DNA of 64,000 nt from positions 62,001-126,000 of the forward strand of contig NZ_JAMXFC010000011.1 of the NCBI RefSeq assembly GCF_025370755.1. Reading direction: 5' to 3'. Each line of letters starts with the position of its first letter. Positions within the stretch are counted from its first letter, which is position 1. This DNA is from Laspinema sp. D2d. Lineage in GTDB: Bacteria; Cyanobacteriota; Cyanobacteriia; Cyanobacteriales; Laspinemataceae. The notes below the pieces were generated by a model. It was not told the DNA's origin. It did not search any database and saw nothing but the letters and a program-made list of their open reading frames with translations. The position numbers and the translations under genes are program-made. Positions 1 to 64,000 of the stretch are shown one piece after another.

Positions 1-187
1 GGGAGGTAGCTCTAACACTTCTGAAACCATTCAAACTAAAGTTAATAAGTGGTTTCTAGATTCTCTGGGTAAGTATCTGTGGAAATGGAATAAACCCAGT
101 GCAATTATATTTAGTCCAATATTGGTTGCTTTAAAGCTAGTAGCATGGATTAAAAGTCTGTCATTAAAAACCGATGCGTCTGTATGA
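1..187 (+). CDS. C-terminal fragment of an unknown protein
   Basis: A frame is open from the left edge (codons from base 2) to a TGA at 185-187. It gives about 61 residues, rich in Trp and Lys, with one hydrophobic stretch near the end (AIIFSPILVALKLVAWI). Its stop overlaps the ATG of the next gene in an ATGA arrangement, which implies translational coupling and one operon. The rest of the gene lies outside the window. I do not recognise the family; membership in a sugar or polysaccharide gene set is only inferred from the neighbours. Confidence 0.6.
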   Translation, partial: GGSSNTSETIQTKVNKWFLDSLGKYLWKWNKPSAIIFSPILVALKLVAWIKSLSLKTDASV

Positions 188-1059
188 AGATAGTATTTTC
201 TGGTTCCACCTCTGATACTGGTAATCGAGTTTTAAGCAAATTAGTAGAAAAATTTGGCAGTGATGCTATTACTTGCTTGGTCAGACCAACTTCCGATATA
301 ACTTTTGCTGAAAAACTAAAGGTTCAAACTGTTATAGGTGATGTTACAGAACCAGAAACTCTAATCCAGCAACTCAACTGCTCAGTTATTTATCTGGATA
401 TGACTCACCCCAAGCATTACCACAAGTCGCTGGAAGCGGTGATAACTGCTGGGGTAGAAAGAGCATATTTTGTAACCACAACTGGGATTTTTTCTAAATA
501 CAATCAATTTTCTCAAATTTATAAAGATAATGAAGCCAAAATCAAAGCTAGTGGCATTGTCTATACGATTCTGCGCCCTAGCATGATTTATGGGTCTATG
601 CGAGATAAGAATATGCACAGACTGATTCAGTTTTTAGACCGTTATCCAGTTTTTCCTCTATTTGGTGCGGGCAAAAGCTTGATGCAACCAGTTTATGTAG
701 AAGACTTGGCAGATGGTATAGTTGCTGCTATTGCCCAAGCTGGCACGGAAAATCAGGAATATAATTTAGCGGGTCTCTCTGGGATTGCATATCAAGAAAT
801 TGTGGATACAATCCTCACTAAGATGAATCGCTCTGTATTAAAAATTAATATTGATACCACTCTAGCCGCTAATATTGCCAAATTTGCCCAAAAAATTCCT
901 GGTTTTCCTGTTACAGAAGAGCAAGTTTTGCGATTGCAAGAAGATAAAGTCTTTGATATCTCAAAAGCGGTAAATGAGTTATGCTTTTACCCTCGAAGTT
1001 TTGATGAGGGAATTGGAATAGAAATAGAAGAAATGCGTTCATTAGGAATGATATCATAA
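184..1059 (+). CDS. SDR/NmrA-type NAD(P)-binding protein
   Basis: This 291-residue protein has an N-terminal Rossmann signature, GSTSDTGNRVL at residues 7-17, and a region like atypical short-chain dehydrogenases (ILRPSMIYGSMRDKNMHRLI, then VYVEDLADGIVAAI). Such proteins are sugar epimerases, dehydratases or redox-sensor-like NAD(P) binders. There is no clear YxxxK catalytic pair in the usual place; TTTGIFSKY followed by a lysine-rich helix might replace it. The start overlaps the previous stop (ATGA). The gene is AT-rich and I saw no HIP1 site, unlike most of the window. Family call is firm; substrate is unknown, though a sugar nucleotide is plausible next to EPS genes. Confidence 0.8.
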   Translation: MKIVFSGSTSDTGNRVLSKLVEKFGSDAITCLVRPTSDITFAEKLKVQTVIGDVTEPETLIQQLNCSVIYLDMTHPKHYHKSLEAVITAGVERAYFVTTTGIFSKYNQFSQIYKDNEAKIKASGIVYTILRPSMIYGSMRDKNMHRLIQFLDRYPVFPLFGAGKSLMQPVYVEDLADGIVAAIAQAGTENQEYNLAGLSGIAYQEIVDTILTKMNRSVLKINIDTTLAANIAKFAQKIPGFPVTEEQVLRLQEDKVFDISKAVNELCFYPRSFDEGIGIEIEEMRSLGMIS

Positions 1060-1093
1060 TCAATCAGTTAAACATTAATTGTTTTTCTAAAAA

Positions 1094-2443
1094 ATGAAAA
1101 AAATTACCCCCATAATTACTGGATTTATATTAATTTTTTGTTTAATTATAGCAAAAGTAGAATTTTCTCAAGGACAACAAGACGGCAATGATTTTCGTTT
1201 GACAGCTAATGCTAGTCAATCAGTATATCAAAATGGTGTGCCGCATACTGACCGGATGGGGCGTTTACTGATGAAATATGACCCTGAATCCTCATTTTTA
1301 CCCATCTGCCTTTATCACACTCTTACAGGAGAACATCATGGACGGTTGTATTCATTAGCCCCAATTAAGCAGGCTGGATTTAATTGTGTTCACACTTGGG
1401 AAGGGCAAAATCTAGCCTCAGTGATTGAAGATGCAAAACAGAATAATTTACAGATAATTTATCATGGAACAAATTATTCTGGACCGACTGATGAAGAATT
1501 ACAAAAATATAAAAACGATGCAACTATTTTAGCTTGGTATCTTCGTGAAGAACCAACTGGAGTTTATTGGGGACGAAATATGGAAACTCAGTTTTCTGAA
1601 TTTCAAAAACGAATTCAGGAAATCAAAAAAATCGATAACATTCATCCCGTTTTTATCATAGATACTTCTACAATAACTCCACCACAAAGAACTTGGTGGT
1701 TACGTTGGAATAGTGCTGGTGACATTTCCTCTCACGATAATTACAGAATTGGACCAGGAATAACATCTATAAGTGCATCAACAGGTATTCCCGAGACTGT
1801 ATCATTAGCAGTTGAAATCAACAACCAGAAAAAACCAGTATGGTTTGTGCCACAATCATTTGAACTATTTAGCCCCCACTCAAAATATCATTTATCAATG
1901 CCAAACTCCAGAGAAGAGCGGGCAATGATTTATGCTTCGATAATTCATGGTTCAACTGGAATAATCTACTTTGCTCTGGATAGTTTTGTGACTCGTGATG
2001 GCAATGTCATCGGAATAGCTGAGAATACAGCAAAAGATTATTCAGACCGTCGAAATGTTGGTTTTACCGCTTCAGAAGGTCAAAGAAACATGAGCCAACT
2101 ACTTTGGGATGAGGTTGTTAGAGTAAATCAAGAACTTACTGAACTTAAGCCTATTATTCTTTCTCCAACATCCCCAGAAAACTATAAAGTATATGTGCAA
2201 GGACACAGCTACACAGATTCTCCGGTTAGGTCTATACTGAAGGAAGTTAGCGGTGAATTAACCCTGTTAACTGTTAATTTAGACAAAAGACCGCTAAGAG
2301 TTAAATATGAGTTTCCTCGGAGTATTCTGGGTTTACAAACCTTATTTGAAGAAGGAAGAAATGTAGCAGAAATGAAAGATAAATTTTGGGTAGATACTTA
2401 TGAAGAATTTGGGGTGCATATATATAAGTTTAAATTGAAATAA
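1094..2443 (+). CDS. Secreted TIM-barrel/glycosidase-like protein
   Basis: A 449-residue protein with an N-terminal signal peptide or anchor (charged start, then a hydrophobic stretch at 7-20). The body looks like a (beta/alpha)8 glycoside-hydrolase fold: IKQAGFNCVHTW near 91-102, IIYHGTNYSG near 121-130 and ILAWYLREEPTG at 145-156, whose Glu pair sits where acid/base residues sit in many putative glycosidases. The C-terminal 80 residues look like a beta-sandwich (LTLLTVNLDKRPLRVKYEF). It starts 34 bp after the SDR gene and shares its AT-rich composition, so the two probably form one operon. It may trim or modify an extracellular polysaccharide; the specific family and substrate are not known to me. 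Confidence 0.6.
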   Translation: MKKITPIITGFILIFCLIIAKVEFSQGQQDGNDFRLTANASQSVYQNGVPHTDRMGRLLMKYDPESSFLPICLYHTLTGEHHGRLYSLAPIKQAGFNCVHTWEGQNLASVIEDAKQNNLQIIYHGTNYSGPTDEELQKYKNDATILAWYLREEPTGVYWGRNMETQFSEFQKRIQEIKKIDNIHPVFIIDTSTITPPQRTWWLRWNSAGDISSHDNYRIGPGITSISASTGIPETVSLAVEINNQKKPVWFVPQSFELFSPHSKYHLSMPNSREERAMIYASIIHGSTGIIYFALDSFVTRDGNVIGIAENTAKDYSDRRNVGFTASEGQRNMSQLLWDEVVRVNQELTELKPIILSPTSPENYKVYVQGHSYTDSPVRSILKEVSGELTLLTVNLDKRPLRVKYEFPRSILGLQTLFEEGRNVAEMKDKFWVDTYEEFGVHIYKFKLK

Positions 2444-2583
2444 ACAGACCTACACATCAATCCCATAGCTCTTAATCGCCTTCTGGGTTCCCTCGTCGTG
2501 GATAGCCCCAAAATCCGGAATAACTTAAACTGGCAACCACCATTTACGATAGATGAGGGTCTCCAGCAAACTTTGCTTCCATA

Positions 2584-3582
2584 ATGCAACTCCCCATTTT
2601 ATCTCTAATCACCCTCTTCCTTAGCCTCCTCACCACCGGCTGGCTCAAACAACGCTTCAGCCAAAACCTCCTAGATATCCCCAACGATCGCAGTTCCCAC
2701 AGCCAACCCACCCCACGCGGCGGCGGCTTAGGCTTCATCCTCGCCTTTGCCACCATCACTCTCTCAACCCCTCTTGGGTCAACCTACTTCCCCCAACTGT
2801 TCCCAGAAACCCTCATCCGCGCTCCCCAGCCCTTCTTACTGCAACTTTGGGCCATCCTCACTCCCCTGGCCATCATCGGCTTTCTCGACGACAAGCACAA
2901 CCTGCTCGCCCTTATCCGCTACCTGGTCCAACTCACCGCCGGGGGTATCGCCCTGTTCTGCTTTGGCCCTTTTCCCCAACCTTGGCTCACCCAGTTCGGG
3001 CTCCCGGGACAACTCCTTGCCTCCAGCCTCACCCTCATCGCCATCACCGCCCTGATAAACTTCTACAACTTCATGGACGGTCTTGATGGTCTTGTTGCCG
3101 GGGTCACGGCTGTACAACTCGGCTTCCTTGCCCTCTACCTCAACCAACCCTTCTGGTGGCTGCTAGTGGCTGCTCTCTTGGGCTTCCTCTGGTGGAACTG
3201 GTCCCCTGCCAAAATCTTCATGGGGGATGTCGGCAGTACCGTCTTAGGGGCCACCGTTGCGATCGCCCTGCTCAACGCAGACAACCCCATCCCCGCCTGG
3301 AATGCCCTTGCCATCACCCTCCCACTCACCGCCGATGCCATTTATACCCTGACTCGCCGCTTCATCCGTCGGGAAAACATCTTCAAAGCTCATCGGAGTC
3401 ACCTCTATCAACGATTACAGCAAGCTGGGTGGAGTCATAGTCAGGTTGCCAGTACCTATATTGGCTATACCTTACTAATCGCTCTAAGTATTCTGCTCTG
3501 GGGTGGCGTGGGTGCTGGAATTGGGTTCGCTCTGGTGGGGGTGGGCATGGTGTGGGGAGAAGTGTATTTGGGTAAAGGGTAA
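2584..3582 (+). CDS. WecA/TagO-type polyprenyl-phosphate sugar-1-phosphate transferase
   Basis: A 332-residue polytopic membrane protein of the MraY/WecA superfamily. It would transfer a sugar-1-phosphate from a UDP-sugar to undecaprenyl phosphate at the cytoplasmic face, starting polysaccharide assembly. Visible motifs are DIPNDRSSH (31-39), PRGGG (44-48), the Asp pair in FLDDKHN (100-106), NFMDGLDG (162-169), IFMGDVGST (211-219) and a His-rich cytoplasmic loop (AHRSHLYQRL) near 270. About ten hydrophobic segments fit the family. The gene is GC-rich and contains HIP1, in contrast to the two genes before it. It opens the EPS block. WecA-like rather than MraY is inferred from the HRSHLYQR loop; sugar specificity cannot be read. 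Confidence 0.88.
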   Translation: MQLPILSLITLFLSLLTTGWLKQRFSQNLLDIPNDRSSHSQPTPRGGGLGFILAFATITLSTPLGSTYFPQLFPETLIRAPQPFLLQLWAILTPLAIIGFLDDKHNLLALIRYLVQLTAGGIALFCFGPFPQPWLTQFGLPGQLLASSLTLIAITALINFYNFMDGLDGLVAGVTAVQLGFLALYLNQPFWWLLVAALLGFLWWNWSPAKIFMGDVGSTVLGATVAIALLNADNPIPAWNALAITLPLTADAIYTLTRRFIRRENIFKAHRSHLYQRLQQAGWSHSQVASTYIGYTLLIALSILLWGGVGAGIGFALVGVGMVWGEVYLGKG

Positions 3583-3932
3583 TCTGGGAGTTACTTTTCT
3601 TTTTAAGGAGGCTTACTTTTTTGGTGAAGGATCTGCCTCCAGTACCTAAGTAAGGACTTAAGCTGCCTCTTGTACCTCTCAGGGCTTCAACTCGTCCCCA
3701 AAGGTACAAGCCCCAGCAAATTCTCATTTTGACCATTATCCTGTCTAAGATGTGACATCTTTAAGGAAGGAATGGGGCTTTCAAGAAGCACTCTTGAGAC
3801 GGTTCTCAATAAGCTTGAGCAAAATTTCCATAATGAGAATTACTGATTCATACCGTGAATTCTACAAAAGGATGACCAAGTGGGTATTATGGGGTTAGCC
3901 ATCTTTCTAAGTCTTGGCGGTGAATAAAAGGC
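3583..3932. other. Intergenic region without a supported gene
   Basis: About 350 bp between the transferase and the converging small gene. A GGAGGC at about 3607 and a GCCTCC near 3637 could pair into a weak hairpin, and AGCCCC/GGGGCT segments lie further on. No convincing coding frame, tRNA or known riboswitch is seen. Confidence 0.4.
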
Positions 3933-4346
3933 TTACTCTAACAAAAATCTCAGAATTCCGGGAGATGAAATCGTAAGGTGTTGTTGATGACCCGAAGGTG
4001 ATTGCAATTCAAAGCTGATCGTATTGCTATGGGGACCCCCTGAAATAGTTTCAATCCTATACCCTTCCAAGTTAGGGCATTTACTTGTTCCTAATTGAGA
4101 CATTTGCTTGGATTGTTTTTTGAGAAATTCGCTCCACAACCGGGAGTCTTCATGGCCTATCAAGCGATATCTACACAAATTTCCTTTAATCCGTTCAATT
4201 TCAATCAAATATCCCTTTTCCTTCGCTCGGTGCATCGTATCTCCAAAGCGATGGCTGACTGTTAGGAGATCACTTGGATAGTGCCACTCCCCATCACTCA
4301 TCAAAGCCAGCAGCAAATCGATTTTAGTAACTTTTTGTTCAGTCAT
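3933..4346 (-). CDS. Small protein with winged-helix-like N-terminus, unknown function
   Basis: I choose the ATG at 4346, which has a GAGG six bases upstream, giving about 137 residues; an in-frame ATG at 4358 and a TTG at 4367 are alternatives. The N-terminal 60 residues (IDLLLALMSDGEWHYPSDL..TMHRAKEKGYLIE) read like a small winged helix as in restriction-associated or MarR-like modules: helix, helix, helix, then a hairpin. The C-terminal half is polar and not recognised. It stands alone with roughly 350-430 bp of non-coding DNA on either side. DNA binding is an inference from the helix pattern. Confidence 0.55.
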   Translation of the reverse strand: MTEQKVTKIDLLLALMSDGEWHYPSDLLTVSHRFGDTMHRAKEKGYLIEIERIKGNLCRYRLIGHEDSRLWSEFLKKQSKQMSQLGTSKCPNLEGYRIETISGGPHSNTISFELQSPSGHQQHLTISSPGILRFLLE

Positions 4347-4778
4347 CTTGTGCCTCATCGCACCCAAAACATTTCGCGGCCTAATTTTATGTTTACTAGA
4401 TTATCCGAATATCGATCATTTGGGTCAAAGAAAAGCACTCATGCTTGGAGCAATTAGAAAGCTACGCATTTGGGTTCTGTTCAGATAAATTCAGTCATTT
4501 TACTATTGAAATCGTTACTCAAAGCTGGGAATAATGACTTCAGTCGGGACATTTGTAGATCTGATGAGCGGGATTAGCCCGTGTAGGAGAGGGTCTATTC
4601 TTGGGTTTGTACCTTGCCAGGATAAGGGATGAGGCAAAAGTTCCCAACCTAGTAAGAATCCCCTATAATCAACAGAGCTTTTGAAGATTGGTTGCAAATC
4701 GTCCCTTACCCCCTCGTCTGGATCCGGTAATCGGGGATTGAGGGAACTCTCAGCAATCCGGGAAATTCATAGATCTCT
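4347..4778. other. Intergenic region upstream of the CapD-like gene
   Basis: About 430 bp between divergent genes, so it should carry promoters in both directions. I saw no clear -35/-10 pair, RNA gene or repeat. A 60-codon minus-strand frame at 4515-4697 has no supporting features. Confidence 0.4.
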
Positions 4779-6902
4779 ATGAAAGTGGCTCTCAAATCCC
4801 ACGGATCCCAGTCCAAGCATAACGAGCGTTATGGAATTTATACTGTTCCCATGACCCAAAACTGGCTAATCAACAACCTAGGGACTGCCTTTCAGTCCGT
4901 CGCTGCTTCCCTCTCAAGGCCCCAGAAACGTCTGATCCTGTTGAGTCTGGATACCGCAGTCTTTCTGGTCGCCATCTATGGGGCATTTGGACTCCGGTTC
5001 AGCGATATGTTTCCTGTTCAACAAACCTGGCCCTATTTGTGGCTAATTCTACTTCTAATCGTGATCAAGCCTTTGGTCTTCCTGGTGACGGGAATGTACC
5101 GCCCCGTGCTGCGGTATGCAGGCTTGGAATTTTTATTAACTGCTACAAAAGCGGTGCTGTTCAGTTCCGGCGCTTTTGTCCTGCTGGCCTATTTATTTGA
5201 GTTTCTTCAGCTTCCGCGCTCGGTTCTCCTCAATGATGCTTTACTTACCCTGTTATTGGTAGTAGGAGTGCGTCTGTCTTTGCGATGGTTGGTAAATACT
5301 GTCATGGGTCTGACCCGGCAAAATCAAACCCCGGAACGGATTGTGATTTATGGTGCGGGTTCTGCGGGGTCGCAACTGGCTCAATCCCTTGCTCATCACC
5401 CCAGCTATCAACCTGTTGCTTTTGTGGATGATGACCCCTCTTTAGCCAACCAGAATATTCAGGGACTCCCGGTTTACTCTCCCACATCATTACCGCGACT
5501 CCAACTTCAAAAGCCTTTTGATACCATTTTATTAGCGATGCCTTCGATTGATCGCATCAGAAAGCGGCAAATTTTAGAAGGCCTACAGTTCTTGTCTCTG
5601 CCAGTCAAAACTGTTCCCTGTATTGGTGAAATTTTATCCGGTCAGGTTTCTATCAGTGAAATTAGAAATATCGATATTGCTGACCTCCTCGGTCGAGAAG
5701 AAGTCATCCCCGATCCTGAATTGCTGCGGATGAATATCACGGGCAAAACGGTTTTGGTTACTGGATCTGGTGGTTCCATTGGCTCAGAATTATGCCGCCA
5801 AATTGCTCAACAACAGCCGAAATGCTTAGTGCTGTATGAATTAGGGGAATTTGCCCTTTATAGCATTGATATGGAATTAGCCGAGGCTTATCCCACCCTC
5901 AAGCGTGTGGCTTGTTTAGGATCAGTCAATGATGAGAAGCGACTGGCTGGAGTCCTGACCAAATATCAAGTGGATACCATTTACCATGCCGCAGCCTATA
6001 AACACGTTCCCTTGGTCGAGGCTAATCCTTCTCCAGGAATTATTAATAATGTCGTCGGGACCTGGACTACAGTGCGCTGTGCGATCGATTGTGGGGTAGC
6101 TAATTTTGTTTTAATTTCTACAGATAAAGCGGTTCGTCCCACTAATATCATGGGAGCCAGCAAACGGGTGGCGGAATTGATTGTTCAAGCTTTAGCGGAG
6201 CGGTCGGGTATTTCCACAAGCTTTACCATCGTTAGGTTTGGCAACGTCCTAGATAGTAGTGGCTCAGTTGTTCCTCGATTTCGCAAGCAAATCGCTGAGG
6301 GTCAAGCCATCACCGTCACTCATCCGGAGATGACTCGTTATTTTATGTCTATTCCCGAAGCAGCCCGCTTGGTAATTCAGGCAGGAGCAATGGGAAAACG
6401 AGGAGAAATCTTCTTGTTAGATATGGGCGAACCCGTGCGGATTTATGATCTAGCCATGCAGATGATTCAGTTGAGTGGTTTAGTACCCGGAAAGGATATT
6501 GATATTAAAATTACCGGATTAAGACCGGGAGAAAAGCTTCATGAAGAATTGTTGGTTGATAGTGCTAAAGCTAGGCCCACTCAGCATCCTAAAATCTTCT
6601 GTGCTCAAGAAGCAAAAATTCACTGGGAATTTTTGCAGCCCCTTTTAGAGGCTCTGGTACAAAAAACTCGCACCGATGATGTGCTAGCAATTCGAGCCGA
6701 ATTGCAACGCCTAGTTCCTGAGTATCAGCCTTCCTCTGTAGGCTTTCGCTCTCCACGTTTAACATCTCTGTCTAATTTAGAAGAACCCAAGGGTCTTGGC
6801 CCTTCAAAACTGAACAGTGCTGGAAAAAATGAAGCCACTGTGTTTTCGACTCTGCCTGTAGAGGGAAGAAGTGCTGCCAGTGATAGCGTTACCCTACCGT
6901 AA
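4779..6902 (+). CDS. CapD/WbpM-type nucleotide-sugar dehydratase/epimerase
   Basis: A 707-residue membrane protein of the FlaA1/WbpM/CapD class, which converts UDP-GlcNAc-type sugars to 4-keto-6-deoxy sugars for surface glycans. The N-terminus has about four transmembrane helices (50-170), then a first Rossmann-like domain (IVIYGAGSAGSQL near 188-200), then the catalytic SDR domain: VLVTGSGGSIGSEL near 325-340, YHAAAYKHVPLVE and STDKAVRPTNIMGASKR, where Met replaces the usual catalytic Tyr, as is typical of this family. The start is ambiguous: ATG 4779 or ATG 4851 (MTQNWL), neither with a strong ribosome site. The C-terminal 60 residues are polar and poorly conserved. It belongs with the transferase upstream and export genes downstream. 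Confidence 0.9.
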   Translation: MKVALKSHGSQSKHNERYGIYTVPMTQNWLINNLGTAFQSVAASLSRPQKRLILLSLDTAVFLVAIYGAFGLRFSDMFPVQQTWPYLWLILLLIVIKPLVFLVTGMYRPVLRYAGLEFLLTATKAVLFSSGAFVLLAYLFEFLQLPRSVLLNDALLTLLLVVGVRLSLRWLVNTVMGLTRQNQTPERIVIYGAGSAGSQLAQSLAHHPSYQPVAFVDDDPSLANQNIQGLPVYSPTSLPRLQLQKPFDTILLAMPSIDRIRKRQILEGLQFLSLPVKTVPCIGEILSGQVSISEIRNIDIADLLGREEVIPDPELLRMNITGKTVLVTGSGGSIGSELCRQIAQQQPKCLVLYELGEFALYSIDMELAEAYPTLKRVACLGSVNDEKRLAGVLTKYQVDTIYHAAAYKHVPLVEANPSPGIINNVVGTWTTVRCAIDCGVANFVLISTDKAVRPTNIMGASKRVAELIVQALAERSGISTSFTIVRFGNVLDSSGSVVPRFRKQIAEGQAITVTHPEMTRYFMSIPEAARLVIQAGAMGKRGEIFLLDMGEPVRIYDLAMQMIQLSGLVPGKDIDIKITGLRPGEKLHEELLVDSAKARPTQHPKIFCAQEAKIHWEFLQPLLEALVQKTRTDDVLAIRAELQRLVPEYQPSSVGFRSPRLTSLSNLEEPKGLGPSKLNSAGKNEATVFSTLPVEGRSAASDSVTLP

Positions 6903-7215
6903 TTGTTTTAAGAAAGATCATCTTGAGGCTTAAGCTTCAGGAGGAGAAATTTTCGCTATGTAGAATGAGATGAAAACCTCATATCTAGTTGAACTTAAGC
7001 GGGATCACCTGATAAAGTAGGGCGATCGCCCTGCTCTCAATGGCTTTGGGTTTCGGACCTCCAATCCATTTCGGGTATCATATTCTACTTTTCCAAGTTG
7101 ATCTATTAGTCGGGCATGATTCCGAAAAAATCCGAGGTTCTATATCGACCCCCATCATTGCTCAATTCCCGTTTCCCTACATAAATTATTAAGTGACCAA
7201 TCCATTTTTAAAAAT
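6903..7215. other. Intergenic region, probable promoter for the export genes
   Basis: About 310 bp with one HIP1 site (near 7021). It separates the dehydratase gene from the export genes, so a second promoter is likely, but I cannot point to a clear -35/-10 pair or terminator hairpin. Confidence 0.35.
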
Positions 7216-9789
7216 ATGTTCAGTCTAGAGTCCTCTTCTACCCCATCTCATTCTTATCTTTGGTCTAGCAGACAGGACCTCAGTCCACAGATCGCCCAGT
7301 CAGTCTCTCGGTTGACCTTCTCAGTATTGCTCGCCGTGATCACAGCACTCCCGGCAATTGCACAGCCGTCGGTAGAACCAAGAACGGAATCCCAACTCCT
7401 AGCCCAAGGAGCAGTCTTCCAAGAAGCTTATACCCTTGGTCCTGGCGATCGCATTCAAATCGATATTTTTAACGTCCCCGAATACAGCGGAGAAAATGGA
7501 CAACACCAAGTCTTAGTCGATGGCACCTTAAATCTGCCCTTAGTCGGCAGCGTTTCAGTAGAAGGACTAACCTTAGAACAAGCTGCTGGCAGACTCAGAA
7601 ACCTCTATGCTCCCTACCTACAACGACCAGAATTCCTGACTATCTCTCTCATGGAGCGTCGTCCCGTTCAAGTGGGAATTTCCGGAGAAGTCAGACGACC
7701 TGGGTCCTATATCATCCCCATGAATGAGGTCGGTGGTAGCCAAAGGCCCACAATCACCACAGCCATTGAAAGGGCTGGAGGCATTACCTCCACAGCGAAT
7801 ATCCGTCAGGTACAGCTTCTGCGTCGGACTAGAGGGGGGCCAAATCAACTGATTACCATTGACCTCACTACTCTAGTCCAGTTGGGGGACCTCAGCCAAG
7901 ATGTGACGATTCGTGATGGCGATACCATTTTTATTCCTCCCGATCCCAACATTAATGCCAACGATGCGCGTCAGCTTGCCGAAGCTAGCATTTCAGGGGA
8001 TTCCTCGCAACCAATCAATATTGCTGTAGTTGGGGAAATTAATAAACCTGGTTCTTACACCGTAGCCGGAGACACTGAAACTGGGGGACTCCTGACCCTA
8101 ACCCGTGCCTTACAAACTGCCGGAGGGGTAACCCAATCCGCAGAGGTGGGTCAGATTCAAGTGCGACGACAACCAAAATCTGGACCAGCCCAAATCCTAT
8201 CGGTAAATCTCTGGCAGCTTCTAAACGGAGATATTAGCCAAGATATTATTCTCCAACAAGGAGATACGATTTATGTACCCACGGGCAGTGGATTTAGTCC
8301 TGCAGAATCGGCTCGATTAGCCCAAGCCAATTTTGCCGGAGACCCCAGCCAACCGGTTAATATTGCCGTAGTGGGTGAAGTCACCCGTCCAGGTTCGTAC
8401 ACCGTTACGAGAATGGATGAGACAGGGGGACTGTTAACTGTAACCCGAGCTTTACAAACTGCGGGTGGGGTTACACAGTCAGCCCAGCTAGGCGAAATTC
8501 AAGTGTTGCGCCAACCCTTGGCAGGTCCAGCACGACGGATCCCAGTCAACCTCTGGGCATTGCTGCGCCAAGGAGATCTCAGCCAAGATATTATTCTTCA
8601 ACAAGGGGATACCATTTATGTCCCTACCGGCACAGGCTTTAATGCCGCAGAATCTACCCTATTAGCTGAAGCCAGTTTTGCAGGTAGTCCAAATCAACCG
8701 GTCAATATTGCTGTGTCTGGAGAAGTTACTCGTCCAGGCTCATATACTGTAACGCGAGTGGACGAAGCGGGGGGACTCCTGACAGTCACCCGTGCCTTGC
8801 AAACGGCAGGGGGAGTCACTTTATCCGCAGATATTCGCGAAATCCGGGTCAACCGTCGCCCGAAAGCTGGTTCTCCTCAAACGATTGTAGTGAATTTATG
8901 GGAAATGCTTGATCGCGGAGATTTCAGCCAAGATATTATTCTCCAACAAGGGGATACGATTGAAGTGCCAACTGCAAGTAACCCCAATCCATTAGAAACG
9001 TCTCGCATTGCGACGGCTAACTTTGCGGCGAGTACCTCTACTCCCCTGAATATTGCGATCGTGGGAGAGGTCAACCGTCCTGGAACCTATACGGTTTCCG
9101 GGGAGGATGTCAGTGCCACTGGGGACGCCCAGAATCTGAACACCACCAATACTGGCGGTGAAATTGTGGGACTTCCTACAGTCACACGAGCCATCAAAAT
9201 TGCTGGCGGCATTACCCCGACTGCTGATATTCGTCGGATTCAAGTTCTACGACAACGCAACAATGGTACCCAACAAATTATTGATGTGAATCTGTGGGAA
9301 CTCTTGGAAAATGGCAACTTGAACCAAGATGTTCTGCTGCAACAAGGGGATACGATCGTGGTCCAAACCGCCACTAATATTGATTTAGCCGAAGCCCCCA
9401 GACTGGCAACGGCGAGTTTCTCCCCCAATCGGATTCAAGTGAATATTGTGGGTGAAATTCAGGAACCTGGACTGGTGGAATTACCTCCCAATGCTTCATT
9501 AAACCAGGCGATTTTGGTAGCGGGAGGATTTAATAATACCCGGGCGGAAAAGGATGAAGTGGAACTCATTCGGTTAAACCCCAACGGCACGGTGTCTCGG
9601 CAAACCATTCCTATTGATTTTGCGCAGGGACTTGATGAAGGGACTAACCCCATTCTACGAAATAATGATGTGATTGTGGTTGGGCGTACCGGGTTAGCTA
9701 AATTCGGAGATAGAGTCAGCCCGATCGGGCAAGTGACCAATTCCGTATTCTCGCTGTTTGGAATCTTGCGATTTTTTAATTTGTTCTAG
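7216..9789 (+). CDS. Wza-like polysaccharide export protein with six SLBB repeats
   Basis: This 857-residue protein begins with a signal region (hydrophobic 33-50, cleavage near AIAQPS). It then has a polysaccharide export (PES) domain at about 70-150 (YTLGPGDRIQIDIFNVPEYS) and a run of SLBB domains. Each SLBB starts with a line such as NIAVVGEVTRPGSYTV and ends near DTIYVPTGS. I count six, from about residue 152 to 800; repeats 2 to 4 are nearly identical in pattern. Wza of E. coli has two SLBB-type domains, so this is a long periplasmic stack. The C-terminus (VFSLFGILRFFNLF) may be an outer-membrane or terminal helix. It is followed by the tyrosine kinase gene, as in Wza-Wzc systems. Confidence 0.9.
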   Translation: MFSLESSSTPSHSYLWSSRQDLSPQIAQSVSRLTFSVLLAVITALPAIAQPSVEPRTESQLLAQGAVFQEAYTLGPGDRIQIDIFNVPEYSGENGQHQVLVDGTLNLPLVGSVSVEGLTLEQAAGRLRNLYAPYLQRPEFLTISLMERRPVQVGISGEVRRPGSYIIPMNEVGGSQRPTITTAIERAGGITSTANIRQVQLLRRTRGGPNQLITIDLTTLVQLGDLSQDVTIRDGDTIFIPPDPNINANDARQLAEASISGDSSQPINIAVVGEINKPGSYTVAGDTETGGLLTLTRALQTAGGVTQSAEVGQIQVRRQPKSGPAQILSVNLWQLLNGDISQDIILQQGDTIYVPTGSGFSPAESARLAQANFAGDPSQPVNIAVVGEVTRPGSYTVTRMDETGGLLTVTRALQTAGGVTQSAQLGEIQVLRQPLAGPARRIPVNLWALLRQGDLSQDIILQQGDTIYVPTGTGFNAAESTLLAEASFAGSPNQPVNIAVSGEVTRPGSYTVTRVDEAGGLLTVTRALQTAGGVTLSADIREIRVNRRPKAGSPQTIVVNLWEMLDRGDFSQDIILQQGDTIEVPTASNPNPLETSRIATANFAASTSTPLNIAIVGEVNRPGTYTVSGEDVSATGDAQNLNTTNTGGEIVGLPTVTRAIKIAGGITPTADIRRIQVLRQRNNGTQQIIDVNLWELLENGNLNQDVLLQQGDTIVVQTATNIDLAEAPRLATASFSPNRIQVNIVGEIQEPGLVELPPNASLNQAILVAGGFNNTRAEKDEVELIRLNPNGTVSRQTIPIDFAQGLDEGTNPILRNNDVIVVGRTGLAKFGDRVSPIGQVTNSVFSLFGILRFFNLF

Positions 9790-9974
9790 GGCTTGTGTAC
9801 AGTATGGAGAAGACAAAGCGGGTTTCTTGAAAAAATTTCTACGAATTAGCCACAAGTTTGATCCAGAAAGCCGTTAACTGTACTATTTATCGAAGACTGT
9901 AGCAGCATTGAGACGTTTTCCAGGAAAGGTTGAGGACCCGATCGCTCGGGTTCTCAAATAACCTTTCCTCATTA

Positions 9975-12359
9975 ATGCCACAATCCTCTAACGAGACTGC
10001 TACGATACGAAGGAACACACCATCACCCAAGATTGACATGGAGAGCGCACCCAATCCTCAGCCGTTAACTCTTCACCAACCGGGCAATCCGTCACAGTTC
10101 GTGCCGATGCCTTATATGGCTGAATTCCAGGATCCAGATGAGGAAGAATTGGACCTCGGTCAGCTATTTGCCGTGATTCGTCGTCGAGCCTTTGTGATTC
10201 TGGGCGTTGCGACTCTCGTCACTGGTGGTGTTGCTGTCTGGACTGCCAACCAAACCCCTGAGTATGAAGGCAAGTTTCAAATTTTGGTGGAGCCCGTCAC
10301 CAGTCAAGATGATAATTTTTCTCGGATTTCTGCACTGACAGGGGGTCTCGGAGGACAATTTCTGCAAGGACAAAGTTCGGGCTTGGATTATGATAGCCAA
10401 CTGGCTGTTTTACAAAGTCCTAAACTGATGGACCCAATCGTTCAGCAGATCCAAGCTCGCTATCCCGAACTAGACTATACTTCCCTGATTGAGGGCAAGA
10501 AACCGCCCCTCGCGCTTGATCGCTTCAATAAAACTACTAAAATTCTCGAAGTCCGATACCGAGACCCGGAACCGGAAAAAATTCAATTTGTGTTGGAAAC
10601 ACTCCAAAATTCTTACCTGCGATATAGCTTAGAAGACCGCAAGAGTAATATTAGTCAGGGGATTCAATTTATTGAAGACCAACTGCCACAGTTACGGCAG
10701 CGGGTGGATACCCTACAAGAACAACTTCAGAAATTTCGGCAGCAGTACAACATTATTGAACCCCAGTTACAAGGGGAACAACTGGCTGAACAACTGACCA
10801 AACTAGATGACCAACTTTTAGAGGCCCAAGCTCAACTGGTTCAGCAGCAACAATTGTATGAAACGTTGCGGCGACAAATTGGACTCGAACCGGGGACCGC
10901 GATCGCCGCTTCGGTTTTAAGTGAAGCTCCCACCTATCAAGCTCGACTCAATCGACTCAAAGAACTTGAAAATAAAATTGCTGCCGAATCAACTCGGTTT
11001 ACTCCCAACTCACCCCAAGTTCAAGTTCTCTTAGAAGAGCGACGAACTATCGAATTGCTGCTAGGACAGGAAGCTTCAGAAGTGTTAGGGAGTCAGCTAC
11101 CGGGTGGGGTAGTGGGAAACCCCCAAGCTCCCTTCCAAAACACGATTCGCACGGGCTTGATTGAGGAAATGGTCAAAGCTGCTAGCCAAATTCAAGTCCT
11201 CCAAGTGCGAAATCAAGTGCTCGGGGAAGCGGCAAAAATGTTAAGTGAATACCGTGAACAATTTCCGGTGATTCTGCGCCAGTACACGGATTTGCAGCGA
11301 GAACTCCAAATTGCTAACACTACTCTGACCGAATTATTAGCCCGTAGAGAAGGGTTACGAGTGGATGCAGCGGAACGAGAGGTTCCGTGGGAAATCATTT
11401 CCCAAGCAACGATTCCTCGGAACCAAGACGGGGAGTGGATTCCGGTTTCGCCGAGTCTGCCTCGGAACCTGGTTTTAGGGGCGATGTTGGGGTTGATGTT
11501 GGGATTTGGGGCAGCATTATTAGCAGAGCGCTTGGATAATGTCTTCCATTCCCCGGAAGACTTAAAAGATGCTACACGTTTGCCAATTTTAGGTTTGATA
11601 CCGGCAAGCGATCGCTCGGTTGCCCTTCCTTCTGCAGATGCTCGCGGCAGTGCTGGCTTCCAAGATGTCCGCGATTTTGGCTTTTTAGAAGCATTCCGCG
11701 CCCTCAATGCCAATATTCGTTTTCTGACTCCTGGGAAACCTTTGCGCTCTGTAGCGATCGCCTCTGCGATTCCCGCTGAAGGTAAATCTACGGTAGCCGT
11801 CAATCTCGCCGAAGCTGCTGCCTCAATGGGACAGCGCGTATTACTTGTAGATGCTGACTTGCGTTGGCCCCAAGTACACAAACGATTGGGATTATCCAAC
11901 CGTCAAGGGTTAACCCATTTGATTGCGACGGAAATGGATATGAATGAAGCCATTCAGCGATCGCCCGTTGAACCCAATCTGTTCATCCTGACTGCCGGTG
12001 CGACACCCCCAGACCCCATCCGGCTGTTGTCTTCTGAAAAAATGCACAACCTGATGCAGCAATGGCACGCTTTATTTGACCTGGTGATTTATGACACCCC
12101 ACCCTTGCTAGGGGTTGTAGATGGTCGAGTTTTAGCCGCCTATACTGATGGAATTGGGTTAGTCGTCAGCATGGGGCAAACGGAAAAACCTGCCATCCAG
12201 CAAGCGATCGCTGAACTGCAAACGGGCAATACCAGAATTTTGGGGATTATTGCTAATGGCGTTCAAGGACAAAGCAGTACCTGGGACTATGGCGATCGCC
12301 ACTACAATGGACGTGAGCGGGAACTAGAAACTGACGAAGAAGAGGCTATTTCTCTTTAA
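9975..12359 (+). CDS. Wzc-like BY-kinase, polysaccharide co-polymerase
   Basis: About 794 residues from the ATG at 9975; a longer frame begins with TTG at 9930. Order of parts: proline-rich cytoplasmic start, first membrane helix (VILGVATLVTGGVAVW), Wzz domain, a long coiled-coil region (IQFIEDQLPQLRQRVDTLQEQ), a GNVR-like segment, a second membrane helix (LVLGAMLGLMLGFGAALLAE) and a cytoplasmic tyrosine kinase. The kinase shows Walker A IPAEGKST near 600-606, A' LLVDADLRWP and Walker B LVIYDTPPLLG. It controls chain length and export with the Wza-like partner. The C-terminal tail has only two tyrosines (WDYGDRHYNG) where many BY-kinases have a Tyr cluster. Confidence 0.9.
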   Translation: MPQSSNETATIRRNTPSPKIDMESAPNPQPLTLHQPGNPSQFVPMPYMAEFQDPDEEELDLGQLFAVIRRRAFVILGVATLVTGGVAVWTANQTPEYEGKFQILVEPVTSQDDNFSRISALTGGLGGQFLQGQSSGLDYDSQLAVLQSPKLMDPIVQQIQARYPELDYTSLIEGKKPPLALDRFNKTTKILEVRYRDPEPEKIQFVLETLQNSYLRYSLEDRKSNISQGIQFIEDQLPQLRQRVDTLQEQLQKFRQQYNIIEPQLQGEQLAEQLTKLDDQLLEAQAQLVQQQQLYETLRRQIGLEPGTAIAASVLSEAPTYQARLNRLKELENKIAAESTRFTPNSPQVQVLLEERRTIELLLGQEASEVLGSQLPGGVVGNPQAPFQNTIRTGLIEEMVKAASQIQVLQVRNQVLGEAAKMLSEYREQFPVILRQYTDLQRELQIANTTLTELLARREGLRVDAAEREVPWEIISQATIPRNQDGEWIPVSPSLPRNLVLGAMLGLMLGFGAALLAERLDNVFHSPEDLKDATRLPILGLIPASDRSVALPSADARGSAGFQDVRDFGFLEAFRALNANIRFLTPGKPLRSVAIASAIPAEGKSTVAVNLAEAAASMGQRVLLVDADLRWPQVHKRLGLSNRQGLTHLIATEMDMNEAIQRSPVEPNLFILTAGATPPDPIRLLSSEKMHNLMQQWHALFDLVIYDTPPLLGVVDGRVLAAYTDGIGLVVSMGQTEKPAIQQAIAELQTGNTRILGIIANGVQGQSSTWDYGDRHYNGRERELETDEEEAISL

Positions 12360-12570
12360 ATAGACAAGATGAGGAATGGGAGAGATGGGGCAGATGTCTT
12401 AGTGACTTGGTTGAAGTGAGTCAAGCACCCTTGAAGGTTATGCCGCCAATCCCCGAACCAGGCAAGCGGCATAGCCACAGAAGGCCCCTGTCACGGCTTC
12501 CGTCATGACAAAAGAGCTACTCCCCTATCCTCCCCATCTCCCCCATCCTCCCCATCTCTCCCATCCCAAA

Positions 12571-12996
12571 CTACCCATTAAACAACTCAAAAGTTTGTTG
12601 ACAAAAGGTTTTCAACTTATCCTGTACTTCAGCAACTGGCTCCGTTGACCCTACAAAGCGCCAGTCTTCAACCGTGGAAAATCGCCATTGTTGTCCTTGA
12701 TGGTCATAACCGGCTGATTCCACACCGATCGCCCGGCGATCGCCATCCAAGGGGTCCTCATGAAACCGGATTTGCACTAAAATACTCCGACTTTGCAATG
12801 AGCGACTCCAACCGGGAAAGTGAAATCCAATGTCAATCGAATCCGGATCCACCAGTTCCTGAGTATTCGGGTCATTCACCCAGGGTTTCAAATCCGCCCG
12901 GGCGTCAGGAAACTGTAACTTAAAAAGATTAACAACTGCCGCAATCTTGCTGGCGAGTTCAAAATTTTTAACCTGTTCTGCTGCATTCACGCCCAA
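12571..12996 (-). CDS. Conserved-looking cytosolic protein, unknown function
   Basis: A 141-residue protein with no signal or membrane segment. It has alternating strands typical of a small alpha/beta fold (SIDIGFHFPGWSRSLQSRSILVQIRFHED, GQQWRFSTVEDWRFVG). The start is TTG at 12996 with GAGGAGG just upstream, or GTG at 12990. The 3' flank contains a run of CCCCATC-type repeats (12520-12570), which is non-coding. It converges with the kinase gene. Function is not recognised. Confidence 0.6.
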   Translation of the reverse strand: MGVNAAEQVKNFELASKIAAVVNLFKLQFPDARADLKPWVNDPNTQELVDPDSIDIGFHFPGWSRSLQSRSILVQIRFHEDPLDGDRRAIGVESAGYDHQGQQWRFSTVEDWRFVGSTEPVAEVQDKLKTFCQQTFELFNG

Positions 12997-13180
12997 TCAT
13001 CCTCCTCTGACGAATAGATCATCGATGTTAAAACGGCTATATCAAGGGTCGTCTTTTACGACTTGGTAAAAATTTCATCGGTGTAAATGAACGGCACGGG
13101 GTGGCTTTAGGCCAAAATATTATGTTGATAACGGTACCGCAAGTCTTGGTACCGTTTCCGAACGAGTAGGAATCACACCC

Positions 13181-13567
13181 ATGTCTATACCCTGTCAAAT
13201 CGTTGTAGAAGGAAATCCGGCAATTATCTATGCCAGTAGAAATGGAGCGCCGGACAAAGTTCGACGCATTCTCAAACCCTTTCTAGGTAAATTTTGCCAA
13301 GAACGAGAGGCGGCTGGAGAATACCACGATACACCGGAGTGCTTAGTAGCCCAGATTGTAGTTCGTTTCGGCTTTGAAATCTGTGAAGATGATTTCTCTA
13401 ACCTGAAAGTCAGCATGACTTATGACCCCAATGCCGAATATATCTACTCGGTAGAATCTGATTTAACTGTTCAGGTTTGGATTCCAGAAGAAGACTATCG
13501 AAAAAATCCCGCTTTGGGATTGAAAGGTTGCCGTCTATTACCCGAGGAAGGTTGGAAAATCGACTAA
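13181..13567 (+). CDS. Small acidic protein, unknown function
   Basis: A 128-residue soluble protein starting at ATG 13181. It contains PDKVRRILKPFLGKFCQERE, a segment VAQIVVRFGFEICEDDFSNLKV and an acidic C-terminus ending in EEGWKID. No motif that I recognise. It is divergent from the preceding minus-strand gene across 180 bp. Clean start, no overlap and HIP1-context surroundings support that it is real. Confidence 0.55.
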   Translation: MSIPCQIVVEGNPAIIYASRNGAPDKVRRILKPFLGKFCQEREAAGEYHDTPECLVAQIVVRFGFEICEDDFSNLKVSMTYDPNAEYIYSVESDLTVQVWIPEEDYRKNPALGLKGCRLLPEEGWKID

Positions 13568-14076
13568 ATGTCATAATGCTGTCAATCCGTCAGAGTTGAG
13601 AGGGGCGCGAGGGTTTGCCCCGATCCTAATTTTAGGACTTAGGCACTGAGACTATGGGGAGGGGCAACCCCGTAGATCCCAACCCTTGATGCCTCATCAA
13701 TCATCGATGATTCTGTGTCAGTTCGGTCTTGTAGAAATTCAAGAAGTCTGGAGGTAGGCGGCTCAATCTTTGATCTGGATCTTTTGGATCTTTTGTGTCT
13801 TCCTAGAGCATGGGTTCAGTTTTAAGAACCCAGGGACCATCAACCGGGTTTTTGGCCCCTCTTTGTGGTGAAGGGGTGTGGTGAAGGGGTTAGGATTGGG
13901 TCAAGAAACCGGGTTGTTTTCCCGCTACTGTACCAAGACCCTCGGGCATTGGTACTGGATTAAATCGGGAGGACAAAAAACCGGGTTTCTGGCCTTAATT
14001 GTGAGGCTAAATAATCAGTATTTTTGCTAAGAAACCGGGTTTGTAATCCCTCAAAAAAACGCCGATCGCCACCCCC
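13568..14076. repeat. Intergenic cluster of AAACCGGGTTT palindromes
   Basis: No gene is seen in these 509 bases. Four copies of a short dispersed palindrome lie at about 13841-13860, 13902-13920, 13975-13994 and 14029-14043, all around the core AAACCGGGTT and in places followed by CTGGCC. Related copies occur elsewhere in the window (see findings). It resembles REP-like elements that accumulate between genes. Confidence 0.65.
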
Positions 14077-16479
14077 TCACTCGCCAGGATAGGGGGAGCC
14101 ATTGAGTGCCAGATCGGGCAATGAATTCGATTCGGGTAAAATGCGAACCCGGGCAAATTTGAGACCAGAGACTCCGGGTTGCGGTTCGACGGTGCCAAAA
14201 TCAATTCTGTCGGCTACCCAACCTTCCCTCGCCAAATAACGCAAATACTGTTCATATTCTTCCCATTCTTTGTTGGTCGCGTAGACTACGGTTAACATCC
14301 CGGGTTGGGTAATCCGATCGCCGGTTTGTGCTTCTACTCCTTTGTCAATGCGTTTTTTGACAATTTCATAACGAGTATCCCGGGTTCCGCGAACATCAAA
14401 AAGTCTCTCGGTCTTTTCATCATGAAAAATATCTACGGTGCAATCTTGCACCAAAACCAAATGAGTTACTTCTAGGGTCGTTTGGTAATCCGCTTGAATT
14501 CTCAATGCTACCCGGGCACAATCACAAACGGCCCGAAGTTGTTCATAGCGTAAACTGTGCAAATGAAAACGGGAAAAGGATGGATTAATCGCTGCCCCTG
14601 CATAAATCATGTGATCAATGCCATCACTACATTCCACATCACAGTAATGGGGAATGATTTTTTGCATTTTCTCCTGCCAAATCTCCCAAGTGTCTCTTAA
14701 CCGCGCATTAATTTGATTTACGGTCTCGTCATAGCGCGATCGCGCCACATAAACGCACTCATGTTCATTATCACAAGCGGCTCGATAGGTTGCCACGGCT
14801 TCGGCTGCTAAGGGGGAACATTGGGAAAAATAGTCAAAATACCCTTCCAGATGCTCTTTCAAATACTCGATCGCGGTGACTTCTCCATCCACGGTCACCC
14901 CCCGTTGAATCCCCTGAATACGTTCTAACAAATCCAGTCTCAGTTGTTCTACAAAACTCTGTTTCTCAGCGACACAAACCGCTTCTACTACGGCTAAACC
15001 TAAGTGAAACTGTTGGATTAAATCAGCTTCAATCGCTCGGTTGCGCTCGTCAGAAGACCCGCGAATATCTGATATCCCATACAAGGGATAAAGTTCTGGA
15101 AAGACGATCGCCTCCGGTGGCAATCCCCAACTACGCCGTTCTAACTCCTGAATAAACCGCCATTCTACAGAGGGATGAATATTAGTAAATTGGGTCAACT
15201 GTTGTTGGACAATTTGGCGCAATGCCACTGTAAACGGTGCAACCAGTTCCTCTGCGCGACGAATATCGATGGGATGGAAGTGATGGGGATGAGCCTTCGT
15301 TAACCCGACTAATCCAACCATTTGCTGGGATTGAGCAGGCGATCGCTTTGCTAATCCAGAATTATTACCACTCACCTGGACTACCAGAGGGATTAATAAC
15401 AAAGAACGCACTCCCGCCTCCACCAGTTGCTTCTCGCATTCCCCGGTCCAATCTGCACTTAAATCCGTGACATTCCAGATGCGATTGGCTTCTGCCGCTT
15501 GGAGGAAGTGGGTCCCTTGGAGGGAGTCGAGAGCATAACTGGTGACCCTCAAGTTTCTGGATTCCGTTTCCACAAACAGGCGGACTGGATCGCGTTCTGT
15601 ACTCAGGATAAAGCTGTTGTCACATCTAAACAGAGATTTGAGATGCTGATTAATTTGCCGAAAGCGATCGGGACGTAAAATCGAGTGGGTATTAATGAGT
15701 AACCGGGAAATCTGCCGAATGCTCTCCCGAATGGTCACATCTACTCCTTCTAACAGGAGTAATCCCTCAACGCGATAATTCTCCCAACAGACTCGCTGTT
15801 CTAAGCTTTCCAGGGTACAGAGGTCCGTAAGGCTTTGGGGATTTTCGAGTCTGGAGTGCTGTTCTAAGCGTAAATCGGCGAACTCATCTTGAGCAGGATC
15901 GAGGGGAATAATTTTAAGTCCTGCTGTATTCACCCAAAACTCAATCATCCTCGGTTCTGAGTAGTTTGGGCTGTTAAAGCTAACGATCGCCGGTTCATCC
16001 CATCCCAACTGACTTTTCAGGTCAACTCCATAGCGATCGCCCAGAATTCCCAACAGCACCTGACGGCGATATAACTGTTCCAACTCTTGGCGATCGCCTT
16101 CACTTAGGTGTTCCTGTAGCAGGTGGTGCAACAACATTTGGCGATCGTCCTGGCTTTGTTGATCCAGACTCGGCTGAATTCCCGCCAGTTGACACAAGGC
16201 TGGGTTCCCATAACAAAGGCTAAAATTTTGGGGTTCAACGGCTGCGATTAACAGTTTCGTCCCCTGTCCCAAGCGACTGAGACAGTCTAAATTATCCTGC
16301 CAAATTCTAATTTTTTCCCCTTCCGACGACGCTGGTAAATCACCAGACAGGCTCTGCCAGAGTGCATCCCCATCGGACAGTGATTCTTGATTTGCTCTCG
16401 GGGAAAACTCCCCTGAAAGTGGGTCTATCTCCCCATAGGAGTCTATACCTCTATTAAAAATTGACGTAGAATCATTCAT
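14077..16479 (-). CDS. PAS-like/GAF-domain protein, unknown output
   Basis: An 800-residue soluble protein. Residues about 45-110 look PAS-like (LLIAAVEPQNFSLCYGNPAL). A GAF domain follows at about 250-420: QINQHLKSLFRCDNSFIL, later SLLLIPLVVQ..VGLVGLTKAHPHHF. The rest (450-800) is a helical region and an alpha/beta C-terminus with DCTVDIFHDEKTERLFDVRGTRDTRYEIVKKRIDKG, which I cannot assign. There is no histidine kinase, cyclase or GGDEF signature, so the output is unknown. It is a lone gene between two long intergenic regions. The start is ATG 16479. Confidence 0.65.
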   Translation of the reverse strand: MNDSTSIFNRGIDSYGEIDPLSGEFSPRANQESLSDGDALWQSLSGDLPASSEGEKIRIWQDNLDCLSRLGQGTKLLIAAVEPQNFSLCYGNPALCQLAGIQPSLDQQSQDDRQMLLHHLLQEHLSEGDRQELEQLYRRQVLLGILGDRYGVDLKSQLGWDEPAIVSFNSPNYSEPRMIEFWVNTAGLKIIPLDPAQDEFADLRLEQHSRLENPQSLTDLCTLESLEQRVCWENYRVEGLLLLEGVDVTIRESIRQISRLLINTHSILRPDRFRQINQHLKSLFRCDNSFILSTERDPVRLFVETESRNLRVTSYALDSLQGTHFLQAAEANRIWNVTDLSADWTGECEKQLVEAGVRSLLLIPLVVQVSGNNSGLAKRSPAQSQQMVGLVGLTKAHPHHFHPIDIRRAEELVAPFTVALRQIVQQQLTQFTNIHPSVEWRFIQELERRSWGLPPEAIVFPELYPLYGISDIRGSSDERNRAIEADLIQQFHLGLAVVEAVCVAEKQSFVEQLRLDLLERIQGIQRGVTVDGEVTAIEYLKEHLEGYFDYFSQCSPLAAEAVATYRAACDNEHECVYVARSRYDETVNQINARLRDTWEIWQEKMQKIIPHYCDVECSDGIDHMIYAGAAINPSFSRFHLHSLRYEQLRAVCDCARVALRIQADYQTTLEVTHLVLVQDCTVDIFHDEKTERLFDVRGTRDTRYEIVKKRIDKGVEAQTGDRITQPGMLTVVYATNKEWEEYEQYLRYLAREGWVADRIDFGTVEPQPGVSGLKFARVRILPESNSLPDLALNGSPYPGE

Positions 16480-17217
16480 GATTTTGGGATAGATGCGGTT
16501 TGTGCCTGGTTGTCTTCACACGGATGCCGTTGGCTGGACCTTCGTTATTTTGAAACCCTGTATCAGCCGGATTGTGCAGAGACTCCCTGAGTTCTTCTTT
16601 GGTGACTCTGCTCCACCGAAGCTGGTTCACAATTCACCCAGTCTTTCTTTGATTTTTGTTGACTGCACGCCCTGTTCTCACCCAAGTGATACAAAAGGCC
16701 CTTTTTATTTTTTTTCTTAAAAATGATGATACCCGATTTCGAGAGAAGTGCCAAGGTAGAGCGTTTAAACCCAGGGCAGGGCTTGGATCAAAATTTTAGT
16801 TGATTTCTAGTCCCCGAAGAAAACAGGAAAAGACAAGCGGATTTTCTTAAAAAATCTGTAGCCTTCAGCAATTTTCTCTTGGGCATATAATCAGTTTTCT
16901 ATCCGCATTTTTTTTAGATGGGGCTGGCGTCCTAGGAAGCAGATTTAAAAGCTAGATAGCAGTTAATAGATTTATGGAGTGCAAGCATCTGACTCACTAT
17001 TTTGGAGTTAACAAGATGTTCACACTCCATAAAAATATGCCCGAATATCCTGGGGCGAAATTCTAGCCGTGAAACCTTTAAAATCAAGTATCAAAGGCTG
17101 CCATTAACTTAACCTGCGCTTGGAGGCTATTCTTAGATCTTAGAGTTTTTACCCCGTCGAGGAAGAACGGTAAAAAAGGGTAAAATCGTTACTCAATTTA
17201 GAGTTAAATTAAGCCCA
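16480..17217. other. Long intergenic region without a supported gene
   Basis: About 738 bp. It holds a T-rich tract at about 16700-16720 and one variant of the dispersed palindrome near 16835 (AAGCGGATTTTCTTAAAAAA), but no RNA gene that I recognise. Short frames on both strands (16493-16720 plus, 16563-16754 minus) overlap each other and lack supporting features. Confidence 0.4.
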
Positions 17218-18726
17218 TTAGTTAATGTCATATCCAAATAAGTTGGGGTTAACTTCGGCCAATTTTAAATCAGCTAAACCATACTCAGCCCAACGGAGCT
17301 CGACCATTGCTGCTACTTCAGGATCTGACTCTAAGGGTTCTCCCCATTCATGTTCGGTTTCGGGAGGAATTTTGGTAGTGGCATCGATACCCATGCGTCC
17401 GCCTAAGCCAATTTTTTCACTGGCAAAATCTAAACTATCAAAAGGAGTATTGGGTAAAATAAAGACATCGCGAACGGGGTCAACTTTAGAGGAAATAGCC
17501 CAAACCACTTGGCGCGGGTCACGAATATTAATATCTTTATCCACCACAATCACAAATTTGGTGTAAGTAAACTGGGGTAAGGCACTCCAAAAAGCTAAGG
17601 CAGCCCGTCTCGCTTGGCCCGGATAAACTTTATCAATGGAAATAATTGCCGCTTTGTAACTTAGGGCTTCCATTGGCAGGAAAAAGTCTACAATTTCTGA
17701 GACTTGTTGTCGCAAAATAGGGGTATAAATGCGATTGAGGGCGATCGCCATCATCGCTTCTTCTTTGGGGGGACGTCCGCTAAAAGTGGTCAGATAAACC
17801 GGGTTTTGGCGATGGGTCATGCAGTGAAAGCGGACTAGGGGAGAATCTTCAACCCCGCCATAATAGCCCATGTGGTCCCCAAAGGGTCCATCAGGGAGGA
17901 TTTCTCCCGGGGTAATGGTTCCCTCTAGGACAAATTCTGAGTCGGCTGGAACTTCTAAATCTACGGTTTTACATTTGGCGAGGGCGACCCCAGAACCGCC
18001 ATAGAGTCCGGCAAATAGCCATTCGGAAAGGTCTACGGGAATGGGGGTGGCAGCGGCCATAATGATTAAGGGATCGACACCGAGGGCGATCGCAATTTCG
18101 AGTTTTTTACCCTGTTCTGCGGCTTTTCGCAAATGTCTGGCCCCACCGCGTACCGATAGCCAATGCACGGTCATTGTATTGTGAGATTGCAACTGTAAGC
18201 GATACACCCCAACATTAGGAGTTCCCGTCTCACAATCTTTGGTAATCACCAATCCCAAAGTGATAATTTTGCCTGCATCTTTGCAATAGGGACGAATTAA
18301 GGGTAACTGGTTTAAGTCCAAGTCATCCCCTTGAATCACCACTTGCTGACAAGCGGGGAAAAAGTCCCGTCCAGGTTTTGCTTTCAGGACGTCAAAGAGC
18401 ACTTTGCCAAACTCGACTGCCTGGGCAATTTTTTTCGGGGGTTTAGGCTGTTGTAAGAGGGCCAGTTTCCTCCCGAGTTCCTCTAATTCTAGGGGTTTTT
18501 CCATGTTCATAGCCCAACAAACCCGTTCCTCAGTCCCTAAGAGGTTGATTGCGACGGGATGGGCTGATCCTTTAACATTCTCGAACAAGAGGGCTGGTCC
18601 TCCTGCTTGTAGCATCCGGTTGGAAATCTCGGCTATCTCTAAATCCGGGTCAACGCAGGTGGTAATCCGCCGGAGTTGTCCCCTAGTTTCTAAGAGGTTC
18701 AGGAATTCCCGTAAATCTCGTGCCAT
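17218..18726 (-). CDS. ubiD: UbiD-family decarboxylase (4-hydroxybenzoate type)
   Basis: This 502-residue protein matches UbiD over its length. It uses prenylated FMN to decarboxylate aromatic acids; in cyanobacteria the likely role is the plastoquinone head group. Visible blocks: an N-terminal RDLREFLNLLETRGQLRRI, the central EFVLEGTI and the conserved DGPFGDHMGYYGG loop near 275-290, then SGRPPKEEAMMAIALNRIYTP and a C-terminal GIDATTKIPPE. The gene starts at ATG 18726, back to back with the NYN-LOTUS gene. The matching flavin prenyltransferase (UbiX) is not in the window. Confidence in family is high; the exact substrate is inferred. Confidence 0.9.
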   Translation of the reverse strand: MARDLREFLNLLETRGQLRRITTCVDPDLEIAEISNRMLQAGGPALLFENVKGSAHPVAINLLGTEERVCWAMNMEKPLELEELGRKLALLQQPKPPKKIAQAVEFGKVLFDVLKAKPGRDFFPACQQVVIQGDDLDLNQLPLIRPYCKDAGKIITLGLVITKDCETGTPNVGVYRLQLQSHNTMTVHWLSVRGGARHLRKAAEQGKKLEIAIALGVDPLIIMAAATPIPVDLSEWLFAGLYGGSGVALAKCKTVDLEVPADSEFVLEGTITPGEILPDGPFGDHMGYYGGVEDSPLVRFHCMTHRQNPVYLTTFSGRPPKEEAMMAIALNRIYTPILRQQVSEIVDFFLPMEALSYKAAIISIDKVYPGQARRAALAFWSALPQFTYTKFVIVVDKDINIRDPRQVVWAISSKVDPVRDVFILPNTPFDSLDFASEKIGLGGRMGIDATTKIPPETEHEWGEPLESDPEVAAMVELRWAEYGLADLKLAEVNPNLFGYDIN

Positions 18727-18794
18727 GTTTATCCATCAATCGAGCTATCGTCTTTTATTATGATGGAATACTGTCACTTTCTACGGGAATCGCT

Positions 18795-20633
18795 ATGCGA
18801 GACGATCCGAGTTTGACTGCTAATCAGCTATTAGAGGCGATCGCGCCATTAAGTCGTTTAATCTCTAAAACCCTTTTAATAGCCTATCAGCGCCATCCCG
18901 AATGGCTAAATGAAAAATTTAGAAATTACTCCTGGCATCACCCAGACTTTCCCGCTAAGTTATCCGCAAAAATTGCGATAGAACTCCAGCCCCATAATCA
19001 AAATATAGAAACTTTGGTTCGCAAATTCATGAAAGTTTTAGAATCTTTCATGAAATCTCCATTTTTTGTATCTTATGAATTTTTAGAATTAATTCACAAT
19101 TTTCAAGCTTTACTGCAATTTCCCGCTTCAATAGTCCCTACCGAATCCACCCTTTCCCCTAGCACCCTGGCGGTTCAATCAGATTTGGAAACTCAAAGTT
19201 TGGCACAATTTGCCCTGCGCTTGGGTTTTAATCTGCCCGAAGCCCTTTCTTTGGGCATGGCCGCCCAATTTAATGCCTTTAAACATAGGGCAGGAGGGGG
19301 AATTGCTATTTTACTTTTAGATGCTGAAAATTTATCTTTAGATGAAGAAGCAGAAAAATTTTTAAAACAAGTCTGTCACTATGATTTACAAATTAAAATT
19401 GCTTTCGCCAATTGGCAAAGAATGGGGAAAAAGGATGTTCAACTGCATAAGCGTCATTATGAACTGATTCATGTTCCGCCAGGTAAAGACAGTGCCGATG
19501 TGAAAATGGCAACGGTGGGTTCTTCTATTTTTGTTCATTATCCCAATGCAAAAGAGGTGTTGGTTTGTTCATCCGATGGGGTCATGACTCATTTATGCAC
19601 AACGCTTCAGACTCACGGATTAACGGTATATTTAGTCCGCAAGCAGGGGAAATTTTTAACAGTTTTAAATACACAGACGGGTAAAACTCAAAGTTATGGC
19701 AGGGAAGAAATTAACCCAGTTCTTTCGGTGGAAGAATGCGTTAAAACCTTCAAGGGAATTCTGCAAGGGGAACAGAAAAAAAGCGGTAAACAGTGGGTTA
19801 AATTTTCCAGGGTTTGTGCAGTTTTCCAGGACCATTATCAAATCCCGTTGAGTCAGGTGGCGATCGCCTCGGAACCGGGAAAAAAAGCCCGGGACATCTT
19901 TTGCGATCGCCCGGATGATTTTGTAGTTCATCAAGTCCCTGGAGATCCCGAACTTTACATTGCTTTATTTGATTGCCTGGAGTTAAAATCAATCCCGGAT
20001 GTTGCCCCGCAATCCCTAAGTTTAAAACCCCCTATCATGCCCCAAGATTCCCTTCACAATGGGTTTAATGGGAGAGAAGAAGTTGAACTGGCATTAGAAC
20101 GGGCGATCGCCTCTATGCACAAAAAATATCCTGGCATGGCGATTTCTACGGGGATGCTAGGTTCAGAATTTAAAGAACTCTATGGTCAAAATCCGAATTG
20201 GATTATTAAAAAATTAGGACTTGGGGGGAATTTTAGTAAATTTTTAGAGTCTAGTTCCAGATTTTCCTTAACCCCATCTCCCGAAACGGGTGAAATCATC
20301 ATCCGTGAAAAACACAGCCATCCTCCTCAAGTATTCACCGTGACTCCGGGCATCGGTTCTTCCTCCTCTTTTATAATCAATTCCGCCGCAGACTTAGAAG
20401 ACTGTTTAATAGAATTACTGGTCCGATTAACTGAAACTTCTCCAGGAAATTTTATTCCTCTCTCCTCCCTAGCAAGTGAATTTAACGCTCAGTATGGTGT
20501 TCCCATTACACAACTGATGAAACGTTTGCAAATTAAAGGAAAATTAACCCATTTCCTGGATTTATCTAAAGCATTTAAATTAAAAAAAATAGGAAAAGCC
20601 TATCAAATCGCCCTAGTGTCCCGAACTCCTTAA
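18795..20633 (+). CDS. NYN nuclease-type protein with LOTUS/OST-HTH repeats
   Basis: About 612 residues from the ATG at 18795; an in-frame ATG at 18720 would overlap the divergent ubiD start by 7 bp, so I prefer the later one. A helical N-terminal 165 residues lead to a NYN (PIN-like) domain: AILLLDAENLSLDEE with Asp near 176, DSADVKMA with Asp near 232 and 235, and VCSSDGVM with Asp near 261, matching the acidic metal site. Three LOTUS/OST-HTH-like winged-helix segments follow (about 325-410, 440-515 and 535-610), each with a Y-x5-6-[LI]-x-K pattern or similar. The family pattern implies RNA binding and cleavage. Three LOTUS copies on one bacterial NYN protein is notable. Confidence 0.75.
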   Translation: MRDDPSLTANQLLEAIAPLSRLISKTLLIAYQRHPEWLNEKFRNYSWHHPDFPAKLSAKIAIELQPHNQNIETLVRKFMKVLESFMKSPFFVSYEFLELIHNFQALLQFPASIVPTESTLSPSTLAVQSDLETQSLAQFALRLGFNLPEALSLGMAAQFNAFKHRAGGGIAILLLDAENLSLDEEAEKFLKQVCHYDLQIKIAFANWQRMGKKDVQLHKRHYELIHVPPGKDSADVKMATVGSSIFVHYPNAKEVLVCSSDGVMTHLCTTLQTHGLTVYLVRKQGKFLTVLNTQTGKTQSYGREEINPVLSVEECVKTFKGILQGEQKKSGKQWVKFSRVCAVFQDHYQIPLSQVAIASEPGKKARDIFCDRPDDFVVHQVPGDPELYIALFDCLELKSIPDVAPQSLSLKPPIMPQDSLHNGFNGREEVELALERAIASMHKKYPGMAISTGMLGSEFKELYGQNPNWIIKKLGLGGNFSKFLESSSRFSLTPSPETGEIIIREKHSHPPQVFTVTPGIGSSSSFIINSAADLEDCLIELLVRLTETSPGNFIPLSSLASEFNAQYGVPITQLMKRLQIKGKLTHFLDLSKAFKLKKIGKAYQIALVSRTP

Positions 20634-20705
20634 CCCCGCCGTTTTTTGAGGAAACGAGTAAAATTAAAGGGCATTAGAGTCATTGAGGGCAGTGATATCG
20701 GATTC

Positions 20706-21842
20706 ATGGAAATCGATCACATTCACTTTTACGTTAAAGATGCTACGGCACAACGGGACTGGTTCGTAAATTGCCTCGGATTTGAGGCGATCGCCAGTTT
20801 CACCCATTCCGAAACTCACACGGAACTGATTCAAAGTGGTTTAGTTCGGTTTGCACTCTCTTCCCCCTTATCTGTTGCTTCTCCTGTCGCGGAATATCTC
20901 GATCGCCATCCTCCGGGAGTCGCAGATATCGCCTTTGCTGTTCAGGATTTAGCCTCCTGCTTGGATCAAGCGGCTGTAGCGGGTGCAAAAGTCTTACAAC
21001 CCATACAGGAAAACCCCCTATCTTTTAACCCCTTAAAATGGGCAAAAATTGCCGGATGGGGAGAACTGAGTCATACCTTAATTCAACGTTGTCCCCCCGG
21101 GGATGCGACCAAAACCGGCAGAATTTACACCGAAATTTATCCCTTTTGGACCGAAGAATACAATGAAAACTCCATTTATGATCAGGGCAATTTTCTCCCC
21201 GCCCCTAACCCTCTGGGTAATAGCCTGTATCTCAATATTGACCATTTCGTTTTAAATGTGGAAAAAGGGGACTTAAAACCCGCCCTCACTTGGTATGAAA
21301 CAATTCTAGGATTTAAAGGTCAGCAAACCTTTGATATCCAAACGGAACGGTCTGGATTACACTCCCAGGTTATGATTTATCCCAATAGTCTAATCCAGTT
21401 TCCCATTAATGAACCGACCTCCAATACTTCTCAAGTTCAAGAATTTTTAGAACTCAATCGCGGTCCGGGGATTCAGCATATTGCCTTAAAAACGACTGAT
21501 ATTCTCAGAACCATTGCCCAGTTACGGGAAAATGGAGTCTCGTTTATTGATGTGCCCTCTACCTATTATGCAACCCTGCGCCAACGTCTGGGGTTCGATG
21601 AAGAGTCGGCAGAGTGGCAGGAAATTCAAAGGAAAAAAATTTTAGTAGATTGGCATCTTGAAACCCCCGATTCCTTGTTACTACAAACCTTTACTCAACC
21701 CATTTTTGAACAACCGACTTTCTTTTTTGAGGTCATTGAGCGTCGCGAGGGCGCGGCAGGATTTGGAGAAGGAAATTTTCAAGCTTTATTTGAGGCGATC
21801 GAACGAGAACAACTGAAACGAGCGAAACAACATTCGGCCTAA
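20706..21842 (+). CDS. hppD: 4-Hydroxyphenylpyruvate dioxygenase
   Basis: About 378 residues from ATG 20706 (MEIDHIHFY); a TTG 60 bp earlier only adds unalignable residues. The enzyme is a non-heme iron dioxygenase that turns 4-hydroxyphenylpyruvate into homogentisate, the head group precursor of tocopherols in cyanobacteria. The two-domain vicinal-oxygen-chelate fold is visible. The iron ligands read as His near 180 (NIDHFVLN), His near 258 (GPGIQHIALKT) and Glu near 342 (FFFEVIERREG). It lies 72 bp after the NYN-LOTUS gene on the same strand, possibly co-transcribed. The long FxEVI..GFGEGNF C-terminus is intact. Confidence 0.9.
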   Translation: MEIDHIHFYVKDATAQRDWFVNCLGFEAIASFTHSETHTELIQSGLVRFALSSPLSVASPVAEYLDRHPPGVADIAFAVQDLASCLDQAAVAGAKVLQPIQENPLSFNPLKWAKIAGWGELSHTLIQRCPPGDATKTGRIYTEIYPFWTEEYNENSIYDQGNFLPAPNPLGNSLYLNIDHFVLNVEKGDLKPALTWYETILGFKGQQTFDIQTERSGLHSQVMIYPNSLIQFPINEPTSNTSQVQEFLELNRGPGIQHIALKTTDILRTIAQLRENGVSFIDVPSTYYATLRQRLGFDEESAEWQEIQRKKILVDWHLETPDSLLLQTFTQPIFEQPTFFFEVIERREGAAGFGEGNFQALFEAIEREQLKRAKQHSA

Positions 21843-22008
21843 TCTTCCCACTTGAACACTTTTAAGTCTACTACCAAAAAGACAGGGGAGGGCAGGCCAT
21901 GCCGGTCCTGTTTTAGATCTCCAGAACAAGAAACCGGGTTTTGGACCCAGATTGGTTAGGAATTGCCAAAGATGGGGAGAAAAACCCGGTTTGTCTTCGC
22001 CATTGAAG

Positions 22009-24276
22009 TTAAATGGCACGGTAGATAAAGCTGAGAGTAGCCCAATGATCCACATGAAGCGCCCAGCGATCAGGGGAACTGTTGGCATTGGGGAGACTGG
22101 CAATGCTGGCGGTATGGAGGTCCTGTAAGATAGCTTGGGCGATCGCTAAGGGATTGGTCACGGGAATCAGGGGTTGGGCATCCCCTTGGGGACGCATCAA
22201 ACCGGATAAGGCGGAAAAGGTTTTAGCAAAAGGACTGGATGAAAAAATCACTTGGGTTTCTGTTAATCCCGCTTGACCATGCACTACCCAGGATCCTGTC
22301 CCTGAACCTGTGGGAATCGTTAGAGTTTCCCCGGGACGCAGCAGATTTTGTTCTAAGCTAGGCTGAGTTTGTCCATTATTAGACGTGATCGGGTCATCCG
22401 AGGGATAGAGCACTACCGCATTGCCACTGTTATCTAAGGAAAACACCAGGCAGTACACTGGGCGATCGCTATAATTAAAGGCCCGATAGCGAATCCGACT
22501 CCCCAAGGGAACCCCTAACGGACTATTCCCATTCCGCGCCAGGGGAACCGCAGATAAATCAGGGGCTTCCCAAGGGGCGCGACGGGTTTCGCTTTGGACG
22601 ATCGCCTTCGCTTCCGGTCCCAAGGTTTCCAAGTTAACCCGCACTCCCAACCGGGAAGACCCCTCATTAGCCGTCAACCGCAATAATTTGGTTGCCAGTA
22701 AGGTTTGCAGTTGGGGAACTAACCGTTGTGCAGAGGATTTAATCGCTTCTCCCTGTTCTCCCATCGTATTCAACAACAAATTTTTTCCCAGGGAAAACAG
22801 CGCATAACTCCCAGGGGGAATCAGGGGTAAGGCGGAACTGGGTAGTTGCGCCAACATTGCCTCTTGAGCCCGTCCAAATAAATAATCTGCTGGTTGTTCT
22901 CCAGCAATCACTGTGCTCACTCGGGGAATAGCAGCAAAAGCGCTGGTGGCATCCACCCGTTCGATGCGTTGCAATCCTGGATCTAAAGCAATGGTCAAGT
23001 TGAGGTTACGGGCGATTGTCCGGACTTCTTCTCGGACGACTTGACCGATTTTCACCGGGTTAGAAGACAGAGGGTTTGATTTTTCAACCCCTAAGACTTG
23101 CGCTTTAACGGTTAATCCGTCTCGCGATCGCACCTGTAAGCGGTAGGATAACGCGTCTGTTTCGCCTAAAGGAACGGGGATGAAAATTGAATTAACTTCT
23201 AAAGCGTCGATCGCCTGGATCGGCAGTCCTCCCAACCATAAAACTGCCGTTTGACCGTTGTCTTCTATAGCAGTAACCGCACCCTCGGCACTCGGTTGAT
23301 TAAAGGCAAAACCCGGTAAGGTTTCATCGGGAGGATTGTTCCCTTCCCCAGACGGTGGCGCTTCTAAAGTTTTTAACAGTTGGGGTTGTTGCAGGGGAAA
23401 ACCTGCAATTTGCTGGACGGCACAAGACGCTTTCTGGAGACTAGCTTGGAGCGTATTTGCTGGAGTCGCTAACCACAGTTGCTGCGTGATGGCATAAGTA
23501 AAGACTCCGGCGCTAAAACCATTCCATCGCCCTTCCGTAGCGAGTTGATTGGCACCGGAGGCCGCTAAAACCACCCCTTTAAGGGAGGATGGCGATCGGG
23601 GAAACAATAAGGTAGGTTTTGGGCTAATGGTTTCCAAAAAGGCGAGTTCGGCATCACTCGGATTACCCGTGGGAACCCCTTGTTGGGAGCGAATTCGCAG
23701 ATTTCCTTGGAGATTAGTCCCTGGATAGCTGTAGCTGGTATCTAAGACGGCGATCGCCCGGTCAGTTTTGAGCGATCGCAACAGTTCCCACAACGTCGCC
23801 TCTAAAATATCATTGGCCGGTTGTCCCCCACTGCCGGTTCCCCCATCCACAGGCATCAAACTCGTTTGCAATCCGGTGGTAGATTGGTCCCAATTAATTC
23901 GCCGCCCATATCCACTAAAGTGGAACACCACCAAATCCCCGTTGGTAGCTTGCTGTCCCAGGTGATTGACAAAAGCTTCTTCAATATTGGTCCGAGTGGC
24001 TTGTCCGTCGGTGAGGGTGACGATATCCCGGGGATTAAACCCAAACCGATCGACCAGGAGTTGTCGTTGCAGTTCCACATCGGTGACACAACCGGAAAGG
24101 GCATTTAAGCCCGGATACGCGTTGATCCCCACTAACAATGCCAACTTGCCAGAGGCGGGTGCTGCCAAAGCTTGGTAATAGCGCTGGCTAGATTTCCAGA
24201 TGATGGACTCGCTAATTCCCAATCCGGCTAGGATGCCGCCTGCCCTGCGTAAAAATTCTCGTCGCTTCAGTCCCAT
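22009..24276 (-). CDS. Caspase-like (orthocaspase) protein with Y-S in place of H-C
   Basis: A 755-residue protein with a Tat-type N-terminus (KRREFLRRAGGILAG) for export. The p20-like caspase fold is clear: LALLVGINAYPGLNAL, then FHFSGYGRR and AVLDTSYSYPG. In active metacaspases these read SGHG and DxCHSG. Here the catalytic His is Tyr (Y123) and the Cys is Ser (S181). Known cyanobacterial caspase homologues include such Y-S variants, thought to be non-proteolytic. The C-terminus (about 420-755) has the DUF4384-like region (YRAFNYSDRPVYCLVFSLDNSGNAVVLYP) often paired with caspase domains. It stands alone and converges with hppD. Confidence 0.85.
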   Translation of the reverse strand: MGLKRREFLRRAGGILAGLGISESIIWKSSQRYYQALAAPASGKLALLVGINAYPGLNALSGCVTDVELQRQLLVDRFGFNPRDIVTLTDGQATRTNIEEAFVNHLGQQATNGDLVVFHFSGYGRRINWDQSTTGLQTSLMPVDGGTGSGGQPANDILEATLWELLRSLKTDRAIAVLDTSYSYPGTNLQGNLRIRSQQGVPTGNPSDAELAFLETISPKPTLLFPRSPSSLKGVVLAASGANQLATEGRWNGFSAGVFTYAITQQLWLATPANTLQASLQKASCAVQQIAGFPLQQPQLLKTLEAPPSGEGNNPPDETLPGFAFNQPSAEGAVTAIEDNGQTAVLWLGGLPIQAIDALEVNSIFIPVPLGETDALSYRLQVRSRDGLTVKAQVLGVEKSNPLSSNPVKIGQVVREEVRTIARNLNLTIALDPGLQRIERVDATSAFAAIPRVSTVIAGEQPADYLFGRAQEAMLAQLPSSALPLIPPGSYALFSLGKNLLLNTMGEQGEAIKSSAQRLVPQLQTLLATKLLRLTANEGSSRLGVRVNLETLGPEAKAIVQSETRRAPWEAPDLSAVPLARNGNSPLGVPLGSRIRYRAFNYSDRPVYCLVFSLDNSGNAVVLYPSDDPITSNNGQTQPSLEQNLLRPGETLTIPTGSGTGSWVVHGQAGLTETQVIFSSSPFAKTFSALSGLMRPQGDAQPLIPVTNPLAIAQAILQDLHTASIASLPNANSSPDRWALHVDHWATLSFIYRAI

Positions 24277-24971
24277 TCCCTAAATTGTCCTTCTTACCCT
24301 TATAACGCTTATTTTTAAACGGGAATGGACTCGTGGCAACCCGAGGGGCAACGTCTTTGCTTCGGTGACTCATTCCGGTTTGATCTCGGTCTAATCTTCG
24401 GGAGTCCATTCCCTGAGTTGGGTCATGAGAGCCACTTTATATCGGGATCCGCTGCGATCGCCCGTGGGGTCTTCCTTCCCATTTGGTCTCTCTACCCATC
24501 TTGGGTTCAGGGAAGTCTATCTTCTCCAGGAACCCAAATTTTTTATATTCTTTTGTTAAGAGACTCTGGCAAAGAGAGCTAAATTTTGTAGGGGTTATTT
24601 GTTAATTTTGCCCCTATCTGCCGAACAAGCGCCTGTTTTCTTTTGATATTTTCCTGGCGTTTTTTTGCGCTGTCTTGTCCCGCTATTTCTGTCTCCCAAT
24701 GGAGAAAACCAGACCAAATTTTAGCCATTGTTTTGCAATTTTGAGGCCAAAAATTAGGACTCTCTTTGTATATGATACCCGTTCAATCGCGATCGGTCCA
24801 AACCCAAAGAAGGAATTTTGTTTCCCCGTTGTCTAACGATGGTTTCATCAGGAGGCGATCGCCCCTTCTGGTGAGGGGAGGACAAGGCACTGCCTTGTCC
24901 CTAAGCTAAAGAACCAGAAACCCGATTTCTAGTCCTAATTTATAGACCTTTGAATGCTGGATAAGGCTTAT
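24277..24971. other. Intergenic region with one dispersed palindrome
   Basis: About 695 bp. A copy of the dispersed palindrome lies at 24914-24930 (AGAAACCCGATTTCT core), and HIP1 sites are near 24456 and 24858. The region is otherwise AT-rich with no supported frame or RNA gene. A plus-strand frame at 24325-24582 looks fortuitous. Confidence 0.4.
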
Positions 24972-26153
24972 TTAGTACGACTCCACAGACACCCGCATCG
25001 CCCGGGCGAGTTCAGCGGCCACTTCTGGACGGGAAAACTCCGGCGGGGGTAACTCCCCATTCCGTAGCATCTCGCGGACCTTAGTTCCTGATAAGTGAAT
25101 CCGCTGATCCGGATTACTTGGACTGGTTTTGGTCGTTGCCATACTCTTGGTCAACTTACAAAAGAAAGCGTGCTCAAACTTCATCGGCACGATTCCTAAT
25201 TCCCCGGGTTGAAACTCATCAAAAATATGTTGAGCGTCGTAGGTTCCATAATAATCCCCTACACCGGCATGATCCCGACCCACAATAAAATGCGTACAGC
25301 CGTAGTTTTTCCGGAGTAAGGCATGGAAAATGGCTTCTCTAGGTCCGGCATAGCGCATCGCGGCGGGGTTAATGGCTAAAATTACCCGGTCTTTCGGATA
25401 ATATTTTTCCATGAGAATTTCATAACAGCGCATCCGGACATCAGCGGGAATATCATCCCCTTTTGTCACCCCGACTAAGGGATGCAGGAATAACGCATCC
25501 ACACTTTCCAAGGCGCATTTTGTAATATATTCATGGGCCCGGTGGATGGGGTTGCGGGTTTGGAAAGCCACGATGGATTTCCACCCTTGTTCCCGAAACA
25601 TGGCGCGAGATTGAGCCGGGTCGATTTGGTAATTTGGAAATTGGGGATGAGCTTCGCGATCGAGCAACCAAATGGGTCCGGCTAGATTGATGGGTCCTTG
25701 CTCGTAGAGGACTTTGACGCCGGGATGATTGAGGTCCTCAGTGCGATAGACGTTAACGGCTTCTAAAGCCTTGTTATAGCGGTATTTTTGGGTGAGTTCC
25801 AGGACGCCTACAAATTTGCCGCTTGGGTCATCTAAGCGGATCCAGGACCCTTCTTTCAGGGGTTCAGCAATTTCTTCTGTGACGGGCAGGGTAATCGGAA
25901 CGGACCAGGGGAGACCATTCGCCAACCGCATATCGGTGACGACGGGATCATAATCTTTTTGATCCATGAAGCCCGTCAGGGGGCTAAAACCACCAATAGC
26001 AATTAGGATAAGGTCACAGAGTGCGCGATCGCTCAGTTGCAGACGCGGCAGGGTCTCAGCTTGGGAGAGAAATTCCTGCTTTTGGGCGGAGCTGACGATC
26101 CGATTAATCAAGTGACCGCCGTGGGGGGCGATCGCATCTGTATGTTGAGTCAA
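24972..26153 (-). CDS. sat: ATP sulfurylase (sulfate adenylyltransferase)
   Basis: A 393-residue enzyme making APS from ATP and sulfate, the first step of sulfate assimilation. Signature blocks: [13 protein letters not shown] (the QxRNPxHxxH active site), [24 protein letters not shown] and [10 protein letters not shown]. The length fits the short bacterial form without an APS kinase domain. The start codon is TTG at 26153, with a GAGGG seven bases upstream; no in-frame ATG precedes the conserved region. It stands behind the mnmA-side hairpin, so it has its own promoter, likely in 26154-26265 where a TATGAT lies on the minus strand. Confidence 0.93.
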
Positions 26154-26265
26154 AACGATCCCTCTTTTAGATAGAATTCAATTCTTAAGCTTTGCTAATT
26201 TTTTATCATACTGGTATCTGGGACGTTTGACACGCCTTGATTCGGTGCGATCGCCTTCATGCCAA

Positions 26266-26328
26266 AAAAGCCCTAATATTAACAACCCGGGTTTTCAAAA
26301 AACCCGGGTTGTTAATATTAGGGCTTTT
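26266..26328 (-). terminator. Perfect 30-bp inverted repeat, likely terminator after mnmA
   Basis: Arms 26266-26295 and 26299-26328 are perfect reverse complements with a 3-base loop. The loop-proximal part of each arm carries AACCCGGGTT, related to the dispersed palindrome of this genome. It lies 37 bp past the mnmA stop and before the sat start, both on the minus strand, and a T-run follows on the minus strand. The length is unusual for a simple intrinsic terminator. Confidence 0.75.
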
Positions 26329-26364
26329 AAATTTTTACGCGCAAGGGCATCTGGTTTGATCGCC

Positions 26365-27423
26365 CTAGGACAACTGTTCGATAATCCCGCCACCGAGGAC
26401 GCGATCGCCGTCGTACCAAACGGCTGCTTGTCCAGGGGTTACCCCAAACTGCGGTTCGTCAAAAACAATTTTGGCGCGATGTCCCCGATCTTCAGGAATC
26501 ACCGTCACGGGAACCGGCAAGGTCCGATACCGAATCTGAACTTCTGCCCGAATCGGTGCAGTCGGAGGGGCGATCGAGACCCAATTGACTCGATCTACGG
26601 TAAAACTGGGTTCCGTCGCTGACTCGCGATCACCCACAATCACCTGATTTTTCACCGCATCCAATGCCACCACATACAAGGGTTCCGCTGCCGCAACCCC
26701 AATCCCTTTGCGCTGTCCAATGGTGTAGCGATGGATGCCGTCATGCTGTCCGAGGACCTTCCCTTGGACATCGACAATATCCCCTTTTTGGGGCTGGATG
26801 TACTGTTCCAAAAAGGTTTGCATTGACCCGTGGGCTTCCACTAAGCATAAGTCTTGACTTTCCGGCTTTTCAGCAGTTTGCAGCCCATATTCGGTCGCAA
26901 TCCGCCTGGTTTCCGTCTTGGTAATTTCACCCAAGGGAAACATACATCCCCCCAGCAATTTTTGGGTTAAATCGTACAAAAAGTAAGATTGATCTTTATT
27001 GCGATCGACGGCGCGCAGTAATTCATACCGTCCGCTCTCTTCGTTATAGTTGACTCGGGCATAGTGTCCCGTCGCAATTTTGTCAACCCCTAGTTCTTCC
27101 TGGGCATAACTTAACATGGGGCCAAATTTCACAGCCCGATTGCATTGGGAACAGGGTAACGGAGTAAATCCGGCACTATATCCCGCCACTAAGTAATCGA
27201 CGATTTTTTCTTGAAATAGCTGGCGAGTATCAACAATGTGATGGGGAATGTCCAACTCTTCACAAAGCGAAGCAGCATCGACCATCCCCTCAGAGCAGCA
27301 TTGACCTTTCCCTTTCATTAACCATAGGGTAAGACCAATGACTTCATATCCTTGATGATGTAGGATGGCGGCTGCGGTAGAACTATCTACTCCGCCGGAG
27401 AGGCCAACGACGACTTTGCTCAT
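26365..27423 (-). CDS. mnmA: tRNA-specific 2-thiouridylase MnmA
   Basis: A 352-residue enzyme that thiolates U34 of Lys, Glu and Gln tRNAs. The PP-loop ATP motif GLSGGVDSS is at 8-16. The two catalytic cysteines are seen in PCSQCN (near 103-108) and ESQDLCLV (near 195-202). The RKGIGVA segment and C-terminal beta-barrel ([26 protein letters not shown]) complete the family. It starts at ATG 27423 and ends just before the long hairpin. Confidence 0.95.
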
Positions 27424-27615
27424 AAAATCCTATAAAAGGCCGCTATCTACACAATTCGGCCAGACAATAATAATCTATTTCTAGGCTAACAGATCGGGTT
27501 TGAATTCATGGTCAAATTCCGGGAGATTTTTGGTGCTTTGGGAAAATGGCTTTAATTTCCTGTGCTAGAGTGACTAAAAATCTCATGATTCTGCTTGGTG
27601 AGTGGATATCCCTGT

Positions 27616-28416
27616 ATGGAAAATCTACGATTCGGTTTGTTCAGTTCTAGGAATCGTGAAAGAAGTTCGGCGCGATCGCCTGACTTCTGGTTAGGAGCGA
27701 TTTTAGGGTTCGGGTTAACGGTGGGAGTCGCCGCTGAGGTCCTACTGCCCTCTGAAGGGGCGATCGCTCAAACCCTTTCCCCCCTTCCCACCCTTCAAGA
27801 ATTTCCCCAACAACAGCCGCAACCCCTGCCGCAACTTGTGGTTCCCGCACAGCAACCGCCTTTCTATCCGGGACCGATTCCCCAGTTTGATCTCCCTCCC
27901 GCCCCACCCCCGCTGCCTGCGCTACCCAGTTCTAAGCGTTATGTAGTCTATATCCCCACGAATAACCCGGTGGTACTCGCCCAAGTTCAGTTAGTCGAAC
28001 CCGAGGCATTTATCAAGGAGTGGGATGGAAAAACCGTGATTCAAGCAGGGATGTTTGTGAATAACTCCAATGCTTATCGACGGGCGCGAGAATTAGAGTT
28101 ATTGGTTGGAATTCGCTCGGCGATCGATACGATTGAACCCATGTCTCCAGCGATCGCAACGGTTGGCAGTCCAGGTGGATCTTTGGGTATTTCTAATCCC
28201 TATTTTGTCGTAATTCCGGGTAACCCTAATGATTTTTCCCGGATTACCAGTCAATTAACCACTGCCGGAATTGCCTCCCAAGAAATCTCTGTCCGTACGG
28301 TTCCTTTTGGACCTCATTTGGCGATCGGACCTTACCCCAATCGCATCACGGCTCAACAAGAAAGCGGCTATATTCGTAATTTTGGCATTGATGCTCGTGT
28401 TCATCAATATGATTGA
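27616..28416 (+). CDS. Secreted proline-rich protein with SPOR-like repeats
   Basis: About 266 residues from ATG 27616 (MENLRFG); an upstream in-frame TTG adds seven residues. A membrane or signal segment (LGAILGFGLTVGVAAEVLL) is followed by a Gln/Pro-rich linker (near 60-105). Two similar alpha/beta units come next: KRYVVYIPTNNPVVLAQVQ..QAGMFVNNSNAYRRARELE and NPYFVVIPGNPNDFSRITSQL..AIGPYPNRITAQQESGYIR. These look like SPOR-type domains, which bind denuded peptidoglycan. Function is inferred from that resemblance only. It precedes nnr on the same strand by 67 bp. Confidence 0.55.
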   Translation: MENLRFGLFSSRNRERSSARSPDFWLGAILGFGLTVGVAAEVLLPSEGAIAQTLSPLPTLQEFPQQQPQPLPQLVVPAQQPPFYPGPIPQFDLPPAPPPLPALPSSKRYVVYIPTNNPVVLAQVQLVEPEAFIKEWDGKTVIQAGMFVNNSNAYRRARELELLVGIRSAIDTIEPMSPAIATVGSPGGSLGISNPYFVVIPGNPNDFSRITSQLTTAGIASQEISVRTVPFGPHLAIGPYPNRITAQQESGYIRNFGIDARVHQYD

Positions 28417-28483
28417 GGGCAAAGCAAATCAGAAGCCAGATGTTACCACTCCTTAAAACCCGCACTTTCACCCCCTCTGGAAG

Positions 28484-30079
28484 TTGCCCATTTCTTCAGA
28501 AAATAAGACCGTGACCTCACCACAAACCCGCCAAAATCAGCTTGATCAATTCATCGTGACTTCAGCGCAAATGAGCGCCATTGAAGGACGCATTTTTACC
28601 GCCGGAATGCCGGTGGCTGCGTTAATGGAAAAGGTTGCCCAAGCTATTTTTCAGCGGGTAGTTGCGCTATATCCTCGTCCAAGAGTCAGGCAAGTTGGTG
28701 TTTTGGTCGGTCCAGGACACAATGGCGGGGATGCTTTGGTGGTGGCCCGAGAGTTACATTTTGCTGGATATGAGGTGCTGATTTATCAACCCCTTGCTAA
28801 AGGTAAGGAATTAACAGGGCAGCATGGGAAATATGTGGCGAGTTTGGGAGTGGGGTTTTTTGACACAATCGAACCGCTTCTCGATTGTGATTTGATTATC
28901 GATGGATTATTTGGATTTGGATTAGAACGGGCAATTTCTGGGGAGATTGCTCAGGGAATTGACCGCTTAAATAAACAGTCTCAGCCTGTAATTAGTATTG
29001 ATTTACCTTCGGGGTTACATACGGATACAGGAGCAATTTTAGGAACAGCAATTCAGGCTACCTATACCTTTTGCTTAGGATTATGGAAGTTAGGATTATT
29101 TCATGATCAAGCGTTGGCTTATGTAGGGAAAGCGGAATTAATTGATTTTGATATCCCGTTGGCAGATATTCAGGCGGTGTTAGGCGATCGCAATCCCATC
29201 CACCGGATTACCTCAGCGGTGGCACTCGCCCATCTTCCGCTTCCTCGTCCCCAATTAACCCACAAGTATAAGGAAGGACATCTTCTGGCAATTTGTGGTT
29301 CGCAACGCTATATGGGTGCGGCCCTATTATGTGGATTGGGGGCCAAGGCATCCGGGGTGGGAATGTTAACGATCGCCGTTCCTAAGTCCCTCAAACTTTA
29401 CATGAGTCAGCAATTAGCAGATGCATTGGTTGTTGGATGCCCAGAAACCGATTCTGGGGCGATCGATCATTTGCCGGATAGCATTGATTTAAGTTCTTTT
29501 GCTGCGATCGCCTGTGGTTGTGGTTTGACCCTGGATGGGATGGAAGTCGTCCAAGCCGTCTTAGAAAGCGATCGGCCCTTAATTTTAGATGCCGATGGAT
29601 TAAATGCCTTAGCGCAAATGGGGACGATTTCTACCCTCTCCCAACGAGAAGCCTTTACCCTGTTGACTCCCCATCCTGGAGAATTTAAGCGGCTGTTTCC
29701 CAATGTTCAAGGTGAAACCGAGGATCTAGTCAGGGCCGTTCGGGGGGCCTCTGAGCAAAGTGGGGCGGTGGTGATGCTCAAACAAGCCAGAACGGCGATC
29801 GGCTATCCTGATGGATCAGTTTGGATTAATCCCGAAAGCACACCTGCATTGGCACGAGGCGGCAGTGGCGATGTCTTAACCGGCTTATCCAGTGGTTTAA
29901 TTGCTCAGGCGATCGCCCGGAAACTTCCTGTAGAACCCCTTGTGCAAACCGCAGTCTGGTGGCACGCCCAAGCTGCTATTTCTGCTGCCGCTGTTCGTAC
30001 CGAGTTAGGGGTAGATGCCGTGACGTTAAGCGAGTATTTATTAAAGGTTTTGGCACAGTTTGCGCGATCGGGCCATTAG
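28484..30079 (+). CDS. nnr: Bifunctional NAD(P)H-hydrate epimerase/dehydratase
   Basis: A 531-residue repair enzyme. The N-terminal half (to about 235) is the YjeF_N/NAXE epimerase (VGPGHNGGDALVVARELH, IDLPSGLHTDTG). The C-terminal half (about 245-525) is the ribokinase-like ADP-dependent dehydratase (CGCGLTLDG, LTPHPGEFKRL, ARGGSGDVLTGLSSGLIAQ). Together they restore hydrated NADH and NADPH. The start is unsure: TTG 28484, GTG 28511 or ATG 28571 (MSAIEGR), the last close to where the family normally begins. The 3' end runs into the repeat region at 30101. Confidence 0.92.
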   Translation: MPISSENKTVTSPQTRQNQLDQFIVTSAQMSAIEGRIFTAGMPVAALMEKVAQAIFQRVVALYPRPRVRQVGVLVGPGHNGGDALVVARELHFAGYEVLIYQPLAKGKELTGQHGKYVASLGVGFFDTIEPLLDCDLIIDGLFGFGLERAISGEIAQGIDRLNKQSQPVISIDLPSGLHTDTGAILGTAIQATYTFCLGLWKLGLFHDQALAYVGKAELIDFDIPLADIQAVLGDRNPIHRITSAVALAHLPLPRPQLTHKYKEGHLLAICGSQRYMGAALLCGLGAKASGVGMLTIAVPKSLKLYMSQQLADALVVGCPETDSGAIDHLPDSIDLSSFAAIACGCGLTLDGMEVVQAVLESDRPLILDADGLNALAQMGTISTLSQREAFTLLTPHPGEFKRLFPNVQGETEDLVRAVRGASEQSGAVVMLKQARTAIGYPDGSVWINPESTPALARGGSGDVLTGLSSGLIAQAIARKLPVEPLVQTAVWWHAQAAISAAAVRTELGVDAVTLSEYLLKVLAQFARSGH

Positions 30080-30100
30080 GACTGTTGAAATTTGGGTTTC

Positions 30101-30363
30101 CTGGCAACTTATACCCAAACAAAACAACACCCAAGACCTACTTGCTGAGTGATTTCCTCTCCTTTTCAATGTTCGCAGGCTACCTAACTTAAACAGTTTA
30201 GGAGTATTGCTGCCGATTCCACTATTGGAGGAAATATCAGCTCTTGGTTTGGGTGCTGTTGGGGTTTGGATATGAGACAGATGTTAGATTAAACAGCTTG
30301 AACCTCTTTAAGCTAATTTGAACTTGGCTGTTGTAATCTGCCAGAGAAGCTCTTTGTTGCTTC
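30101..30363. repeat. Tandem direct repeat copy 1, candidate structured RNA
   Basis: About 262 bp, repeated at 30596-30858 with an offset of 495 and roughly 90% identity by eye. It carries no coding frame shared by both copies. It can fold: CCCAAACAAAACAACACCCAAG (near 30114) against TTTGGGTGCTGTTGGGGTTTGG (30248-30269), ATTTCCTCT (30152-30160) against the GGAGGAAAT near 30227-30235, and AGATTAAACAGC (30286-30297) against GCTGTTGTAATCT (30327-30339, one bulge). A TTGAAA/TTATAC pair lies just upstream on the plus strand. The strand of any transcript is unknown. Confidence 0.7.
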
Positions 30364-30595
30364 TATATATTAAATCTAGCACGCTTTTTAGCAATGGCAA
30401 GAGAATGATATAAAACTTTACTTAATTTCCGGGAGGCGGGGTAACTTCATAAATTTATCTAAATTTAAGATAGACCATTGGATAAAGACTTATTTTACCC
30501 ATGGATTTCGATTAGGGAGCAGCGCGATCGCCACTTCGCCGATTCTTCAAGGGTCTCCCTCCGATAGCAAAAAAAGGGATTTTAAAAATCGAGTT

Positions 30596-30858
30596 CTGGC
30601 AACTGATGCCCAAACAAAACAACACCCAAGACCTACTCGCTGAGTGATTTCCTCTCAATTTCAATGTTCGCAGGCTGCCTAACTTAAAAAGTTTAGGAGT
30701 ATTACTGCCGATTCCATGATTTGAGGAAATATCAGCCCTTGGTTTGGGTGCTGTTGGGTTTTTGGTACGAGACAGATGTTAGATTAAACAGATTGAACCT
30801 CTTTAAACTAATTTGAACTTGTCTGCTCTTATCTGCCAGGGAAGCTCTTTCGGCTTCA
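30596..30858. repeat. Tandem direct repeat copy 2, candidate structured RNA
   Basis: Second copy. In the last stem the pair C30297-G30327 of copy 1 is replaced by A30792-T30822, a compensatory change; two other positions of this stem are lost (A-C and T-T mismatches). The other stems and most of the unpaired segments are kept. The upstream TTATAC of copy 1 is changed here, so promoter activity may differ. Confidence 0.7.
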
Positions 30859-31410
30859 TTTATTAATTTATCATCATTTCCCTATAATGCAAGCACAAGA
30901 AATAAAGGTTTACATAAATTAGAGCAAAATATCTTACAAGTATGAACTTAAGTAAACTTTTCTCTAAAACCGAGGATTAGCAGGGTGCGATCGGGATGGG
31001 GAGCCGAAGGTGGGAAGCTTTTCTTAGAGGCTTGATCCGGGATGAGATGTCAGAGACAAGAAGTAAAGGGGTTGGCCGAAATTTGGCAGAACTACCTCTA
31101 AAGGGGGGTAAAGGGGGGACGACGAAAGGAAGAAAGCTGTGTCTCTAGTTGTACCCCATCATCCATCTGCTCCACCTTATTGCTCCAGATAGCTGCAAAA
31201 TAACTGCAAATAGCAGAAATCTCAAATATGAGTAGATTCACTTCAGCTATCTACTTCTAAAGAAAGATGCGTTATGCCCAGATTGTTTCCTACAGTAAGT
31301 TCAATATTATCAACGGTACCTCGGGCTAACTTTTGAGATTGGGGACACCCGTGGCAACTTTGTTTTCAGGGTCAGAATGGGTCTGACTAATTTTATTCGG
31401 AGGTTTCACA

Positions 31411-32079
31411 ATGTTAAATAGATTTAACAAGACATCCCTTAACAAACGCAGCCCGCTAGTTCGTGGCTCTTCCCTACTTGGAAAGGTGAACGGGGCGATC
31501 GCCCTAGGATTGATGCTCCTGGTACTCCCAGCTTGCGACGCGACGGATCAAACCACCACGACTACCACCACAGAAGAAGCTGAAACGGACACCGCCATGA
31601 CTCCGGGAACTGACACCACCATGTCACCGGAAACCGATACCACCATGACTCCCGCGCCAGGAACTGACACCACCATGACTCCCGCGCCGGGGACTACAAC
31701 TACTCCAGGCATGGAGACTACAGGAATGACTACGGAGGTAGAGGAAGTTTCAGACAATCCTGATCAATTTATGGGTCAAACGGTGACCCTCAACGGTGAA
31801 GTGGCAGAAGTGCTGGGACCTAATGTTTTCCGCATCCAAGAAGATGAGGCTGTTGGTGGGAGTGATCTGATTGTCATTACAACGGATTCCCAAATGCCGG
31901 TGATGGAAGATAGCCAAGTCCAAGTGACTGGGGAAGTTCGTCAATTAGTGATTACTGAAATCGAACGAGATTACAATCTGGGGTGGGATGATACCACGCG
32001 GACTCGGATAGAGCGGGAATACACCGATCGCCCTGCGGTGGTTGCCCAGTCTGTTCAGCAAATGATGAATAATCCTTAA
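31411..32079 (+). CDS. Lipoprotein with Thr-rich repeat linker and OB-like domain
   Basis: A 222-residue protein with a strong ribosome site (GGAGG, seven bases before ATG). The N-terminus has a basic stretch, a hydrophobic core and a lipobox (LVLPAC), so it is probably lipid-anchored. Residues about 50-110 are a low-complexity Thr/Pro linker with units close to TDTTMTPAPG. The C-terminal part (VSDNPDQFMGQTVTLNGEVAEVLGPNVFRIQEDE) resembles small OB-fold domains. A terminator hairpin follows at 32120-32153. Function unknown; a periplasmic or outer-membrane binding role is possible. Confidence 0.7.
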   Translation: MLNRFNKTSLNKRSPLVRGSSLLGKVNGAIALGLMLLVLPACDATDQTTTTTTTEEAETDTAMTPGTDTTMSPETDTTMTPAPGTDTTMTPAPGTTTTPGMETTGMTTEVEEVSDNPDQFMGQTVTLNGEVAEVLGPNVFRIQEDEAVGGSDLIVITTDSQMPVMEDSQVQVTGEVRQLVITEIERDYNLGWDDTTRTRIEREYTDRPAVVAQSVQQMMNNP

Positions 32080-32083
32080 TAAA

Positions 32084-32335
32084 TTAGACCGAGGCGATCG
32101 CCTGCTGAGTCTTTAAATAAAAAGAGAAGAGAACCGGAGTTCTCTTCTCTTTTGTTTTGCTGGGGTTTTCGGAGGGGGTCGGGCTGCGATCGCCCTTTAT
32201 CGGTTCCCCTTTTAATTTTTTCCGCAACATCTGTTGCTGCTTCTTGATTTGTCGTTGTCTTGCACTGCCGCCTTTGCCCTTGGTATTTCTCCCCTGACTC
32301 CGAGGAGACTCCCAACTTTTGAGCCGTTGAGCCAT
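32084..32335 (-). CDS. Possible small very basic protein
   Basis: An 83-codon frame with a Lys/Arg/Gln-rich N-terminal half (MAQRLKSWESPR, then SARQRQIKKQQQMLRKKL) typical of small nucleic-acid-associated cyanobacterial proteins. Its last 25 codons run through the terminator stem of the opposite gene, so the tail is terminator sequence read as protein. It ends five bases past the convergent lipoprotein stop. Coding is plausible but unproven. Confidence 0.4.
   Translation of the reverse strand: MAQRLKSWESPRSQGRNTKGKGGSARQRQIKKQQQMLRKKLKGEPIKGDRSPTPSENPSKTKEKRTPVLFSFYLKTQQAIASV
32120..32157 (+). terminator. Intrinsic terminator of the lipoprotein gene
   Basis: Stem AAAAGAGAAGAGAAC (32120-32134) with GTTCTCTTCTCTTTT (32139-32153), loop CGGA, then GTTTT. 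The perfect 15-bp stem with A and T flanks could stop transcripts from both directions. Confidence 0.85.
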
Positions 32336-32592
32336 CGTCTTAATCCTTCTAGGTGTAATCTTGATTCATTAAACTATTTCACCATTTTAGCTTCGCTTTC
32401 CTGGGACTTGTCAAGTCCTCAGTCCAGAAAGTAGCAATTTTCACAAAGATTGGTGACTTTCCCCGCCGGGATGTTGTAGAAAATCGCGGCTTCTGGAGTT
32501 GAACCCCAGTCCCTCGGGGAAAAAACCATAAAAAATAAAGGTCCTCAGCTTTTGACTGAGAACCTCTATTTTGTGCTTCCGATTTTAGAGAG

Positions 32593-32674
32593 TGGGCGAG
32601 GCGAGAGTCGAACTCGCACGACCGAAGCCGCCACATTTTGAGTGTGGTGCGTCTACCAATTTCGCCACTCGCCC
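32593..32674 (-). tRNA. tRNA-Leu(CAA)
   Basis: Read on the minus strand the 5' GGGCGAG pairs with 3' CTCGCCC, followed by discriminator A (32593). The D-arm has AATTGGTAGACGC, the anticodon stem CCACA/TGTGG encloses CTCAAAA with anticodon CAA, a short variable arm follows, and the T-arm has GTTCGACTC. A class II, 82-nt tRNA reading UUG. CCA is not encoded. Its 5' 22 bases overlap the end of the M48 peptidase frame. Confidence 0.93.
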
Positions 32675-33528
32675 TTTTTCTCGGTTTCACTACTATAACA
32701 CATTTTTCCTTTTTGCAACAAAGTTTCATAATCTTTGCTGCTGGCCCAGCGATCAATCTCTCTAGCCCTGAGTACAGGAAGAGGATGAGTGAGTTGCCCG
32801 GTTTGGGCTTCCTTGAGCAGAAGGCCCAGTTCTGTACTACTGCTCTCATCGTAAGCCCGGGCTTGGGCGAGAAAGGCATCCAAATTGAGTTGGGGAGCCA
32901 GAGTGGGGGAACCCCCGGCCAATTTCATCAGGACGGAACTCACGACTCGCGAGTCTTGAGTCGCTAATAATGCGGCCCGATCGCAGCTAAACTCAGCGCA
33001 TCGGACCCATTGCAAAATTTGACTTTGGAGGGTTTGGGCAATCAAAGCCCCCACCGTCGAAAGTTGTCCTGCCGCTAACATGATCAAATTCGCCAGGGTT
33101 AAATAAACCCCATGTTCGCATTTGAGATGCCCGAGCTCATGTCCGATCACCGCCTGGATTTCTGCCGGTGTCAGTAGTTCGATCAGCGAGGTGTGAATCA
33201 CCACGAAGGGTTTTTTGCCCCGCATCGCGAAGGTATAAGCATTGGGCATGGGATGTTGACGAACATAGAGTTCCGGAGTCTCTAAATCCAAAACCTGGCA
33301 GGCTTCCTTGAGCAACTGATGCAACTCAGGCAACTGTTGCTCACTGACCAAAACGCTAGAAGCAATATTATCCAGGTAAAAAAATTGTTCCCCAATGGAA
33401 CCCAGCAACTGCCGGACAATCAGATCGAGTCCAGGGAGTTGCTTGAGGGATTGGGTTGCTTCTAGATCCAGAGGATGACGGAAGCCATCTGCTTTGAGTC
33501 CGATCAGGGTTGTTTTTGGGAAAGCCAT
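32653..33528 (-). CDS. M48-family zinc metallopeptidase
   Basis: A 291-residue protein with the zinc motif HELGH at 130-134 and the third ligand Glu in CAEFSCDRAALL (near 179). These are the marks of M48 (HtpX/Ste24-like) peptidases, which cut membrane or periplasmic proteins. No clear transmembrane helices surround the motif except a hydrophobic stretch after it (LTLANLIMLAAGQLS). The last residues, KKGEWRNW plus stop, are read from the 5' part of the tRNA-Leu gene, so the stop TAG is the tRNA D-loop sequence. The start is ATG 33528. Confidence 0.88.
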   Translation of the reverse strand: MAFPKTTLIGLKADGFRHPLDLEATQSLKQLPGLDLIVRQLLGSIGEQFFYLDNIASSVLVSEQQLPELHQLLKEACQVLDLETPELYVRQHPMPNAYTFAMRGKKPFVVIHTSLIELLTPAEIQAVIGHELGHLKCEHGVYLTLANLIMLAAGQLSTVGALIAQTLQSQILQWVRCAEFSCDRAALLATQDSRVVSSVLMKLAGGSPTLAPQLNLDAFLAQARAYDESSSTELGLLLKEAQTGQLTHPLPVLRAREIDRWASSKDYETLLQKGKMCYSSETEKKGEWRNW

Positions 33529-33611
33529 ACCAGTTTAGGGACTAAGGTCTGATGACAGAGAATTCAGAGGTTGTCTGAGAAGAAGAGACTTCCGGAAACC
33601 TCATTGCCCTT

Positions 33612-34988
33612 TCATTTTAGTGCGGATTGAGAAGATTGGATGGCGTTGGAGTTGGCTTCACTCTCAGGAGGGGCGGGTTCGCGCTTGATCCGAACCCCGA
33701 GCTGTTGGAGTTTGAGGTCGAGGTTTTCGTAGCCGCGATCCAGGTGCTGCAACCCTTGAATTGTTGTTTTACCCTGAGCCGCGATCGCCGCGATCGCCAA
33801 GGCTGCCGAGGCACGCAGGTCTGTTGCCATGACCGGAGCACCCGTTAAGTTCGTTACACCGCGCACGATCGCCGTATGGCCTTTGACGCGAATATCTGCT
33901 CCCATGCGATTTAACTCAGCTACATGGCGTAGGCGATTTTCAAAAACGGTTTCGCTAATCAAGCTATCCCCATTACTCACCGTCAACAAGGCCATAAATT
34001 GAGCCTGCATATCCGTGGGAAATCCAGGATAGGGCAAAGTTTCGATATCCGTTGCCTGAATGATATCGGGTCCAATCACTCGGAGGCGATCGGGGCCTTC
34101 AGCAATGATTTGTGCGCCAGTTTGCCGCAGCTTGGAAATGACCGGCGTCAGATGGTCGCTGATCACAGGATAGAGGCTAATATCTGATCGCGAAATTGCG
34201 CCAGCGACTAAGAAGGTTCCGGCTTCAATGCGATCGGGAATGATGGGATAGTCCGCCGTATGCAGCCGGGGAACCCCTTCAATCACAATGGTTTTGGTCC
34301 CCGCACCCCGAATTTTTGCCCCTAGAGCGTTACAGAAGTTAGCCAAATCGATGACTTCTGGTTCTTGGGCGACATTATCCAGGATGGTTTCTCCATCAGC
34401 GAGGGTGGCGGCCATCATCAGGGTTTCGGTGGCACCAACGCTGGGATAGTCAAGGTAAAATTTAGCGCCTTTTAAGCGGCGATCGCGCCCGGGAACGGAC
34501 GCATGAACCATACCATGCTCGATATAGACATTAGCACCTAGGGCTTGCAGTCCGCGAACGTGGATATCCACAGGTCTGGCCCCGATCGCACAGCCGCCGG
34601 GAAGGGGAACATGGGCTTCTCCCAAGCGAGCCAAGATAGGTCCAATGGCAAAGAAACTCGCCCGCAGTTGGCTAACTAATTCGTAGGGGGCTTCCGAGGT
34701 GGTAATGTCCTGAGCGTTGATATCTAGGACATCGCCGTTCCATTGCAGATCCACGCCCAGGGCGGAAAGCACTTGACCCATGCGAATGGCATCGACCAGG
34801 GATGGGACATTCCTTAACCGACAGGGTTCCGGACAGAGTAGGGACCCCGCCATGATGACTAAGGCGGCATTTTTGGCCCCGCTAATTTTGACTTGTCCTT
34901 GCAGGGGATGGCCTCCCCAAATGTGCAGGACCGAGGGGTCAGCTTCGTGAGCGTTGGTGATGTTGAGCGAACCGAGAGAGGCAGTAAT
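33612..34988 (-). CDS. murA: UDP-GlcNAc enolpyruvyl transferase MurA, probable ATT start
   Basis: MurA makes the first committed peptidoglycan precursor. The first ATG (34853) is too late: the conserved [13 protein letters not shown], holding the Lys and Asn of the active site, lies upstream in the same open frame. That frame continues back to a TAA near 35060 with no ATG, GTG or TTG. I place the start at ATT 34988-34986, eight bases after GGAGG (35001-34997). This gives 458 residues, close to the family length. The catalytic Cys is in [14 protein letters not shown] (near 133). A polar C-terminal tail of about 20 residues is extra. CTG codons just upstream are alternative starts. Confidence 0.9.
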
Positions 34989-35001
34989 AGGTCTATCCTC
35001 C
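34986..35001 (-). promoter_or_regulatory. murA: Shine-Dalgarno GGAGG and ATT start of murA
   Basis: On the minus strand GGAGG (35001-34997), eight spacer bases, then ATT (34988-34986) in frame with MurA. It decides the start because no standard initiation codon exists between the in-frame stop and the conserved active site. Confidence 0.6.
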
Positions 35002-35358
35002 AGAATCAGTGGATGTGGTACACCTTTCGATTTGGTTTTGATTCTACCGGAAATATTTTAGATGTCCAGATTTATACCTAAAAAAATCAATTCCGGTAAC
35101 CCCTGATACCAATAGAATCTTACCGTGAACTATTTTGTGTCCAGTGATGCGGATTTCAGGGCGAGGACTTCCTCACGGTCCGCATCATTTTGGACAACAA
35201 TTCTAGCCGGTGTCTTCATGGTGTACCTTAACTGGACATTCCTCAAAAGTGTAGTAGGTAGATGACGTAATTGGGAAAAAAACTTTTTTAAATTGACCCC
35301 TTGACATGAAGGAGGAATTGAGGCACTATGGTAAATCGCAGTGCAAAACTGCATTTTC
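34989..35358. other. murA-tRNA intergenic region with a long hairpin
   Basis: An imperfect stem-loop spans about 35139-35195: TGTCCA..GATGCGGA on the left pairs with TCCGCATC..TGGACA on the right, with GAGGACTTCCTC inside. A 29-codon minus-strand frame (35130-35219, ATG with AAGG six bases upstream, beginning MKTPARIVVQ) overlaps it. Either could be a real small RNA or peptide, but the evidence is thin. Confidence 0.4.
35301..35332 (+). promoter_or_regulatory. Probable promoter of tRNA-Leu(CAG)
   Basis: TTGACA at 35301-35306 is followed by CACTAT (17-base spacing) or TATGGT (20-base spacing), about 27-30 bases before the tRNA. The -35 is perfect; the -10 is weak. Confidence 0.45.
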
Positions 35359-35442
35359 GCGGAACTGGCGGAATTGGTAGACGCGCTAGATTCAGGTTCT
35401 AGTGTCCGCAAGGACTTCCGGGTTCAAGTCCCGGGTTCCGCA
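35359..35442 (+). tRNA. tRNA-Leu(CAG)
   Basis: GCGGAAC pairs with GTTCCGC, discriminator A at 35442. The D-arm has AATTGGTAGACGC, the anticodon stem CTAGA/TCTAG encloses TTCAGGT with anticodon CAG, the variable arm GTGTCCGCAAGGACTT is long as in class II, and the T-arm has GTTCAAGTC. 84 nt, reads CUG. CCA is not encoded. Confidence 0.95.
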
Positions 35443-35465
35443 TCTACATACCCTGTAATACCCCA

Positions 35466-36263
35466 ATGTTGACGAGCCTTCAGAATCCTCTGGTCAAGCA
35501 GATGCGGAAATTGCACGCTGCAAAGGAGCGCGATCGCCAGCAACTATTTTTGTTGGAAGGGACGCACCTCTTAGAGGAAGCCTGTAGCGTGGATTATCCC
35601 CTAGAGGTGGTTTGTTTTACGCCGGAGTGGCAAGCTCGCTATCCTGAATTATGGGAAACGGTAAGCCAGCGATCGCCCCGGTGTGAACTCGTCAATGAAG
35701 CCGTCCTCAAGGCAATGGCGACTACTGTTCAACCCGATGGCGTTGTGGCAGTCGCCAAACGGCGCGAGTCTGCGGTTCCTTCGATTCCCGGGACTGGGTT
35801 GACCCTCGCCCTAGAAACCCTCCAAGACCCTGGCAATCTTGGCACCCTGATTAGAACTGCTGCCGCTACCGGAACTCAAGGCATTTGGTTAAGTGCCGAT
35901 AGTGTGGATGCAGCGTCTCCCAAAGTGTTACGCGCCTCTGCGGGACAATGGTTTCGCTTGCCGGTTTCCGTCAGTGCCGACTTGAAACAGGATGTCATCC
36001 ACGCCCAACAACAAGGGGTACAGGTTATTTCTACCACTGCCGATGCACCCCTAACGTATTGGGAAATTGATTACCATCAGCCGACCTTAGTTTTACTTGG
36101 CAATGAAGGCGCAGGATTATCAGCCGACTTACTGTCTACCGCTGATTATCAAGTTCGGATCCCTCTGCAGTCTGGGGTCGAATCCTTAAATGTAGCGATC
36201 GCTGCCGCCTTAATTTTATATGAAGCCCTCCGTCAAACCAGCCATTCCTCCTCGGTTTCTTAA
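35466..36263 (+). CDS. TrmH/SpoU-family RNA 2'-O-methyltransferase
   Basis: A 265-residue protein. The N-terminal 90 residues form a substrate-binding domain (RQQLFLLEGTHLLEEA). The C-terminal SPOUT knot has the three family motifs: LQDPGNLGTLIRTAAATG, LGNEGAGLS and IPLQSGVESLNVAIAAALILYE. Such enzymes methylate ribose 2'-OH in rRNA or tRNA; RlmB-like or a TsnR-like target cannot be told apart here. It begins 24 bp after tRNA-Leu and might be in its transcript. Confidence 0.88.
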   Translation: MLTSLQNPLVKQMRKLHAAKERDRQQLFLLEGTHLLEEACSVDYPLEVVCFTPEWQARYPELWETVSQRSPRCELVNEAVLKAMATTVQPDGVVAVAKRRESAVPSIPGTGLTLALETLQDPGNLGTLIRTAAATGTQGIWLSADSVDAASPKVLRASAGQWFRLPVSVSADLKQDVIHAQQQGVQVISTTADAPLTYWEIDYHQPTLVLLGNEGAGLSADLLSTADYQVRIPLQSGVESLNVAIAAALILYEALRQTSHSSSVS

Positions 36264-36297
36264 ACTGAGGGAATTCAGGCTAAACAACCTCAAGGGA

Positions 36298-36546
36298 TTA
36301 CTCTTCAGCTTCTGGTTTGTGCAATTCTTTAAAAAATTCATCAATATCAGCCACAGCCTCCTCTAGATCATGGAGGGTAAAAGTGGCTTTCTCGTCTTGT
36401 GCAGTCTTAATGGCTTGCCGTTCAGCTTCGCGAGCAGATGCAGCTTTCTGGTCCTCAACCAATTGCAAACGCTCTTGCAATGCATTTAGAGAATCTAAGA
36501 ATGCTTTCTCCGCTGCCTCCCGGTCTTCATGCTGATGGTTACTCAT
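36298..36546 (-). CDS. Small charged helical protein, unknown function
   Basis: 82 residues from ATG 36546 (MSNHQHEDREAAEKAF), with GGGAG ten bases upstream; the longer open frame to 36699 adds 51 unlikely residues. The sequence is nearly all helix-forming, with heptad-like spacing (LDSLNALQERLQLVEDQ) and an acidic end (FFKELHKPEAEE). A short coiled-coil protein is likely. It converges with the TrmH gene. No function known to me. Confidence 0.6.
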   Translation of the reverse strand: MSNHQHEDREAAEKAFLDSLNALQERLQLVEDQKAASAREAERQAIKTAQDEKATFTLHDLEEAVADIDEFFKELHKPEAEE

Positions 36547-37049
36547 AACAAATTGACTCCCAATTGAATATGCACCACCCCCATTACCTCCGATTCCGGA
36601 GAGTGGGACGAGTACCAATACTATGTCTTCGGTCGTACAGTGTAGATGCATCCCTAAATCCCTAGGCGATCGGTACAGTCTTAGAGAATATAAAGACAAG
36701 AAACCGAGTTTCTGGCCCTCAAGTATTCCTCTGATGTAGAGATAGTCTAAAAACCCTAGGGTTTAATCTCTACTGTACCGACACTCTCCCAGGGTTGGGC
36801 CGATTGTTTTTCCCCACCCTGAGACTGTTGCTCAACCCATCTTCTCAAACCGGATCGAAACCTGATCTAATGATCTAAAGTAAGTCGGATTCCGTTCCCC
36901 CATGCCAGGTGAATTTATCCTTTTTCGACAGAATCACCTATTTTGCGATCGCCCTCTCGCTAGACCCAGAGGTACAGCCCGATCGGGTCAGGAAAGCAAC
37001 AGATTCTAGGGCTTAAAACCACCGCCTACCCCAGATTAAAACGGTCTGT
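36547..37049. other. Intergenic region with one dispersed palindrome
   Basis: About 500 bp upstream of the small charged-protein gene. A copy of the dispersed palindrome is at 36697-36717 (AAGAAACCGAGTTTCTGG), and HIP1 is absent except for GCGATCGC near 36944. No gene, RNA or terminator is clear. Confidence 0.4.
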
Positions 37050-38039
37050 TCAGGTAGAATACAAGTTAGCGACCCATTCTCCATACCCGTTATAAGGAAG
37101 AGTGGGCTGACGTTTCCAGGATAAAGCCGGTCCAGTACCAACAATCCGTTCCGTTGCCTGGGACCAGCGCGGATGAGGCTTAGTTGGGTTCACATTCGCC
37201 TCAAAATCGTACTCGCTTGGCACTAAAGTATTCCAATAAGTCGCCGGTTGTTCGGCGAGAAACTCGATTTTAACAATAGATTTAGCGCCCTTAAACCCGT
37301 ATTTCCACGGGATTACCATCCGCAAAGGTGCGCCATGTTGTTTAGGAAGGCGCCGCCCATAAATTCCCGTGGCAAAAAAGGCCAGTTCATTAGCCATTTC
37401 CTCAATGCGTAAACTTTCGGTGTAAGGCCAAGGTAACGTTCCTAAATGAAATCCAGGACCTGGAGTAATCTCGGGATCATAAAATGAGGTAAATCGCACA
37501 AATTTAGCGGCACTGGTGGGTTCGACTGCTTCGATGAGGCGTTTCATCGGGAATCCAATCCAGGGAACAACCATTGCCCAAGCTTCTACACATCGGAACC
37601 GATAGATGCGTTCTTCTAAGGGAAATTGGGTCTGAATTTCATCAATATCATAAATGCGGGGATTTTTGACGAGTCCACCAATTTCAATTTTCCACTCTTC
37701 TGTAGGCAAACTTTGGGCGGATTTCCAAATGGATTTGGTGCCGCCAAATTCATAAAAATTATTGTAACGAGAGGCAAAAGCTTGTTCGGTAAGGGGCCGA
37801 TCGCCTTCTATAAAATTAGGGTTGCGGGGGATATTGGCTAAGGGAGTGGTATTTTGGATGAGTTCGCTCAGGGAATCTGAGTTGGTTTCACTTTTACAGC
37901 CCCCCATCGGTAAAAGGGTCGCCCCGATACCAGCGGCGATGGCAGTCTTCAAAAAGCGCCGACGGGACAAAAAGGCAGTTTCTGGAGTAGTTTGGTGTTC
38001 AGGAATTTCCCAGGATTTAAGAATGCGGATGAGAACCAT
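37050..38039 (-). CDS. msrP: MsrP (YedY) methionine-sulfoxide reductase catalytic subunit
   Basis: A 329-residue molybdopterin enzyme exported by Tat (SRRRFLKTAIAAGIGATLL at 25-43). It repairs oxidised methionines of envelope proteins. The Mo-ligand Cys is C150 in FRCVEAWAMVVPWIGF. Conserved blocks YNNFYEFGG, FYDPEITPGPGF and YGRRLPKQHGAPLR follow. The usual membrane heme partner MsrQ is not adjacent. The start at ATG 38039 puts the Tat motif at residue 25, a little further in than usual. Confidence 0.92.
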   Translation of the reverse strand: MVLIRILKSWEIPEHQTTPETAFLSRRRFLKTAIAAGIGATLLPMGGCKSETNSDSLSELIQNTTPLANIPRNPNFIEGDRPLTEQAFASRYNNFYEFGGTKSIWKSAQSLPTEEWKIEIGGLVKNPRIYDIDEIQTQFPLEERIYRFRCVEAWAMVVPWIGFPMKRLIEAVEPTSAAKFVRFTSFYDPEITPGPGFHLGTLPWPYTESLRIEEMANELAFFATGIYGRRLPKQHGAPLRMVIPWKYGFKGAKSIVKIEFLAEQPATYWNTLVPSEYDFEANVNPTKPHPRWSQATERIVGTGPALSWKRQPTLPYNGYGEWVANLYST

Positions 38040-38203
38040 GATTAATAAAAGTGGCGATCGCCTTCAGGGTTTTTGAGTTGAATCATCAAGAAAACATAGA
38101 AAAATTATAGAGTAACCCTACCAGCCACTGAAGGGGGAAGTCATGACTTGTCCCTTCAGTGGCAATCAACCCTGAAAATTTAGAGCAATCGCAAGTCTGT
38201 GAT

Positions 38204-39334
38204 TTATCCGAGTAAATTAATCCCTAAATCTTCGGCACTGACCAATTGGACAGAATTTACCAAGTTAAACTGAGAAATATCCACATTCATTACCACCCCT
38301 AAAACTCGATTATTAGAATCAATGATGGCGGTATCTCCAATCCCATCTCCATTGACATCTAATGCGCCCAGGGTAATTTGTGCGATATCGGTAACGTTAA
38401 CTAATTTAATCAAATCACCTTCGGCAGCATTAAAATCTAACAGGCGATCGGCAGTGGCAGCATTTTGATCCGAAACATCACCGCGCAAGATAAAATCATC
38501 AGCATCAGCACCGCCAGAGAGAAAATCTGAACCCAGATCCCCAATTAGAACATCCCGGCCCTCATCTCCATACAACATATCATTCCCTTGACCTCCTCGG
38601 ATCAAGTCATCTCCCGCACCTCCTTGGACGGTATCATCTCCTAAATTACCATTGAGGACATCATTTCCAGTTCCTCCAATCAGCAAATCATTATCTCTGC
38701 CACCCCGGAAAAAATCATCGCCCTCTCCTCCAATTAGGGTGTCATTTCCTTGGTTTCCATTGGCGATATCCGCACCACTACTGCCCAGAATGCGATCGTC
38801 CCCTTCTAGGGCCCGTAATCCTCCCTGCCAATTGATATCGTCTACGGTCATTTCAATTAAGTTATTGACGGAATCAGCATCAATAAATCGTCCTAATTGA
38901 CTTCCCTGAGACGCCAAATTAATTAATTGAGAAAATCCCGTTTGTAAAGCCCCATTTTGAATTAAGTTGGTATTTAGAAAATCAGTCACTTGCGCCGGAG
39001 AAATTCGCGAAGTAATCTCTGTGCTATTGACAAAGTTTTGAATTTGTCCGGCAACAGAATTAATCAATTGACTGGGATTAATGTCCGTGGGATTAGAGTC
39101 AATTAATTGAGTCACTCGATTCAGGAGTTCAGAGCCGACTTGATTGATGTCAATATTATTCACTAGCCGAGAAAATACTGAGCTAAGAACAAAGCCAGTA
39201 GGTCCTAGAGTAATAAATTTAGCGGTTTGGATGGCAATATCTCGGGCTGCCTGATTTTCTTCATCATTATCTTCGCCGACTCCCGGTAGAAAATCCAAAA
39301 AACCGTTAGGAATAACGTTGTTCAAGAATTCCAT
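38204..39334 (-). CDS. RTX-type calcium-binding repeat protein
   Basis: A 376-residue protein with a good ribosome site (GGAG, seven bases before ATG). The first 190 residues are polar with helices and no signal peptide. Residues about 195-290 are nonapeptide repeats near GGxGNDxLx ([36 protein letters not shown]), which bind calcium and form a beta-roll. The end ([27 protein letters not shown]) is the conserved C-terminal cap of secreted RTX proteins. Type I secretion is expected; no secretion genes are nearby. A TATACT/TATAGT pair upstream on the minus strand may be its promoter. Confidence 0.8.
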
Positions 39335-39639
39335 TGCTATTCTCCTTGAATGGGGTGATTAAAACTATAGTATAGAACATTTTAAAACTTAGCCATCGGG
39401 ACGATTTTACCTCTATGGGCAGTTTTTTACTCTCAAGATTTAGTCGTCCTAGGCGATCACCCTCAATCAATCCCTCCCTTATTTTCCATCCCCCTTTTTA
39501 GCTGACTTAACAAAACTAGAACTAAGACGGCAGAAGAAAGGGGGTGTTGCATTGGCGTTTCCATCCCCCCTTTTTTTACTCTGGATAAAGTCTACTTAAA
39601 GAATTGGAAAACCTCCATCCCTGGTTTAGTTTCGGGGTG
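39335..39639. repeat. Intergenic region with C/T-rich short repeats
   Basis: About 305 bp between two minus-strand genes. TTTCCATCCCCC(C)TTTTT occurs twice (near 39485 and 39559), and GAAAGGGGG between them can pair with the second copy, giving a hairpin just ahead of a T-run. It may terminate transcription. No gene is seen. Confidence 0.45.
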
Positions 39640-41022
39640 TTAGCGGACTGAGTTGACCAAAAGTCTCTCAACGGGAGTCCGATCGCCAACCTTCATCATT
39701 TTAATTCCTCCAGCCGGGGATAAAGTAACACCTCGGCGCAAGGGTTTGACTGGACCCTTTTCTGCCAATTTTAACTCATAGCCCGATAAGACAGTGGCTA
39801 ACACCAGCTTCATTTCATAAGCCGCTAATGCTGCTCCAATGCAACGCCGTTTACCTCCACCAAAAGGCATAAATTCATAAGGAGAAAATTGCCGTTCTAA
39901 GAACCGTTCCGGCTTAAATTGATAGGAATCGGGATATAAATCTTCCCGATGATGGAGTAGATAAATACAACCGACTAAATCCGTTCCGGCTTTGAGTGAG
40001 TATCCTAATAAGTCTATCGGTTCTTCGACTCGCCGGGGAAAAGTTAACATTGCCACGGGATAAAGTCGGAGGACTTCATTACAGACGGCTGTCAAATAAG
40101 GGAGGTTAAAAATATCCATCGCTGCGGGATTATCTCCAAGAGTGGCAATTTCCTCGCAGAGACGATTTTTGACCTCTGGAAGCGTATGAATCCAATATAA
40201 TCCCCAAGACATGGCACTGGCTGTTGTTTCGTATCCAGCAAACAGTAAGGTCAGCAATTCATCCCGTAATTCTTGAGGAGTCATCGCTTCCCCGTCGGCA
40301 TCCCGCGCTGACATTAATAGAGAGAGGATATCGAGGCGATCGCTCAAGTCTTGTTGACGGCGATTAGCAATTTCTGCATAGAGTAATTTATCAATTTTTT
40401 CTCGAATTCTGAGAAAATATCCCCAAGGACTCCATCGCCCTAAATCGACTTGCAATTGCTTAAAAAACAGGAGACCAGATGCAGCCGGAGTGTTAAAAAC
40501 ATCTAACATTGAAGTCATTAGATGTTTGATTTCATAATAATTTTCTCCGGCAACATCTAACCCGAAGACGGTTTTGAGCATGACTTGGGATGAAATTTCA
40601 GACATCACCCGACGAGCGATAAAAGGCTCTGAGGTTGGCACTTGTTTCATGACTGTTGCAGCAATTTCACCAATCATTTCGCCATAAGACCTCATGCGAT
40701 CGCCATGAAAAGGAGGCATCAATAATTGGCGCTGACGACGGTGGCGATCGCCCTCTAACATAATAACCGAATACTCTCCCAGCAAAGGTTCGACAATTTC
40801 ATTTACCTTCCCGGGAACACTCAATTGTTTGTTTTCATGGGTTAAAATGTATTGAAGGGCTTGGGGATGAGAGATAAAGACAAGGGTATCCCCCAACCCG
40901 ACAACCTCCGCCTGAAATAGGTCAGGATAACGGCGCGCACGGGTTTCCATGTACCCAATCGGATTCATCACCCATTGTAATTTTTGAAACAAGCGGGGGG
41001 TCCTTAAACTAGGAATTTTCAT
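39640..41022 (-). CDS. Cytochrome P450, CYP110-like
   Basis: A 460-residue P450. The heme loop FMPFGGGKRRCIGAALAAYE holds the axial Cys (C394). The I-helix has LLFAGYETTASAM, with the ExxR in NEVLRLYPV. No membrane anchor is visible. The N-terminal pattern (PSLRTPRLFQKLQWVMNPIGYME) recalls the cyanobacterial CYP110 group, which oxidises fatty-acid or alkane-like substrates; that subfamily is my inference. There is no adjacent ferredoxin or reductase. Confidence 0.88.
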   Translation of the reverse strand: MKIPSLRTPRLFQKLQWVMNPIGYMETRARRYPDLFQAEVVGLGDTLVFISHPQALQYILTHENKQLSVPGKVNEIVEPLLGEYSVIMLEGDRHRRQRQLLMPPFHGDRMRSYGEMIGEIAATVMKQVPTSEPFIARRVMSEISSQVMLKTVFGLDVAGENYYEIKHLMTSMLDVFNTPAASGLLFFKQLQVDLGRWSPWGYFLRIREKIDKLLYAEIANRRQQDLSDRLDILSLLMSARDADGEAMTPQELRDELLTLLFAGYETTASAMSWGLYWIHTLPEVKNRLCEEIATLGDNPAAMDIFNLPYLTAVCNEVLRLYPVAMLTFPRRVEEPIDLLGYSLKAGTDLVGCIYLLHHREDLYPDSYQFKPERFLERQFSPYEFMPFGGGKRRCIGAALAAYEMKLVLATVLSGYELKLAEKGPVKPLRRGVTLSPAGGIKMMKVGDRTPVERLLVNSVR

Positions 41023-41150
41023 GGTGGTAGTTCCTGACAGAGTATGTTTATCAATTTTAAAGGATTATCTAAAAAAAACACCAATAGTTAGGGATAAATT
41101 AATAGTCAAACATTAAATTATCACGGGTTGTAACCTTGGAGAAAAGGCCA

Positions 41151-41660
41151 ATGAAAGACAATCAAAAACCACCGGGTATAGAGGCGATCGCCTACTCTCC
41201 CTTAGAAATAGTTTTAGAAATTACAGCGTTCCTGGGTGTTGTTGCCAGTCTGGCGATCGGCGGCTACTATTGGCACAGCCTTCCTGCGTCAGTTCCCTTG
41301 CACTTTGGCATCACCGGGGAACCCGACTTATGGGGACCTAAATTCACATTCTGGTTGCTTCCCGGCATCGGCGTCATCAGTTATGTAGCGATGACCCTTA
41401 CTAATTTTTTTCCCCACACCTTTAATTACCCGGTTCCCATCACCCCGGAAAACTTACCAAATCAGTATAAAATTGCCCGTCAGGTTTTGCTATGGATGAA
41501 AGCTGAAGTTATGGTAATTCTGCTCTGGATTGAATGGCAAATGATTGAAGTTGCCGTAGAAAAGGCTACTCGATTTTCTGTTTTTTATCTGCTGGCTTTT
41601 TTAACTCTGTTATTTTTAACGATAGGATTTTATTTAAGGCAATCTTATCGCGATCGCTAA
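41151..41660 (+). CDS. DUF1648-type membrane protein
   Basis: About 169 residues from ATG 41151, with AAGG and GGAG upstream; the frame can be opened at a TTG five codons earlier. Four hydrophobic segments are visible. The first is followed by the DUF1648 mark LPASVPLHFGITGEPDLWGPK, also seen in SdpI-type immunity proteins. The remaining helices are at about 70-90, 115-135 and 145-165. Role unknown; immunity or signalling functions are only known for distant relatives. Confidence 0.75.
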   Translation: MKDNQKPPGIEAIAYSPLEIVLEITAFLGVVASLAIGGYYWHSLPASVPLHFGITGEPDLWGPKFTFWLLPGIGVISYVAMTLTNFFPHTFNYPVPITPENLPNQYKIARQVLLWMKAEVMVILLWIEWQMIEVAVEKATRFSVFYLLAFLTLLFLTIGFYLRQSYRDR

Positions 41661-41889
41661 GATTACCAACAGGGAAACCTAGATAGAATATCGGGTTTAC
41701 GAGAAATCAATACAGGGTCTCGCCTTCTTTCAAAAAATATTGAATTAAAACGGCTTTTTAGGGGTATCCTCTGAACAAGCTATTTCCCGGGCGATAGTCA
41801 AGGGTTCTCTAGTCAGGTTTTGTGGAATTCTTACCCTACTTTTTCCTCCAGATATTCGGGTTGCACCTGAATCGACTATCCTAATTATT

Positions 41890-42441
41890 ATGAGTCTTAG
41901 AATTTATGGTAATCGGTTACTGAAAACTTTACCCGGTGAACAAACTCGACCCACTGCGGCACGGGTGCGCGAAGCGGTGTTTAATGTTTGGCAAGGGAGT
42001 ATTGCGGGATGCCGTTGGTTGGATTTGTGTGCGGGTGCCGGGACGATGAGTGCAGAGGCATTATGTCGAGGTGCGGTTGAAGTGGTGGCGATGGAACAGT
42101 CCCCTCGTGCCTTAGCGATTATTCGGGAAAATTTGCAACGGGTGAAGCAGGCGGATCAAAGGGTGGAAATTCTGCGCGGTGATGTGATGGCGCGGTTAAA
42201 ATCTTTGGAGGGTCGCCAATTTGACCGGATGTATTTCGATCCGCCTTATGCCAGCAGTCTCTATCAACCTGTGTTGGCAGCGATCGCCCAGTATCAACTC
42301 CTGGCATCCGATGGGGAAATTGCGGTGGAACATCGCAGCGATCGCCTGACCCTGGACCCGATTTCCACTCTGGAAATCCTTCGGGAACGGCGTTATAGCA
42401 ATACCACGGTGACGTTCATTGGGTTATCCGATGAGTTATGA
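41890..42441 (+). CDS. rsmD: 16S rRNA m2G966 methyltransferase RsmD
   Basis: A 183-residue class I methyltransferase that modifies G966 in the small subunit. SAM binding is in WLDLCAGAGTMSAEAL (near 43-58) and the catalytic DPPY is in MYFDPPYAS. The N-terminal RPTAARVREAVFNVW fits RsmD. It precedes the shared terminator and the converging petG. Confidence 0.92.
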   Translation: MSLRIYGNRLLKTLPGEQTRPTAARVREAVFNVWQGSIAGCRWLDLCAGAGTMSAEALCRGAVEVVAMEQSPRALAIIRENLQRVKQADQRVEILRGDVMARLKSLEGRQFDRMYFDPPYASSLYQPVLAAIAQYQLLASDGEIAVEHRSDRLTLDPISTLEILRERRYSNTTVTFIGLSDEL

Positions 42442-42445
42442 AATT

Positions 42446-42503
42446 AAAACAGCGATCGCCTCTGGCGGGTTCAGGACCCGAAAGCGGCGATCGCTATTGT
42501 TTT
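42446..42503. terminator. Bidirectional terminator built from HIP1 palindromes
   Basis: AAAACAGCGATCGCC (42446-42460) pairs with GGCGATCGCT and TATTGTTTT (42486-42503, small bulge). Inside, CGGGT and ACCCG pair. It sits between converging rsmD and petG with A and T flanks on both sides. Confidence 0.8.
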
Positions 42504-42524
42504 AGTCAGGAATTCAAGATGGCT

Positions 42525-42638
42525 TTACAAACCCAAGTCATTCCCGCGCTTGTACTGCTGGTAAGCGGCGAAAAACAAACCAGCTAGAGTCACCACAATC
42601 AAACCCAACACGATACCAGACAGTAACGGTTCAACCAC
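42525..42638 (-). CDS. petG: Cytochrome b6f subunit PetG
   Basis: A 37-residue protein, too short for many ORF lists. It starts with GTG at 42638 behind GGAG (ten-base spacing) and reads [20 protein letters not shown] and on to [13 protein letters not shown]. One transmembrane helix spans residues 5-27. PetG is a small subunit needed for the cytochrome b6f complex in thylakoids. The sequence is almost invariant across cyanobacteria and chloroplasts, so the call is secure. It converges with rsmD across a HIP1 terminator; a TTGCAA/TAAAAT pair upstream (42670-42696) could be its promoter. Confidence 0.95.
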
Positions 42639-42841
42639 GTCTATGAATCTCCTTTGCAACTAGGGTTATATTTTAATATGTAAAGGTTTCTTGCAATTCT
42701 CTCATCTACAGACAGTCTGCTTAAAAGGGCTGGTCCCGGTTTCCCGATTAGCAGAGTTCCTGATCATGCCATCGATGTCCGTCGCCCAGGGGTCCCCAGA
42801 AATTGCCAATCCATCCCCATTGTGATCCCAAGTTTTAAGAT

Positions 42842-43300
42842 ATGTTAGAAAATAATACAATATTTGTACATCCCTTGAAAACCCCCTTACCCTTGACTAA
42901 CGATCTCGCCAAACCGGAAGCTGTAGAACCTTGTCCCGTCACAAGTGGGGCGATCGCCTTTGGTGCGCGAAGCACAGTCATTGTCTTTATTTTGGTGGGT
43001 ATTATCCTCGGGATTATTCTCGCCCTACAGCTACAAGTCTCAGATCCTTATGTAAAAACCGTCCTAACCCTGGATGGTGACTCCCTTCGGGGTCATGCCA
43101 TTTTCCAAATGAACTGTGCCGGTTGTCATGGCATCCAGAATGGACGGCAGGTAGGACCCAGCCTGACTGCGGTTTCTCAGCGGAAATCCCCTGTTGGTAT
43201 TATTAATCAGGTAACGGGAGGCAAAACGCCGCCAATGCCTCAATTTCAACCGAATCCTCAAGATATGGCAGATTTGTTGAAATATGTTCAAAGTCTTTGA
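42842..43300 (+). CDS. cytM: Membrane-anchored monoheme cytochrome c, cM-like
   Basis: A 152-residue protein with one N-terminal transmembrane helix (about 45-65) and a heme c domain: CAGCH at 92-96, axial Met likely M132 (TPPMPQF). This architecture and the neighbourhood (petG divergent) fit cytochrome cM of cyanobacteria, an electron carrier with a debated role near the respiratory chain. It starts at ATG 42842. The N-terminal 40 residues ahead of the helix are longer than in the short CytM proteins, so other anchored c-type cytochromes remain possible. Confidence 0.7.
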   Translation: MLENNTIFVHPLKTPLPLTNDLAKPEAVEPCPVTSGAIAFGARSTVIVFILVGIILGIILALQLQVSDPYVKTVLTLDGDSLRGHAIFQMNCAGCHGIQNGRQVGPSLTAVSQRKSPVGIINQVTGGKTPPMPQFQPNPQDMADLLKYVQSL

Positions 43301-43307
43301 ACACAAT

Positions 43308-43338
43308 AACCCCCCAGGGCTTTAAATCTTCGGGGGTT
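43308..43338. terminator. Bidirectional terminator between cytM and ABC gene
   Basis: AACCCCC (43308-43314) pairs with GGGGGTT (43332-43338) in a 31-base hairpin, followed by TT on the plus strand. The two flanking genes converge on it. Confidence 0.75.
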
Positions 43339-43343
43339 TTGAG

Positions 43344-45101
43344 TTATCCTGGCTCAAACTGTTGGGCGTAAAATTTGGCATAGTGTCCTTCTCGTTCCAA
43401 CAGTTCCTGATGAGTGCCCGATTCTACAATTTTACCCTTTTCCATGACTAAAATGCGATCGGCGCGACGCACCGTGCCGAGACGATGGGCAATAATAAAC
43501 ACGGTACGATTTTGCATTAATCGTTCTAATGCTTCTTGAACTAACGCTTCTGATTCTGAATCTAAGGCAGAGGTTGCTTCATCTAAAATGAGAATTTGGG
43601 GATTCAGAAGTACCGCGCGGGCGATCGCAATTCGTTGGCGTTGACCCCCAGATAAATTAACCCCTCTCTCTCCTACCCAACTGTGATATCCATCGGGCAG
43701 TTTTTGAATAAACTCATCAGCATTAGCAATTTTCGCCGCTGCTTCAATTTCGTCTAAGCGATAGTCCAGTTGTCCAAAAGCAATATTTTGAGCAATACTT
43801 CCAGTAAATAGAATGGTTTCCTGGGGAACGATGCCAATTTGACGGCGTAAGCTGGGAATAGAAACATCTCGAATATCTATTCCATCAATTAGAATTTGTC
43901 CCGATTTCACATCATAAAACCGAGGTAAAAGATTAACTAAGGTGGTTTTTCCCGCCCCAGAAGCACCCACGAGAGCGATCGCCTCTCCCGGGGAAGCAAC
44001 TAAACTTAATCCCTGCAATACCGGCACTTCTTCTTGGTTTTTGGGATTGAGAATCGGTTGGGTGGCGTAGGCAAAGGAAACATTCCGATATTCAACCTTT
44101 CCCGTCACCGCAGGTAAGGCGACTGCACCGGGTTTTTCCACCACCGTTGCTTTCACCGCAAACAACTCAAAAATTCGGTCTACTGATGCCTCTGCCTGTT
44201 TAAATTCATTATAATTACTTGTAGTCAAAGCAATGGGATTAATCACCAATGCCACTGCCGCTACATAACTGACAAATTCGCTTCCGGTTAGATTTCCTTG
44301 GGAAATTTGCCATCCACCCAAGAAAAATAGCGATAATACGCTTAAGGCTTCTAAAAATCCCACTACAGGAAATTGAATCGCCTTTAATTGTTCTGCCCGA
44401 TATTTCATCCGGCGATTATGTTCAGCTTCTTTAGAAAATCGCTCAATTTCATAATCTTCCGCCGCAAAAGCTTGAACTAAGCGAATCCCACTAAACACCT
44501 CAGAGATTAACGCGGATAGATTAGAAATTTGGTTTTGACTGCGCCGGGAAACAATTAATAATTTATTGCCAAACCAACTGACAATAACTGCCATAAATGG
44601 GGCAATTAATAGCGTAGCAAAGGTGAGTTGCCAATTCAAATAAATCATGTATCCCACCACCACCACCAGTTGTAAAACGCATGGCACAAATTGATGGAAA
44701 AATTTATTAACCACTTCCCCAATCCGGTCAATATCTTCCGTGAGGCGATAGGAAAGGTCTCCGGTTTTGGCGGTTTCAAAAAAACCCAGATTGAGCTTAT
44801 GGAGGTGGCTATAAATGGATTTGCGGAGGTCAAGGGCGATGGAAAGGGCAGCGGAAGCCATGAGGGAATCTTGACCATATTGGACGATTCCTTGCCCTAG
44901 AAAAATCAGCGCACCAATCCCCGCTAATCGGGCGATCGCCACCACATCCCCCGCCCCAATAAAATTAGCAATTCGACCCGCTAACCAGGCTTGCAGCGGC
45001 CAAAAGACGGTGAAAATCAATGTACAAATCAGCGCCCGGATGATGGTGTTCCAGTGGGGACGCAGGTAAGGCAGCAATAACCAATAATGCGATCGAGACA
45101 A
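43344..45101 (-). CDS. MsbA-like ABC exporter (half-transporter)
   Basis: A 585-residue fusion of a six-helix membrane domain (about 15-300) and an ATPase domain. Walker A is GASGAGKTT (near 380), the Q-loop VPQETILF, the signature LSGGQRQRIAIARA and Walker B ILILDEATSALD, with the H-loop in IIAHRLGTVRRAD. It exports lipid, glycolipid or peptide as a dimer. The start is TTG at 45101, since a stop lies just upstream and the next ATG is within the membrane domain. Substrate cannot be read from the sequence. Confidence 0.9.
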   Translation of the reverse strand: MSRSHYWLLLPYLRPHWNTIIRALICTLIFTVFWPLQAWLAGRIANFIGAGDVVAIARLAGIGALIFLGQGIVQYGQDSLMASAALSIALDLRKSIYSHLHKLNLGFFETAKTGDLSYRLTEDIDRIGEVVNKFFHQFVPCVLQLVVVVGYMIYLNWQLTFATLLIAPFMAVIVSWFGNKLLIVSRRSQNQISNLSALISEVFSGIRLVQAFAAEDYEIERFSKEAEHNRRMKYRAEQLKAIQFPVVGFLEALSVLSLFFLGGWQISQGNLTGSEFVSYVAAVALVINPIALTTSNYNEFKQAEASVDRIFELFAVKATVVEKPGAVALPAVTGKVEYRNVSFAYATQPILNPKNQEEVPVLQGLSLVASPGEAIALVGASGAGKTTLVNLLPRFYDVKSGQILIDGIDIRDVSIPSLRRQIGIVPQETILFTGSIAQNIAFGQLDYRLDEIEAAAKIANADEFIQKLPDGYHSWVGERGVNLSGGQRQRIAIARAVLLNPQILILDEATSALDSESEALVQEALERLMQNRTVFIIAHRLGTVRRADRILVMEKGKIVESGTHQELLEREGHYAKFYAQQFEPG

Positions 45102-45212
45102 TTTTATTTTAGACGTTAATATTCAGGGTTAATCTTACTTTACTCGATCGCCGTCGCTAGAACTGAACTCCTTGAGGTTGCGGGTTTTTACCCCTGCTTA
45201 CCGGGGTATCCG

Positions 45213-46013
45213 CTATCGGTTAGGTGTGGCAACCGGGGATAATTCTAATTGATAGCGATAAAGGGCGATCGCCTTGCCTCCGGCAGCAAAGTAATCGGGG
45301 TCTTGGGGTGATAAATAAATCGCCGTGATTTGATTGGCGGTGATTTTCTCCGGTGTATCCTTCACCCGTTGATAGTGGGTGGTGGTTTCCACTTCATTGA
45401 GATAAATCTGCGGTTGGCGGCGAAAAATCTGCTGGGTGATTTCTGTGGCGATAAACTGATCCGGTGCAGGAATTTCGCTGCTTCTACCCGTAACCAGGGA
45501 TACCAGTTGGCGATCGCCTTTCAAAATCGTAATCTGCCGGTTCGGATCCGCCGGGTCCACTTTCACCGACTCTACCGCCCGACTGCCTAAATAAGCTTGG
45601 GCAATTTTTAATCCATTAAAGGCGCGATCGGCAATAACTCCCTGATTCCTAGAAACGGGAATTGGGATTCCCCGCCATCCTCCCGGATTCAATCCCGACC
45701 CCTCCACAAACCGCACCTGAAATTGTACCGGCTGATTCAAATAGGCTTGATTTTTTTCAAATCCCGGAGTCACTAGATTGGGCGCGAGGGGGGCAATTTG
45801 TTCAATGAGGGTACTCGTTACATCCCAAGTCCCTTTGATCCAGTCGGGATAAATCAAATCGCCCTGTGCCACCGAAACGGCAGGTTTACTCTGCCAATTG
45901 GGAAAGGCTTGCAAACGGTCCTCCAGGGGTCCCGCTAGAGCATTCCCAGAGGTGAACAGCACCATGAGTACCATCAGACAGAGGGGGACGACCCTATTTA
46001 TCATGGCTTTCAT
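45213..46013 (-). CDS. Secreted protein of unknown function
   Basis: About 266 residues from ATG 46013 (MKAMINRVV); ATG 46004 is equally possible, and both overlap the phoH stop (45994) in coupled fashion. A signal peptide is clear (VVPLCLMVLMVLFTSGNALAG). The mature part has WIKGTWDVTSTL and many beta strands, like small lumenal or periplasmic proteins shared by cyanobacteria and plants (possibly the DUF6816 group, which I cannot confirm). No catalytic motif is seen. Confidence 0.65.
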   Translation of the reverse strand: MKAMINRVVPLCLMVLMVLFTSGNALAGPLEDRLQAFPNWQSKPAVSVAQGDLIYPDWIKGTWDVTSTLIEQIAPLAPNLVTPGFEKNQAYLNQPVQFQVRFVEGSGLNPGGWRGIPIPVSRNQGVIADRAFNGLKIAQAYLGSRAVESVKVDPADPNRQITILKGDRQLVSLVTGRSSEIPAPDQFIATEITQQIFRRQPQIYLNEVETTTHYQRVKDTPEKITANQITAIYLSPQDPDYFAAGGKAIALYRYQLELSPVATPNR

Positions 46014-46947
46014 AGGCGGCGACGATACGCTGAACGAGAGGATTGCGGACGACATCGGCTTGAGAGAGGGTGCAAAAAGCAATACCTTCTACATTTTGCA
46101 GGATGTTTTGGGCCACATTTAAACCCGACTGCTGATGATAGGGTAAATCCGTTTGGGTAATGTCTCCGGTAACCACCATGCGGGATTTAAACCCAAGGCG
46201 GGTCAAAACCATTTTCATTTGCGCCGGGGTGGTGTTTTGCGCTTCATCGAGGATGACGAAAGAGCGATTGAGGGTGCGTCCCCGCATATAGGCAAGGGGG
46301 GCAACTTCAATGATGCCGCGTTCCATGAGGTTGGCAATTTTTTCGGGTTCGATGACTTCATAGAGGGCATCGTAGAGGGGGCGTAAATAAGGATTAATTT
46401 TCTGTTGCAAGTCCCCGGGAAGGAAGCCGAGTTTTTCTCCTGCTTCTACGGCAGGGCGGGTTAAAATCAGGCGTTCGTATTCATTGGCGAGGAGAGATTG
46501 GGCGGCGAGGATAGTAGCGAGGAAGGTTTTTCCGGTGCCTGCTGGACCAATGCAAAAGGTGAGATCATGGCTGCGAATGGCTTTGATATAGGACCGCTGG
46601 CGAAAGGTTTTGGCGCGAATTTCTTCCCCTCGGCGGTTTTTGGCGAGGATGTCTTGGCGCATTTCGCTGAGTTCCTCCTGGCGTTGGGTATCCAAAGCGT
46701 GACGGGCGGTGATGATATCAACGCCGGTGATGGGTTTGCCGGTTATCCAGAGGTCCGAGAGCGATCGCACTAAGCGAGTGCAGAGTTCAATTTGGTTGGG
46801 GGTACCTTGGATAAATAAATCTTGTCCACGCAGGACGACTCGGGCCCCGGTTTGTTTGGAGAGGAGTTTGAGGTTTTCCTCGCGATCGCCACTGAGGGCT
46901 AAGGCGCTTTCTTGAGAAGGGAGTTCAATCGTTGTGTTTTCTTCCAT
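45994..46947 (-). CDS. phoH: PhoH-family ATPase
   Basis: A 317-residue P-loop protein. Walker A is GPAGTGKTF (near 137-145) and Walker B FVILDEAQNTTP. An N-terminal KH-like stretch (RVVLRGQDLFIQGTPNQIELCTRLV) precedes the ATPase, as in YbeZ-type PhoH. These proteins act near ribosome biogenesis and RNA turnover. It lies downstream of rpsP and the KH gene, an order I associate with cyanobacteria. Confidence 0.9.
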   Translation of the reverse strand: MEENTTIELPSQESALALSGDREENLKLLSKQTGARVVLRGQDLFIQGTPNQIELCTRLVRSLSDLWITGKPITGVDIITARHALDTQRQEELSEMRQDILAKNRRGEEIRAKTFRQRSYIKAIRSHDLTFCIGPAGTGKTFLATILAAQSLLANEYERLILTRPAVEAGEKLGFLPGDLQQKINPYLRPLYDALYEVIEPEKIANLMERGIIEVAPLAYMRGRTLNRSFVILDEAQNTTPAQMKMVLTRLGFKSRMVVTGDITQTDLPYHQQSGLNVAQNILQNVEGIAFCTLSQADVVRNPLVQRIVAAYESHDK

Positions 46948-46985
46948 GCCCTATCCATTACAGGTAAAGGTTTAAAAAATGCAAA

Positions 46986-47026
46986 AAGACGCCTTTTTTG
47001 CAAATTGAGCTGCAAACAGGCGTCTT
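46986..47026 (-). terminator. Terminator after the KH gene
   Basis: AAGACGCC..TTTTGCA (46986-47002) pairs with TGCAAA..GGCGTCTT (47011-47026), with an eight-base loop, and a CTTTTTGCATTTTTT tail on the minus strand. It ends the rpsP-KH transcript before phoH, which then needs its own promoter or read-through. Confidence 0.8.
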
Positions 47027-47170
47027 GTAAAGAGGACTCCGGCAATATCTTTGTTTATTCAAGGAATAGGTGTTGACGAAGCGGGGCTGGAACAAGACGG
47101 CGATCGCCCCACTCCAGACTCCAGAAACTTGGGGCGATTTCTCCCCAAAGATGCTAGGCGATCGCATCTA

Positions 47171-47608
47171 CTAGGAGCGATCGGCGAGTTTTGGTGCAGG
47201 ACGAACCGGACCATTTTTTACCGCAGGACTCGTCGTGGTTTTAGAGCCAGGGCCATCGGATGACGAAGCGCGATCGCTCGGCCATCCCCCATAGATATCT
47301 AAATAAATCGCTTCCCCCGCATCCTTCGCCGCTGCTTCTAATATTGTTCGCACCGCGTGCATATTGCGTCCGCCACGCCCAAACACACGCCCTTTTTCTG
47401 GATCCTCAAACGCCATGCGAATCCAGACTTTAGGTACGCCGGTCAATAACTCGCAATCTACTCGTAATGATTCCGGCGTTTCTAACAACGGTTCCACCAG
47501 AAAACGTACCAACCCTCCATAATCTGGGCTAGGCGTTCTTTTCTCACCCTGAGATGGTTCTTGGGGAGTCAGTGGTTCGTTGATGGAATTAGGAAGGGGT
47601 TCTGGCAT
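47171..47608 (-). CDS. khpA: KH-domain RNA-binding protein (KhpA-like)
   Basis: About 145 residues from ATG 47608, with AGG a few bases upstream; ATG 47626 and TTG 47638 are alternatives. All overlap the 3' end of rpsP (47589), showing coupled translation. The KH domain has [16 protein letters not shown] and the GxxG loop [16 protein letters not shown]. Residues after about 110 are a polar, Ser/Pro-rich tail that short KhpA proteins lack. The role is binding RNA in ribosome-linked processes. Confidence 0.85.
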
Positions 47609-47849
47609 TGACCTGTTCAAAGACATTAGCTTTCTCAAGAATGTGACGCACCGTCTCGGTGGGTTGAGCGCCCTGTTGCAGTCGCTTCACCAGCGCAGGG
47701 ACATTCAGACGCGTTTCATCATTTCTCGGATTGTAGAATCCCAATTCTTCCAAAGGACGTCCATCCCGGCGAGTCGTGCTTTGCATCGCAACAATCCGAT
47801 AGCTGACTTCTTTTTTCTTGCCGAATCTCTTCAATCGAATTTTGATCAT
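47589..47849 (-). CDS. rpsP: 30S ribosomal protein S16
   Basis: 86 residues beginning [20 protein letters not shown], the standard S16 start, with GGAG five bases before ATG. Its end carries a short polar tail. It leads the rpsP-KH operon. Confidence 0.97.
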
Positions 47850-48195
47850 CTTGCTCCTACTTCTTTTTCGTAACCATTCTAGGCCATCAAATTACAGCTT
47901 ACCTGCTTCTGGGGGTAAGCACCTACAGCGTTCCATCTACAAATTCCCGCTGCAAAGTCATTCATTATAGCACCTTGCAGGGCATCGATACAACAGCGGC
48001 AAGACAACCGAATTTCTAAAAAAAATCTCTGTCACTTGCCTCCAAATTAGGCCGAAACACATTACTAAAGCTGATTGGAGTTGTTACGCAGGATTAGGGA
48101 AATCTTTCAAAGCCCCCATTCCCAAGGGGGGTTGGGGGGATCTCTTCTCTAAGAATTGATGTTTTAGAGTCCCCGAGACCCCTAGAACAGGCCCG
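47850..48195. other. rpsP-ffh intergenic region
   Basis: About 346 bp. Besides the rpsP promoter it holds a short C/G-rich repeat near 48110 (CCCCCATTCCCAAGGGGGG), which can form a hairpin and resembles dispersed elements elsewhere in the window. Confidence 0.45.
47964..47992 (-). promoter_or_regulatory. Promoter of the rpsP operon
   Basis: On the minus strand TTGTAT (47992-47987), 17 bases, then TATAAT (47969-47964). This is about 115 bases upstream of the rpsP start. A consensus -10 and good spacing make it credible. Confidence 0.6.
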
Positions 48196-49626
48196 TTACA
48201 ACTCCCCAAACCCTTTTTTCTTCTTGGCCTTCTTTTTCTTCTTACCCGGACCCCCAGGATAGCCGCCTCGTCCCGGTTGTCCCCCTCCGGGTCCAAACAT
48301 TCCTCCCATTCCAGGCATCCCAGTCAAATCCCCTTGACCCATGCGCTGCATCATCATTCGCATTCGGGAGAAATCCGTCACCAGCTTAGTCACTGCTGCA
48401 TCATCATGACCGGAACCCCGGGCCACCCGTTTGCGCCGGGAAGGAGAACCCGCTAACAAATCAGGATTAATCCGTTCTTGGGCTGTCATGGAATTAATCA
48501 TCGCCTCAGCACTTTTAAGCTGAGACTCACCCTTGGACAACTGGTCATCGGAGATTTTCCCAACGCCGGGAATCATTTTCAGCAATCCCCCCAACGACCC
48601 CATATTCTTCATCAAGCGCATCTGCTTGAGGAAGTCGTTAAAGTCAAATTGCGCCTGTAAAATCTTTTGCTGCATCTTCTCGGCATCAGCAAGGTCCACT
48701 TGTTCTGCCGCCCGTTCGACTAAGGTGAGCACGTCACCCATGCCGAGAATCCGAGATGCCATGCGATCGGGATAAAAAGGCTGTAGGGCCTCTACCTTTT
48801 CCCCGACCCCTACAAATTTAATCGGTTGTCCAGACAGTTGGCGCACGGAGAGGGCCGCACCCCCGCGTGTATCCCCATCTAATTTGGTTAGAATTGCCCC
48901 AGTGATGCCAATTTCATCATTAAACGTCCGGGTCAGATTCGCCGCCTCTTGACCCGTCATGGCATCCACCACTAACAGGGTTTCATGAGGTTGGATCGTC
49001 TCTTTAATCTGGGCTAACTCCGCCATCATATCTGCATCAATTTGCAGACGACCGGCAGTATCCACAATCACTGTATCCACCCCGATCGCCACGGCGTGTT
49101 GAATCCCCTGCCGCGCAATTTCCACCGGGTCAGCATCAGTCCCGAGTTCAAACACCGGCACATCAATCTGTTTCCCCAGGGTCAGCAACTGGTCGATCGC
49201 CGCTGGTCGATAAATGTCCGTTGCCACCAAAAGGGTCGTGCGATTTTGCTTTCTTAGATGTAGGGCCAGTTTAGCCGTTGCCGTGGTTTTACCTGTCCCT
49301 TGCAATCCGGCCATCAACACAACCGTGGGGGCTGTCTCAGCTTGCGCGAGGGGAACGTTACTTTCCCCCATGACTTCCACCAGTTCATCGTAAACAATCT
49401 TGATGAACTGTTGGTCCGGTCGCACCCCAGAAATCACTTCAGCACCCAGCGCTTTTTCTTCAACGTCGGCAATAAATGCTTTGACGACCTGAAGATTGAC
49501 ATCGGCTTCTAAAAGGGCGCGCCGAACGTCCCGCAGGGCTTCTTGAATATTGGATTCGGAAATTTTGTCCTGCCCTCGAAGTTTCTTCCAGGCTCCTTCT
49601 AAGCGTTCAGCAAGCGCGTCAAACAT
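48196..49626 (-). CDS. ffh: Signal recognition particle protein Ffh
   Basis: A 476-residue SRP54 homologue. The GTPase has GLQGTGKTTATAKLA, DTAGRLQ and TKLDGD. The methionine-rich M domain (near 330-430) binds 4.5S RNA and signal sequences (MRMMMQRMGQGDLTGMPGMGGMF). The C-terminus is a Gly-rich stretch and a Lys-rich tail (KKKKKAKKKKGFGEL). Targets membrane and thylakoid proteins co-translationally. No SRP RNA is seen close by. Confidence 0.97.
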   Translation of the reverse strand: MFDALAERLEGAWKKLRGQDKISESNIQEALRDVRRALLEADVNLQVVKAFIADVEEKALGAEVISGVRPDQQFIKIVYDELVEVMGESNVPLAQAETAPTVVLMAGLQGTGKTTATAKLALHLRKQNRTTLLVATDIYRPAAIDQLLTLGKQIDVPVFELGTDADPVEIARQGIQHAVAIGVDTVIVDTAGRLQIDADMMAELAQIKETIQPHETLLVVDAMTGQEAANLTRTFNDEIGITGAILTKLDGDTRGGAALSVRQLSGQPIKFVGVGEKVEALQPFYPDRMASRILGMGDVLTLVERAAEQVDLADAEKMQQKILQAQFDFNDFLKQMRLMKNMGSLGGLLKMIPGVGKISDDQLSKGESQLKSAEAMINSMTAQERINPDLLAGSPSRRKRVARGSGHDDAAVTKLVTDFSRMRMMMQRMGQGDLTGMPGMGGMFGPGGGQPGRGGYPGGPGKKKKKAKKKKGFGEL

Positions 49627-50186
49627 GAATTTATGGTTACTCTCGAATGTGACTAAGAAATCAGTTGTAGTTGTGTCCCTGCAAGGGATTGGTCCAGGTT
49701 CAGACCCGCCTAGTTTAACATATTGCGCTCTTCTTTCCAGCCTGGATTGACGGGGGGAAAACTCCCACCTGTCAAGGGCATTGAATCCCTTTTTCCCATC
49801 AGCATGGGATGTTTACCCGTTCCGAGTTCGATAATTTTGAGAAAAATCGCTTGAATTGGGAGGTTTTTTGTTGAACAATCCTAAATTTTCTATTAATTAA
49901 TAAAAATAATTTTGAAAGAACTAATTTGCTTTACGCAGCCTCATGAATTAAAAGCAAACTTTTGAGAAATATTTTAGGTTTTCCGGCCCACTAAAAAAAT
50001 GACTGAAGTTATCACGATGAACTAGGTAAAACTTACTAAATTTTACCGTTTTTAGTAATAATTTCAGTTGTTATCCCCGACCCCTAGGAGGTTGGTTACA
50101 AAAAGTGTAACCCCCTGCTCATTTCCTCAAGTCTATGCCATCCTAGAATCCATCACATTTTTCAACGCTTCTCAAAAGAGGTTCCT
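49627..50186. other. Intergenic region between ffh and the VIT/VWA gene
   Basis: About 560 bp between divergent genes. A hairpin (TTGACGGGGGG..CCCACCTGTCAA, near 49748-49772) and the smaller CCCATCAGCATGGG lie in it. The 49850-50000 part is AT-rich. Promoters for both genes must be here but no clear pair stands out. Confidence 0.4.
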
Positions 50187-52622
50187 ATGAAATTATTCTA
50201 TATTTTTCCAGCCTGTTTAGTGATGGCTACGGTAATGGGAACCGTAGCTCATTTAACCGTAGCCCAAAATTCGCGATCGCTCCCCAGTTCAACCCTCTCT
50301 CAGGGCAATAATACCCAGACTCCTTCGGATTCCCAAGATATGGGGGGCTTATACGTTTTATCCCCGGAAGGAGAAAAACAAGCCTTTACTCTGACCCATA
50401 CCGATGTGAAAGCCCGGATTGATGGGAATGTCTCCCAAGTTGCGGTAACCCAACGGTTTCAAAACCCATTTAATGAGCCATTAGAAGCGATTTATGTCTT
50501 CCCGCTTCCTGATGAAGCGGCGGTTTATGATATGGAAATTAAAATTGGCGATCGCATTATTAAAGGAGATATCAAAGAACGAGAAGAAGCCCAACGAATT
50601 TATGAAGAAGCCAGAGAACAAGGACGAACCGCAGGATTATTAGAACAAGAACGGGATAATATCTTCACCCAATCCCTCGCTAATATCAAACCCGGTGAAC
50701 AAATTGAGGTCACCATCCGTTACAGTGACAGTCTCCCCTTTGAAGGGGGAAATTATGAATTTGTATTCCCAATGGTCGTCGGTCCGCGCTATATTCCGGG
50801 AACCCCAACCACCCCGGAAACCCCCAACACCAATCAAGTTCCTGATGCTTCGCGGATTACCCCTCCCGTCCTTCGTCCTGGCACGCGGTCCGGTCATGAT
50901 ATTAGTGTAGCGCTAGAGATTAATGCCGGAGTTCCTATTTCTAATATCCAGTCCCCCTCTCATAAAATAGTCACCTCTCAATCGGGAGAAATGGTGCGTA
51001 TTGAATTAGAAAAATCCGATTCTATTCCCAACAAAGATTTAATTCTGCGCTATCAGGTTTCAGGCGATCGCACCAAAGCAACGGTCCTCACCCACGCCGA
51101 CGATCGCGGGGGACATTTTGCCATTTACCTCATTCCCGCCTTAGATTACAACCGCAATGAAATTGTCCCCAAAGATGTCATTTTTTTAATGGATACCAGC
51201 GGGTCGCAATCCGGTGATCCCCTGGTGAAATCTCAAGAATTGATGCGCCGCTTTATCAATGGCCTAAATCCCAATGACACCTTTACCATTATTGATTTTG
51301 CCAATACCGCAACTGCCCTCTCTCCTCGACCCTTAGCGAATAGTCCCGCGAATCGGAAGATAGCAATCGATTATATTAACCAATTGCAGGCTAATGGGGG
51401 AACCGAATTATTAAATGGAATTCAAACCGTTTTAAATTATCCTCCAGCAGAAAATGGCCGGTTGCGGAGTATTGTCTTATTAACCGATGGCTATATTGGC
51501 AATGACATGGAAATCATTGCCGAAGTCCAACAAAAGTTACAAGCGGGCAACCGTTTATATAGTTTTGGAGTGGGGAGTTCCGTGAATCGATTTATCCTCG
51601 ATCGCCTTGCCGAAGTAGGACGGGGAACCTCCCAAGTCATTCGGCAGGATGAACCAACAGAAGAGGTGGCAGAACGATTTTTTCGACAGATTAATAATCC
51701 CGTTTTAACGAATATTGAAGTGACTTGGGAAGGCGGAGGAGAACCCGCCGAAGTTTATCCGGGATTACCACCGGATTTGTTTGCAGAACAACCCTTAGTC
51801 TTATTTGGACGAAAACGCGATCGCGCCCGGGGACAGTTACGAGTTAAAGGAATGACTGCCAATGGCGATCGCTATGAAGAGCTCTTTCGGATGGCATTTG
51901 AGGAAGATGGCAACCCGGCGATCGCGCAATTGTGGGGTCGGCAGCGAATTAAAGACTTAATGACCCAAATGTACGGCGGAGAAACCACTTCCGGGGTAAC
52001 TGCTGTTACCAATACCGCCCTCGCCTATCGGTTGCTGTCTGCCTACACTGCCTTTGTCGCCGTCAGCGAAGAAGTCCGAGTCAGTCCTGATGGCACCACT
52101 CGCCGAGTACAAGTCCCCGTCGAACTCCCCGAGGGAGTCAGCTATGAAGGGATTTTTGGGGTAGATAGCGAAGCAGATGCAGCAATGGGAACTCAGGGGC
52201 GTACCAGTGGCGCATATCCGCCACCGTCACCCTCTGCGTCACCTGCGCGGTTGTCGGGGGGTGCTAGTCCCGGTCCCGGTGGAGTCCAACCTCTCCGTTT
52301 AGAGGAGGCGTCCCCAATGGAATCCGTCAGTCCTGATAGCGATCGCATTCAAGTGATGGATGCGGATGACTTAGATGCGGAGGCGATCGCAGATTTAGAA
52401 GAATTATTCCAATATGTGTCCCTTTCCCCAGAAGTAACTGGAGAAGTGGTTTGGGAAATTGTGGTTCGTCAGGGTCAAGTCGTGCGCGTGATGTTAGACG
52501 ATCGCGCTTCTACCTTAAGTGATCAAGCAACAATCAACTTAATTCGCCAAACTTTACAGGGTTGGCAACCCCCCCAATCTCTCTCAGGAACCCTCCGGAT
52601 TAAATTACAAGTTCAACCCTAA
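50187..52622 (+). CDS. Exported VIT/von Willebrand A protein
   Basis: This 811-residue protein has a ribosome site (GAGG, five bases before ATG) and a signal peptide (1-26). Then come a VIT domain (about 50-190: VTQRFQNPFNEPLEAIYVFPLPDEAAVYDMEI), a VWA domain (about 330-500) with MIDAS DTSGSQSG near 335, and a Pro/Ser-rich linker. The last 70 residues (GEVVWEIVVRQGQVVRVML..LRIKLQVQP) look like a TonB/AgmX-type C-terminal domain. VIT-VWA proteins are surface or periplasmic adhesion or scaffold proteins. The TonB-like end suggests envelope contact; this is inference. Confidence 0.82.
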   Translation: MKLFYIFPACLVMATVMGTVAHLTVAQNSRSLPSSTLSQGNNTQTPSDSQDMGGLYVLSPEGEKQAFTLTHTDVKARIDGNVSQVAVTQRFQNPFNEPLEAIYVFPLPDEAAVYDMEIKIGDRIIKGDIKEREEAQRIYEEAREQGRTAGLLEQERDNIFTQSLANIKPGEQIEVTIRYSDSLPFEGGNYEFVFPMVVGPRYIPGTPTTPETPNTNQVPDASRITPPVLRPGTRSGHDISVALEINAGVPISNIQSPSHKIVTSQSGEMVRIELEKSDSIPNKDLILRYQVSGDRTKATVLTHADDRGGHFAIYLIPALDYNRNEIVPKDVIFLMDTSGSQSGDPLVKSQELMRRFINGLNPNDTFTIIDFANTATALSPRPLANSPANRKIAIDYINQLQANGGTELLNGIQTVLNYPPAENGRLRSIVLLTDGYIGNDMEIIAEVQQKLQAGNRLYSFGVGSSVNRFILDRLAEVGRGTSQVIRQDEPTEEVAERFFRQINNPVLTNIEVTWEGGGEPAEVYPGLPPDLFAEQPLVLFGRKRDRARGQLRVKGMTANGDRYEELFRMAFEEDGNPAIAQLWGRQRIKDLMTQMYGGETTSGVTAVTNTALAYRLLSAYTAFVAVSEEVRVSPDGTTRRVQVPVELPEGVSYEGIFGVDSEADAAMGTQGRTSGAYPPPSPSASPARLSGGASPGPGGVQPLRLEEASPMESVSPDSDRIQVMDADDLDAEAIADLEELFQYVSLSPEVTGEVVWEIVVRQGQVVRVMLDDRASTLSDQATINLIRQTLQGWQPPQSLSGTLRIKLQVQP

Positions 52623-52861
52623 TTCGGGAGCCTCCTAGACACTTGAATCCTGAATTAATAGTGCAAGGAAGGTCAAAGAAAGGGTAATATCGTGTAGCTC
52701 TAATTACAATTTTCTTTGACCCCCCTTGCTCTAGCAATTCCTTGGGTTTGACCAGCGTCATACCCCTAACTTATTTTCCTTACCAGTTAACGTTTATGCC
52801 TGACGCCCCTACCCTAGTTCGTTGAAAAAATAATTGAGATTCATAGAGAAAGGGATGAGGG

Positions 52862-55111
52862 GTGAGAAAAAATCTGAACCAACACCCCTCGTTAAAATTT
52901 TTAACCATGAGTCATTTATTTTTTAATTCAAAGAAATCTATTCCGTTACAGATGATTTTGATTGTGCCGTTTGTAGTGCAAATTGCTGCGGCAGTCGGCT
53001 TGGTGGGATACCTTTCTTTGAAAAATGGTCAGAAAGCTGTGAACGAACTCGCTGACCGATTATTGAATAAAACAGCCACCATTATTAATCAGAACTTAGA
53101 TAGTTATCTGTCCGTTCCTCCTAAAATTATACAAATGAATGCTGATGCCATTCAAATGGGGATATTAGATGTAACCCAAAAAGAAAAAGTGAGTCAGTAT
53201 TTTTGGAAACAGATGCAAGCTTATGACTTAACTTATATCGGTTATGGGTTAATTACCGGAGAAGGGGCCGGTGCAGCTCGGTATGATGGAAAAACAACAG
53301 TTATTGATGACTGGACTTCTCAACTTCCTAATAATAACCGCACTTATGCAACGGATGCCCTTGGAAATCGGACCCAATTAATTGAGCGATCGGATTATGA
53401 TTTATTAAATCAATCCTGGTATTTAGATCCATTAAAGGCCGGTAAACCAATTTGGTCTCAAATTTATATTTGGGATAATCCGATTAGCCCTTTTATCAGT
53501 CTTTCTGCAGGACGACCGATTTATGATTCAAATCAAACCCTGCTAGGGATGACAGGGGCCGATATTCACTTACTCAAACTGAGTGACTTTTTGGCTCACT
53601 CTAATCCGAGTCAAAGTGGCTCTATTTTTATAGTTGAGCGCAATGGATTATTAATTGCTATTTCCGATTCCACTAAACCTTATAAGCAAGTTGCTGGACT
53701 GACGAAACGCATTGCAGCAACAGAGGTATCTAATCCGGTTGTTCAAACTATTTCTAAAGAAATTCAAGCCTCTTATCCTGATGGATTTAACTCCCTCAAA
53801 AAAACCACTCGGTTAGAATTCATCATTCAAGAAGAAAAATACTTTGTCTATTTAACCCCTTGGATTGAAGAAAATGGTTTAGATTGGGTGGTAGTTATTA
53901 GCATTCCTGAACAAGAATTTATGGCGAAAATTAATGCCAATAATCGCACGACTGTCTTTTTGTGCCTGGGCGCAGTTCTTGTGGCTATAGCTCTGGGTAT
54001 TTTTACCAGTAGATGGATTGCCCACCCACTTCAAAAATTAAATCGTGCGAGTCAAGCGATGGCAGAAGGTCATTTAGAGCAAACTGTTGAAACCAGCCCA
54101 ATTTTTGAAGTTCAGGCTTTATCGCGATCGTTTAATATAATGGCAGAACAGTTACAAAATTCTTTTTTGGCATTACAACAAACGAATATTGATTTAGAAC
54201 ACCGCGTAGAAGAACGGACCCAGGACCTTAAAAATACTTTGGATGAGTTACAGCGGACCCAAGAACAAATTGTCCAATCTGAAAAAATGTCTAGTCTTGG
54301 TCAACTGGTGGCGGGGATAGCTCATGAAATTAATAATCCCGTTAATTTTATTCATGGCAATATTACTCATTTGGATACTTATACTCAAGATGTAATTAAA
54401 ATCCTCCAACTTTATCAAAATTTATATTCTCCGCCTGACCCAGAGATTGCCGAATTATCTGAAGAAATTGAATTAGATTTTATTGTTGAAGATTTACCTA
54501 AAATGCTCAGTTCTATTAAAATCGGAACGGAGCGAATTCGGACGATTGTCTTGAGTTTAAGAAACTTTGCTCGAATGGATGAATCTCCCGTTAAAGATGT
54601 AGATCTTCATGAAGGAATTAACAATACATTGATGTTATTAGCTCATCGACTGAAATCAAGTGATGAGTTGAATCCTCCCGTTAAAATTATTAAAGAGTAT
54701 GGCAATTTACCTCATGCTGAATGTTATGCAGGGCAGATTAATCAAGTTTTTATGAATGTCATTTCTAATGCCATTGATGCGGTGGAAGAACGCTATCACG
54801 TTCAAATTGAAGCAGGGTTAATTCCAGAACCAGGAATTATAAAAATTAAAACCGATTTGACGCCCCATGAATTGATTAATATTTCTATTATCGATAATGG
54901 TAAGGGCGTTAATAAATCTTTGATAAATCAATTATTTAATCCATTTTTCACAACAAAACCTATCGGAAAAGGTACGGGATTGGGACTCTCGATTAGTTAT
55001 TCCATTATTCAAAAACACGGGGGAACTATTTCAGTAGATTCCGAACTAAATCAGGGAACTAAAATTAGTATTTTAATTCCGCAAAAAATTAAAATTGATG
55101 CCAAAATTTAA
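52862..55111 (+). CDS. Cache-domain sensor histidine kinase
   Basis: A 749-residue kinase. One helix (near 28-52), an extracytoplasmic Cache domain (to about 355), a second helix (near 363-383), HAMP (385-440), a coiled coil and a kinase core. His488 is in GIAHEINNPVNF, the N box is NVISNAIDAVEE, the G1 box DNGKGVN and the F/G2 box FFTTKPIGKGTGLGL. The start is GTG 52862 or ATG 52907. The gene is AT-rich and has no complete HIP1 site, unlike its flanks. No response regulator is adjacent, so its partner is unknown. Confidence 0.9.
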   Translation: MRKNLNQHPSLKFLTMSHLFFNSKKSIPLQMILIVPFVVQIAAAVGLVGYLSLKNGQKAVNELADRLLNKTATIINQNLDSYLSVPPKIIQMNADAIQMGILDVTQKEKVSQYFWKQMQAYDLTYIGYGLITGEGAGAARYDGKTTVIDDWTSQLPNNNRTYATDALGNRTQLIERSDYDLLNQSWYLDPLKAGKPIWSQIYIWDNPISPFISLSAGRPIYDSNQTLLGMTGADIHLLKLSDFLAHSNPSQSGSIFIVERNGLLIAISDSTKPYKQVAGLTKRIAATEVSNPVVQTISKEIQASYPDGFNSLKKTTRLEFIIQEEKYFVYLTPWIEENGLDWVVVISIPEQEFMAKINANNRTTVFLCLGAVLVAIALGIFTSRWIAHPLQKLNRASQAMAEGHLEQTVETSPIFEVQALSRSFNIMAEQLQNSFLALQQTNIDLEHRVEERTQDLKNTLDELQRTQEQIVQSEKMSSLGQLVAGIAHEINNPVNFIHGNITHLDTYTQDVIKILQLYQNLYSPPDPEIAELSEEIELDFIVEDLPKMLSSIKIGTERIRTIVLSLRNFARMDESPVKDVDLHEGINNTLMLLAHRLKSSDELNPPVKIIKEYGNLPHAECYAGQINQVFMNVISNAIDAVEERYHVQIEAGLIPEPGIIKIKTDLTPHELINISIIDNGKGVNKSLINQLFNPFFTTKPIGKGTGLGLSISYSIIQKHGGTISVDSELNQGTKISILIPQKIKIDAKI

Positions 55112-55177
55112 TGATATTGGGTTATTTCAGAAGCAGAGAATCTCAGGTTTGGGAAATTTTTAAATTCCGGTCCCCGC

Positions 55178-56026
55178 CTAACTTATCTTCCCCTCACTTA
55201 ATCCCCCTCCTTTAAATAAGGGGAAAAAGTGACCGACTGGACCGGGACCTTGACCAATCTCTAAGGAAAATTGTAGGGCTTCGGTTACATAGTTCTTGGC
55301 ATTCTTGACCGCTGTCAAAGAATCTTGACCTAATGCTAAATTGGCAGCGATCGCCGCCGACAAAGTGCAGCCAGTCCCATGAGTATTGCGCGTTTCTACC
55401 GTTACTGTTCTCAAGGTTTCCAGGCAGTCCCCATCAAACCAGACATCTACCCCGCGCAATTCTCCCGTCATGCCGCCTCCTTTGACCAAGACGCCAGAAA
55501 CTCCACATTTATGAATTCTCTGTGCAGCAGCGCGCATATCATCTAAGGTATTAATTTGTAACCCGCTAAGAATTTGGGCCTCATAGCGATTGGGGGTAAC
55601 GATCGCCCCCAAAGGCACTAAGACATCCCGCAATAAGGTCACCGCTTCATCATCAATCAGTTGCGCGCCCGTCCGAGAGACCATCACCGGATCCACGACT
55701 AAATTCTTGAATTCCAGGGATTTCACCCGTTCCACCACCGCTGCAATAATCTCCCGATTGAGCAGCATCCCCGTTTTGACCCCTTGCACCCTCATATCCT
55801 GGACTACAGCATCAATCTGAGCAGCGATCGCCTCCACCGGCAACCCATCCACCCGAGTCACCCCCCGGGTACTTTGAGCCGTAATGCAGGTGAGGGCGCT
55901 CGTGCCATGCACCCTGTGAAACGCAAATGTTTTCAAATCCGCTTGAATCCCAGCCCCACCACCACTGTCCGAACCGGCGATCGTCAAGGCGACAGGTACA
56001 ACCGGCATCTGGGAAATTGCTTGCAT
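55178..56026 (-). CDS. thiD: Hydroxymethylpyrimidine (phosphate) kinase ThiD
   Basis: A 282-residue ribokinase-fold enzyme phosphorylating HMP and HMP-P for thiamine synthesis. N-terminal TIAGSDSGGGAGIQADLK, then VKTGML, DPVMVSRTGAQL and the anion-hole GTGCTLSAAI near the end. After the family's usual end (GPGPVGHF) there are about 15 extra residues (FPLFKGGGLSEGKIS) whose DNA looks like a dispersed C/T-rich repeat. I saw no thiamine riboswitch in its 110-bp leader. Confidence 0.94.
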   Translation of the reverse strand: MQAISQMPVVPVALTIAGSDSGGGAGIQADLKTFAFHRVHGTSALTCITAQSTRGVTRVDGLPVEAIAAQIDAVVQDMRVQGVKTGMLLNREIIAAVVERVKSLEFKNLVVDPVMVSRTGAQLIDDEAVTLLRDVLVPLGAIVTPNRYEAQILSGLQINTLDDMRAAAQRIHKCGVSGVLVKGGGMTGELRGVDVWFDGDCLETLRTVTVETRNTHGTGCTLSAAIAANLALGQDSLTAVKNAKNYVTEALQFSLEIGQGPGPVGHFFPLFKGGGLSEGKIS

Positions 56027-56074
56027 ATCAGAAATCTGTATAGCGCCTTACCATTAACATAGCCAAAAAGAATC

Positions 56075-56106
56075 AACTGCTCACCCAGGAAGCAGGGTCA
56101 GCAGTG
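56075..56106 (-). terminator. Terminator of ftsZ
   Basis: Stem AACTGCTCACCC (56075-56086) with GGGTCAGCAGT (56095-56105) and an eight-base loop, then a CTTTTT run further on the minus strand. It separates ftsZ from thiD. Confidence 0.7.
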
Positions 56107-56135
56107 ATTAATCCCAACTGATTTCTCCTGTCTCT

Positions 56136-57419
56136 TTATCGCGGAGGGCGACGCTTTTGCAGGAAATCGGGAATATCCAATCCCGGGGGTTTACCTCGGG
56201 AAGGGTCTAAAGGCGGTGGCGGTGGCGGTGGCGCTGACGCTACCGGGGGTTTTGGGATGAACCGTTGCGGTTGCGGTGTGACCCTGGAAACCTGAGTTCC
56301 CGGTTGAGGGGGTTCTGAGGAAAAGCCCGTTGCAATCACGGTAATCCGAATTTCCCCTTGGAGGCGTTCGTCAATCACGGCACCAAAAATAATATTGGCA
56401 TTGGGATCAACCACTTCGTACACCGTTTCCGCCGCAGCATTCACCTCGTGCAAGGTCAAATCAGTGCCGCCGGTAATATTCAAGACAACGCCCTTGGCCC
56501 CTTCAATCGAGGATTCGAGTAAAGGAGAAGAAATGGCACTCAGGGCCGCTTCTCTAGCCCGGGATTTACCGGAACCGACACCAATTCCCATTAAGGCTGA
56601 CCCGGCATCGGCCATCACCGCTCGCACGTCGGCGAAGTCCACATTGACCAGACCTGGAATCGTAATAATATCTGAAATCCCCTGAACCCCTTGGCGGAGG
56701 ATATCGTCAGCCACTCGAAAGGCTTCCTGAACCGGAGTTTGTTCGGAAATAACCGAGAGCAACTTGTCGTTCGGGATCACAATTAGGGTATCAACCCGAC
56801 TTTGGAGGGCGGCGATCCCTTCTTCCGCTTGGTTCGTGCGCCGACGGCCCTCGAACATAAACGGACGGGTGACGACCCCCACAGTTAACGCCCCAACTTC
56901 CTTGGCGGCTTCGGCAACAATGGGGGCGGCTCCGGTGCCGGTCCCACCCCCCATGCCTGCGGTAATGAAAACGAGGTCAGAATGTTCTAAGGCATGAGCA
57001 ATCTCATCGCGAGACTCCTCAGCGGCTTTTTGACCAATGGCAGGGTTGCCACCTGCGCCGAGACCTCTGGTCAATTTTTGTCCGACTTGTAGGCGTTTAG
57101 TTGCGGTGGATTGGACTAGAGCTTGGGCATCGGTATTCACCGCCCAAAATTCTACCCCCGAGACTTCACTTGCAATCATGCGGTTGACCGCATTGCATCC
57201 ACCGCCGCCTACGCCAATGACTTTAATTTTGGCTATGCTACTCGGCACAATATCGTTACTCCTGGATTCTTCCCCGGGGAGCCGGTTATCGCGATTTTGA
57301 CCCAATATTAACCCTGTGTTGTTAAAAGGATTGGAGTTGTCCACTGCCACGGGAAAACCTGTCGGTTCTTCAGAATGAGGGCTTTCATTTCCAACCCCTA
57401 GTTTACTATTAAGTGTCAT
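56136..57419 (-). CDS. ftsZ: Cell division GTPase FtsZ
   Basis: A 427-residue tubulin homologue. [15 protein letters not shown] near 68-82 and the GTP loop GGGTGTG at 157-163. The synergy loop region with [11 protein letters not shown] is present. An N-terminal extension of about 60 polar residues is typical of cyanobacteria. The C-terminus has a Pro-rich linker and the peptide [12 protein letters not shown] that binds partner proteins. Divided from ftsQ by about 190 bp. Confidence 0.97.
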
Positions 57420-57607
57420 TGGTATTGGGAACGGTAGAGATACAACTTCTGAAATGAGGGCAGATCAAAGTCAACTATAGGCTATGTTGCCCAAGATTAC
57501 CAACTTTAACACTGATTAGTTTTGCCAATCTGTCAAGGGTAATCATACTGACCCCAAGTTAACCTAAATTTGAACCGGGGAGTTCAGGGGTTGGAATTGA
57601 GGTTTTT

Positions 57608-58522
57608 TCAAGGAATTTCAGGGGTGGGGACGGTTTCCGGGGCAGTTTGCGGGGTCGTTACAGCGAGGCGTTGAAGGGAGGGGCGATCGGGATTGGTGAG
57701 GTCAATATAAGCAATTTGGGCTAAATCAATTTGGTTGGGTAAATCTCCCATTTGGCCCAAACGGGTTACCTGTTCCCCAAAGCGGGGGCCGTAAGGGCCA
57801 CAATGAACCACTCCCAATTCAGTTTTTAAAGTCAAATTCGCCGGGTCCTGCCAACTGATTTCATAAATTTTGATGGGGCTGCGACGAAGGGATTGATAAA
57901 CTGATTTCCACTCGGAACGGTACTGCTCTAAGGGTCCGACTACCCGGAGTTGGGGTAGTTGAGCGGTGGGATCGAGGGCGGTATAGTTTTCTAAGGGCAT
58001 CCACATTCCCCGTTCATCGAGCAAACCCACTGATGGCACCCCGGGGGACTCTACTGCTGGATTTGGATTGGGGCTGGGTCCGGGGGGAGTTTCTCGGGGC
58101 ATCCCTGGGCCGATCGCATTTCCCTCACTAGCGATCGCGACGGGATAGCGTTCATCAACCGTTACCTTGAGTCCTAGGGGAAAAAGCTGCCGGGAGACGG
58201 TGGCTTTGGCGATCGGCCCTTGGGATTCCAACTCGCGGGCGAGTTCTTGTGGTCGAACTTGCAGCATAGATTTGGGATACGAAAGCGGCAACAGGGAACG
58301 AATCGCCCGATCGGACAAAAATTCATTCCCATCGATTTCGACTTGTTCTGGGGTCTCAATCACTAAAGCTGGTGAGGTGGTTGTCCATAATAAAAATCCC
58401 GCCAGGGAACTGACGGCTAAGAGTTGCCAACCGGCTTGGAAAACTTTCTGACGCCGCGATCGCCTCAGTTGACGACGCCGCCGCACTAACTCGGACTGAG
58501 AGACCGTTCCGATGGTATCCAT
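57608..58522 (-). CDS. ftsQ: FtsQ-type division protein with POTRA domain
   Basis: A 304-residue protein: basic N-terminus (RRRRQLRRSRRQK), one transmembrane helix (about 30-47), a POTRA domain (VIETPEQVEIDGNEFLSDRAIRSLL) and a FtsQ/DivIB beta domain. A Pro-rich insert (about 135-165) is unusual. It sits upstream of ftsZ in the same orientation as in many cyanobacteria. Confidence 0.85.
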   Translation of the reverse strand: MDTIGTVSQSELVRRRRQLRRSRRQKVFQAGWQLLAVSSLAGFLLWTTTSPALVIETPEQVEIDGNEFLSDRAIRSLLPLSYPKSMLQVRPQELARELESQGPIAKATVSRQLFPLGLKVTVDERYPVAIASEGNAIGPGMPRETPPGPSPNPNPAVESPGVPSVGLLDERGMWMPLENYTALDPTAQLPQLRVVGPLEQYRSEWKSVYQSLRRSPIKIYEISWQDPANLTLKTELGVVHCGPYGPRFGEQVTRLGQMGDLPNQIDLAQIAYIDLTNPDRPSLQRLAVTTPQTAPETVPTPEIP

Positions 58523-59455
58523 CCTAACCGTTTAAGCTAACTGGGACACAACTAGATACACCCAAACTTTCCCGTTTGTCAAGGAATAACCTTAACCGTT
58601 TTGCACCAAAACCCCTCACAATTCCTACCCCCTTACCCTACAGGGGAATACTTTTGTGATGAAATCCAGACTTCAGATTCCCCCCAGGACTCTACAATTA
58701 GCAGGTTTTGGTATGGAGAGGGCTGCTTGACCCTGTTTTTGTTCACTTATTTTAACCTCCGGATTCGGGTTTTTAATCGAAGTTATGGCCGGTTGTATCG
58801 GTATCCTACCCCACTCCCCTTGCTGTGCTGGGATTCAATTCGGATTCCCACTGGCAAACCGACACCCCCGCTGGTTCTGAGGGAGTCGGAGTGGCGGGAC
58901 TGACCCCTCACTTTTATTCCAGAATAGGGACAATTCATAGACTGGCCCCAGCGATCGGGTTACCTCCGATTCGACTCTGTAAGTCCTCTGTTATAGAGGC
59001 AATTTTCTAGGATGCGACTGGCGGGTTCCTCAAGTTGGGACCCTTGCTAGGGGTGATATAGCAGTCCTAAATCCGTTGTGGAAGACCCTCACCCCCAACC
59101 CCTCTCCCAGAACGGGAGAGGGGAGAAGACAGATGTCACAAATCATTTAGGATTGCTATAGACTCCTAACTTCTATCGACAATGGGGCGATCGCCTTTTA
59201 TCTAAGGTCGCTCCTTAACAAAAGGGCTACAATTCTGCAAAGATTCTACAGGCAGGGGTATTGATCACTCTATTATTAATCGGGAATCACCCATCCTTTC
59301 GATCTGGAGTCGGTGGATGGTAAGTAAAGATCACTCGGGCAATTCTAGGTTAATCATCATAAGTAACCTTAAGTCATGAAAATTGTTACGGAACGAGAAC
59401 CTATACTCCAGAAATATTTGAAGAAGGGATCAACAGGTGGGGAGAGTTAATTAAC
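58523..59455. other. Intergenic region with a MITE
   Basis: About 930 bp between divergent genes. It holds the element at 59057-59160 (see separate entry) and a HIP1-poor leader for the ATPase gene. Plus-strand frames at 58601-58903 and 58825-59010 are not supported. Confidence 0.4.
59057..59160. mobile_element. MITE-like element with terminal inverted repeats
   Basis: The left end TATAGCAGTCCTAAAT and the right end, reversed, TATAGCAATCCTAAAT match at 15 of 16 bases across about 104 bp. The middle holds CCTCTCCC/GGGAGAGG in a hairpin. No coding frame. The size and ends fit a non-autonomous element, perhaps of the IS630 type with a TA target, which I infer from the terminal TA. Confidence 0.7.
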
Positions 59456-60838
59456 ATGAAACTAGATTTGCCGAGATTTTATAAAGCTTGTAATCCCAGT
59501 AAAGTCTTGGATATGGCGAACGAGGAAGATCGAGAATACTATATTGATTTTTCCTCGGTTCGCGGCGGTAATATTATCCGAGAACTGGGGAGAACGATTA
59601 GTTTACTCTCCGGAGATGAACCCACTTGTCAACTTTTTACGGGTCATATTGGATGTGGAAAATCCACTGAATTATTCCGACTCAAAAAAGACTTAGAAGC
59701 GGAAGGATACCACGTCGTCTATTTTGAATCTTCTCATGATTTAGATATGGCTGACGTAGATATCACGGAAATTCTATTAAGTATTGCCCGACAAGTTTCA
59801 GAAAGTTTGGAGAAAATTAACCTCTGCGTTGAACCGAAACGGGGGTTTCGAGATTTACTGAAGGGCGCGGCGGATCTGTTGCAAACTCCCATAGAATTGA
59901 GCGGGGAAGCCTCCGTTCCTGGGATTGGAACCTTTAGTGCCAGCAGTGAGGGAGAACTGGGCTTTTCCTTGCCGGGGGGAATTGGTTCAATCACGGCAAA
60001 AGCTCGACATAGCCCCCGATTACGGCAACAGTTGCGGCAATATTTAGAACCGCGAACTAATAATATTTTGGAAGCAATTAATACTGAATTGCTACAGCCC
60101 GCGACGGAGATTCTCAATCAGCGAGGTAAAAAAGGATTAGTGGCGATCGTGGATAATTTAGACCGGGTAGATAGTGTTAGAAAACCATCGGGACGTACGC
60201 AACCGGAATATTTATTTGTCGATCGCGGAGAGCAATTGCGGAAGCTGAATTGTCATGTGGTTTATACCATTCCCTTATCTTTAATTTTTTCCAATGACTT
60301 GGGCCGCTTGAGTTCTCGATTTGGGGTGAAACCGAAGGTTTTGCCGATGGTTCCGGTACGGGAACGGGATGGAAGTGTCTATGCTGAAGGCATGAAGTTA
60401 CTTAGAACGATGGTTCTTGCGCGGGCATTTCCTCATATTCCCGCATCGGAACGAGAAGAAATGATTGCCTCGGTTTTTGATAGTTCAGAAACCTTAAATC
60501 GCTTGTGCAGCGTGAGTGGGGGTCATGTTCGGAATTTATTGGGATTGCTTTATAGCTGTTTGCAGTTACAAGACCCTCCGTTTTCCCGGCAATGTCTGGA
60601 AAATGTGATTAAAGAATATCGGGATGATTTGATTGCAGCGATTACGGATGAGGAGTGGGAGTTGTTATTTCAGGCATTGGAACAGAAGCACGTTCAAGGG
60701 GATGAGGATTATCAATTGTTGTTGAGAAGTATGTTTCTGTTTGAGTATCGCGATCGCGATGGACGGTGGTATTGGATTAATCCAGCTTTGGCAGAAGCCC
60801 CTAAATTTAAGGAATGGATGTCAGAATATCCAGCCTAA
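59456..60838 (+). CDS. P-loop (AAA/STAND-like) ATPase, unknown role
   Basis: A 460-residue ATPase. The N-terminus (MKLDLPRFYKACNPSKVL) leads to Walker A FTGHIGCGKST at 61-71 and Walker B LVAIVDNLDRVD near 228-240. The winged C-terminal part has VIKEYRDDLIAAITDEEWELLFQAL. The layout fits ORC/Cdc6- or STAND-like switches: nucleotide-binding core, then a helical sensor and a winged helix. GGGGAGAG lies upstream of ATG 59456. It is followed, after 1.15 kb, by a second STAND NTPase on the same strand; they may act together. Confidence 0.72.
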   Translation: MKLDLPRFYKACNPSKVLDMANEEDREYYIDFSSVRGGNIIRELGRTISLLSGDEPTCQLFTGHIGCGKSTELFRLKKDLEAEGYHVVYFESSHDLDMADVDITEILLSIARQVSESLEKINLCVEPKRGFRDLLKGAADLLQTPIELSGEASVPGIGTFSASSEGELGFSLPGGIGSITAKARHSPRLRQQLRQYLEPRTNNILEAINTELLQPATEILNQRGKKGLVAIVDNLDRVDSVRKPSGRTQPEYLFVDRGEQLRKLNCHVVYTIPLSLIFSNDLGRLSSRFGVKPKVLPMVPVRERDGSVYAEGMKLLRTMVLARAFPHIPASEREEMIASVFDSSETLNRLCSVSGGHVRNLLGLLYSCLQLQDPPFSRQCLENVIKEYRDDLIAAITDEEWELLFQALEQKHVQGDEDYQLLLRSMFLFEYRDRDGRWYWINPALAEAPKFKEWMSEYPA

Positions 60839-61987
60839 ATCTGCGTCGTCTCCCTTTGTCCCGATCTTTTTTATCCTGACCTGAACACTGTGGTGACTTA
60901 AGGAAACTCTCATCGGGCGATTGTAAAAAATTCCTGCCAATGCAGGCGATCGCCCCGCTACTCCCCCACCCCGAGTTAAGCGATCGGTTCTGTTGGATAA
61001 AAGCGGGCGAATTCTACCCAATTTTTAGCCAGCGATCGTCGCAACAAACTCCTAAGCGCTAAACCAGTCATTGATCCCCGGTTGAATACAGATAAAACGC
61101 TATTTGTCAAGAGAAAAGATTTACTTTTCTCCTTTCTATCCTCTGTAGACTGAAATAAAAAAGCTGGATGAACACCAGCCCATTTTATTCCCCTTTGTTT
61201 AGCGCTCTATTTTATCATCTGGACTGGTATCCCCCTTAGAGGGAATCAGTTTTTGATCGGTTTCAGATATTTTTTGCTTAGAGTTTCAGCCGCTAAAAAC
61301 TATTTATGATTAAGACCTGAGTCCTGTTAAAACCATGACTCATCCCCCGGAACACGTCAATTCCAGTAACCCTTCCTCTCATGGCAATAGAGTTAAAGGG
61401 TAGTACAGATGAGAGCAGCGGTTAGGATTTTTAATCTGCCCTAAAACTGATAGAGCAAATCTACTCCGATTCACTCATGGCTGTAGGGTCTATCCCCCCA
61501 AGGGGTTACTCCCTCCCCTCTTGATCGAAATGATTTGGAGGGACTATATCATAGAAAGAACAGAGCCATCGGAACGAAATGAGCATTAAAAACCAAAATT
61601 AGGATTAAGTTATCTCGCCCTGGGATTCCTCCCAAACCAAATGGTGAGATTATTATCCAACCCGAGAAAATTCTGGGTCTGTTCCTCTGCGATCGCCTGT
61701 AGTGGAATCCAGCTAAGGAGGGAATCTGGAATAATCCTAAATTCTTAAAAAGAGAGGGTCTTTCATCTGTACAATAAGAACCGGATCTTTGAGGCGAAGT
61801 TGTCCTGGTTCAACTCAGGGGATCGGGGATAGAGCGCTACTCCTTCAGGGTAAAAAGTAGGCAACGAAGAGATGATGACTCCAACCCAAACCCATGAACT
61901 AGGGGATAGAAAAATAGGTAAATGATAGTTTGGGGTGGTCACTATGGTATTGATTTGGCTTTTGAATAGAGCAGAACGACGAAAGTT
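60839..61987. other. 1.15-kb region between the two NTPase genes
   Basis: Two hairpins are seen: GAGAAAAG/CTTTTCTC at 61111-61131, and GCTGG..CCAGC at 61163-61179. The latter is flanked by AAAAAA and on the minus strand ends in TTTTTTATTT, so it would terminate a minus-strand transcript. No minus-strand gene is seen above it. No supported frame. Confidence 0.45.
61161..61185 (-). terminator. Terminator-like hairpin with minus-strand T-run
   Basis: GCTGG (61163-61167) and CCAGC (61175-61179) with a T-run on the minus strand. It is oriented for a minus-strand RNA, but no gene on that strand lies upstream within 800 bp, so the transcript it would end is not known. Confidence 0.45.
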
Positions 61988-64000
61988 ATGACTGACCTGG
62001 ATCCACCCATTGAATGTTCCCTCTATAACGATCGCTCCTTACAGAAGTTGGTCAGAGCTATTGCTCTGTCTGAAGGAAATTTTTCCTTAATTTTAGTCCG
62101 ATGCAATTACGTGACATTGCAGCGGGGTATGGTCCAACGTCTTGAATCCCTCTGTCAAGAAATTTCCCAGGAAGGACGTTCGGTACATTCTATGGTTCTC
62201 CCTAAAACAGTCACCACGCTTTACAGCACCTTGGTGGACTCCTTGGATCAGCAACAACCCCTCGCCGTGATGATTTTTGGGTTGGATTGCACCAAGGGTT
62301 TAGAACAGTTGCTGGTTTCGGCCAATCAGGTGCGGGATGAGTTTCGCAACAGTTTTCCTTTTCCCCTGATTTGGTGGGTGACGGAAGAGGTACTCGCTTC
62401 TTTGATTCGGTTTGCTCCGGATTTTAAAAGTTGGGCCGCTACTTCGATTAAATTTGAGATGGAAACTCCTAGCTTGCTGGACCTCCTACACCAAGAGGCG
62501 GGGAGTCTGATTCCGCACCTATTAGAACAGGGGGCAAATGCCAGCGGATATGAATGGTGCATCCCCAGTCCCCTGAAGTCAAACCGGCGCAAGGAACTGG
62601 AGTCAGCGGTTAAGGATTTGCAGAATCGCGGGGTGACCTTGGATCCGGAACTCTCCGCCAGCGTCCAGTTTGTCCTGGGTCGCGATGAGTTTTGCCGCGA
62701 TCGCCTGGATCTGGCGGAAGCGCATTATCACGAAAGTTTGACATTATGGCAGCATATCGGTCCGGGTTCCCCCCTCTCGGACTCGGAACCGCAGGCCCCA
62801 GAAATCACGCCCCTGACGGTTTCTTCCCCGGACCTGGAACGCCTGGGTCTGTTGTGGTTTCACTTGGGATTGTTGTATTGCCGTAAAGCGGAACTCTACC
62901 AAGCTCAAAGTCAGCAACATTTGATGGAAGCGGAATCCTATCTCGATCGCGCCTTGACCCTGTTTGAGTCCGGGGGGCGATTAGATTGTGTCGCGCAACT
63001 GAGTCCCCTTTTAGGCGAGGTTCTAGCCCGGTTGCAACGTTGGGATCGCTTGCAAGTTCAAGTGGAAAAAACCCTGGATCTCCATGAAAAACACCCGGTG
63101 CAATTGGCGCGGGATTATGGATTTATGGCAGAAGTCGCCCTGGCGCGGGAAGAGTGGGAACAGTCGAAGGAGTACGCCCAAAAGGCGATCGCCGCTTTAG
63201 CTTTGGCCCCTGTCCCCGAGCGCCAAGAACAGGGCTTATATTTGTACTTATTAGCCCGGGCTACGGTTCCTGAGTTGAGTCCTCTGGAAGCAACCCAGGC
63301 CCCCAGCAAGTTCAAGGATTCCGCCCCCTCCTGGTATCAACAATCCCAATCGGCGATCGAGATTCTCAATTTAGCCCAACAGGTTAGTAAACCGGAACGG
63401 GACCCCCAACTTTATATTTCAATTTTAAAGCTGCTGCGATCGCTCTATTTTGAGCATCGGGAGTATGTAGAAGCGTTTCGCCTCAAACAAGAACAACGCT
63501 CCATCGAAACCCTCTATGGGTTCCGGGCGTTCGTGGGGGCCGGATTGCTGCAACCTCAAACGAAGGCCCATCCCCAACCCTTAAACCAGACGGCTTTAAG
63601 TGGACTGGCCCCCAAGTATTCAGAATTTTTAGGACTGCCCCAAGAGATTGCGGCGGCGGGTCGTCAGCAACATATTGAATGTTTGCTGGAACGCATGACT
63701 CGCGCGGACAAAAAACTCACGATTTTGTATGGCGATTCGGGGGTTGGCAAATCCTCCTTGGTGAATGCCGGGTTTGTTCCGGCATTAGCGGGACGGGCGA
63801 TCGGCGATCGCCTTGCTTTGCCTGTGGTCCTGCGGTCCTATACCGATTGGATTGCCACCCTCTCCAAACGCCTGAATGAAACCATCAGCCAAACCCTGGG
63901 AATTTCCCTAGACCCGAATCCGGAGTGGACCGAACTGGAGGGGACCCTAGAGCTTAGTGAACCCGTGACGGAACAGAACTCCCCTGACCCTTCCCCGGGA
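61988..64000 (+). CDS. TPR-STAND NTPase, truncated at the window edge
   Basis: An open frame of 671 codons from ATG 61988 to the window end. The first 200 residues look like a P-loop-related domain without a working Walker A (SLILVRCNYVTLQRG, then PLAVMIFGLDCTKG). Then come TPR-like helices (about 235-520: LAEAHYHESLTLW, YLDRALTLF, SKEYAQKAIAAL). A NACHT/STAND P-loop follows: LYGDSGVGKSSLVNAGFVPAL near 580-600. The rest lies outside. This order (sensor-like domain, TPRs, STAND switch) resembles cyanobacterial signalling or conflict NTPases. Ribosome site is weak. Confidence 0.75.
   Translation, partial: MTDLDPPIECSLYNDRSLQKLVRAIALSEGNFSLILVRCNYVTLQRGMVQRLESLCQEISQEGRSVHSMVLPKTVTTLYSTLVDSLDQQQPLAVMIFGLDCTKGLEQLLVSANQVRDEFRNSFPFPLIWWVTEEVLASLIRFAPDFKSWAATSIKFEMETPSLLDLLHQEAGSLIPHLLEQGANASGYEWCIPSPLKSNRRKELESAVKDLQNRGVTLDPELSASVQFVLGRDEFCRDRLDLAEAHYHESLTLWQHIGPGSPLSDSEPQAPEITPLTVSSPDLERLGLLWFHLGLLYCRKAELYQAQSQQHLMEAESYLDRALTLFESGGRLDCVAQLSPLLGEVLARLQRWDRLQVQVEKTLDLHEKHPVQLARDYGFMAEVALAREEWEQSKEYAQKAIAALALAPVPERQEQGLYLYLLARATVPELSPLEATQAPSKFKDSAPSWYQQSQSAIEILNLAQQVSKPERDPQLYISILKLLRSLYFEHREYVEAFRLKQEQRSIETLYGFRAFVGAGLLQPQTKAHPQPLNQTALSGLAPKYSEFLGLPQEIAAAGRQQHIECLLERMTRADKKLTILYGDSGVGKSSLVNAGFVPALAGRAIGDRLALPVVLRSYTDWIATLSKRLNETISQTLGISLDPNPEWTELEGTLELSEPVTEQNSPDPSPG

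Follow-up and report, generated by a model that had tools for sequence, protein, structure and literature searches.

A tandem pair of genes for a conserved cyanobacterial non-coding RNA, most likely PmgR1, in Laspinema sp. D2d

The window analysed here (64,000 nucleotides of Laspinema sp. D2d, contig NZ_JAMXFC010000011.1, positions 62,001 to 126,000) carries on its minus strand, in tandem, two copies of a non-coding RNA that is about 250 nt long and conserved in cyanobacteria. According to our preferred reading, to which we assign a probability of roughly 0.78, these are two separately promoted genes of a single RNA, most likely PmgR1, which would act in trans as part of a ribonucleoprotein.

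The copies (30101-30355 and 30596-30850) are direct repeats at an offset of 495 bp and are 91% identical over 255 nt in ungapped register, so that the tandem repeat described in an earlier note on this DNA is real. Their similarity runs slightly into the flanks beyond this register. The genome holds the RNA twice on contig C8 and once on contig C82, the latter copy being more diverged than the window pair. The repeats share no reading frame, as already noted: the longest ORF has a median of 23 codons in homologues versus 30 in shuffles, and a conserved frame, sought in the homologues as expected of a protein-coding repeat, was not found. The window also includes imperfect 24/30-bp tandem repeats (31555-31706), which lie within ORF 31411-32079 and encode a threonine-rich stretch of the TDTTMTP type.

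Strand, fold and covariation

A DNA search of 39 genomes (the genome itself and relatives) produced hits in 24 of them. The genus is represented by eight genomes, that of the window among them, and each has the tandem pair as well as one or more additional copies elsewhere. Iterated nhmmer searches over the fetched loci yielded 67 copies of about 250 nt, for whose alignment RNAalifold returned -17.8 on the minus strand versus -8.1 on the plus strand, a first sign of a minus-strand RNA. Folding z-scores of the two window copies, relative to dinucleotide shuffles, are -3.4 and -3.7 on the plus strand and -4.0 and -5.2 on the minus strand, which is the best. A covariance model, R1 (264 positions, 60 pairs), was built from 35 minus-strand sequences (alignment A2), and 127 R1 matches were aligned across 100 loci (alignment A3).

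Class-wide covariation strongly supports the proposal that the repeat is a duplicated structured RNA. Two-sided changes are observed in 54 of the 60 pairs among the 127 homologues of A3; cells with changes on both sides number 647, compared with 258 (sd 16) after shuffling and no more than 148 in the slid controls, and 81% of cells are paired compared with at most 47% when slid, all in an alignment that was fitted to the R1 structure and hence leans towards it. In A2, which was aligned without structure, compensatory changes are already present in 17 of the 35 predicted pairs. Support is good for helices P1, P2, P2a, P3 and P5 but not for apical helices 10 and 11 of the rod. The C-G to A-T exchange previously reported between the two copies is visible in the pair alignment (CTCTCC../..TTGGAGG versus CTCTCA../..TTTGAGG), and the corresponding pair, in helix 9, covaries throughout the family (C-G 91, A-U 7, U-A 5).

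Within the supported helices read on the minus strand, G·U pairs outnumber A·C combinations by about 3:1 (347 versus 110). R1 gives 225.4 bits to copy 2 (30606-30867, minus) and 212.4 bits to copy 1 (30111-30371, minus), versus about 29 and 20 bits for the two copies on the plus strand. Because both the G·U/A·C asymmetry and the model scores favour the minus strand, the RNA is assigned to it; a plus-strand RNA, the orientation in which the repeats had been folded earlier, is rejected on the same grounds.

Anatomy of the two genes

The features of the pair are listed below.

30612..30859, minus: copy 2 RNA gene, predicted transcript about 248 nt (R1 225.4 bits)
30117..30367, minus: copy 1 RNA gene, predicted transcript about 250 nt (R1 212.4 bits)
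30865..30893, minus: copy 2 promoter boxes, CTTGCA, 17-nt spacer, extended -10 TGATAAATT (sequence; boxes conserved in homologues)
30373..30400, minus: copy 1 promoter boxes, TTGCCA, 16-nt spacer, TAGATT preceded by TG (consensus scan; conservation in homologues)
30406..30421, minus: copy 1 upstream dyad GTAAAGTTTTATATCA, family consensus GTAAAGTTTnGTTnCA (conserved, 118 homologues)
30898..30914, minus: copy 2 upstream dyad, degenerate, TGTAAACCTTTATTTCT (homologue alignments)
30841..30857 (copy 2) and 30346-30363 (copy 1), minus: P1, 5' hairpin, GAAGC/GCUUC in copy 2 (pairs kept in 99% of cells)
30771..30837 (copy 2) and 30276-30342 (copy 1), minus: P2/P2a two-tier hairpin (helices 2 and 3, pairs kept in 96-97% of cells)
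30797-30803, minus: AAGAGGU loop in P2/P2a of copy 2 (loop conservation)
30618..30758 (copy 2) and 30123-30263 (copy 1), minus: P3-P5 terminal rod (helices 5, 7 and 8)
30608..30619 (copy 2) and 30114-30124 (copy 1), minus: T-rich tract after the rod, TTTTGTTTGGGC in copy 2 (sequence; T-rich in homologues)

The whole RNA is predicted to measure about 250 nt, with ends placed by the promoter boxes and the T-run. The long inverted arms of the earlier note correspond to the P3-P5 terminal rod; its layout of about 170 nt describes this rod and not the whole RNA. The feature extends some 40-60 bp further right than first drawn, over the 5' hairpin, the promoter and the upstream dyad. Every pair of helices 5, 7 and 8 changes on both sides. 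The rod ends in a terminator-like sequence (UUGGGUGUUGUUUUGUUU) and the T-rich tract that follows is likely to be a terminator. No unpaired motif of the RNA is better conserved than the AAGAGGU loop.

An extended -10 box (TGnTAnnnT) and a CTTGCA-like -35 box before the 5' hairpin are common to the homologues (120 aligned), suggesting that each copy could be transcribed in the window organism from its own boxes at its right end. Further upstream, the alignment of 118 homologues shows the dyad GTAAAGTTTnGTTnCA, whose centre lies about 47 nt from the predicted start of the RNA. It is well kept by copy 1 and less so by copy 2. We take it to be neither an NtcA site (GTAN8TAC) nor a direct-repeat HLR1 site. 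The exact motif TGTAAASTTTNRTTNCA, searched in 292 genomes, has many more matches than its backward control, in cyanobacterial and related genomes. No obvious regulon emerged for this motif, the 20 fetched sites adjoining mostly unrelated genes.

Distribution, identity and rival explanations

R1 matches were found in 79 of the 292 genomes of the phylum, all within one class: the order of Laspinema accounts for 71 (of 83 sampled), its sister orders for 8 (of 56), and none of the 153 genomes from outside the class has a match (group totals counted by hand from the genome lists). A pattern scan of named contigs retrieved 47 loci, all cyanobacterial, including Laspinema, Crocosphaera watsonii WH 8501, Calothrix and Nostoc. 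Copy number per genome ranges from one to about ten, tandem arrangements are frequent, and Nostocaceae usually carry a single copy. Oscillatoria sp. PCC 10802 has a tandem array of about ten copies, mostly spaced by 337 bp and in part degenerate (L091:7209-8000, L070:1-2708). One R1 match lies at 3931807-3932089 of contig G308:C1. Nostoc 7120 produces an sRNA of 258 nt, 2462444f (PMC4734099), whose length fits that of the RNA described here.

The identity of the family is suggested by Synechocystis. In three genomes of this genus the homologue lies between hoxE (opposite strand) and the gene of a 224-aa protein, and in the two examined further PsrR1 (RF02701) precedes it on its own strand at a distance of about 7 kb, which includes the hox operon. 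In the numbering of strain 6803, psrR1 corresponds to ncr0690 and pmgR1 to ncr0700 (PMC12850537). The homologue thus occupies, in these two genomes, the place of the next sRNA after PsrR1/ncr0690, on the plus-strand side. As the hox operon separates it from PsrR1, and Ncr0700 follows PsrR1 in the numbering of sRNAs, the window pair most likely represents tandem copies of PmgR1. Based as it is on genomic position, the assignment of the family to Ncr0700/PmgR1 appears highly probable. Consecutive ncr numbers are no proof of neighbourhood, and most genera have the RNA away from hox.

It is rather unlikely that the family is another conserved cyanobacterial non-coding RNA, one that in Synechocystis happens to sit between hoxE and the gene beyond it. 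Such a reading would draw on the purely positional nature of the link to PmgR1 and on Rfam 15, which includes PsrR1 yet nothing matching this RNA. However, in the 60 kb around PsrR1 the homologue is the only R1 match shown, its strand and side are those expected, and the number after that of PsrR1 belongs to Ncr0700. A similarly small chance is given to an undescribed, nearly order-wide RNA of about 250 nt, distinct from PmgR1, which would be held in a ribonucleoprotein, switched by a regulator through the dyad and tuned in dose by tandem amplification.

Alternatively, the RNA might act in cis, as leader or attenuator of the gene that follows it, with the rod as a conditional terminator. In Nostocales, relatives of Leptolyngbya and other orders it is found just upstream, and on the same strand, of a conserved gene for a 256-aa hypothetical protein, and in relatives of Crocosphaera a sensor-kinase-like gene comes next. 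However, the downstream genes vary by lineage, and copy 1 runs towards the end of a convergent NAD(P)HX dehydratase gene on the plus strand (28484-30079), its own strand being free of genes there. A leader of the 256-aa neighbour is rejected, as this gene is absent from the genus of the window, and a leader function in general is very improbable. The 256-aa gene is present in 67 of the 292 phylum genomes and lies downstream of the RNA at L067, L079, L105, L107, L110, L114, L116 and other loci; its product has no Pfam, NCBIfam or PADLOC match. A mobile, MITE-like element whose inverted arms merely resemble an RNA is the least probable explanation, since the long arms and the scattered copies of some genomes have to be weighed against the strand bias of the G·U pairs, compensatory changes across the class, a conserved promoter, the usually single copy of Nostocaceae and the lack of any phage or plasmid match, which also led us to reject a phage or plasmid origin.

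Proposed role and comparison with known RNAs

PmgR1 acts with PmgA in the control of glycogen and in photomixotrophic growth (PMC12831587, PMC6166021). In strain 6714, Ncr0700 is a free-standing RNA, the most abundant transcript and maximal in darkness (PMC5386190); high light lowers PmgR1 by about 4 log2 units (PMC12850537). In sedimentation PmgR1 is spread over fractions 5-12, close to RNase P RNA and heavier than bulk short RNA (PMC12475003), which, together with the strongly constrained fold, suggests a ribonucleoprotein. If the window pair encodes PmgR1, its product might likewise peak in the dark, fall in high light and act downstream of PmgA to limit glycogen, as in Synechocystis. It would most likely be a trans-acting regulator, held in a ribonucleoprotein, with the AAGAGGU loop as a possible pairing seed or protein contact. 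The rod, with the T-run, probably also ends transcription. The tandem arrangement, with a promoter for each copy, suggests that dose is raised or that control is split between the copies.

Few RNAs of Synechocystis are as abundant in the dark as PmgR1, which controls glycogen, and the literature searched names no protein partner, target or regulator of it. The model provides a covarying fold, the conserved AAGAGGU loop, the upstream dyad and a genome map of one to about ten copies, so that structure-guided mutants, pull-downs and a search for an activator become directly testable. It would also close a gap in Rfam, in which the family has no entry. Neither the window copies nor their homologues match any family of Rfam 15 at or above gathering, and the only trace is a sub-threshold snoZ122 match restricted to 30836-30885.

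6S RNA (SsaA, RF00013), to which the repeats had been likened, shares with this RNA a long imperfect stem in a structured RNA. The layout however differs, with a 5' hairpin, a separate two-tier hairpin and a long rod ending in a T-run, and the window copies give no RF00013 match at gathering or at E-values up to 5. The 6S likeness is therefore not supported and, for want of a match, 6S was rejected with all other Rfam families. The canonical 6S RNA of this genome lies on another contig (G000:C4:20265-20449, plus; 88.5 bits to RF00013). NsiR1, cited in PMC3610870, is also a cyanobacterial sRNA encoded by tandem repeats. Its repeats are short, lie upstream of hetF and are linked to heterocysts, a distinction drawn from description and not from sequence. 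PmgR1/Ncr0700 differs in that the window organism has two tandem copies and a third, away from hox, and in that the RNA here is predicted to be about 250-300 nt long, compared with an overlap of only 195 nt between the 6803 and 6714 RNAs (PMC5386190). In 6803, Ncr0700 is fused to the plus-strand gene ssr2227 (PMC5386190), and the mismatch in length is possibly due to transposition in this strain. Likened by position and not by sequence, PmgR1 is, as this RNA appears to be, a free-standing cyanobacterial sRNA, and its Synechocystis neighbourhood, as the next sRNA after PsrR1, fits the place of the homologue.
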